Source: a virus. From it: a DNA stretch of 31,486 nucleotides. Location: the IMG/VR virus record IMGVR_UViG_3300043411_000993, positions 1 to 31,486 of that record; one strand, given 5' to 3'. Positions 1 to 31,486 of the stretch are shown piece by piece (position 1 is the first letter of the stretch; each line of letters begins with the position of its first letter). The notes under the pieces were generated by a model, which was not told where the DNA came from, did no database searches, and saw nothing but the letters and a program-made list of their open reading frames with translations. Position numbers and translations under genes: made by a program.

Positions 1-44
1 GGGGTATGTCGATAAGGTAAAAGTGGAGCTAAAAAAGATTAGAT

Positions 45-230
45 CTATTTCTCTATAATCTCGAGTAGCTCATTTTCAGCGTAGTACATAATATCGAAGT
101 AATGTTCACATAAATCGCAAACACTATAAAAATGAAGGTGTTCAGCGTGGGAGTTTTTACAGAAACATGTAAAACCTGACCTAACATTCAATAAACCTTG
201 CTCACAATTTGGACAGTACGGGATAACCAT
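45..230 (-). CDS. Small Cys-rich protein, probable zinc ribbon
   Basis: A 61-residue protein with three Cys pairs (CPNC near the start, CFC in the middle, CDLC at about residue 39), typical of small zinc-binding ribbons, followed by an acidic tail. It is the last complete gene of the leftward accessory operon inside the window. The ATG at 230 is chosen over an upstream TTG at 251; neither has a good Shine-Dalgarno sequence, so the start is uncertain. No specific family is recognised. Nucleic-acid or protein binding is only an inference from the Cys pattern. Confidence 0.5.
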   Translation of the reverse strand: MVIPYCPNCEQGLLNVRSGFTCFCKNSHAEHLHFYSVCDLCEHYFDIMYYAENELLEIIEK

Positions 231-258
231 GAAATAATTGTGACTTAACAAGTTATTA

Positions 259-453
259 TCAGTCTATAGACTTGAATTCTTTCTTTCTACATTTTGGACA
301 TTTTCGATTATTCTTAAGTAAAGTAATGAATCGTTTGTTACAAACTCCACAAGTAGCAGTACGGCATTCAGTACAAATGCCAGTGGCATTAATAGGGGTA
401 GGTTTAGAGCAATAGATACAAGGAAGCTTATCGGGAGCTGGTTTATTTCTCAC
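259..453 (-). CDS. Zinc-ribbon protein A (tandem paralogue of the gene at 479-664)
   Basis: A 64-residue basic protein with four CxxC knuckles (CIYC, CTEC, CGVC, CPKC), enough for two zinc sites. It aligns along its whole length with the next gene upstream: both share PCIxCSK, GICxECRT, CxxCxxRFI and a C-terminal CxxCR(K/R)K. The start is GTG at 453, two codons after an in-frame stop, and lacks an obvious ribosome site; it fits the paralogue's N-terminus. Probably a nucleic-acid-binding or host-takeover accessory protein, by inference only. Confidence 0.65.
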   Translation of the reverse strand: MRNKPAPDKLPCIYCSKPTPINATGICTECRTATCGVCNKRFITLLKNNRKCPKCRKKEFKSID

Positions 454-478
454 AATCTAATTTTAGACATGAGTAACA

Positions 479-664
479 CTACCTATCAACGTATTTCTTT
501 CGACGACAATCTGTGCATTTCATAGAAAGCCTTGTTGGTATGAATCGTCTGCCACAATCTTTACAATTAACCGTTCTGCACTCGGCACAGATGCCGCTAG
601 AATTCACAATCATGCGCTTAGAACACTTAATACAAGGCGCTTTGTTGTACTTATGTGGTTTCAT
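479..664 (-). CDS. Zinc-ribbon protein B (tandem paralogue of the gene at 259-453)
   Basis: A 61-residue basic protein with CIKC, CAEC, CKDC and CTDC pairs. It matches the neighbouring gene knuckle for knuckle with many identical linker residues, so the pair looks like a local gene duplication that has diverged. The ATG at 664 is preferred to a GTG at 673 because it matches the paralogue's length and follows a GAAG-type ribosome site. Its start overlaps the end of the upstream gene (651) by about 14 bases, as in a coupled operon. Function unknown. Confidence 0.65.
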   Translation of the reverse strand: MKPHKYNKAPCIKCSKRMIVNSSGICAECRTVNCKDCGRRFIPTRLSMKCTDCRRKKYVDR

Positions 665-938
665 CGTCTTCACTCACGAAGTAATACTTTAAAAAGTCTA
701 ACGAGCCTTTTACAGCCTTAGTATGGGGTCCGTCGTATTTATCACCCGGCAACGTTACAATATGAATGCGTTCTTTATCATACTTTCCGCTAGTCTCGCC
801 TAACATTTCAAGCATTGTGTACAATAAGTGTCTAATAGCTGATTTATCGTCGTCGCCATCAAACGCAATAACCTGCACTATTTCAAAGTCAGTATCTTTT
901 ATTATATAACCATTATCTGCGCGTATAATTTTAATCAT
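651..938 (-). CDS. Hypothetical acidic protein
   Basis: A 95-residue protein starting MIKIIRADNG, with an acidic C-terminus (SEDDETT). The ATG at 938 is chosen over the one at 950 because a strong GGAGGG lies 4 bases before it and the start overlaps the upstream stop as ATGA, a sign of translational coupling. No family is recognised; the mixed alpha/beta-looking sequence has no Cys motifs or membrane segment. Confidence 0.65.
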   Translation of the reverse strand: MIKIIRADNGYIIKDTDFEIVQVIAFDGDDDKSAIRHLLYTMLEMLGETSGKYDKERIHIVTLPGDKYDGPHTKAVKGSLDFLKYYFVSEDDETT

Positions 939-1126
939 CTTACCCTCCATTTACATGTACATGGATTATTCCAACAAACGACGCACGAAATATTGAACGC
1001 CTTGGTCAATACGTTAAATATAATCTCACTCGGAGTGGACCTAGGTTTTGTATCTCTCATATGTTTATTTATATTTAATATTGCGTCGTCGAGAACTTGC
1101 ATAATATCTTGTTTATTCGTTTTCAT
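935..1126 (-). CDS. Hypothetical small protein with C-terminal Cys cluster
   Basis: A 63-residue protein. The first two thirds look helical and the end carries a Cys cluster (CVVCWNNPCTC, about residues 49-59) that could bind one zinc ion. It overlaps the gene upstream by 14 bases and the gene downstream by 4, which fits a tightly packed leftward operon. No good Shine-Dalgarno precedes the ATG, so translation may depend on coupling. Function unknown. Confidence 0.6.
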   Translation of the reverse strand: MKTNKQDIMQVLDDAILNINKHMRDTKPRSTPSEIIFNVLTKAFNISCVVCWNNPCTCKWRVR

Positions 1127-1295
1127 TTATAAAATCTATTACTCTCTCAAAAGCTATTAACTCGCCTTCATATGTTCCAGCCATATATGAGTTACCTTGA
1201 TTAGAATAAAGAAGCTCTCTAATAGACTTCGCTGCTTCTATCTTTTCCTTTTTAATAAACTCTAATATTTTCTTTCTAAAACTAAGGTTGTCCAT
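1113..1295 (-). CDS. Hypothetical small helical protein
   Basis: A 60-residue charged protein, mostly predicted helix (basic first half, acidic end INENE), starting at ATG 1295 behind GAGAATTT. It overlaps both neighbours by 14 bases. No recognisable domain. Confidence 0.6.
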   Translation of the reverse strand: MDNLSFRKKILEFIKKEKIEAAKSIRELLYSNQGNSYMAGTYEGELIAFERVIDFINENE

Positions 1296-1503
1296 AAATT
1301 CTCGAATACTGTTTAATAATCTCTTTAACTTGCGGTGAAGTATAATCCAGCTCTTGGCAAGTAGGACACGACGGAACGCTAGCGGTAATCTTCTTCGCCC
1401 GGGCTGTACTATTAACAGAACGCTTTTTATTGTCTGATACTAGTATCTTCACTGATTGAATTTGTGGGTTCCATTCGTCGCCACAACGTGTACAGTTAGT
1501 CAT
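1282..1503 (-). CDS. Hypothetical protein with zinc-ribbon Cys pairs
   Basis: About 73 residues. CTRCG near the N-terminus and CPTC in the middle form a likely split zinc ribbon around a Ser/Lys-rich basic linker. ATG 1503 is preferred to ATG 1509 because GGATGG lies seven bases upstream of it. The start overlaps the stop of the gene at 1496. Role unknown; the Cys pattern is what is seen, zinc binding is inferred. Confidence 0.6.
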   Translation of the reverse strand: MTNCTRCGDEWNPQIQSVKILVSDNKKRSVNSTARAKKITASVPSCPTCQELDYTSPQVKEIIKQYSRIYGQP

Positions 1504-1714
1504 TTTCATGCCATCCCAATAGTTTCGCCACTTCTTTTTCTAGCGCATCACCCTTTCTATTAGTAGAAGGCGAATTTGAACTCTGACACATATAAATAGC
1601 TTCCATAGCGAGTTCAAGGGCTTCAACAACACCTTTAAAGTCATCACTTATTTCTTTTGTGCGATATTCTTGAATTTTGTCTTCGATAAAATCAGCTATA
1701 TAAAAATAACTCAT
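1496..1714 (-). CDS. Hypothetical protein
   Basis: A 72-residue acidic protein starting MSYFYIADFIEDKIQ. ATG 1714 is chosen because GAGG sits nine bases upstream; the longer TTG-started frame would run into the decayed sequence at 1719-1802. The C-terminal half (GDALEKEVAKLLGW) looks like an amphipathic helix. No family recognised. Confidence 0.6.
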   Translation of the reverse strand: MSYFYIADFIEDKIQEYRTKEISDDFKGVVEALELAMEAIYMCQSSNSPSTNRKGDALEKEVAKLLGWHEND

Positions 1715-1718
1715 AGAT

Positions 1719-1802
1719 TTATTCCTCAACCTCAATCTCAACGGGAATTAGACTCATTAGTTCTGAGCCTTCCAACCAACTCAAGACATGAAGCTGTTCT
1801 AT
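1719..1802 (-). pseudogene. Remnant of a duplicate of the 1905-2213 gene (3' end only)
   Basis: Read leftward this stretch encodes ...SLIPVEIEVEE followed by a stop, almost the same as the C-terminus of the gene at 1905-2213 (RLIPIEIEVEE, stop). The DNA just around the stop is also near-identical. The frame is closed by an in-frame stop at 1803-1805 and has no plausible start. It looks like the tail of a former paralogue left after a deletion. The following bases up to 1904 contain no gene that I can support. Confidence 0.5.
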
Positions 1803-1904
1803 CTATCTTCAACTCAGAACATTGATGTACTATACACAAAGAAACTAATCTTCTGGGTATAATATATTTTGCTAATAAAACATAAAAACCAAGTAAGATA
1901 GACT

Positions 1905-2213
1905 TCATTCCTCTACCTCAATCTCAATAGGAATTAGCCTCATAATTCTATCACTCGGTACACCAAGTACTTCTTTAAACGCTTCTTTCGATTCATAAAG
2001 ATAACCACTCATTATAACTCTGTCGTCGCTTGCTCTATATACCACTTGAAACATTGTTATTTTCTTTTTCGTTTTCGGCTCAAGTTCCCAGTCGTCGGCT
2101 GACGCGTCTTCGTAAATAAATGCAACATTTTTAGTTATATACTGGTTCCATTTCTTTCGCTTCACTTTCCTGCCAGAATTAATTTCATTATTTAATTCAA
2201 ATAGCGTCGCCAT
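1905..2213 (-). CDS. Hypothetical phage protein with strongly acidic tail
   Basis: A 102-residue protein: a basic N-terminal segment (RKVKRKKWNQYI), a middle section with WELEPKTKKK, and an acidic end (IPIEIEVEE). The size and the early basic-Trp pattern resemble small phage proteins of the DUF2829 type, but I cannot assign it firmly. ATG 2213 follows AAAGGAG at a good distance and overlaps the upstream stop (TAATG). A degraded second copy of its 3' end lies at 1719-1802. Confidence 0.65.
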   Translation of the reverse strand: MATLFELNNEINSGRKVKRKKWNQYITKNVAFIYEDASADDWELEPKTKKKITMFQVVYRASDDRVIMSGYLYESKEAFKEVLGVPSDRIMRLIPIEIEVEE

Positions 2214-2368
2214 TATTTCAACTCCTTTACCCAGCCAAGAACCTTCTCAAGCACAATATTCTCGGCTCGCGCAGCGCCAATGTCCCAACCATTTTTAATA
2301 TCGGCAATATACGCTTTGTTTTCGTCAATTATCTCTTCTATTCTCGCTTCTAGTTCTTGCTTAGTCAT
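2213..2368 (-). CDS. Small acidic helical protein
   Basis: A 51-residue protein beginning MTKQELEARIEEIIDE and ending VLGWVKELK: two amphipathic helices and no Cys. Its 3' end contains the ribosome site of the next gene and its stop overlaps that gene's start, so the two are translationally coupled. No family is known to me. Confidence 0.55.
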   Translation of the reverse strand: MTKQELEARIEEIIDENKAYIADIKNGWDIGAARAENIVLEKVLGWVKELK

Positions 2369-2394
2369 GACTTACGTTTATAATAACTTGCTTA

Positions 2395-2417
2395 TTTTTC
2401 AACAAAACAAGTGTTAA
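2395..2417. repeat. 23-bp direct repeat, copy 1 (left of methyltransferase)
   Basis: An identical 23-base sequence occurs at 3406-3428. It begins TTTTTCAACAAAACAAG and runs into the stop codon of the methyltransferase gene. The two copies bracket that gene almost exactly, as expected for a cassette gained by recombination between short repeats. Confidence 0.75.
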
Positions 2418-3337
2418 GAAAGACTAAATATTTTGGATTGTGACTCTATTAATTCAATTGCTTGTTTATTAGCAAAAACTTTTTCCACAGCTTGTTTCAC
2501 CTTATTTGGATGCTTTCTAGAAACCGTTTTTTTATTCCAAATTTCTTTAAAGCTTTTTAATTCTAATTGGTACTCAGAAACAAAAACAGGTTCGCTTAAG
2601 GTTTCAATCCACTCTAAAAATAATTTTCTATTGAAGTTTCTGTTTTTATCGTAGGCTTCGGTTTTTAAATAAGGTGGGTCGCAATAAACAACGCTATTTT
2701 GTTTTATGTTTATATTTTCAAAGCTTTGTCTTGTGAAACACAAGTTATCTAATCTCTGTAGCCTCTGTAGCCTCTGTAGCCTCTGTAGCCTCTGTAGCCT
2801 CTGTAGCGCTTCTAATGATTGTAGTTTGTTTAAGGAAGTATTGTTTTTTAATAATTTTGGTAAATTAAGACACCTTTCGTTTATCGCATAAGTATCAAAA
2901 CCACTTATATTTAAACTAGTTTTTGCAAAATCATCAAACCGATTAAAAACTACCGCATTATATAACGATTGCTTTTGTTTTTCTATACTTTTACCATAGA
3001 TGTACGTTCTACCGTCATTACCAAATGACCATAACAATTTTATGTAGGCATTAGATTCTTTTTCAGTAAAAAAGCGTTCTCTTGATATCCATTCAGGAGT
3101 AAAATTATTATAAGCGTACTTCCCTGCGATAGCATCTTGAATAAGCTCACAAACGCCTTCCCGTATTTCATTAAAGTAAAAGTTTTTATAGTCGTGTTCC
3201 CGATGTTGTAGCATTGCGTGAGTAACTGCAAAACCGCCTCCAAAGATATCGTAAAAGTTCTCACCAGAAGGAAATATTTTAATTAATTCTTTAGCTATTC
3301 TAGATTTAGATCCCATGTAACCAATGCCGTAACTCAT
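2414..3337 (-). CDS. D12-class (Dam-like) DNA adenine N6-methyltransferase
   Basis: Transfers a methyl group from S-adenosylmethionine to adenine N6 in DNA. Phages use such enzymes to escape host restriction or to regulate genes. Of 307 residues, the N-terminus carries GYMGSK (6-11), the AdoMet site is DIFGGG (30-35), and the catalytic motif IV is DPPY (220-223): the order and spacing of the D12 class. Length is near the usual 270-300 plus an insert. The insert is six perfect LQR repeats (about residues 178-196) encoded by a 9-bp tandem repeat in the variable target-recognition half. No ribosome site is visible before ATG 3337. The gene is flanked by 23-bp direct repeats, which suggests separate acquisition. 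Target sequence unknown. Confidence 0.9.
   Translation of the reverse strand: MSYGIGYMGSKSRIAKELIKIFPSGENFYDIFGGGFAVTHAMLQHREHDYKNFYFNEIREGVCELIQDAIAGKYAYNNFTPEWISRERFFTEKESNAYIKLLWSFGNDGRTYIYGKSIEKQKQSLYNAVVFNRFDDFAKTSLNISGFDTYAINERCLNLPKLLKNNTSLNKLQSLEALQRLQRLQRLQRLQRLQRLDNLCFTRQSFENINIKQNSVVYCDPPYLKTEAYDKNRNFNRKLFLEWIETLSEPVFVSEYQLELKSFKEIWNKKTVSRKHPNKVKQAVEKVFANKQAIELIESQSKIFSLS
2754..2807. repeat. Six perfect copies of a 9-bp tandem repeat
   Basis: On the plus strand the unit CTCTGTAGC occurs six times without a mismatch inside the methyltransferase gene. On the coding (minus) strand each unit adds the residues Leu-Gln-Arg. Unit-number changes would stay in frame. Confidence 0.95.
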
Positions 3338-3405
3338 GGTTGTTAATATTTATTAATAATATTGGGAAAGAAATAAAAAACATCTTAGTCGGGTTAGGGG
3401 AGACG

Positions 3406-3428
3406 TTTTTCAACAAAACAAGTGTTAA
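3406..3428. repeat. 23-bp direct repeat, copy 2 (right of methyltransferase)
   Basis: Second identical copy of the repeat at 2395-2417. It lies just after the stop of the gene at 3436-3726 and about 70 bases before the methyltransferase start. Confidence 0.75.
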
Positions 3429-3435
3429 TTGTCGT

Positions 3436-3726
3436 TTACAATTTGTTTTGTTTATTTATTAGAGTTTTCTTAGCGTATTTTAATAAAACGCTTTCTTTAT
3501 TCAAAACATGTTCTTCCAATGCGTCCTGATAAACGGCTTTAAATAATATATTTAAATCTTCTGAGTATCTAGCTAGACTTAAGAAATATCGTTTCGCTTT
3601 AGCTTTAGAGCTGTACTTTAAAATGTTCGGATTCTTCTTGAGAAAATCATCAAAGCTGCACTCGTTTTGTTTTAATGCTATTTTATTATGAAGCCTACTG
3701 AGGGCTTTTTTTGTTTTTTCTTTCAT
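3436..3726 (-). CDS. Hypothetical Lys-rich protein
   Basis: A 96-residue strongly basic protein (many Lys, mostly predicted helix; KEKTKKALSRLHNK at the start, KKTLINKQNKL at the end). It lies between the HNH gene and the methyltransferase. The leader before its ATG (AACAATTAACAACT) is AT-rich and resembles those of both neighbours, without a clear Shine-Dalgarno. DNA binding is plausible from the charge but not shown. Confidence 0.6.
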   Translation of the reverse strand: MKEKTKKALSRLHNKIALKQNECSFDDFLKKNPNILKYSSKAKAKRYFLSLARYSEDLNILFKAVYQDALEEHVLNKESVLLKYAKKTLINKQNKL

Positions 3727-3741
3727 AGTTGTTAATTGTTC

Positions 3742-4149
3742 TTAAGGTTTAGTGGCGCATTTTGGTCTAAAGTCAGTTTTATCTAAGTTGCTTTTTCCTA
3801 TATTACAGGATTCACAAAGCATCTGAAGATTATTGAAATCAAGCTCAAGCGACCTATCTACTGAGCGAGGTATTATATGATCTACATGAAAGCGGCCTTT
3901 TGTTTCGCCACACGCCATACAAATCTTACCATAATGAGCTACTACCTTGAATCGTAACCTTAACCACGCCTCAGACTTATAAAAAGATAACTCTACTTTA
4001 ACATCATGAGTCCTTTTCTTTTTATTAAACTTAAACGCGGTGTCCTTACAGTTCTTACTACAAAGGCCTTTCTTGTGAGCTTTAATTGCTACACTTAAAA
4101 TAATAGGTTTGCAGCATGATTTACAGATAAAGTGTTCTAACAAAGCCAT
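3742..4149 (-). CDS. HNH endonuclease
   Basis: A 135-residue protein with a C-terminal HNH nuclease domain: CMAC (77-80), HVDHIIPRS (88-96), FNNLQMLC (105-112) and CESC (112-115), giving the zinc knuckles plus the His-Asn catalytic set. The N-terminal 35 residues hold a second Cys cluster (CKSCC, CSKNC), likely a zinc-ribbon DNA-binding part. Free-standing HNH enzymes in phages serve as homing nucleases or packaging-associated nickases. Here it heads the leftward operon, far from the terminase, so a homing or accessory role is likelier. It is the first gene after the probable promoter at 4175-4201. Confidence 0.85.
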   Translation of the reverse strand: MALLEHFICKSCCKPIILSVAIKAHKKGLCSKNCKDTAFKFNKKKRTHDVKVELSFYKSEAWLRLRFKVVAHYGKICMACGETKGRFHVDHIIPRSVDRSLELDFNNLQMLCESCNIGKSNLDKTDFRPKCATKP

Positions 4150-4174
4150 ATGTGTTTTTCCTTAATTGTTCATA

Positions 4175-4201
4175 ATTATACGTTAAGATATGGAACCGCA
4201 A
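4175..4201 (-). promoter_or_regulatory. Probable promoter of the leftward accessory operon
   Basis: On the minus strand a perfect TATAAT lies at 4180-4175, with TTGCGG at 4201-4196 upstream (15-base spacer; AATTGC would give 17). The HNH gene starts 25 bases downstream of the -10 box. The -10 match and position are seen; activity is inferred. Confidence 0.5.
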
Positions 4202-4202
4202 T

Positions 4203-4753
4203 TCTTCCTACTGACTGACTAAGGCAGGCTTGGTAAGCCACTTTAGTAATCAGGTTCGAATGTATTTCTTGAATGTCTTTATCTTTATTTGATTGAACTC
4301 TTCGTTACCTGACTTGTTGTAACGGCCAAAGCTAAGCGAATACTTTGGTTCATCTACTTTTAAATAGATGCGTCTTGGTGGAGAACTGAATCAAACTCCC
4401 GGATTCCTAAGCATCATGCTCCGGCTCCTAGAGACTCTCTCAAATAAATTTAAAACAATTGCACAGCCGACGGCTCTATTTCTTAGATAGTTTAGGTTGC
4501 GGTTCCGAGTTGATTCAAACCAATGCCAGCACTGCTACTGACGTCCCTACTAATTATAATGCCGCCTATTGGGTGTTATTAACATAATCCCGTATCGTGT
4601 TTTACGACTTAACGATAAATTTTCGGCTTAATTTTAGTATTGAGTTTTCTGGCCGATGATGCCACAGTGACTTCAATACTTTCTTTTAAGCAATTAAAGT
4701 TACTAGCCCAGATTTTGAATAGACGCAATGTCTAAACGGAGTCTGGGCTTTTT
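4203..4753 (+). ncRNA. Candidate large structured phage RNA ending in an intrinsic terminator
   Basis: About 550 bases with no credible gene on either strand but dense complementary stems. Seen stems: 4211-4214/4250-4253, 4218-4224/4241-4247 and 4227-4231/4235-4239 (one long nested arm); 4303-4308/4319-4324; 4326-4331/4343-4348; 4351-4356/4365-4370; 4465-4468/4472-4475; 4574-4577/4581-4584 inside 4571-4573/4589-4591; 4593-4598/4612-4617; 4636-4643/4673-4680 enclosing 4650-4653/4661-4664. It ends with the rightward terminator at 4705-4753. A G-U pair in the first arm and the terminator's U tract both indicate plus-strand RNA. Size, phage context and terminator resemble the large ornate phage RNAs (GOLLD, ROOL), but I cannot confirm membership; it may be a new family. 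The 5' end is approximate. Confidence 0.6.
4705..4753 (+). terminator. Rho-independent terminator of the structured RNA
   Basis: AGCCCAGA (4705-4712) pairs perfectly with TCTGGGCT (4742-4749). A small inner AGAC/GTCT hairpin sits between them, and the right arm runs straight into a five-T run. It faces right and follows no protein gene, so it must end transcription of the non-coding stretch before it. Confidence 0.8.
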
Positions 4754-4795
4754 AGTTAAAGAGAGTTCGTGTTTTTGTTCTTTGCTGTAATAAAC

Positions 4796-4824
4796 AAAAA
4801 GGGGCACAGCCGAAGCCACACCCC
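4796..4824 (-). terminator. Possible leftward intrinsic terminator
   Basis: On the minus strand GGGG and CCCC arms enclose a TTCG-capped inner stem that pairs fully only with G-U pairs, followed by TTTTT. The wobble pairs show it is better as a leftward RNA than a rightward one. No leftward gene lies just upstream, so it may block antisense or read-through transcription toward the structured RNA. Confidence 0.5.
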
Positions 4825-5017
4825 TCTTCGAAGGATAAACAGCACCACGCTGTCGTCTGGTAAAGAAATATTAACATTGTTTACTTAAATTATTAAATAA
4901 CAAACATTAAAAATAGTGCTTTAAATCTCATAAATAATATTATTAAACCTTTTTCAAGCAGTCGTGTTTTATGCAATAGAATCGATTGGCTTTCATGATG
5001 TAAATACTAGGATGTGG
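4825..5017. other. AT-rich intergenic region before the early operon
   Basis: Together with the neighbouring terminators this gives over 300 gene-free bases up to 5079. It contains a short ACAGC/GCTGT hairpin (4839-4853), very AT-rich sequence (4866-4955) and a weak rightward promoter-like pair, TTGGCT at 4986 and TAGGAT at 5008 with a 16-base spacer. The open frames present are only a few codons long and unconvincing. Confidence 0.4.
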
Positions 5018-5043
5018 CGGCGAGTAGATAGACCTGCTTGCCG
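5018..5043 (+). promoter_or_regulatory. Strong hairpin in the 5' leader of the early operon
   Basis: CGGCGAGTAG (5018-5027) pairs along all ten bases with CTGCTTGCCG (5034-5043), counting two G-U pairs, around a six-base loop. It lies about 37 bases before the first early gene, immediately upstream of the ACAGAT leader. No T run follows, so it is not a terminator. The G-U pairs exist only in the rightward transcript. RNA stabilisation or protein binding are possible roles. Confidence 0.5.
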
Positions 5044-5052
5044 TCATTCTAA

Positions 5053-5082
5053 AAACAGATAACGAAATGGATACAGATTATG
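5053..5082 (+). promoter_or_regulatory. ACAGAT leader element, copy 1
   Basis: AAACAGATAACGAAA followed a few bases later by ACAGATTATG, whose ATG is the start of the 5080 gene. Near-identical leaders precede the leftward genes starting at 10470 and 10894. Confidence 0.65.
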
Positions 5083-5586
5083 GAAAACAAAACGCTATTT
5101 TCATTAGCTCTAAATCTAGAGCGACTACTGATAGAAAATGAAGGCGAACTAAACGAAGAGATTGAAGCACTAATTAAAGTGACTGAAGGCGATCTAGCGT
5201 CAAAAGTTGATAGTTATTATTACATTATCGAGCGCATGAAAAATGCCGCTGCGTACTACAAATCTGAAGCTGAAAAGCTAAATAACATAAAGAAGTCCTG
5301 TGAGCTTCTAGAGGACCGGTTAAAAACGCGTCTTAAAGAGACTATGCAATTCACTAATCAAAAAGAGATCGTGGGCTTAAGGCACCGTTTTGTGCTTACT
5401 GATAGCCAACCCAAGCTTGTCATTACTGACGAGAGTAAGATTCCTAACGAATATAAGATTATTAAAACAGAGATTGATAAAGCTGAGCTAAGGATTGCGC
5501 TAGTGCATGGTGTAAAAACAGAAGGCGCGAGATTAGAGCAATCCCACGCACTCCGCAGTTTTAAAATCAATCCCTCTTCAAAATAA
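5080..5586 (+). CDS. Siphovirus Gp157-family protein
   Basis: A 168-residue protein matching the Gp157 family found in early regions of many tailed phages. It has a helical, coiled-coil-like N-terminal half (YYYIIERMKNAAAYYKSEAEKL, about 46-68, then LEDRLKTRLKETMQ) and a C-terminal half with IPNEYKIIKTEIDKAELR. The family was linked to phage resistance in streptococci. It usually sits next to single-strand annealing and SSB genes, as here, suggesting a recombination or replication role. First gene of the rightward early operon, behind a hairpin and the ACAGAT leader. Confidence 0.8.
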   Translation: MENKTLFSLALNLERLLIENEGELNEEIEALIKVTEGDLASKVDSYYYIIERMKNAAAYYKSEAEKLNNIKKSCELLEDRLKTRLKETMQFTNQKEIVGLRHRFVLTDSQPKLVITDESKIPNEYKIIKTEIDKAELRIALVHGVKTEGARLEQSHALRSFKINPSSK

Positions 5587-5609
5587 AGAGACTGAAAGGT
5601 GAATAAATC

Positions 5610-6263
5610 ATGAATCAAGAATACTTTAAAACTAAAAATGGAACTGAACTTCCGATTTTAAATCTAAAGGGTAAGCCCTACCTGCAAGTTGCGCATCGTG
5701 TGATTTGGTTTAGAGAACAGCACCCTGAGGGTAGAATAGAGACTATATTTTTATTTCCGTTCTCCGAAGCGTCTATGATTTCTGTGTGTAAAGCTAAAAT
5801 CTACGACGGAGAAGGTAAATTATTAGCAGAAGCTACTAAACGAGAAGACATGAAACATTTCCCGGATTTTATAGAAAAAAGTGAGACAGGTGCCATAGGT
5901 CGGGCATTAGCTCTGTGTGGGTACGGGACACAGTTTGCTGAATCTGACTTCGACGAGATGCCTAGAGTAGTCGACTCACCTATTATGCCAGCTAAGGCAC
6001 CGAAGCCCGATTATGCCGCTGCTAAGATAACCATACAACAAAAGGAACCCACTGTGTTTGCACCTAATCCAATGCTACGTTTACAGGAAGCAGCTAAGGC
6101 TTATGCATGGAGTGGTGAGCAAATGCGCATATTTATGCAATCAAGGTTTGGTAAGCTTTTAGTGAAAGAGTTAACAGAGAAAGAAATAGCGCTACTATGC
6201 GAGACAATGAACTCACAATCTCACGCGGCAGCAATGGAATCATTAAAGGACAATATTAAGTAG
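5610..6263 (+). CDS. Putative single-strand annealing (Rad52/DdrA-like) protein
   Basis: A 217-residue protein. Residues 22-110 contain YLQVAHRVIWFREQHPEGRIET, then FIEKSETGAIGRALALCGYGT, a block seen in phage Rad52/DdrA-like recombination proteins, where xETxAxGRALA is the signature of the core. The C-terminal half is more variable, ending in a helical tail. Such proteins anneal complementary single strands in phage recombination. Position between Gp157 and SSB supports this. A good AAAGGTGA precedes ATG 5610. I call it by motif recall, without a search. Confidence 0.6.
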   Translation: MNQEYFKTKNGTELPILNLKGKPYLQVAHRVIWFREQHPEGRIETIFLFPFSEASMISVCKAKIYDGEGKLLAEATKREDMKHFPDFIEKSETGAIGRALALCGYGTQFAESDFDEMPRVVDSPIMPAKAPKPDYAAAKITIQQKEPTVFAPNPMLRLQEAAKAYAWSGEQMRIFMQSRFGKLLVKELTEKEIALLCETMNSQSHAAAMESLKDNIK

Positions 6264-6272
6264 TTTTAGTTT

Positions 6273-6443
6273 ATGAAAAAAGACTACTCGGACGAATTTA
6301 AAAAAGCTGCGATTGATACTTACTTTTTAAACATAAAGAATAACGTAGTAAACGCAGCGAAAGTGACAGCACAACAATTTAATATGTCAACCAGTCGACT
6401 TAAAAAGTGGGTCGCAGATGAAAGAAGGAGAATGATTAAGTGA
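6273..6443 (+). CDS. Small transposase-type helix-turn-helix protein
   Basis: A 56-residue basic protein (MKKDYSDEFKKAAIDTYF ... AAKVTAQQFNMSTSRLKKWV). It resembles the HTH at the N-terminus of IS3-type OrfA proteins, with a clear helix-turn-helix around residues 27-48, but no transposase partner or inverted repeats lie nearby. It therefore looks like a free-standing DNA-binding protein. It ends overlapping the next gene's GTG start, and its tail encodes that gene's AAGGAG site. Confidence 0.6.
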   Translation: MKKDYSDEFKKAAIDTYFLNIKNNVVNAAKVTAQQFNMSTSRLKKWVADERRRMIK

Positions 6444-6643
6444 AAATTTCAGATAAAGAATCTTTATTGGTAGCGGTAGTATTGTTTTATGTAGGAAGTG
6501 GATGCGGCCAAGTAAAACGCATGACAGTTGGTATAACTGGCGTACCTTCTGAATATTGCTATAATGGAGTGGTTTATTTACAGTTTCCGTCTGGGGCAAC
6601 ACTTGCTTTAGATCAAAATAGTAAACCGTTAGTTTGTAAATAA
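6440..6643 (+). CDS. Small exported or membrane-anchored protein, possibly a lipoprotein
   Basis: A 67-residue protein with a hydrophobic N-terminal segment LLVAVVLFYVGSGC (about 9-22) ending at a Cys, reminiscent of a lipoprotein signal (GSGC). The rest looks beta-rich and ends in a Cys-containing tail. The start is GTG 6440 behind AAGGAG ten bases upstream. Phage lipoproteins often act in superinfection exclusion, but nothing here proves that. Confidence 0.5.
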   Translation: MKISDKESLLVAVVLFYVGSGCGQVKRMTVGITGVPSEYCYNGVVYLQFPSGATLALDQNSKPLVCK

Positions 6644-6661
6644 AAGAAGGAGAATTGATAA

Positions 6662-7003
6662 ATGGAAAATAAAATAATAATAAACGGTGTAACCTACATA
6701 AAAGAACAAAGTGAAAATGAGTATTCTTATGTAATCGCTAGAACTTATTCGGCTGGTGTGTTTGCTGGGTATCTAGTGAAGCGAGACGGTAAAGAAGTAG
6801 AATTAAAAGAAGCCAGACGAATATGGCAGTGGTTTGGCGCAGCCTCTCTTTCCCAGCTTGCTGAAAGCGGGACTTCTAAACCCAATGAATGTAAGTTTCC
6901 AGAGCCAGTATCAAAAGTAATTTTAACAGAAGTTATCGAAATATTATCTGTAACAGAAACAGCAAAAAAAATAATTGAGAGCGTTCCAGTATGGAAACAA
7001 TAA
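6662..7003 (+). CDS. Phage protein of the DUF6948 type
   Basis: A 113-residue protein with the conserved core RTYSAGVFAGYLVKRDGKEVEL, ARRIWQWFGAASLSQLAESG and a VPVWK end, recognised from many phage genomes as a small protein of unknown function (DUF6948, from memory). Starts at ATG 6662 after AAGGAG. Its last four codons overlap the start of the Gly-rich gene in the -1 frame. Its spread among unrelated phages suggests a general early role. Confidence 0.7.
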   Translation: MENKIIINGVTYIKEQSENEYSYVIARTYSAGVFAGYLVKRDGKEVELKEARRIWQWFGAASLSQLAESGTSKPNECKFPEPVSKVILTEVIEILSVTETAKKIIESVPVWKQ

Positions 7004-7158
7004 AAAGCGGCTCTGGCTATGGCTCTGGCTATGGCGATGGCTCTGGCGGTGGCTATGGCTCTGGCTCTGGCTCTGGCGGTGGCGATGGCTATGGCTATGG
7101 CGATGGTGATGGCTATGGCTATGGCTATGGCTCTGGCTATGGCGATGGTGATGGTTAA
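6991..7158 (+). CDS. Gly-rich GY/GS/GD hexamer-repeat protein
   Basis: The frame starting at ATG 6991 reads METIKSGSGYGSGYGDG and continues as alternating Gly with Tyr, Ser or Asp for 55 residues. It stops at 7158, 23 bases before SSB. I prefer this frame to the Ala/Met-rich one because it starts inside the previous gene's end and stops just before the SSB ribosome site, AAGGAG. A weak GAGAG is present upstream. Alternatively the repeat is reached by a -1 shift from the previous gene, giving a C-terminal GYG tail; no classical slippery heptamer is visible. Such low-complexity Gly/Tyr chains are flexible and could self-associate. Confidence 0.6.
   Translation: METIKSGSGYGSGYGDGSGGGYGSGSGSGGGDGYGYGDGDGYGYGYGSGYGDGDG
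7015..7155. repeat. GGCTAT/GGCTCT/GGCGAT hexamer repeat tract
   Basis: Roughly 140 bases made of six-base units of the form GGC or GGT followed by TAT, TCT, GAT or GGT. Interrupted repeats of this kind change length easily by slippage or recombination; changes in whole units keep the Gly-rich frame. Confidence 0.9.
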
Positions 7159-7181
7159 TTTAAAAAAAGGAGAATGCAACA

Positions 7182-7604
7182 ATGATATGTTCAGTAACAG
7201 TGCTTGGAAGATTAGGAATGAAACCAGAACTAAGGCGTTTAAATAATGACGTTATTTTAACTAGTTTCAACATAGCAGTGAACGAAAAGAAAAAATCAGG
7301 AGAGAAGACGCATTGGTTTTCTGTAACAGTATTCGGCAAGACGGCCGAGTTTCTAGCTCAGTATGCATCTAAAGGGGATCAAGTAGTAGTCGAAGGTAGA
7401 TTAAACCACGAGGAGTTCACTAACAAAGAAGGGCACAAGGTATCTAAGGTTTCAATCACTGCTAGCAATGTGCAGCTGTTTAACTCTCGCGATAACTCTG
7501 CGCCGGAAGATCCAAAAATTGTAGCTCAACCCGTTTTTCAGCCGGCATTTCAGCAACCTAATCAGGCGATGTTTCCTGATATGGATGATTCATTGCCTTT
7601 TTGA
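7182..7604 (+). CDS. ssb: Single-stranded DNA-binding protein
   Basis: A 140-residue OB-fold SSB: N-terminal core with VLGRLGMKPELR, FNIAVNEKKKSGEKTHWFSVTVFGKTAEF and GDQVVVEGRLNHEEF, a Pro/Gln-rich linker, and the acidic tip DMDDSLPF (133-140), which recruits replication and repair partners. Binds single-stranded DNA in phage replication and recombination. The start at ATG 7182 has AAGGAG 14 bases upstream. It sits with Gp157-like and annealing-protein genes in the early operon. Confidence 0.93.
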   Translation: MICSVTVLGRLGMKPELRRLNNDVILTSFNIAVNEKKKSGEKTHWFSVTVFGKTAEFLAQYASKGDQVVVEGRLNHEEFTNKEGHKVSKVSITASNVQLFNSRDNSAPEDPKIVAQPVFQPAFQQPNQAMFPDMDDSLPF

Positions 7605-7642
7605 TGTATTAAGTTATCAAGAAAGTTTTGAGGTATATAGAT

Positions 7643-7846
7643 ATGCAAGAATATCGCTGCACAAAGTGTAAGATTATCAAAAGCATTGATGCGTTTTATA
7701 AGAATGCTTCAAATAAGCGTGGCGCATCGTCGAAATGCAAAGCTTGTTTAAGTGTGGAGACTTATGAAGCGGCTCAAAAAAGTAGAGCTAAGCGAGAAGA
7801 GGGAAAACGCAGGCTAAAGGAGGGGTTTCATTATGGTGCAGAATGA
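7643..7846 (+). CDS. Zinc-ribbon protein resembling HNH/endonuclease VII N-termini
   Basis: A 67-residue protein with CTKC...CKAC, in the pattern YRCTKCKIIKSIDAFYKNASNKRG-x-SSKCKAC seen at the N-terminus of phage endonuclease VII or HNH proteins, but with no catalytic domain after it; the rest is basic helix. ATG 7643 is chosen over an upstream TTG because GAGG lies nine bases before it. Could be a stand-alone DNA-binding ribbon or a truncated nuclease. Confidence 0.6.
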   Translation: MQEYRCTKCKIIKSIDAFYKNASNKRGASSKCKACLSVETYEAAQKSRAKREEGKRRLKEGFHYGAE

Positions 7847-7929
7847 ATGCTAAACAATCTTTCGGGTTAGGTATGTTTGTTTTAGGATTCTTTTCGGGAA
7901 CTTGCATCATGCTTGGAATATTACTATGA
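7843..7929 (+). CDS. Single-pass membrane micropeptide
   Basis: A 28-residue peptide (MNAKQSFGLGMFVLGFFSGT..., ending CIMLGILL), almost entirely one transmembrane helix with a small-residue face. Start and stop overlap both neighbours as ATGA, so it is probably translated by coupling. Membrane role unknown; holin-like or exclusion function would be speculation. Confidence 0.45.
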   Translation: MNAKQSFGLGMFVLGFFSGTCIMLGILL

Positions 7930-8057
7930 AGCTAAAGTTGAAATTTAAAAGGCGAATTCATCCCCTTTCTTTATTAGTGATTCTTTACTTTGTATTGATC
8001 GGAGTAGGGTTGCCAGTGATTATTATTTCATCTTTTATGGAGATATTTATTAAATGA
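7926..8057 (+). CDS. Small single-pass membrane protein
   Basis: A 43-residue protein: a positively charged N-terminus (MKLKLKFKRRIHP) followed by one long hydrophobic helix (about 14-40). By the positive-inside rule the N-terminus is cytoplasmic. Chained by ATGA overlaps to the genes on both sides. Function unknown. Confidence 0.5.
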   Translation: MKLKLKFKRRIHPLSLLVILYFVLIGVGLPVIIISSFMEIFIK

Positions 8058-8413
8058 AAAAGAAGTTTAAACCATCAAAAACATCAAAAGTTATTAAGAC
8101 GACTAATAAAATAAAAAAACATTTTACTGAAGAAGAAGAGTTAGACCTAAAATATGCTTCGCTTCAAAAGTATGGTTTTGACCATCAAGTTATGAAGCTA
8201 GTTGAGGAGTGTGGTGAGTTTATCCAGCAAGCAGCACAATTTAGTAATAGAGAACCACTAGAAGAATACCCATTCACGAGTTTTGATAGGCTAATAGAGG
8301 AATTGTGCGATATAAAAATAGTATTAGACCAACTATTTATAGTTCTTTACAATGACGAAACAAAAAAAATTTATCAATCCAAACTAAGAAAGCTTCATAG
8401 TTACCTAAAATGA
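8054..8413 (+). CDS. MazG-like nucleoside triphosphate pyrophosphohydrolase
   Basis: A 119-residue all-alpha NTP pyrophosphatase: EECGE (51-55) and ELCD (83-86) match the family metal-binding pattern EExxE ... ExxD. The enzyme splits (d)NTPs or related alarmones to the monophosphate and pyrophosphate. Phages use it to shape nucleotide pools or starvation signals. A Lys-rich N-terminal 25 residues precede the domain. Its start and end overlap its neighbours by four bases, so it is co-translated with the RusA-like gene. Confidence 0.8.
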   Translation: MKKKFKPSKTSKVIKTTNKIKKHFTEEEELDLKYASLQKYGFDHQVMKLVEECGEFIQQAAQFSNREPLEEYPFTSFDRLIEELCDIKIVLDQLFIVLYNDETKKIYQSKLRKLHSYLK

Positions 8414-8859
8414 AAAAGAAGACACCACTTCCAGATGAGGAAAATGTTTTACACCAAGACGTTTTAAATATCGTTTCTTATTCCCCTCAAAAGCTTCAAT
8501 TTATCATTTGTGGTAAACCAAAGTCAGCTAATCAACTACTCGGCCAAAATTGGTTTAAACGAAAAAAGAATGCTGATTTATTTAAGGACACCATTCGCTA
8601 CCTAATTTTAAATAAACAAAACGTAACTAATGTGAAGCTTAGAAAGATAAAACACGTTAAAATTTGCGCTATAATCTATCGAAGCCAATACATGGACTTT
8701 GATGGCGCTGTGTCTACGCTTAAGCCTATTGTAGATGGCCTAAAAGGATTAGTGATTGAAGACGATTCTTGGGAGCTAACAGGGCCTTGGCTTATCGATC
8801 AAAAGAAATGCCAAAGAGGTAAGGAGAAAGTAGTTTTACAAATTGAAGAAGTGATTTAG
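8410..8859 (+). CDS. RusA-like Holliday junction resolvase
   Basis: A 149-residue protein with the RusA core: DFDGAVSTLKPIVDGLKGLVIEDD at about 96-119. The Asp residues at 96, 98 and 109 and the DD at 118-119 correspond to the metal site, with a Lys at 105. RusA dimers cut four-way junctions symmetrically, which in phage recombination follows annealing. It fits with the SSB and annealing-type genes upstream. Confidence 0.82.
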   Translation: MKKKTPLPDEENVLHQDVLNIVSYSPQKLQFIICGKPKSANQLLGQNWFKRKKNADLFKDTIRYLILNKQNVTNVKLRKIKHVKICAIIYRSQYMDFDGAVSTLKPIVDGLKGLVIEDDSWELTGPWLIDQKKCQRGKEKVVLQIEEVI

Positions 8860-8868
8860 TTTCTCTTC

Positions 8869-9768
8869 ATGAAAACAATATTATTTTTATTACTAGCGTT
8901 AAGTGCACAAGCATCTGAACATGACGACATTGTGAAGGCCATGAAAAAGCCAAAACTAAAGAATGAAGTCATGACCAAATCATCCAAGGCTATCACTGTA
9001 CCTCTAAATTTACTTATTCCTGATGAATTAAGAAAAGAAATCGACAAAGAGAAAGTAAAGCCATCACCAACTCCTCATTCATCTTTATTTGATAGAATAT
9101 CGGACAATTACTATAAAAAAGCTTACGCCTTTGCGCCAGCACCTAAACCTATTCCTATGCCTACTTTCGTTAGTCTAAAATCTAACGACACGCCTATTAT
9201 AAACCAATGGAATGGGACCTGTACAGCACATGCGTCAATGGCGGCAGCTGAGAATATTCTAAAGGGTAAACTAAACTTAAGTGAAAGGCATCACTGGGAT
9301 TATTACAAACAATATTCCTCTCACGCCTCTGTAGCGTCATTTCAAAATCAGGCAGTTACTACTCAAGAGAATTGGCCAAACAACATAGAAGCTAAACCAT
9401 CAACACTACCGCTTAAAGCTAAACTTAAGCAAGTTGAGTATATCGGTACTGACTTTGAAAAGCTTAAATCACACCTAGCTAAAGGATTACCCTCTATAGT
9501 AGCAATGGCGGCACCAAATGACCTGATGAGCTGCTTACCTGTAGTAAGAGAGGCATCAGGTATCGCGCCTAATGCCGGGCATGCTATGGCTGTTGTAGGG
9601 TATGGCCTTGATAACTCACTTCGAGGCAAAGGCTACTTCATTGTCAAAAACTCTTGGGGATCAAATTGTCATGCACAAGGGTATGCATCAATTCCATTCT
9701 CTGCATGTCAGGAGCCCGGTGGTTATTGCATCTTTTGGAACTTTAAAGAGATTGAGGTATTAAACTAA
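8869..9768 (+). CDS. Secreted papain-like (C1-type) cysteine protease
   Basis: A 299-residue protein. A signal peptide (MKTILFLLLALSAQA, likely cut after residue 15) is followed by a propeptide-like stretch to about 100, then a C1-fold domain. The full catalytic set is visible: Gln113 and Cys118 in INQWNGTCTAHAS, His238 in NAGHAMAVVGYG, and Asn261 in YFIVKNSWG. The Gln-to-Cys distance is one residue shorter than in papain. Export suggests periplasmic or extracellular action, for example in lysis, superinfection control or degradation of a host surface protein. It sits oddly between RusA-like and coiled-coil genes in the early operon and has no good ribosome site. Confidence 0.85.
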   Translation: MKTILFLLLALSAQASEHDDIVKAMKKPKLKNEVMTKSSKAITVPLNLLIPDELRKEIDKEKVKPSPTPHSSLFDRISDNYYKKAYAFAPAPKPIPMPTFVSLKSNDTPIINQWNGTCTAHASMAAAENILKGKLNLSERHHWDYYKQYSSHASVASFQNQAVTTQENWPNNIEAKPSTLPLKAKLKQVEYIGTDFEKLKSHLAKGLPSIVAMAAPNDLMSCLPVVREASGIAPNAGHAMAVVGYGLDNSLRGKGYFIVKNSWGSNCHAQGYASIPFSACQEPGGYCIFWNFKEIEVLN

Positions 9769-10049
9769 TGGACACCACAAAACTAAAAGCCCTTTTCGCT
9801 GAACTTGAAAAAGAGTTTAATCTTATCGCCGCCAAAAACGAAAGGCTACTTCATCACATTGACGTTTATGCTAAAACTGAGGCCAAGCTTAACAAAGAAA
9901 TAGATGACCTTAAAACTCAAATGCATCTACTTAAAGTCTCAAAAGCTAAAGACGACAAAGCGAACGAAAAAAAAGAACTACTTAAAAAACATGAAGACGG
10001 AATTGATGCCCTCATGCAAGACTACTTAAAATCCAAAAATAAAATATAA
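9768..10049 (+). CDS. Coiled-coil protein
   Basis: A 93-residue highly charged protein with heptad-like spacing throughout (LKALFAELEKEFNLI, LNKEIDDLKTQMHLLK), so almost certainly an extended coiled coil. The start overlaps the protease stop (TAATG), which ties the two together in translation. It could be a partner or chaperone of the protease or a Rz-like spacer, but no membrane segment is present. Confidence 0.6.
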   Translation: MDTTKLKALFAELEKEFNLIAAKNERLLHHIDVYAKTEAKLNKEIDDLKTQMHLLKVSKAKDDKANEKKELLKKHEDGIDALMQDYLKSKNKI

Positions 10050-10057
10050 TTAGGACT

Positions 10058-10137
10058 TGGCAAGTAGCTCAGTGGCTAGAGCTTTCGTAACTATCCTAGG
10101 TAATTACGCGTCGTGGGTTCGACTCCCACCTTGCCAG
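10058..10137 (+). tRNA. tRNA-like gene with abnormal anticodon arm
   Basis: A cloverleaf is clear except in one arm. Acceptor TGGCAAG/CTTGCCA (7 of 7), D stem GCTC/GAGC, T arm GTGGG-TTCGACT-CCCAC and discriminator G; CCA is not encoded. The anticodon stem would be CGTAA/TTACG (10086-10090/10104-10108), but it encloses 13 bases instead of 7, and three bases instead of one precede it. Pairing TA with TA across a C-A mismatch leaves a 7-base loop, TCCTAGG, with CTA in the anticodon position but C instead of U33. The isotype cannot be assigned. It may be a tRNA with an insertion, a decayed tRNA or a tRNA mimic. Confidence 0.6.
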
Positions 10138-10158
10138 CCTAAAAAACAACACAACTTT

Positions 10159-10470
10159 TTACAGCCCAATAATTCGAACAACTGACTTTTGAGCGTCGGC
10201 GTAATCGTAATTCTTCCCGCGTAACTCATTCACTATATCGCTACTTACTTGCAACTGAAAAGCATCAAGGTTCAAATACATGAAAGTAGGATGCCCATTA
10301 ACTCTCTTTGATAGCCTGCATTTCCCATTCTCGTATATTTTAGCTACTCTGTTATTCCCCTGTAGCATCCAGTACTGCCCATTCTCTGAGTCATACCGCT
10401 CACCGGGATACACTACAAAACTGTCCGGTTTACGCATATTGCCTAACTTTAAATTAATTGATTGGAACAT
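10159..10470 (-). CDS. Hypothetical protein
   Basis: A 103-residue protein, mixed composition, with a beta-rich central part (GQYWMLQGNNRVAKIYENGKCRLSKRV) reminiscent of SH3-like or AP2-like folds, but not assignable. ATG 10470 is preceded by AAGGA and by a copy of the ACAGAT leader. Last gene of the leftward three-gene cluster; it converges with the tRNA-like gene. Confidence 0.6.
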   Translation of the reverse strand: MFQSINLKLGNMRKPDSFVVYPGERYDSENGQYWMLQGNNRVAKIYENGKCRLSKRVNGHPTFMYLNLDAFQLQVSSDIVNELRGKNYDYADAQKSVVRIIGL

Positions 10471-10498
10471 AATCTGTTTATCCTTACTTTATCTGTTT
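10468..10498 (-). promoter_or_regulatory. ACAGAT leader element, copy 3
   Basis: On the minus strand AAACAGATAAAG, then AAGGATAA and ACAGATTATG, the ATG being the start of the 10159-10470 gene. Same layout as at 5053-5082 and 10892-10924. Confidence 0.6.
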
Positions 10499-10514
10499 AA
10501 ATTTAATCTAACTG

Positions 10515-10685
10515 CTATTTTTCTAGTTTCTTTAGGTTCTTTACATATGCCGTCTCGATCATAAACTTTCGACCGATACGCATATGCACAAGCTTGCCAG
10601 CATGAAGCCAACGAAGCACTGTTCTGACGTTTACTTTTAAGTAATCAGCTACTTGTTTAGGTGCCATAAACTTCCCGTATTCCAT
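10515..10685 (-). CDS. Excisionase/MerR-type helix-turn-helix DNA-binding protein
   Basis: A 56-residue protein: MAPKQVADYLKVNVRTVLRWLHAGKLVHMRIGRKFMIE is the typical winged HTH of the excisionase (HTH_17) family, where the helix pair is followed by a G(K/R)LxxxxIGRxxxI wing. AGGAG precedes ATG 10685, which overlaps the upstream stop. Acts as an excisionase or a transcriptional switch. It lies next to a dyad-rich control region between opposing operons, so a regulator of that region is plausible. No integrase is in the window. Confidence 0.8.
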   Translation of the reverse strand: MEYGKFMAPKQVADYLKVNVRTVLRWLHAGKLVHMRIGRKFMIETAYVKNLKKLEK

Positions 10686-10894
10686 TATTTTATCTCCTGA
10701 AAGTACTGGTTAGGTAGGTAATCTGCCCATTCTTGTACCATTGCTTTTATTTCTTTAATCGTTAGAACATCCCAAGCCTCTACACATTGATCGTAAATCA
10801 TTGAGTAAGCTTCACACTTTGGAGAAATGTCTAACTGTGTAAGCTCTGAGGTAATAGTTAGGGCGACTTTGTTTCTTTTAGTTAAGTCTTTCAT
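10685..10894 (-). CDS. Hypothetical small acidic protein
   Basis: A 69-residue acidic protein with a mainly helical C-terminal half (IKEIKAMVQEWADYLPNQYFQEIK). First gene of the leftward cluster, preceded by AAGGA and the ACAGAT leader. Its final codons contain the ribosome site of the HTH gene and overlap its start. No family recognised. Confidence 0.6.
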   Translation of the reverse strand: MKDLTKRNKVALTITSELTQLDISPKCEAYSMIYDQCVEAWDVLTIKEIKAMVQEWADYLPNQYFQEIK

Positions 10895-10924
10895 AATCTG
10901 TTTTTCCTTTTTCGTTATCTGTTT
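10892..10924 (-). promoter_or_regulatory. ACAGAT leader element, copy 2
   Basis: On the minus strand AAACAGATAACGAAA, AAGGA, then ACAGATTATG at the start of the 10685-10894 gene. The first 15 bases are identical to copy 1 at 5053. Confidence 0.65.
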
Positions 10925-11080
10925 AGTGCAGCTAGTTAGTTACTCGCTACGTGTGCACTAATGTACTATTAAGTACTGTTATGCAACACAAATAATTAGT
11001 AGCAATCACTTTTTTTTTAGTATATTTTTTGATTAACTAATCTTAACAATCTGCATTTATCGCATAGGGTGATAGAATTA
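10924..11080. promoter_or_regulatory. Divergent control region with three dyads
   Basis: Gene-free space between the leftward HTH cluster and the rightward packaging operon. Seen inverted repeats: TAGTGCA/TGCACTA (10924-10930/10954-10960), GTACT/AGTAC (10963-10967/10972-10976) and GATTA/TAATC (11031-11035/11038-11042). A leftward TATACT (11024-11019) with TTAAGA 16 bases upstream and a weaker rightward TTAACA (11043) with TAGGGT (11065) are promoter candidates. The dyad at 11031 sits between both -35 candidates, a good operator position. Assignments are by eye. Confidence 0.4.
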
Positions 11081-11098
11081 CTTTTATTTAAATAACTT

Positions 11099-11464
11099 AT
11101 GATTAAAACAGGTAGGCCAATGGGCCAAGAATCGTTAACTACTCTTAACAGAAAAGCTTTTAGAAAACGAATGGCCGACATGGGCCGTGATCTAAAGCTA
11201 GATCAAAAGATAAAATTAGACCTAGAACGGCTTAATGATCTTCAAAAAATGAGTGGAACAGTAGCCGAAGAGTTAGACATACTTAAAAGCAAGTTTACCG
11301 TTTACTTCCAGCTTATGCCCTACCTACTGCCAAAGCTTCAAGCTATCGAGATTAAGGACGACAATAACGTTAAAAAGCTAAGTGATGAAGAAGCTAATAC
11401 TAAGCTAGCACTAATGCTTAATGATACTATCAGCGCAGCAAAGCTAGCACTCGAGCAAAAATGA
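11099..11464 (+). CDS. Putative terminase small subunit
   Basis: A 121-residue charged helical protein directly upstream of, and overlapping by four bases, the large terminase ATPase. Small subunits recognise the packaging site in phage DNA and load the large subunit. Position and size (100-180 is usual) fit; the sequence itself is not distinctive. The N-terminus (RKAFRKRMADMGRD) is basic and could contact DNA, and the middle (KLDLERLNDLQ) looks coiled-coil. Start is ATG 11099 or the internal ATG 11120 (GTAGG upstream); neither has an ideal ribosome site. Confidence 0.5.
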   Translation: MIKTGRPMGQESLTTLNRKAFRKRMADMGRDLKLDQKIKLDLERLNDLQKMSGTVAEELDILKSKFTVYFQLMPYLLPKLQAIEIKDDNNVKKLSDEEANTKLALMLNDTISAAKLALEQK

Positions 11465-13233
11465 GCAAGGAGCTAATAGCTACACTATACAAGCGTAGTC
11501 TCTACCACTTTTGTAAGTATGGCCTAAAAATGAAAGACATAAATTGGGAGACTCATGGTGGGATGCTTTCGACGCTACAAAACGATTCATTACGGAAGCT
11601 TATTGTTATGCCACGGGGGTCGCTTAAATGCGTAGATTTAAAAAGTATGATTACATTACCCAATGGAACTCAAAAAGAAGCTCAATTTTTAAACATTGGC
11701 GATTATGTTAAAACATGGTCAACAAACGGTTTTAGTGAAAACAAAATTATTGGTAAAAAAATAAACAAATCTCAAGACATGAGGGCTGTAAAATTCAGGT
11801 CTGGTAAAACAATTTATGTCTCACATAATCATCCATTGCTAACTATCAAGGGCTTTAAAAAAGTAGACGAAATAAAAAAAGGTGAACGCATAGGAAGTTG
11901 GGCTGGTAATTTTATTCAGGGAGAAATTAACTATTCTCATGAAGAAATGTTTCTGCTTGGCGCGCTGATTGGAGACGGTAGTTTATCAGGTGGTAATGCA
12001 AGCATTTATTTACACCACGAAAATTTACGAAAAGAAGTAATTAGGTGCGCTAATTTTATGGGTTTTGAGTGTGTTAAATATAACACAGAAAAAAGACACA
12101 CCTATGGCTTAAGTGGTGGCGTCAGAGAGTGGTTAGATAAATTCAAACTAAGAAACACAACATCTCACTCTAAGTTTATTCCACAGGAGCTATTTAATGC
12201 GACAATAAGCGCTAAGAGGTCATTTGTTGCTGGTTATTTAAGTTGTGATGGTTGTTTTAGTAAAAAGTCTGGTAAAATGAGTTTTGCTACAGTTAGCGAA
12301 GACATAGCAAAACAAATGCAGCAATTACTGCTTACTATCGGTGTGTACTCAAAACACAATTGGAAAGAGTACGATTATGGAAACATAAAACCACGTTTTT
12401 ACGACTGCTCTATTGTAGATCCAATAAGCATTAAAAACTTATTACTATGTCCGTTTGTAGTAAAAACTAATAATGGCTTTATACCATCTCAGGATGGTTA
12501 TTGGAGAAGTGTGCCTAAGAATTGGCGCGAAGTAGCTAAACCTTTTAGATCAAGAGTTAATGGTTACAGAATAGACAATAAATACGACACAAGTTATACA
12601 AAATTTAAAAAGTTTAGTGATGAAATTGGTATGAGCTGGGCTTGCTCAGATGAGATTGTATGGGATGAGATAACAGATGTTTCTAATTACATCGGTGTGA
12701 GTATTGATTTTGAAGTAGAAAATGACCACACGTTTTTAGTTGATGGAATAGTTACACACAATTCGAGTTTAGGCGTTACAGGTTATGCAATTTGGCTACT
12801 AGCACGCAATCCAAACGAAAGAATATTAATTGACTCAGAAGTGTACGAAAACAGTAAAAACTTCCTTAGAGAAATAAAAGCGTACATGTTGGATCCAGAA
12901 CTCACAGAAATATTTGGTGAGTTTAAAGGTGCCTTGTGGGGGGAAAGCGAGCTAACCATCAAGCAGCGCACGCATCCATACAAAGAAGCAAGCATAACGG
13001 CAGGCGGCGTGAACACTGTTAAGGTTGGACAGCACTATAGTTGCATTGTGTCAGATGACTTAAATAGTGGAAATAATTCAGGAACTTCAGAGGCTAGGGC
13101 AAAGGTATTGCAGCATTACAGGCTTAACAATGCTATCTTGGATCCGGGTGGAACTTACGTTGTTATCGGCACTAGATATGCCGCAGATGACGTGATTGGT
13201 AGTATATTACAAAACGAAATAGGGATAAAATAA
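11461..13233 (+). CDS. terL: Terminase large subunit, ATPase half, with intein at the P-loop
   Basis: 590 residues before splicing. Residues 1-56 and 435-590 form the packaging ATPase; 57-434 are an intein. Once the intein is removed the Walker A reads MPRGSLK-SSLG; Walker B is CIVSDD (528-533) and the coupling motif is VVIGTR (567-572). The frame ends after GSILQNEIGIK, exactly where the nuclease domain should begin. That domain is encoded separately at 15563-16369, so the terminase is split. Mature length here is 212 residues; with the 268-residue partner about 480, normal for TerL. The motor pumps DNA into the prohead and needs the P-loop, so splicing is required for function. Confidence 0.9.
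   Translation: MSKELIATLYKRSLYHFCKYGLKMKDINWETHGGMLSTLQNDSLRKLIVMPRGSLKCVDLKSMITLPNGTQKEAQFLNIGDYVKTWSTNGFSENKIIGKKINKSQDMRAVKFRSGKTIYVSHNHPLLTIKGFKKVDEIKKGERIGSWAGNFIQGEINYSHEEMFLLGALIGDGSLSGGNASIYLHHENLRKEVIRCANFMGFECVKYNTEKRHTYGLSGGVREWLDKFKLRNTTSHSKFIPQELFNATISAKRSFVAGYLSCDGCFSKKSGKMSFATVSEDIAKQMQQLLLTIGVYSKHNWKEYDYGNIKPRFYDCSIVDPISIKNLLLCPFVVKTNNGFIPSQDGYWRSVPKNWREVAKPFRSRVNGYRIDNKYDTSYTKFKKFSDEIGMSWACSDEIVWDEITDVSNYIGVSIDFEVENDHTFLVDGIVTHNSSLGVTGYAIWLLARNPNERILIDSEVYENSKNFLREIKAYMLDPELTEIFGEFKGALWGESELTIKQRTHPYKEASITAGGVNTVKVGQHYSCIVSDDLNSGNNSGTSEARAKVLQHYRLNNAILDPGGTYVVIGTRYAADDVIGSILQNEIGIK
11629..12762 (+). mobile_element. LAGLIDADG intein in the terminase P-loop
   Basis: A 378-residue intein (precursor residues 57-434). 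The N-terminus is Cys57 (CVDLKSMITL, block A), block B is SHNHPLL (121-127), the C-terminal blocks are DHTFLVDG and VTHN, and the next residue is Ser435. Between the splicing halves lies a homing endonuclease with two LAGLIDADG motifs, LLGALIGDGSL (165-175, Asp172) and FVAGYLSCDGCF (255-266, Asp263), both with their acidic residue, so it is probably active. The insertion point lies between Lys and Ser of the Walker A motif, a typical conserved homing site. Confidence 0.95.
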
Positions 13234-14028
13234 ATGAAAACATTAGTTTCAGTATGTGTGACTCACCACTTAAACATAAATGACGAATACTTAAAGCACG
13301 CGCTTGCTGGGTTATCAGCGCAAAAGACCGAGTTTGCGTTTGAAGTAATAGTAATAACAAGCGCAGAAAGTGTTAATGTTGATGTGCTTAGTTACTCAAG
13401 AGATGGCGCACAGTTTAAGATTGTGCATGACACGAAGCTTAACAACGCAACTGTAAAGTTTAAGCACTTTATGCGCATTAAAAGCCCTGACTCTAAGTTT
13501 ATACTTATGCACTCGGATGACGTAGTGATGGCCGGGCCTACGCTACAAAACTTTGTGTTAGCGCAAGCAAGCTTAACAACGCTTATTATCCAAAACCCTT
13601 TATGCAATGGGGATGTACCAAATAAGTATATTACCCCAGTGTTCATAAATCTTAACAATTCACCTTGTGTGATACCGCAACATTTAGATCACGATTGGCT
13701 AACAAGCGACAAAATGGCAGCACTAGCAGCTTGGCGACCTAGCATGATGTTACTATGCCCTTTCGACTGGCTAGCGTTTTACTGTACGTTTATGCCAATA
13801 GAAGTACTGGAAAAAGTGGGTGAACTTGACGAAAGACTAGATTGCAAAAATAATGATGTAGACTTTTGTTTTAGGGCTGGTGCGCTTAACATAGCAAGTA
13901 TGGTTAACTTTGGTGCACTAGCTATTCACTTCGGTAGCAAAACCTTGCAGTACACTAAAAGTAAAGAAGACGAAGCAAAAGCCGATGCAGTGTTTACAGA
14001 AAAGTTAAGAGAAGCTAACATAATTTAA
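13234..14028 (+). CDS. GT2-type glycosyltransferase
   Basis: A 264-residue glycosyltransferase A-fold protein: VSVCVTHHLNINDEYLKHALAGL at the start, FEVIVITSAES, and HSDD (93-96) in the place of the DxD metal site. GELDERLDCKNNDVDFCFRAG near the C-terminus matches the acceptor-side ED motif of GT2 enzymes. It transfers a sugar from a nucleotide donor, target unknown; phage examples modify host O-antigen, capsid or DNA. It starts directly after the ATPase-half stop, with AGGG as ribosome site, and is the first gene of the cassette that divides the terminase. Confidence 0.8.
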   Translation: MKTLVSVCVTHHLNINDEYLKHALAGLSAQKTEFAFEVIVITSAESVNVDVLSYSRDGAQFKIVHDTKLNNATVKFKHFMRIKSPDSKFILMHSDDVVMAGPTLQNFVLAQASLTTLIIQNPLCNGDVPNKYITPVFINLNNSPCVIPQHLDHDWLTSDKMAALAAWRPSMMLLCPFDWLAFYCTFMPIEVLEKVGELDERLDCKNNDVDFCFRAGALNIASMVNFGALAIHFGSKTLQYTKSKEDEAKADAVFTEKLREANII

Positions 14029-14043
14029 AACTCGAGGTTACAC

Positions 14044-14355
14044 ATGAGATCAGAAGACATTTACGCATTTTACTCCGAAACAGTAGTAATGGGCCCAAGC
14101 TTGAGCGTTACTATTGCGCCTATCCCCGGACAACTTAGTTGCTCAATCAAATACGGCAATGGTGGAACACTATTTTTTATGAACGACAGCGCAATAACAG
14201 GCGGTTGTTCATACGCTACAGTAAACAAATATCCTTTCGCATCTACTGAGGTATTTAACTTTAACGGTTCAGGTTACTGCAAACTTGGCGTTGGCGGCGC
14301 GACAACTACTTTCTTTATTAATCGTGGTTTATCAATGGGAAGTACTCAACTATGA
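14044..14355 (+). CDS. Hypothetical beta-rich, possibly virion-associated protein
   Basis: A 103-residue protein rich in Gly, Ser, Thr and aromatic residues, with alternating beta-strand-like composition (LSVTIAPIPGQLSCSIKYGNGGTLFF). Similar small proteins lie next to fibre genes in other phages. GAGG precedes ATG 14044, and its end overlaps the next gene by four bases. Likely a decoration or fibre-attachment protein; not certain. Confidence 0.5.
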   Translation: MRSEDIYAFYSETVVMGPSLSVTIAPIPGQLSCSIKYGNGGTLFFMNDSAITGGCSYATVNKYPFASTEVFNFNGSGYCKLGVGGATTTFFINRGLSMGSTQL

Positions 14356-15092
14356 GAGCCTTTGGATATGCTCTCGGTAGTGGTGTAACAGGAGGTAACC
14401 CTCTTGTCTCTTTCGGTACTCCGGCAGATACAGCAATAGCAACATGGCGAACTAACGCAGCGACAACACTACAAGGTAACAATGCTTACATTACTGCGGC
14501 TGGGTTTGTTGGTATCGGTACGGCTGCACCTAATCGCATTATGCATATTGTGGGCACATCAGGTGCAATTGGTATTCAGCTAACCAACACAGCGATTGAA
14601 GCTAACGGATTTCTTATTTATCACGGTGGTGCTGGTGTTAACTCTCTACAAATTTATGAGGAGACGGCAGCTAAAGGCTGGATGCAAATTCAAGGCACTT
14701 CTGGCTTTATTGGTATCGGCGGCGATGCGCTTTCTCCAGTGGTTAATTTGCATATCGATAGAAATAGCGATGCTTACGTTAAGTTCTCAGTAAGTGGAAC
14801 AACTGGCTCAGGCGTAGGCGATGGTTTTAATGTCGGTGTAACAAGCGCTGGTATTGCGCAGCTTATTCAGTATGAGAATCAACCGCTTAATATATTTACA
14901 AATAACACGCTTGCATTAACAGTAAGCGCAGCCGGAGTTTTAACATTTCAAGTTGCGGGTAATGAATCGACTGGTGGCGGCAGTGCTTTACTTGGCGCTA
15001 ACTCGCCGGCATCGACGCTAACAGCACCTTACAAGTGGTTAAAAGTAATACTATCAGACGCATCGGTCGGATACGTTCCGGTTTGGAAATAA
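14352..15092 (+). CDS. Tail-fibre-like protein
   Basis: A 246-residue low-charge beta-rich protein with fibre-type repeats: FVGIGTAAPNRIMHIVGTSGAIGIQL (about 56-81) and FIGIGGDALSPVVNLHIDRNS, a pattern of many phage fibres and long bacterial adhesins that form trimeric beta-helices. The usual C-terminal endosialidase-type chaperone is absent; it ends with VILSDASVGYVPVWK. Probably part of a receptor-binding fibre. Coupled to the gene before it by ATGA. Confidence 0.65.
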   Translation: MRAFGYALGSGVTGGNPLVSFGTPADTAIATWRTNAATTLQGNNAYITAAGFVGIGTAAPNRIMHIVGTSGAIGIQLTNTAIEANGFLIYHGGAGVNSLQIYEETAAKGWMQIQGTSGFIGIGGDALSPVVNLHIDRNSDAYVKFSVSGTTGSGVGDGFNVGVTSAGIAQLIQYENQPLNIFTNNTLALTVSAAGVLTFQVAGNESTGGGSALLGANSPASTLTAPYKWLKVILSDASVGYVPVWK

Positions 15093-15102
15093 AGGGGATT
15101 AT

Positions 15103-15381
15103 ATGGCATTAATATTAAAGCAAACATACAACACAGGTTTTGAAGCTGATTACTTATCGATTCAGCAAATTCAAGTTAACAAAGAAGCTGGAACGGTAGT
15201 TATGACATTTTCAGTGTACAAAGACAAAGCAGCGAGAAACGCGGATAAAATAGCAACTTCTCGTTTTACTGTCAGTGCACCGTTTGAAGCACTTAAAAAC
15301 ACTAAAGATGACGTAACTTTTGGTGCATGTTACACTTACTGTAAAGCATTGCCACAATTCGAAGGTGCAGTAGATGGATAA
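15103..15381 (+). CDS. Hypothetical cassette protein
   Basis: A 92-residue protein with an alternating strand pattern (VNKEAGTVVMTFSVYKDKAARNADKI) and a C-terminal helix-like part. AGGGG precedes ATG 15103. It follows the fibre-like gene and overlaps the next gene by eight bases. Probably virion-related by context. Confidence 0.55.
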   Translation: MALILKQTYNTGFEADYLSIQQIQVNKEAGTVVMTFSVYKDKAARNADKIATSRFTVSAPFEALKNTKDDVTFGACYTYCKALPQFEGAVDG

Positions 15382-15562
15382 AGTAGATTTGAAAATAGAC
15401 CAAAAGCTTGCGCAAGCTATCTTCGATTATTTAGCTACTCAACCCGCTAAAGATGTATTTCATTTCTTAGTTGAGATGAAGCAACTTACAAAGTGTGAGT
15501 GCAATGCGACTCCAAAGGTTGTTCATACTGAATCTGAAATAGCAGAGTTATTTAAAAAATAA
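15374..15562 (+). CDS. Small hypothetical protein
   Basis: A 62-residue helical protein (LDIDQKLAQAIF-like start, CEC near residue 42). Its stop codon is directly followed by the ATG of the terminase nuclease half, so re-initiation probably drives that gene, which has no good ribosome site of its own. Function unknown. Confidence 0.55.
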   Translation: MDKVDLKIDQKLAQAIFDYLATQPAKDVFHFLVEMKQLTKCECNATPKVVHTESEIAELFKK

Positions 15563-16369
15563 ATGTTCTTTGGTTCAACAGTTATTGGAGAGTGGGCTAT
15601 TACTTACGAGAAAGCGATTCGTGATGATGGCTCACTTTTGTTTCCAGATAAACTAAATCACGCATTTTTAGAGAAGCAGCGAAAGATTATGGGTAGTTAT
15701 CTTTTCGCTAATCAGTATTTAAATATTATCGTTCCAGATGAGGAGCGTAAGTTTAGACCTGAGTGGTTTAAGACGTGGCATCAACTACCGAAAGCGTATA
15801 ATACTTTTGCTTTTGTAGACCCAGCTATTGGGCAAAAAGACCATCACGACTACACAGCTATCGTTGTGGTTAGTGTGGATGCAGATAACAATTGGTATAT
15901 CAGGACAGCGAATAGATATCGGATAACTCCTAGTGAGATTGTTAATAAAATATTCGATGTTTGTAATGAGTTTAAGCCGTCTTGCGTAGGGATTGAAGTA
16001 GTCGCATATCAAGAGGCGTTGCTTTATATCCTAGATGAGCAAATGAAGAAGCGTGGAAAGATGTTGCCAGTTAAGGGTATAACTCGCGGTAAACAATCAA
16101 AGAATGCTAGAATTCAAGGTCTAGTACCTATGTTTGAATGGGGTAGAATCTTTCTGAATGACATGCGCTCAGAGTTATGTGAAGAATTGTTAACATTTCC
16201 AAGAGGTGCTCATGACGATTTAAATGACGCACTTGCTAGTTTATTGGAGATAGTAGTGCCACCACAGCATGAAAGTAATGAAATAAAGAAGCCAGCGTCT
16301 CATATGTCGAAAGACTACGAGTCATGGGTGATTCAAGAGATGATAAAGAAACGAAACAACGGAGAATAA
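15563..16369 (+). CDS. terL: Terminase large subunit, nuclease half
   Basis: 268 residues corresponding to the C-terminal part of a large terminase: the linker GEWAITYEKAIRDDGSLLFP, then the RNase H-type nuclease with Asp86 in FVDPAIG, Glu145 in CVGIEVV, and Asp218/Asp219/Asp222 in HDDLNDALA. It cuts concatemeric DNA at the start and end of packaging. No ATPase motifs are present. The first residues fit straight onto the end of the ATPase half (NEIG to GEWAI), so little or nothing is lost between the parts. The two halves must work as separate chains or be rejoined by an unseen mechanism. Confidence 0.88.
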   Translation: MFFGSTVIGEWAITYEKAIRDDGSLLFPDKLNHAFLEKQRKIMGSYLFANQYLNIIVPDEERKFRPEWFKTWHQLPKAYNTFAFVDPAIGQKDHHDYTAIVVVSVDADNNWYIRTANRYRITPSEIVNKIFDVCNEFKPSCVGIEVVAYQEALLYILDEQMKKRGKMLPVKGITRGKQSKNARIQGLVPMFEWGRIFLNDMRSELCEELLTFPRGAHDDLNDALASLLEIVVPPQHESNEIKKPASHMSKDYESWVIQEMIKKRNNGE

Positions 16370-16681
16370 ATGGCAAAAGCAGAACAAAAAACAGAATTAA
16401 AAGCATTAGAGCCAGTCAATAAAGAAGAACGTGAAACAACCATGATGTTTATGGATAAGATTGAGACTGCAATCTTGAATGGTGACGAATGGGTAGAGAC
16501 ATCCCCTGAACTTATTGCACATTACAATCGCAAAGGCTTAGGGCCAAACGGATACTTTATTTTTAAGAATATTAAAGTATGCGAATACGGAAAAAGCGAA
16601 GAATGCCAAGACAAAATGGATGCTGATTTACACAGATTAATGCACGGAGCTCAAGAGGCACGCTTTGAGGGTAGAGCATGA
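16370..16681 (+). CDS. Hypothetical protein
   Basis: A 103-residue protein with a charged N-terminus (MAKAEQKTELKALEPVNKEER) and C-terminal half containing HYNRKGLGPNGYFIFKNIKV. CGGAGAAT precedes the ATG directly after the terminase nuclease gene, and its end overlaps the next gene (ATGA). Conserved position between terminase and portal suggests a head-related role; not recognised. Confidence 0.6.
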   Translation: MAKAEQKTELKALEPVNKEERETTMMFMDKIETAILNGDEWVETSPELIAHYNRKGLGPNGYFIFKNIKVCEYGKSEECQDKMDADLHRLMHGAQEARFEGRA

Positions 16682-16929
16682 GTGAGTTACTTAATATCGC
16701 TTTAATCGCGGCATTAATTATCCAAGCTTTGTTTTATCAATTCACCATTCACAGATTGATTAATAAACTAATGGCAAAAAGTTTATCAGAATACACGTCA
16801 ACTATCGACCGAGTAGCGTTAGAAGAGATAAACTTGAAAAAGCAGCAACTTGAATCAAACTTTTACGGCCACCAAGAGATGGTCGAACAAAACCAAGGGG
16901 CTGCAATTTTAAACAGCATGATTAGGTAA
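16678..16929 (+). CDS. Small membrane-anchored helical protein
   Basis: An 83-residue protein: one hydrophobic helix at 3-25 (LLNIALIAALIIQALFYQF), then an amphipathic, partly coiled-coil tail. Lies just before the portal gene. Resembles short membrane proteins scattered in podovirus head modules; function unknown. Confidence 0.55.
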   Translation: MSELLNIALIAALIIQALFYQFTIHRLINKLMAKSLSEYTSTIDRVALEEINLKKQQLESNFYGHQEMVEQNQGAAILNSMIR

Positions 16930-16934
16930 TCAAT

Positions 16935-18917
16935 ATGGATGGTTTTAACACGCTAGATGAAACACAAGAAACAATGAAGGAGATCGACGAAAAGAAGATC
17001 TGCGCACATGTTCGTAATCTAGTAGAGGAGCGCCGTTCGGCAGCATCTCGCATAGCTCATGAATCTATTTGGATGACCAATATTGCAGCAATACTTGGCT
17101 TTAATGGCCTAACTTACAACGCTAACATGAGGCAATTCCAACCTGTTAATCGTGTAGCTTCCCGAGGTGGTAGTGCACCGATTAAAGTTAATAAGATATT
17201 GCCAACACTACAAAACAGACAAGCTAAGCTTTGTAAGAATCCTCCAAGGTATGAAGTAAGGCCGGAAAGTAACGATACTCAAGATAAAGAAGCAGCTAGA
17301 CTAGGTATCGAGATACTTACTTGGATATGGGATAAACAAAACGTCGATGAGAAGCGTTTGAATCTCATGATGTGGATACAACAATGCGGTCACTCATACC
17401 TTAAATGCTCATGGGACTCTTCACTTGGTAATGAGATGGTTAACCCTGAAACGGGTGAGCTTGATTACGAAGGAGATGTAAGAGTTGATGTTGTATCAGC
17501 TTTCGAAGTGTTTCCGGACCCGTTAGCTAAGACATTAGACGACGCTTCAGACGTTATTCAAGCGACAGTAAGAAAGCTTGATTACTTCAAACTTAGATAC
17601 CCAGAAAAAGGCGACAAAGTAGAACAAGAGGATGCTTGGTTGTTATCGCTACAGTACGAAGACACGATCAAGACGATCAATCAACGTGGGCCATCAAATA
17701 GTGGCTTTGCTCAATCAATGAAGAATTGTGCAATTGAGTTAGTAAAGTACGAGAAACGATCAAAAGATTACCCACAAGGGAGAATGATTGTTTGTGCTAA
17801 TGGAGTGTTACTTGAAGATAAGCCATTACCAATTGGTGAAATTCCTTTTGCTAAGTTTGACGATATAATGGTGGGTGGAAAGTATTACTCCGAAGCAGTA
17901 ACGACTCATATTAGACCGATACAAGACTACAATGACGACGTTATCCGTAAGCGAGCGGATTGGACAAAGAAGCTTTTAACCGGAAAACTAATAGCAGCGA
18001 GAGGCTCAGGGCTTTCACAAGAATCTCTAAACGATCAATCTGGTGAAGTGGTTTATTACGATGTAGTGCCTAATGCGCCGAATGGAGGAGCACCTACTCC
18101 TTTGCCGATGCCTACTATTCCTCAATACGCTTACAACGAGGAAGAACGTAACGACTCGATGATTAACTATATCTCGGGTATATCGGATGTTTCTCGAGGT
18201 ACTATCCCTAGTGCATCCATTCCAGCGTTAGGGATGCAAATACTAGTTGAGCAAGATGATTCTCGTATTGGCGTGATGGTTGAACAACATGAAAGATCAT
18301 ACGCTAAAATAGGCGGCATGATTCTAAAGTTTGTTGAGAAGTATTACACAATGCCGCGTAAACTTAAGATTGCCGGGAAGAATCAAACTTACTTAGTTAA
18401 AGAAGTCACAGGCGAGATGCTAAGAGGCAATACAGACGTTATTGTCATTAGGGGCTCTACACTACCGGGCTCAAAAGTATTACGTCGCCAAGAAGTATTA
18501 AATGCGTTTCAGCAAGGGTTATTGGGTGACCCAGCTGATCCTAAGGTAAGAGAGCAAGTATTAGCGCATTTAGAGTTTGGAGACATTGGGGCAATTTGGA
18601 AGGATCAATCGCTTGATGAGTTCCAAGTAATGCTAGGAATTAAACTAATCGAAAAGGGTGAATTACCTCCAGCGCATAAGCTTGATAACCATGAGTTTTG
18701 GATTTTAGAGCTTAATCGTTACAGAAAAGAAAAGAGTGGCGATCTAAGTATTATGACAGCTGCTTTAATTGAGACGACAATCAATACACATATTAACTTT
18801 CAATTAGAGTTATCAAATGCATTGTCAGATGGGCCATTACCTCCTGCGCCTCCATTACCTCCAAGACCACAAATAGCACCTGAACTACTAATGAAAGCGC
18901 AGCAACTAAACGCATAA
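16935..18917 (+). CDS. Portal protein
   Basis: A 660-residue protein with the layout of podovirus portals: an N-terminal helical region with RHxxxxxIW-like HESIWMTNIAAILG, a core PIKVNKILPTLQNRQAKLCKNPP and VDVVSAFEVFPDP, and a stem region with GISDVSRGTIP (about 414-424). The C-terminal 40 residues are Pro-rich. Twelve copies form the ring at the capsid vertex through which DNA passes and where the terminase and tail attach. Length agrees with P22-like portals (about 700). AGGT precedes ATG 16935. Confidence 0.85.
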   Translation: MDGFNTLDETQETMKEIDEKKICAHVRNLVEERRSAASRIAHESIWMTNIAAILGFNGLTYNANMRQFQPVNRVASRGGSAPIKVNKILPTLQNRQAKLCKNPPRYEVRPESNDTQDKEAARLGIEILTWIWDKQNVDEKRLNLMMWIQQCGHSYLKCSWDSSLGNEMVNPETGELDYEGDVRVDVVSAFEVFPDPLAKTLDDASDVIQATVRKLDYFKLRYPEKGDKVEQEDAWLLSLQYEDTIKTINQRGPSNSGFAQSMKNCAIELVKYEKRSKDYPQGRMIVCANGVLLEDKPLPIGEIPFAKFDDIMVGGKYYSEAVTTHIRPIQDYNDDVIRKRADWTKKLLTGKLIAARGSGLSQESLNDQSGEVVYYDVVPNAPNGGAPTPLPMPTIPQYAYNEEERNDSMINYISGISDVSRGTIPSASIPALGMQILVEQDDSRIGVMVEQHERSYAKIGGMILKFVEKYYTMPRKLKIAGKNQTYLVKEVTGEMLRGNTDVIVIRGSTLPGSKVLRRQEVLNAFQQGLLGDPADPKVREQVLAHLEFGDIGAIWKDQSLDEFQVMLGIKLIEKGELPPAHKLDNHEFWILELNRYRKEKSGDLSIMTAALIETTINTHINFQLELSNALSDGPLPPAPPLPPRPQIAPELLMKAQQLNA

Positions 18918-18927
18918 AGGAATAACC

Positions 18928-19248
18928 ATGGAAGACCAAAAGAAACAAATGTTGATGGCTTTATTAGCAAAGCGAAAAGAACCAAAACCTTTAATTGAAG
19001 GTATTGAGGTCGAAGAAGAGACAGACGAAGAGAAGTTAAAAGATAGCGACCTAGCACCTGAGGGTGAAGAAATTGACAGTGAAGAAGACATGGCAATGAT
19101 TGAGGAGCCTAACCTTGAAGACGAAGGCCTTAATCAAGAGATGATGGCAGCTTTAATGGGAAACGCTACTGAAGAACAATTAGGCAGTAAGCCTAAGGGC
19201 CTACGAGAACGAGCTATCTTTGAGATGCTTAAAAAACAAAAAGGATAA
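18928..19248 (+). CDS. Acidic protein between portal and scaffold
   Basis: A 106-residue very acidic protein (EVEEETDEEKLKDSD, EEIDSEEDMAMIEE) with basic ends. Highly acidic proteins beside scaffold genes may be part of the scaffold core or DNA mimics. AAAGGAATAACC precedes ATG 18928. No family recognised. Confidence 0.6.
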   Translation: MEDQKKQMLMALLAKRKEPKPLIEGIEVEEETDEEKLKDSDLAPEGEEIDSEEDMAMIEEPNLEDEGLNQEMMAALMGNATEEQLGSKPKGLRERAIFEMLKKQKG

Positions 19249-19260
19249 CGCATAACCTCT

Positions 19261-20163
19261 ATGACTATTGACGAAACTACTGAAAGCACGCAAAATTTTA
19301 ATGAAGTAGAAAATTTAGAAGCAGAGCCGACGCCGCAGGAAGCCCAGCCACAAGCTAGGAATATTTCTGAAGCAACTGAGAGGGCAAGCAGTGAAATGCA
19401 AGCTATCTTAGACTTAGGAAAAGCGGAAAAGGTTTTGTTCGACGGCAAAGAGTACTCTGTCAAGGAGCTACGAGAGTGGCAAAAAGGCAGCCTCAGACAA
19501 GCCGATTACACAAAGAAAACGCAGGAACTAGCAGCCGAGCGAAAAAAACTTTCTGAAGAGTATGAGCCTTACAAAAAGTACTCCGGGGAGAATTTGCTAG
19601 CTGATCTCATGCATATCAAGAAAAACCCTGAGTTAATCCCTCAGTTTAAAGAGATTTATGGTGATAAGTATTCACCGGCTTTAGAGTTATTGGGTTTGAA
19701 TGCTCAAGAGAAAAAAGAAGTCACTCAAGCGATGCAAACGAATCAGATGTCTAGTTTAGACCCTGAGACGCAAGCAAAGATTGATGAGTTTTTAAGTCTT
19801 GGGCAATCGCTTAAACAAAGAGAATCACAAGCAATGCAAGCTGAGCTTGATGCACGATTTTCAGAGTTTGAGAAAAAGTATCCACACGTTGACGAAGAGT
19901 TAGCGATGACAAGGCTCGAAGCAATCGCTTCAAAAAAAGGGGCACTAGAAGTTCAGGATTATGAGGAAGTCTATAGTCAGCTGAATAAGCGAACTATGGA
20001 AATGGCCGATAAGATATACAAAGAGAAAGTTACTGCACAAAAGAATAAGAACGCAAGTGGTGCGGATGTTCCATCGGGTGGCGGTATTCCAGGGCAAGCG
20101 CCTAAGATGCCGAGAACTATTCGAGAGGCACAAGAGTTAGCACTACAAGCAATGAATCAGTAG
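19261..20163 (+). CDS. Putative capsid scaffolding protein
   Basis: A 300-residue acidic, helical protein directly upstream of the capsid gene, as expected for a scaffold. Features: acidic Pro/Gln-rich N-terminus, a KVLFDGKEYSVKELREWQKGSLRQADYTKKTQEL block typical of scaffold-type proteins, long coiled-coil segments and a basic C-terminal tail (MPRTIREAQELALQAM) that may bind the coat. It guides prohead assembly and then leaves. The ribosome site lies far from the ATG, so the start could be downstream. Confidence 0.75.
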   Translation: MTIDETTESTQNFNEVENLEAEPTPQEAQPQARNISEATERASSEMQAILDLGKAEKVLFDGKEYSVKELREWQKGSLRQADYTKKTQELAAERKKLSEEYEPYKKYSGENLLADLMHIKKNPELIPQFKEIYGDKYSPALELLGLNAQEKKEVTQAMQTNQMSSLDPETQAKIDEFLSLGQSLKQRESQAMQAELDARFSEFEKKYPHVDEELAMTRLEAIASKKGALEVQDYEEVYSQLNKRTMEMADKIYKEKVTAQKNKNASGADVPSGGGIPGQAPKMPRTIREAQELALQAMNQ

Positions 20164-20193
20164 TTTAACATTTAACAAAGAAAGCAGTAAAAA

Positions 20194-21414
20194 ATGGCAA
20201 ATACTTTTGCAAGTACAGCAAATGCATTAGGAATTCTAAAGAATTACTATGCTGGTCCGATTGTAACTCAGTTCAATGACGAAATTCCTATCTATAAGCA
20301 TATGGAGCCAGGAAAAGAAAAATGGAATGGATTACAAGTTAATCGCCCATTAAAAGTTCGTCGTAATCCAGGGATTGGAGCTACTTCAGACGGTGGACAA
20401 TTACCTGTTATTGGCAAGCAAACAACTGCACAAGCAGTTATTGCAGCTAAATATAACTACCTCCGTTTCGGCGTAACTGGCCCGATGATCAAAGCTTCCC
20501 AAGGCGACAAAGGAAGTTTCGTAAACATCATGTCCTTTGAAATGGAACAAGGTTTGATCGATTTGAAAAACGATGTAAACCGCCAAATGTTCTGGAATGG
20601 TAATGGTTGTTTAGCAATTGTAGCAGCAAATGCAATTGCATCGACTGTTATCACTGTAACAGGTCGTGAATCTACTGAAGCGGGGAATAAATTCCTTGAT
20701 ATCGGCATGGTTATTGACGTTGTTAACTCAGCTGGAACTGTAGTCGCTTCAGCGGTAGAAATTACCAACCTAACAGGTTCTACAACTGCAACATTGACTC
20801 TTTCCGCTGCTGTAACAGTATCGGCGACTGACATTGTTGTTCGTTCAGGTGCATACAACCAAGAAATTCAAGGGATTTTGACATCACAAGATGGCTTGAC
20901 CTCTTCTATTTTCAGCATTGATAGAGCTACTTACCCTGTATACCAAGGTAACCTACTCAACAATTCTGGCAATCAAATGAGTTTAGACTTCTTACAACAA
21001 ATGTATAACGAAGCTAAACGCCGTGGTGGTGCTAAAATTGATGCTGTATTCTCTGATTATGACTCTGAGAGATTTTACAACAAATTGTTAGTAGCAGATA
21101 AGCGTTTCGTAAATACCGTTACTGCAAAAGTAAAAGGTGATGGAACATTCTCTGATAAGAACATGAGTTATCTTGAGTTTGCAGGAGTGCCTTGGGTAGC
21201 GGACAAAGATTGTCCTACACGAGTATTCATGATCGATTCTAAAACTTATAAGAAATACGTTTTAGCTGAACTCGAATGGGCTGATGAATCTGGCTCATAT
21301 ATGTTGGACCAAATAGGGGCCGATGCTTACGAGGCGCGTCTAAGATTATTTGCAAACGTTTTCCCTGAGAAGCCATCGGCTACAGCGGTAGGACGTAACT
21401 ATATTTCTCCATAG
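20194..21414 (+). CDS. Major capsid protein
   Basis: A 406-residue protein following the scaffold gene. N-terminus contains LKNYYAGPIVTQFNDEIPIYKHM, then FGVTGPMIKASQGDKGSF and the long-helix region LIDLKNDVNRQMFWNGNG, a pattern of HK97-fold coats in phages with short tails. Residues about 150-230 form a Thr/Val-rich inserted domain (ATSTVITVTGRES and TATLTLSAAVTVSATD), probably a surface I-domain. Length is similar to P22 coat (430). The codon run is smooth and Gly-rich, as for an abundant protein. No other gene in the operon fits better. Confidence 0.85.
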   Translation: MANTFASTANALGILKNYYAGPIVTQFNDEIPIYKHMEPGKEKWNGLQVNRPLKVRRNPGIGATSDGGQLPVIGKQTTAQAVIAAKYNYLRFGVTGPMIKASQGDKGSFVNIMSFEMEQGLIDLKNDVNRQMFWNGNGCLAIVAANAIASTVITVTGRESTEAGNKFLDIGMVIDVVNSAGTVVASAVEITNLTGSTTATLTLSAAVTVSATDIVVRSGAYNQEIQGILTSQDGLTSSIFSIDRATYPVYQGNLLNNSGNQMSLDFLQQMYNEAKRRGGAKIDAVFSDYDSERFYNKLLVADKRFVNTVTAKVKGDGTFSDKNMSYLEFAGVPWVADKDCPTRVFMIDSKTYKKYVLAELEWADESGSYMLDQIGADAYEARLRLFANVFPEKPSATAVGRNYISP

Positions 21415-21425
21415 TGGTGGTAGAC

Positions 21426-21845
21426 ATGGATGCATACTGTAAGCGTTTAACAAAAGAATTGAAGCTTTACTCGAGAGACCTATATGCCGACAGGGGGCCT
21501 AATGGTGCTGTGCAGGTGTATAGGCAAGCTACGAGGTATGAAAGCTATCAGTTTCAAGGGAAGACGCTTACGGTATCGCTACCAATGCCTCAACTGATTT
21601 TGCATCTGACAGATAACTGGCTACCGAGTGGGAGGCCTGTAGAGTGGGGAATAGAGCCAATTTGTTGGAAAATACGCTCAATGGATTCTCATAGAGATGA
21701 CAGTTATTTTGAGAAGATGTTAAATAATAGAGAACAAGAAAAGCAAATAACAGAAACGAATAGAAAAAACGAATTCAAGGCGATTGCAGCGGACATGCGC
21801 CGTGATTTTGCAAAAGCTACGAATGATGTAGTCATGAGAAAATAA
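21426..21845 (+). CDS. Hypothetical head-module protein
   Basis: A 139-residue protein with central block GKTLTVSLPMPQLILHLTDNWLPSGRPVEWGIEPICWKI and a charged C-terminal helix. ATG 21426 is preferred to GTGs at 21414 and 21417, since the GGTGG formed there can serve as its ribosome site. Position between capsid and decoration-like gene suggests a head role; no family named. Confidence 0.6.
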   Translation: MDAYCKRLTKELKLYSRDLYADRGPNGAVQVYRQATRYESYQFQGKTLTVSLPMPQLILHLTDNWLPSGRPVEWGIEPICWKIRSMDSHRDDSYFEKMLNNREQEKQITETNRKNEFKAIAADMRRDFAKATNDVVMRK

Positions 21846-21858
21846 AGGAAGAAAAAAA

Positions 21859-22296
21859 ATGTCAATAGTAAATAGAGACCTCCATGTCAGTGAACAAAAA
21901 GAAGTATTGTACTACGTTTCCCAAGGTGCAATTGCGACAGGTACAACTAAGGTAATGCATGTCATTCCTTATCCTTGTACTTTAGAAAGCATTAGAACTT
22001 ACGCTTTGGGCGTATCCAATGCAATGCAAGTAGCATTTCAAGTATCCCGTTTCGCAGGCGGCGCAACAGCAATCGGATTAGGTATTTCTAATCTTATCCT
22101 AGTTAACGCAGGAACATCTGGAATCTTGGGATATTCAGGACTAGCAGTACCAGGTTCAACTCTTTTAAGCTTACAAGCAGGCGACGTATTACAAATGGTT
22201 ACTTCAGTAGCCAACGGTAATGCGACTGACTTATCTGTGAATTTTGTAATCAAAAAAGTTCAAGATATTGTCAGCTACAACGGCGTAGTAGCATAA
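21859..22296 (+). CDS. Putative capsid decoration protein
   Basis: A 145-residue low-charge beta-rich protein (VSQGAIATGTTKVMHVIPYPCTLESI, VNFVIKKVQDIV) right after the capsid genes and just before a strong terminator. This matches the usual place and composition of decoration or head-fibre proteins that bind the outside of capsids. A strong AAGGAAG precedes ATG 21859, suggesting high expression. The exact function is inferred. Confidence 0.55.
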   Translation: MSIVNRDLHVSEQKEVLYYVSQGAIATGTTKVMHVIPYPCTLESIRTYALGVSNAMQVAFQVSRFAGGATAIGLGISNLILVNAGTSGILGYSGLAVPGSTLLSLQAGDVLQMVTSVANGNATDLSVNFVIKKVQDIVSYNGVVA

Positions 22297-22334
22297 TGCT
22301 ATTTGCGTAGCTTAGTAGTTTATTCAAATGGGTG

Positions 22335-22364
22335 GGGGAATGGCAATAGGGCTATTCCCCTTTT
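22335..22364 (+). terminator. Rho-independent terminator after the capsid genes
   Basis: GGGGAAT (22335-22341) pairs with ATTCCCC (22354-22360), followed by TTTT. It would reduce transcription of downstream fibre and tail genes relative to the capsid. Confidence 0.8.
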
Positions 22365-22384
22365 CTAAAGAGAGAATCTAAATA

Positions 22385-23059
22385 ATGTTATTCACTAATT
22401 CATCGGGTTCTTTAAGTGTTCCAACAGTTCAAAGGTTCACTTCCGGTTCAGGTACTTACACAACTCCACAAGGCGTTCTTTACATTTATGTAAGAATGTC
22501 GGGCGGCGGCGGTGGAGGTATAGCAGGCGGCTCAGGCGGAGGTGGCGGCGGCGCGACGGCGGGTGGTAATACTACTTTTGGGACAAGCTTACTAACTGCT
22601 AACGGCGGTAATGTTAGTGCGTTTGCGGGACGAATGGGTGGAAACGGAGGAACGGCATCGGTAACGGCATCGGCTACGGTTATTGAGATTGTAGCGGTAA
22701 CGGGTGAACGCGGTAATCCGGCTAATAGTATTCCAGCTATTTCAACAGGTGGCGCAAACGGTGGTTCTAATCCAGGTGGTGTAGGCGGCGGTGCGGCTGA
22801 TGCTGTTTCTAATGCTATTGATGGCCAACGTGGTGGCGGCGGTGGTGGTGGTGGTTCGGGTAACTCTGTTGCGGGTAATACACCGGGCGATGGCGGCGGT
22901 GCAGGCGGATATGTTGAGGCATTAATTACAGCACCATTAGCGACATATGCTTATGCAGTAGGTGCAGGTGGAACAAAGGGAACAGGTTCTACTAATAACG
23001 CAGGTAATGGCGGCGCAGGCGGCGCAGGATATATTGAAGTTTTTGAGTATTACCAATAG
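22385..23059 (+). CDS. Gly-rich adhesin-like (tail fibre tip) protein
   Basis: A 224-residue protein that starts with FTSGSGTYTTPQGVLYIYVRMSGGGGGG and continues with stretches of poly-Gly (up to eight in a row at about 155-162). This is the glycine-rich domain of phage receptor-binding proteins, where Gly strands pack as polyglycine-II sandwiches and the loops contact the host. The codons switch among GGC, GGT and GGA, so it is not a simple DNA repeat. AGAGAG precedes ATG 22385. Confidence 0.75.
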   Translation: MLFTNSSGSLSVPTVQRFTSGSGTYTTPQGVLYIYVRMSGGGGGGIAGGSGGGGGGATAGGNTTFGTSLLTANGGNVSAFAGRMGGNGGTASVTASATVIEIVAVTGERGNPANSIPAISTGGANGGSNPGGVGGGAADAVSNAIDGQRGGGGGGGGSGNSVAGNTPGDGGGAGGYVEALITAPLATYAYAVGAGGTKGTGSTNNAGNGGAGGAGYIEVFEYYQ

Positions 23060-23068
23060 GAAATAAAA

Positions 23069-23626
23069 ATGAAAACATACTGGTTAAAATTTGGAAGTGT
23101 TTCAGCGAGTTCATATACAGGCTTATTTCCTACGATGACTATTTTTAATAGCCTTGGGATTACAGCACTAGCAGCGCCGGGGATAACAGAGATTCCAGCG
23201 GCAAGTGGGCTTTATAGGTTTCAGTATGATCCGACTACTTCTATTGCATTTCAATGTGATGGTGGCGCGACACTTACAAATAGCATTCGATATATTGTCG
23301 GTTCAATAGACCCTAATGACAAAGTTGATGAGGATATTACCTCTTTAGGTTCTTCAGTATCAGCAATCGGCCAAACACTACTTGGTTTAGGTAGTACAGT
23401 AATATCGTTTAATGAGTTTTTAGGAACTACAGCTTCTAGTTTTGGAAGTACAGCAATTGACCCTGTAACAGTATTTGGCGCAGTGAAACGATTACAAGAA
23501 ATACTAGAAGGTAACGCTACTTTCAGCAAAACGACAGGGACATGGAATATTTACTCTCGAGGAGCTAGTACGCTATTAAGAGTGAAGACATTAACCGACG
23601 GACAGACATCTACTTCTAAAAACTAG
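23069..23626 (+). CDS. Hypothetical virion-associated protein
   Basis: A 185-residue beta-rich protein with low charge. Its N-terminal half (YWLKFGSVSASSYTGLFPTMTIFNS ... AASGLYRFQYDPTTSIAFQCDGG) resembles N-terminal domains of fibre or baseplate-type proteins, followed by a Ser/Gly-rich and then helical region. AGGAAATA precedes ATG 23069. Lies between the adhesin and the large glycosyltransferase. Confidence 0.55.
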   Translation: MKTYWLKFGSVSASSYTGLFPTMTIFNSLGITALAAPGITEIPAASGLYRFQYDPTTSIAFQCDGGATLTNSIRYIVGSIDPNDKVDEDITSLGSSVSAIGQTLLGLGSTVISFNEFLGTTASSFGSTAIDPVTVFGAVKRLQEILEGNATFSKTTGTWNIYSRGASTLLRVKTLTDGQTSTSKN

Positions 23627-23663
23627 TTTACATTGTTTATAAATATTAAGATTGTGGGCTTAT

Positions 23664-25838
23664 ATGAAAAAAAGACCCACTATCTCACTATGTTTAATAG
23701 CAAAGAATGAAGCGCATAATATCAGAGCGCTTTTTGAATCAATCGAAGGTTGTTTTGATGAGGTAATCTTAGTTGATACCGGCTCAACAGATAATACCAA
23801 AGAACTAGCACTATCGTATGGCGCAAAGGTATTTGACTTTACTTGGGTAGATGATTTTGCCGCTGCTAGAAATTACTCATTCGATCAAGCTACTTCTGAC
23901 TATGTGTTTTGGTGCGATTTAGATGATTCATTGCGTAACAAAGAAGCATTTATCAAGTTTAGAGATAACGTGATGGAGGTGGCGGATTACTGGATAGCAA
24001 ACTATCATTACGCTTTTGATTTTCATACTTCGACGCCTCTTTGTACTTTTCCAAGAGAGAGAATAATCAAAAGAGGTAAGGGGTTTAAGTGGAAGTATTT
24101 TGTTCATGAGGGGTTAATGCCTAGTGATGGCGTAGAGCTTAAGCCTCAGATGATTACCACTTGGGACATTGTGCATCGTCGGTCGATCAAGGATGTTGAG
24201 GCGGATAGAACTAGAAACATAACATTGTTTGAAAAGAATAGAGATAAGTTCGATACGAGAATGCTTTACTACTACGGTAAGGAGTTATTCGAAAATAAGC
24301 TTACCAAGGTAGCAATTGTTCCACTAAGTGAGGCATTCCAGAAAGAAGACTTAGCGCCTCATGATAGGGTGTTATGCTTACAATACCTTGTCTATAGCTT
24401 TATGGAAGAGAAGGACTTTAAGAGAGCATTTGAGCTTGCTCAGGTAGGGATTAACTTAGACCCGCATAGAGCTGAGTTTCATGTAGCTATGGGTGATAGT
24501 AAGATTGGATTAGGCGAGATACAAAACGCATTACCATTTTATTATGCAGCTACAGCTTGTAGGCAGAATCATAACTTAGTTTCACGCTTTATCTTTTCAA
24601 ACATTGACGCTTATGGGGCGTATCCATGGAATGCGATTGTTAAGGTACTTGCCAACATGGGGGATATAGAAGCAGCATTGAACGTAGCGAAGCAAACGCA
24701 AGAAAGGTTTCATCATGCTGAGACTGATTTACTTCTTAAAGAACTTACTCAAGCAAGAACTAGCCAAGCTTTCGACGTTTCAATGGCTACTAATTGCGGT
24801 GATATTATTTTCACTTGTTTTGCTAATGCCTATGAGTGGGATGGCGAAATCTACCGTAAGCAAGGGTTGGGTGGTAGTGAGACTGCTGAGATTGAACTTG
24901 CTGAATGGTTTGCTAAACTAACGCCTAGAAAGATTATCATTTTTAATTCAGTCAAGACAGAGAAGCATATAAATGGCGTAATCTATCGACCATTAGAGAT
25001 GCTTAATGATTACTTGAAGCATAACGTACCTTGGATGCATATAGCGTGGAGGCATAACAATAAAATATGTAATGCGATGACAGTAGTGCATTCCCATGAC
25101 CTACAAACTCCGGGAATTGAGAACTATAATATTTTTGAAAAGGTAGCAGTATTAACTCCATGGCATCGAGACTTTATGAACGCTACTCAAGGGGTGCCAT
25201 TTGATAAAATGTGGTTAACAGGTAACGGGATTGTGCCTGAAAGGTTTAACGTCGATAAGAGTAAGAAAGACCCGTATGCGTTTGTGTTTTCAAGTTCACC
25301 TGATAGGGGATTAGACCGAGCGATGCTGGTACTTGATAAGGTACGAGAAGAGTTTCCAGAAATTACCTTACGAGTGTTTTATGGGATTGAGCATTTAGAG
25401 AAGTATGGGCTTAAAGACCTACAAGATAAACTAAAAGCCATGATGAATGAAAGACCATGGGTTACTTACTACGGAAAGACCGAACAAAAGGAAATGATGA
25501 GGCACTTCAAAGAAGTTTCTTATTGTGTCCAGCCATCTAACTTTTTAGAGACGTTTGGAATTTCAGTACTTGAGCAAGTTTGTTCAGGTATTTACCCAAT
25601 ATTTAGACGAATTGGGGGGATTGCTGATACTCTTAAGCCTTTTGTAGACAAGGGAATGGCCTCTTTGGTTGAGGGTGATTGTGTATCGGAAGCAGAGTTT
25701 AGTAATTACATAGAAGAGACAAAGAAAGCGGTAAAAGAACAAAGACATTTACGCGTAATGGTAGACGCAAATGAGCTTTCATGGAAAAATAGAGCGATTG
25801 AGTGGCTAGATGAGTTTAAAAAACTCAAAGGGGAATAG
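23664..25838 (+). CDS. Two-domain glycosyltransferase with TPR-like linker
   Basis: A 724-residue protein. Residues 5-100 are a GT2 catalytic start: ISLCLIAKNEAHNI, VDTGSTDNT (37-45) and DLDD (85-88) as metal site. The middle (about 190-370) has TPR-like helix pairs (KRAFELAQVGINLDPHRAEFHVAMGDSK). The last 350 residues contain a second, GT4-like part: GIVPERFNVDKSKKDPYAFVFSSSPDRGLDRAMLVLDKVREEF and FLETFGISVLEQV with the typical E-x7-E context. ATG 23664 is used rather than TTG 23652. It may glycosylate host surface glycan or virion protein. Confidence 0.82.
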   Translation: MKKRPTISLCLIAKNEAHNIRALFESIEGCFDEVILVDTGSTDNTKELALSYGAKVFDFTWVDDFAAARNYSFDQATSDYVFWCDLDDSLRNKEAFIKFRDNVMEVADYWIANYHYAFDFHTSTPLCTFPRERIIKRGKGFKWKYFVHEGLMPSDGVELKPQMITTWDIVHRRSIKDVEADRTRNITLFEKNRDKFDTRMLYYYGKELFENKLTKVAIVPLSEAFQKEDLAPHDRVLCLQYLVYSFMEEKDFKRAFELAQVGINLDPHRAEFHVAMGDSKIGLGEIQNALPFYYAATACRQNHNLVSRFIFSNIDAYGAYPWNAIVKVLANMGDIEAALNVAKQTQERFHHAETDLLLKELTQARTSQAFDVSMATNCGDIIFTCFANAYEWDGEIYRKQGLGGSETAEIELAEWFAKLTPRKIIIFNSVKTEKHINGVIYRPLEMLNDYLKHNVPWMHIAWRHNNKICNAMTVVHSHDLQTPGIENYNIFEKVAVLTPWHRDFMNATQGVPFDKMWLTGNGIVPERFNVDKSKKDPYAFVFSSSPDRGLDRAMLVLDKVREEFPEITLRVFYGIEHLEKYGLKDLQDKLKAMMNERPWVTYYGKTEQKEMMRHFKEVSYCVQPSNFLETFGISVLEQVCSGIYPIFRRIGGIADTLKPFVDKGMASLVEGDCVSEAEFSNYIEETKKAVKEQRHLRVMVDANELSWKNRAIEWLDEFKKLKGE

Positions 25839-25841
25839 AAC

Positions 25842-26018
25842 ATGACCTCGTCGTTTGATTGTATCTTTTCAGGAATGGGACTTTTAACGTTTGGTTTCAT
25901 TAATGAGAATGATGCCGTATCAGCATTAAATATTGTTAGTTATGGTTATGTCGAGGATATCGAGACGACATGGTCAAGCGGCGAAGAAAATGTTACTACT
26001 ACTTGGGGTTACTTTTAA
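25842..26018 (+). CDS. Small Trp-rich tail-module protein
   Basis: A 58-residue protein starting MTSSFDCIFSGMG, ending ENVTTTWGYF, with a hydrophobic early stretch (GMGLLTFGFI) and acidic centre. A strong AAGGGGAATAGAAC precedes ATG 25842, three bases after the glycosyltransferase stop. No known family. Confidence 0.5.
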   Translation: MTSSFDCIFSGMGLLTFGFINENDAVSALNIVSYGYVEDIETTWSSGEENVTTTWGYF

Positions 26019-26056
26019 AGGAACTAGCCAGAATTGAAATAATTTATTAAGCTTAG

Positions 26057-26095
26057 AAAAAAAGGCAATACCCTAATAAGTTAAAGGACTGCCTT
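26057..26095 (-). terminator. Possible leftward terminator / operon hairpin
   Basis: AAGGCA (26062-26067) pairs with TGCCTT (26090-26095) and CCT (26072-26074) with AGG (26085-26087). The left flank is seven A, which in the leftward transcript becomes a U run. It lies in a 98-base gap in a rightward operon, so it may prevent antisense transcription or act as an RNA processing hairpin in the rightward message. Confidence 0.4.
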
Positions 26096-26116
26096 GGAAT
26101 CGAAAGGTTTTGAGGC

Positions 26117-26779
26117 ATGAATCTTGGACAATTAAAAACATTAGTATCAGTATGGCTTGATGACCTCGAGTATGGATATTTCACACAAGCTCAGGTCACT
26201 ATGTGGCTTAATAACGCACAAAAAGAGTGTCAGAAGCTACTATTGCAAGCTGGACAGAATTACTACGCTAAGACGGTAGTGACATCGACAGTGGCAAATC
26301 AGAATGAATACATTTTGCCGACTGACTTCTTCGATTTAAACCGAGTAGCGATTGTGACCTCAGGAAGTGGTGCAACGGCTACACAAAACCCTTTGACCTA
26401 CATTACGCTTAATCAAAGAGACATGGTTAGTAACCAAAGTGGTTCACCACAGTTTTACAATTTATTTAGAAATAGAATTATTCTTTTTCCAGTACCTAAC
26501 CAAGCTCAATCGATGCTTTTAACTTACTCATACTTAGTAGAGGACATGGTACTTGATTCAGATGTACCCGACGTACCGCCTGAATATCATGAGTTTTTGG
26601 CAGTACTAGCGACGATTGATGGGTTTATTAAGGATGGTAGAGACATGACTCCTATGATGGCAAAACGAGCTATCTATGAGAACATGTTAAAGCAAGCATC
26701 TCAGGAGAGAAATTTAGATTCACCTCGCTCGATTGTAATTACAGATACCTATTCAGGCACAGACGCATACTATTGGTAA
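26117..26779 (+). CDS. P22 gp4-like tail accessory factor
   Basis: A 220-residue protein opening MNLGQLKTLVSVWLDDLEYGYFTQAQVTMWLNNAQKECQKLLL, with later YILPTDFFDLNRVAIV, the pattern of the P22 tail accessory (head completion) family. It binds below the portal ring and closes it; in P22 it also cleaves cell wall. Length is close to the P22 protein (166) plus an extension. TTGAGG precedes ATG 26117. Directly followed by a gp10-like gene, as in P22-like phages. Confidence 0.75.
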   Translation: MNLGQLKTLVSVWLDDLEYGYFTQAQVTMWLNNAQKECQKLLLQAGQNYYAKTVVTSTVANQNEYILPTDFFDLNRVAIVTSGSGATATQNPLTYITLNQRDMVSNQSGSPQFYNLFRNRIILFPVPNQAQSMLLTYSYLVEDMVLDSDVPDVPPEYHEFLAVLATIDGFIKDGRDMTPMMAKRAIYENMLKQASQERNLDSPRSIVITDTYSGTDAYYW

Positions 26780-26782
26780 AAT

Positions 26783-28912
26783 ATGGCATATAGTAAAATC
26801 AAAACAGAAAGCTATCAGCTACTAGGTGGAATGAATGATAAAGCGTCGCCATATAATAATACACCTAACGAGTTTAGAGAGTTAACAAACTATCAATTCT
26901 CCGAGCCGGGCGCACTTGATAAGCGGTATGGCAGCACTCTTTATGCGCAAGGTAGCTCAACAAAGATATTAGGCTTGTATGAGTTCAATCGCCTGAATGG
27001 TGCTAGTTATTTACTATTTAACGATTCATCGGGTTTATATAAAACATCATTAACTGGAACTACCCTAATCGGTGGTTATACAGTTTTGCCTGTTTTATCT
27101 AACTACTTTTTAAGTAATACTATAGGCGTTACTACGGCTGGTAATGTCGGTGGTAAAATGGATGCGCTTTCTTTTGTAGATTGGGCATTTTTATCTTTTA
27201 ATTCTGAAACAGATACTAATTTAAATAATACATTTAACCTTAGAAAAACAGATGGCGTAACTCTTTTTCATTTTGGTTTACCAAGGCCGCCTTTTGCGGT
27301 GATAAATCAATCTGGTAGCACATTTGCAGCGCCATCAAGTGCGTTTGTAATCAACGGTGGAACAATGGCTGGTGGTTCTTTAACTACCGGGCTTTATAAA
27401 GCTGGTTATGCATACATAAACAATAGGGGCTATATAGGGCCATTAAATTTAAATAACTTTGCCTTAAGTGACCCAACAATTTTAACCGGAAAATACGTTG
27501 ATAACTACATAGATAACACAGCAAACGCCAGGTCATTGATGTTAGGTGGAATTGCTAAACTTCCTGAATATCCAGCGGGTATGTCTTCAATATACTTTAC
27601 ACCATCACCTGTAGAATTATCATCGTGGGATAGATATGGTATTTCAGCAATTGCAGTTTTTTGTTCATTACCAAATCAATCAACTCCATTTTATTTAACA
27701 ACAATACCTGTAAGCACCGCGACGTTTATTATTAATAACTTAGATAACTTATCGGCCATACCCGCAAATGATTACGGGCAGGTTTTGGTTACTGTTAACT
27801 CTGATAGGGTTGCATATGTTGATTTTAACTTAGTTTATTCTCCTAAGATTTTAGAACTATATCAAAATAGGTTATTCATAGGTAACTTAGTATCAAATAA
27901 TAATAAGTTTACTCCTAAATTTATAGGGACAAACAATACAGTAGATGCATCTGCTTCGATTAAGACTTTTACGGCTGAGGGCGCAAAAAGTACTATTATT
28001 TATTCAGAACAAGCTGAACCTGAGGCAATTGATATTGCTAATAATATAGAAGTTAGAACAAATGATGGCGATGAAATAACAGGACTAAAATCATATTCAA
28101 ATGCGCTAGTTATAACAAAGAATAGATCTATTCATCAACTTAACGGACAGGATCCAGATAACTTTGTTTTATCGCAAGTGTCAGATATCTATGGATGCGT
28201 GAATAATAGAGCAATGGTTATCTTTAATGACATTCTTTGGATGTTAGATCGAAAAGGTATCATTCAATACAATGGCGCTAATGTGAATATTGTTTCTATC
28301 AAAATGGATTCAGTATTTAACCGAATGAATTATAAGTTTGCACAAAAAGAAGCATGTGCAATTTATCATAAAGAATTAAATCAAGTATGGTTTTGTTTTC
28401 CTGTAGATAACTCTGAAAAGAATAACATGATTGTGGTTTATGACTTCATAGCGAATGCATGGACTAAATTTGAAGGATTAGAACCATCGGTTATAGCGAT
28501 AGCACAAGGTAGTCTAGCTAAACCTCAAGCTTTCTTTGGTGGTTATTCAGGTGGAATTAATTACTTTGGTGAAAGCTTCATGAATGATTATGGCAAGAAT
28601 GGGATAACATGTTTATTTCAAACTCCATATTATTCACCTACTGGTCATTCTACTGAAAGACAATTTAGACGGTACTTTTTGGATGTTGACCCGGTAGCAG
28701 GTTCGTCAACTCCAATACAAATGGCCTTTTTACCTAACTATAGCACTACAGTAGGATTTACAGTTTCAATATATCAGCAACAGTTTCAAACTAATGTTAA
28801 CTTTGGAATTCCAGCTAAGAGTTTATCAGCTAGGGGACTTCATTTCTCTGCTACGTTACCTATTAAAGTAAACGGGTATACGTTCGAATCAAGATATCAA
28901 AGGAGTGAATAG
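26783..28912 (+). CDS. P22 gp10-like tail stabilisation protein
   Basis: A 709-residue beta-rich protein that starts LLGGMNDKASPYNNTPNEFRELTNYQFSEPGALDKRYGSTLYAQ. Such an N-terminal core with a GG(x)N/D-PxxxxxxE ... NYxxxxxGxLxKR motif marks podovirus tail-tube or gp10-type proteins. In P22 six copies form the hub that binds gp4 and the tailspikes. The C-terminal 150 residues probably bind fibres. Length is larger than P22 gp10 (472), as in many environmental podoviruses. The start has no strong ribosome site, so coupling with the gene upstream (4-base gap) is likely. Confidence 0.75.
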   Translation: MAYSKIKTESYQLLGGMNDKASPYNNTPNEFRELTNYQFSEPGALDKRYGSTLYAQGSSTKILGLYEFNRLNGASYLLFNDSSGLYKTSLTGTTLIGGYTVLPVLSNYFLSNTIGVTTAGNVGGKMDALSFVDWAFLSFNSETDTNLNNTFNLRKTDGVTLFHFGLPRPPFAVINQSGSTFAAPSSAFVINGGTMAGGSLTTGLYKAGYAYINNRGYIGPLNLNNFALSDPTILTGKYVDNYIDNTANARSLMLGGIAKLPEYPAGMSSIYFTPSPVELSSWDRYGISAIAVFCSLPNQSTPFYLTTIPVSTATFIINNLDNLSAIPANDYGQVLVTVNSDRVAYVDFNLVYSPKILELYQNRLFIGNLVSNNNKFTPKFIGTNNTVDASASIKTFTAEGAKSTIIYSEQAEPEAIDIANNIEVRTNDGDEITGLKSYSNALVITKNRSIHQLNGQDPDNFVLSQVSDIYGCVNNRAMVIFNDILWMLDRKGIIQYNGANVNIVSIKMDSVFNRMNYKFAQKEACAIYHKELNQVWFCFPVDNSEKNNMIVVYDFIANAWTKFEGLEPSVIAIAQGSLAKPQAFFGGYSGGINYFGESFMNDYGKNGITCLFQTPYYSPTGHSTERQFRRYFLDVDPVAGSSTPIQMAFLPNYSTTVGFTVSIYQQQFQTNVNFGIPAKSLSARGLHFSATLPIKVNGYTFESRYQRSE

Positions 28913-29242
28913 GTGAAACTAAAAGTATTCAACCTTTTTAATTTAAAAACTCTCGATGAACTAGCAAGGTTTGTCTCGATCATGATGAATGACGTGATTC
29001 GAGTGATAAATGGAGAGTTATCTTTTCAGGATAATTTAAACACAAGGTTTATTGATGTATCTTTTACGGCTGCAAATACTGAAGTGGGTGTAGAACATGG
29101 GCTTGGTAGAGTACCTACAGGATACTTTGCGGTAAAATCTAATGCAGCGACTAGCGTTTATGATAGTGGCAGTACAAATACAGCGACGACTATATATTTA
29201 AAAGCTTCGGCGATATCTGAAGTTAAATTGATTGTTTTTTAG
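28913..29242 (+). CDS. Small virion-associated protein
   Basis: A 109-residue protein with GTG start, directly abutting the gp10-like stop; AAGGAG lies upstream. Helical N-terminus (LKTLDELARFVSIMMNDVIRVINGE), then beta-rich (VEHGLGRVPTGYFAVKSNAA, IYLKASAISEVKLIVF). The VPTGYF-type strand pattern is common in short phage fibre or head-fibre proteins. Probably a tail-tip accessory; function inferred from position. Confidence 0.6.
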   Translation: MKLKVFNLFNLKTLDELARFVSIMMNDVIRVINGELSFQDNLNTRFIDVSFTAANTEVGVEHGLGRVPTGYFAVKSNAATSVYDSGSTNTATTIYLKASAISEVKLIVF

Positions 29243-29252
29243 GGAGAATTAA

Positions 29253-30185
29253 ATGGCCAAAGGAAGTTCAACTACAAGTTTCGGAGGAAGTGGCGCTACA
29301 CCTAAAAGTGCTATGGATAATTGGTTACCTAAAAATGATTATGCAACGGTTGAAGATTTTTTCAATAGTGATGAATTTCAAAACATGCCTGAGTTTGCAA
29401 AACCTGCTTTTAAGGAAGCATTTCAAAACGCTCAAAAACAGCAAGATATTGGTAATGCAGCTCAAAAGCTTGCGGATGATGCGGCGGCAGCAAATGCAGC
29501 TGTACTAGCAGCTTTAGAAAAGGCCGAAAAAGCTAGAATAGAAGCTGAGAATAGACGACTAGCAAAAGAAGAGGAAGATACAAGGGCTGCGCAAGAATAT
29601 GCAGCTAATGTTAAACGAGAGTTAACGGCTCAATCTGATAGATTCGAAGGAGAAAAAGCCGGATTAGGACAATCTATTGCTGCGATAGGTGGAGAACAAA
29701 CAAGAGAAGAACTTGGCGAAAGTTTAAAAGATGTTGAACAAGCGGCTAATCGTCGAGGACTTTTATTCTCAGGGATGAAAGAAAAAGCACAACAAGGGCT
29801 ACGAGATGAGGCATCGGCTAACCTAATGGCGCAGCAACAAGCAATAAATGCTGATCTAGATGCTCAATCACAAGCTTATAAAAAAATGGCATCTGAAGGT
29901 GTAAATGCTAATCAAGATTTAATCTTTTCGAACATGGCTCAGCAACGTGAAAACGCAGCTACTAATTATGCTCAAGGCTTACAAGCAAGACGCGCAAAAC
30001 TTCAGGGGCGCTCAGGGGTTAGGTCATTAATGACAGGAGCTCAAAAGGTAAAAGACGATATTAGGGATGCACAAGAGGGGTTACAGCCATCAAACTTTGC
30101 ACCACAAGTATTTGGTACACTTGGGAACGTAGCGGGCCAAGGCATCACTGCTTATTACAACAAAAATAACAAAGGGACTACATAA
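29253..30185 (+). CDS. Ala/Gln-rich coiled-coil protein, candidate ejection protein
   Basis: A 310-residue protein with almost uninterrupted helix from about 50 to 250 (AALEKAEKARIEAENRRLAKEEEDTRAAQEYAANVKRELTAQSDRF), Ser/Gly-rich N-terminus and a softer Gly-rich C-terminal end. Proteins of this kind after the tail genes of short-tailed phages are internal virion proteins sent into the cell with DNA (P22 gp7/16/20 region). The pattern QQGLRDEASANLMAQQQ is typical. GGGAG precedes ATG 29253. Confidence 0.6.
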   Translation: MAKGSSTTSFGGSGATPKSAMDNWLPKNDYATVEDFFNSDEFQNMPEFAKPAFKEAFQNAQKQQDIGNAAQKLADDAAAANAAVLAALEKAEKARIEAENRRLAKEEEDTRAAQEYAANVKRELTAQSDRFEGEKAGLGQSIAAIGGEQTREELGESLKDVEQAANRRGLLFSGMKEKAQQGLRDEASANLMAQQQAINADLDAQSQAYKKMASEGVNANQDLIFSNMAQQRENAATNYAQGLQARRAKLQGRSGVRSLMTGAQKVKDDIRDAQEGLQPSNFAPQVFGTLGNVAGQGITAYYNKNNKGTT

Positions 30186-30865
30186 TGGCCAATAACATAG
30201 AAGCATTATCCATTCCTGAGATGAGCGAAGAGGATAAGAGAGTTATCAAGAATCGTCAGGCTGGATTACTAAGAACTAATCAAGAACTTGTAGACCAAGG
30301 AATGTCGAATGTCGCAACGTCGGGGCAAATAGGTTCAGGACCACAAATGCCGGGCGCAAATATGGCATTAAGTGCGATTCAAGCACGAGGGGACGCTAAA
30401 CGACAAGCTTCGCTGAATGATATGCTACAACGGCAAAAGTATGCGGCTTATGCGAAGCGAGGACAGAACTTAGCTGATTTACAAAACGAAGCACTGAAAG
30501 ATGCGCAACGGTTATCAACTAAGCAGAATAAAATTGGCGATATCACTCGGGCAGATTACGGCAATCAACTTGATTCATATGCGATCGACCTACAAGCAAG
30601 TCTTGAGGATTCTTACGATGCTTTGGCTCAACATCAAATGAAGGCTAATGCAGAGATATATTTGATAAATAAAAGACGAAAAGAACAAGAAGAGAGAAAT
30701 AAGATTATTAGTTCAATTATTGGCGGTGTCGGTACTGTAGCAGGGGCAATAATTGGAGGAGTGGCGACGGCTGGTTCACCTCCAGGTATTATGGCAGGGG
30801 CAGCAATAGGTTCAAAAGCGGGTGATGTATACGACGCAACGTCAGCACCAAGGAGAGGGGAATAG
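30185..30865 (+). CDS. Candidate ejection protein with C-terminal glycine-zipper
   Basis: A 226-residue protein: polar helical N-terminal 170 residues (QRQKYAAYAKRGQNLADLQNEALKDA) and a C-terminal hydrophobic Gly-rich segment (IIGGVGTVAGAIIGGVATAG, then GIMAGAAIGSKAGD, about 178-217) of glycine-zipper type that could enter membranes. Together with the neighbour it suits a role in the channel formed during DNA ejection. Overlaps the previous stop (TAATG). Confidence 0.6.
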   Translation: MANNIEALSIPEMSEEDKRVIKNRQAGLLRTNQELVDQGMSNVATSGQIGSGPQMPGANMALSAIQARGDAKRQASLNDMLQRQKYAAYAKRGQNLADLQNEALKDAQRLSTKQNKIGDITRADYGNQLDSYAIDLQASLEDSYDALAQHQMKANAEIYLINKRRKEQEERNKIISSIIGGVGTVAGAIIGGVATAGSPPGIMAGAAIGSKAGDVYDATSAPRRGE

Positions 30866-30868
30866 GTT

Positions 30869-31486
30869 ATGGATTTAGAGTCATGGGGTAATTTAGCCTC
30901 TTTTGCAAAGGGTGCGACTGAAGGATATCAAACACAAACTGAATTAGAATTGAAAAGAAGACAATTAGAAGAAGATAAAAAACTAAAACAAGCAGCTCTT
31001 GATATACAAAAACAAGAGTTAGCAATAAAAAAACAAAAAGATGGTTTTATGGATGACGGAAGTGGTTCTGTTATTCTTACACCTGAGGCCGTTGAGGCAG
31101 ATAAAATAGAAAAAGAAAATAACCGAATGAAAGGGCTTTTAAGTAAAACAAATATAATAAAAGACCTTGCAGAGACCGAAAATAAATATGGAGTTAAACC
31201 TACAGATAAAGGTCTTTTGTCTTTAGCTTCAAGAGTAGAGAATTTTGAATCACCGGAAATTAAAAAAGCCAGAATTGATTCTGAAAAAGAAAAACTAAAA
31301 GAAGAAAAAGAGAATAAAAAATTTGAAAGACAACAAACTACAGAATTACGAAAAGAATTTTTAGGACTTCCAACAACTAAAGACATGCAAGTAATGGATG
31401 TTTCTTTGAAGAAGCTTTCAGCGGCGGCAAAAGACTCAAGCGGTGCGGATGATATCGCTATTGTGTTTAACTTTATGAAGCTACAA
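30869..31486 (+). CDS. Internal virion / ejection protein, 3' truncated by window
   Basis: Open from ATG 30869 to the window edge (206 residues visible). Strong AGGAGAGGGG precedes it. The N-terminal part is a long charged coiled coil (TELELKRRQLEEDKKLKQAALDIQ), followed by a block with LGLPTTKDMQVMD-like sequence and GADDIAIVFNFMKLQ. The latter is a recurrent feature of large phage structural or ejection proteins, where it usually continues with DPxSVVRE. Probably a long internal protein, possibly with a lytic domain outside the window. Confidence 0.65.
   Translation, partial: MDLESWGNLASFAKGATEGYQTQTELELKRRQLEEDKKLKQAALDIQKQELAIKKQKDGFMDDGSGSVILTPEAVEADKIEKENNRMKGLLSKTNIIKDLAETENKYGVKPTDKGLLSLASRVENFESPEIKKARIDSEKEKLKEEKENKKFERQQTTELRKEFLGLPTTKDMQVMDVSLKKLSAAAKDSSGADDIAIVFNFMKLQ

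Follow-up and report, generated by a model that had tools for sequence, protein, structure and literature searches.

A near-identical noncoding stretch in two otherwise divergent phage genomes is probably the gene for an undescribed RNA

What occupies a long gene-free gap between two oppositely directed phage operons: an RNA, a DNA site, or a segment without special function? The gap considered here belongs to an uncultivated virus of bacteria (IMGVR_UViG_3300043411_000993, positions 1 to 31,486; the whole of this 31,486-nucleotide stretch is referred to as the window). It spans 4150–5079 and is bounded by a leftward HNH gene (3742–4149, minus strand) and a rightward Gp157/Mu-Gam-like gene (5080–5586, plus strand). 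Nothing credible as a gene lies between the two, which bears out the gene-free stretch between opposite operons described in the original prediction. That prediction saw in the gap a large and ornate structured RNA read from the plus strand. Comparison with a related phage suggests that a conserved 437-base stretch of the gap is probably the gene for an undescribed RNA.

The comparison genome, IMGVR_UViG_3300011338_000730 (G001; 34,173 bases), was the single relative retrieved with the neighbouring Gp157 protein as query, and searches by capsid, portal, Gp157 and TerL proteins led to G001 only. The two phages have most of the window's genes in common, at 27 to 91% amino-acid identity, and the main claim is based on this one genome pair. 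Several features of the wider genome may be recorded here. The large terminase of the window is split into an ATPase part and a nuclease part (11461–13233 and 15563–16369), with several genes separating them (13234–15562); the ATPase part holds an intein with a LAGLIDADG homing domain, and G001 has no such intein. A phage-encoded cysteine protease of the papain-like C1 family, apparently with a signal peptide (8869–9768), has a G001 counterpart at 58% identity, and a D12-class adenine methyltransferase gene carries six perfect 9-nt repeats (LQR repeats) at 2754–2807.

The conserved core of the gap is 437 nt in length (4190–4626) and is 95.3% identical to G001 24921–25363. By comparison, 10,967 aligned coding windows of 437 nt from the same two genomes average 72% identity with a maximum of 84.4%, and aligned stretches other than the core are 64 to 83% identical. 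The similarity has sharp edges, running from ATGGAACCGC to TTTTCGG, and the flanks have no alignable sequence. It should be pointed out that the original prediction did not see this conservation, and that the conservation of 4190–4626 is the feature that exceeds chance. A weaker second intergenic patch at 4871–4947, with 79% identity to G001, probably serves to control the right operon.

The two copies of the core differ by 15 substitutions and one 6-nt insertion. The central part, 4298–4474, is free of substitutions over 177 nt, and the insertion in G001 is next to 4394. For 15 random changes, a longest gap of 177 nt between substitutions has a probability of 0.007, and this unevenness favours selection over mere recency. 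The left edge of the core also carries one arm of a perfect 10-bp inverted repeat, termed P1, in which 4192–4201 pairs with 4497–4506. An edge-anchored repeat of such length is rare in shuffled sequences (P=0.0025); in G001 one of its pairs is lost (4200 A>C).

The core is not protein-coding. There are 6 to 13 stop codons per frame in all six frames, and the substitutions are mostly nonsynonymous in six frames out of six. Two short open reading frames were considered and rejected. The first, 4368–4490 (40 amino acids), is cut by a stop codon within the G001 6-nt insertion, and in the second, 4459–4587 (42 amino acids), all changed codons are nonsynonymous. Thus a conserved protein frame across the gap, which the original prediction regarded as an argument against an RNA, was looked for in the core and is absent.

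Indirect evidence for a transcription unit comes from the terminators. The prediction of an excellent rightward terminator is confirmed by a genome-wide scan, in which the hairpin at 4705–4749, followed by a U-tract (4705–4753 in all, plus strand, −25.1 kcal/mol), is the strongest terminator-like hairpin in the window. The strongest terminator of G001, found by the same kind of scan, is likewise on the plus strand, at 25433–25487. The two lie 79 nt (window) and 70 nt (G001) past the core, have no mutual sequence similarity, and have U-tracts on the plus strand only. A terminator kept in place and strength despite changed sequence speaks for a transcription unit of about 565–573 nt that is read rightward and stops short of the right operon. 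We infer a discrete rightward transcript from 4190 to about 4754 in the window, 565 nt long, with a length of 573 nt in G001. Between core and terminator there is a long plus-strand hairpin (4636–4680) followed by a T-rich run; it cannot be aligned with the G001 sequence, where different hairpins occur at this place. Further to the right, a leftward terminator with a UUCG loop (4799–4826, minus strand) would insulate the window locus from leftward transcription on that side.

Promoters are less informative. No promoter above chance was found on either strand in the promoter scan. At 4150–4190 there is no recognisable plus-strand promoter, and the sequence directly upstream of the core is not conserved. 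A leftward promoter had been proposed for the left end of the gap; the TATAAT is indeed present on the minus strand at about 4173–4178, but it is absent from the promoter scan and has no acceptable −35 sequence. A leftward sigma70-like match within the core (4553–4582, minus strand; TTAATA-18-TATAAT, 10 of 12 positions) is not above chance, and its −10 sequence reads TATAAA in G001.

Secondary structural modelling gives a mixed picture. The stems named in the original prediction are present: 4211–4253 folds alone, and 4636–4680 enclosing 4650–4664 folds strongly. The description of the structure as ornate is not supported, as the stem count is near chance: there are 17 local stems of 5 bp or more, where shuffles give 13.1 (P=0.05), and seven of 6 bp or more, where shuffles give 5.2 (P=0.21). 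The hairpin at 4211–4253 is weaker in G001 on both strands. The region 4190–4760 has a folding energy relative to shuffles of z −3.2 on the plus strand and z −5.2 on the minus strand. Most of the plus-strand signal has its source in 4627–4760, the 3′ hairpin and terminator (z −6.1); the core alone gives z −1.0 in the window and z −0.3 in G001 on the plus strand, and z −3.3 and z −1.95, respectively, on the minus strand. The 15 core substitutions that separate the two sequences include no double-sided compensation, and such folding signal as the core has is weak and on the minus strand. Elsewhere, a scan of the window gives its most stable fold at a tandem array of 23 copies of a 6-nt unit at 7009–7148 (z −6.2 on the plus strand), which has three overlapping open frames, one of them coding for Gly/Ser/Tyr/Asp repeats.

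This raises the question of which strand is transcribed. A G-U pair had been offered as an argument for the plus strand, but the argument fails, as folding energy and pair-preserving substitutions favour the minus strand. The difference in minimum free energy between the strands favours minus (P=0.035). Substitutions at 4297, 4529 and 4530 keep their pairs on the minus strand only (summed preservation P=0.02), and a hairpin at 4525–4542 is kept in both phages on that strand only. The ensemble common to both phages has 97 pairs on the minus strand vs 78 on the plus strand. Purines make up 45% of the core on the plus strand and 54.7% on the minus strand, and the coding strand is purine-rich in 51 of the 53 window genes. 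For the plus-strand assignment of the original prediction, then, the U-tract and terminator agree, whereas folding energy, substitution pattern and purine content lean mildly towards minus. The plus strand is slightly preferred here because the terminator evidence is both comparative and directional; a constant right-hand neighbour also favours it, the core being upstream of the same Gp157 operon in both phages. That this phage lineage has here a noncoding RNA gene of its own, read rightward, is put at a little short of an even chance. The points against it are the lack of a recognisable plus-strand promoter, a core whose plus-strand fold is no better than that of shuffles, and a pyrimidine-rich plus strand.

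The minus-strand signals could also be taken at face value. The core would then specify a functional minus-strand RNA, either a structured leader or a free RNA; its transcription might begin at the promoter-like site 4582–4553 and proceed leftward across the P1 domain and on into the left operon. Better minus-strand folding in both phages, the three pair-preserving substitutions, the retained hairpin at 4525–4542 and a purine-rich minus strand, like that of mRNAs, all speak for such an RNA. So does an intrinsic terminator in G001 at 24607–24635 (L002 4852–4880), which immediately precedes the GGGGGG ribosome site of the leftward replication operon, an arrangement like that of leader-attenuated operons; in G001 the leader could thus act by antitermination. 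The left-hand side of the locus is where the proposal meets difficulty. The window has the HNH gene there after a spacer of 40 nt, and G001 has an O-like/DnaD-like initiator gene and DnaB after about 330 nt that include the terminator. The window has no homologue of the G001 initiator or helicase, and with left genes and spacers entirely unlike, there is no common cis target for a minus-strand leader. In addition, the left edge of the core has no minus-strand terminator, and the strong plus-strand terminators of both genomes are left unexplained. A minus-strand RNA is on balance unlikely, though less so than the remaining alternatives. As a separate observation, the initiator-like gene of G001 (L002 3980–4834) contains an in-frame repeat, DDSRRSTDDSRRS.

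If the strands were irrelevant, the core could act as DNA; a replication origin between the divergent early operons, or a site there at which a protein is loaded, would be examples. The position of the core between these operons, its proximity to replication genes in G001 and its inverted repeats, which can be read on both strands, are consistent with this. No iterons or long direct repeats were found, though, and the core is unchanged in a window that has no homologue of the G001 initiator or helicase. Near identity over 437 nt is also long for binding sites, and the terminators would be unaccounted for. We consider a DNA-level element improbable.

Slightly more improbable still is a recently exchanged or mobile segment without special function, moved lately between the two phages. 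The very sharp edges on both sides and the 95% identity in a 72% background are what such an exchange might leave. Against it, the core occupies the same syntenic place ahead of the Gp157 operon in both phages, neither terminal repeats nor a target duplication are seen, the substitutions are unevenly distributed, and the terminators, which are alike in position, lie outside the segment. Nor was a further copy found in any of the collections searched. No homologue of the core beyond G001 was detected by blastn in 50,697 phage and 72,556 plasmid records, or by exact-word scans of IMG/VR (four DNA words) and GTDB genomes (two words), which miss homologues below about 85–90% identity; the exact-word candidates were re-scored by blastn and nhmmer, and all were chance matches apart from G001. 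About 1,560 genomes of four phyla gave nothing convincing; the best Bdellovibrionota match, 52 nt within a long open frame, was rejected. Four Bdellovibrionota genomes with distant capsid or portal matches have no copy of the core.

A sense and antisense pair, in which a plus-strand transcript ended by the terminator overlaps a minus-strand leader and the two control the early operons or replication, would reconcile the plus-strand terminators with the minus-strand folding signals, but it requires two promoters where none is above chance, and is very unlikely.

How does the candidate rightward RNA gene compare with known RNA families? A scan of the region in both phages with all 4,227 Rfam models (cmscan, at gathering score and at E values up to 10) gave no credible match, including none to GOLLD or HEARO. 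The ROOL model alone (RF03087) had no match at E≤10 in the window or G001, in a search without a positive control (the control genomes were silent). There is no tRNA or tmRNA in the gap; a CCA-like string on the minus strand at about 4377–4402 was rejected as a tRNA by eye. A lone tRNA-Ser with an unusual ACT anticodon call is found at 10058–10139, 5.3 kb from the locus.

ROOL RNAs occur in phages and prophages, are structurally complex and have no known function; they and GOLLD RNAs are large, are often found near tRNA islands and form RNA-only cages (PMC12286853). The locus resembles ROOL in being phage-borne, noncoding and of similar length (565–573 nt, vs 574 positions in the ROOL model). 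It differs in having no match to the model and no adjacent tRNA island. ROOL is further marked by a pseudoknotted fold backed by covariation. GOLLD RNAs, whose function is also unknown, are in many cases longer than 800 nt and have a conserved 3′ part and a variable 5′ part (PMC12286853). The present locus is also a large phage noncoding RNA candidate, but of about 565 nt, and on the plus strand it is the 5′ 437 nt that are conserved and the 3′ 130 nt that vary. The kinship with GOLLD and ROOL suggested in the original prediction thus finds no support, with no Rfam match in either genome and no adjacent tRNA island; beyond size and context, no tested feature of ROOL or GOLLD membership is present. 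The suggestion of a possible new RNA class fares better, and is supported as a possibility by a locus that no Rfam family matches.

A further parallel by description is found in the lytic Vibrio phage ICP1, where RNA-seq demonstrated an abundant noncoding transcript, about 800 nt long, that comes from a gap of about 1 kb without ORFs; this RNA is outside described families and adjoins the lysis cluster (PMC7567579). Both are ORF-less phage gaps with a large RNA outside described families, although here the RNA is inferred and the locus sits between early operons. The window locus also adjoins an HNH endonuclease gene, which recalls HEARO and omega RNAs. There is no Rfam match to these, the HNH gene is small and free-standing, and it is missing beside the core in G001; the linkage was therefore rejected, and the HNH neighbourhood is accidental. 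As a conserved noncoding locus with its own terminator, the candidate has general features of large structured phage noncoding RNAs. The best reading is that it is comparable in kind to ROOL, GOLLD and the ICP1 transcript, and a member of no tested family.

If the rightward RNA gene is accepted, a transcript of about 565 nt (573 nt in G001) would be made as its own unit. The core may be nearly constant since the RNA itself, not a protein, would do the work, both through its fold and through contacts with a partner from host or phage. Action in trans is the least contradicted mode, given that the two phages have wholly different left neighbours and that complementary targets in their own genes or mRNAs include none common to both. 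As to its role in the infected cell, one can only guess at a scaffold, a decoy directed at some host or defence factor, or an RNA-only particle. More tentatively than the rightward gene itself, we propose that the locus may represent a previously undescribed class of large phage RNA, some 565 nt in length, so far seen in this lytic-looking, podophage-like lineage only, held more tightly than capsid or portal genes, and acting in trans on the host or its defence.

Should the locus encode an RNA, it would be the most conserved stretch of both genomes, ahead of the capsid and portal genes, in a virus that measures only about 35 kb. It would be one of few phage RNAs so constrained outside described families, and a compact test case for the function of large phage RNAs. 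The finding also indicates that comparison with one distant cousin can reveal such loci where folding energy alone fails.
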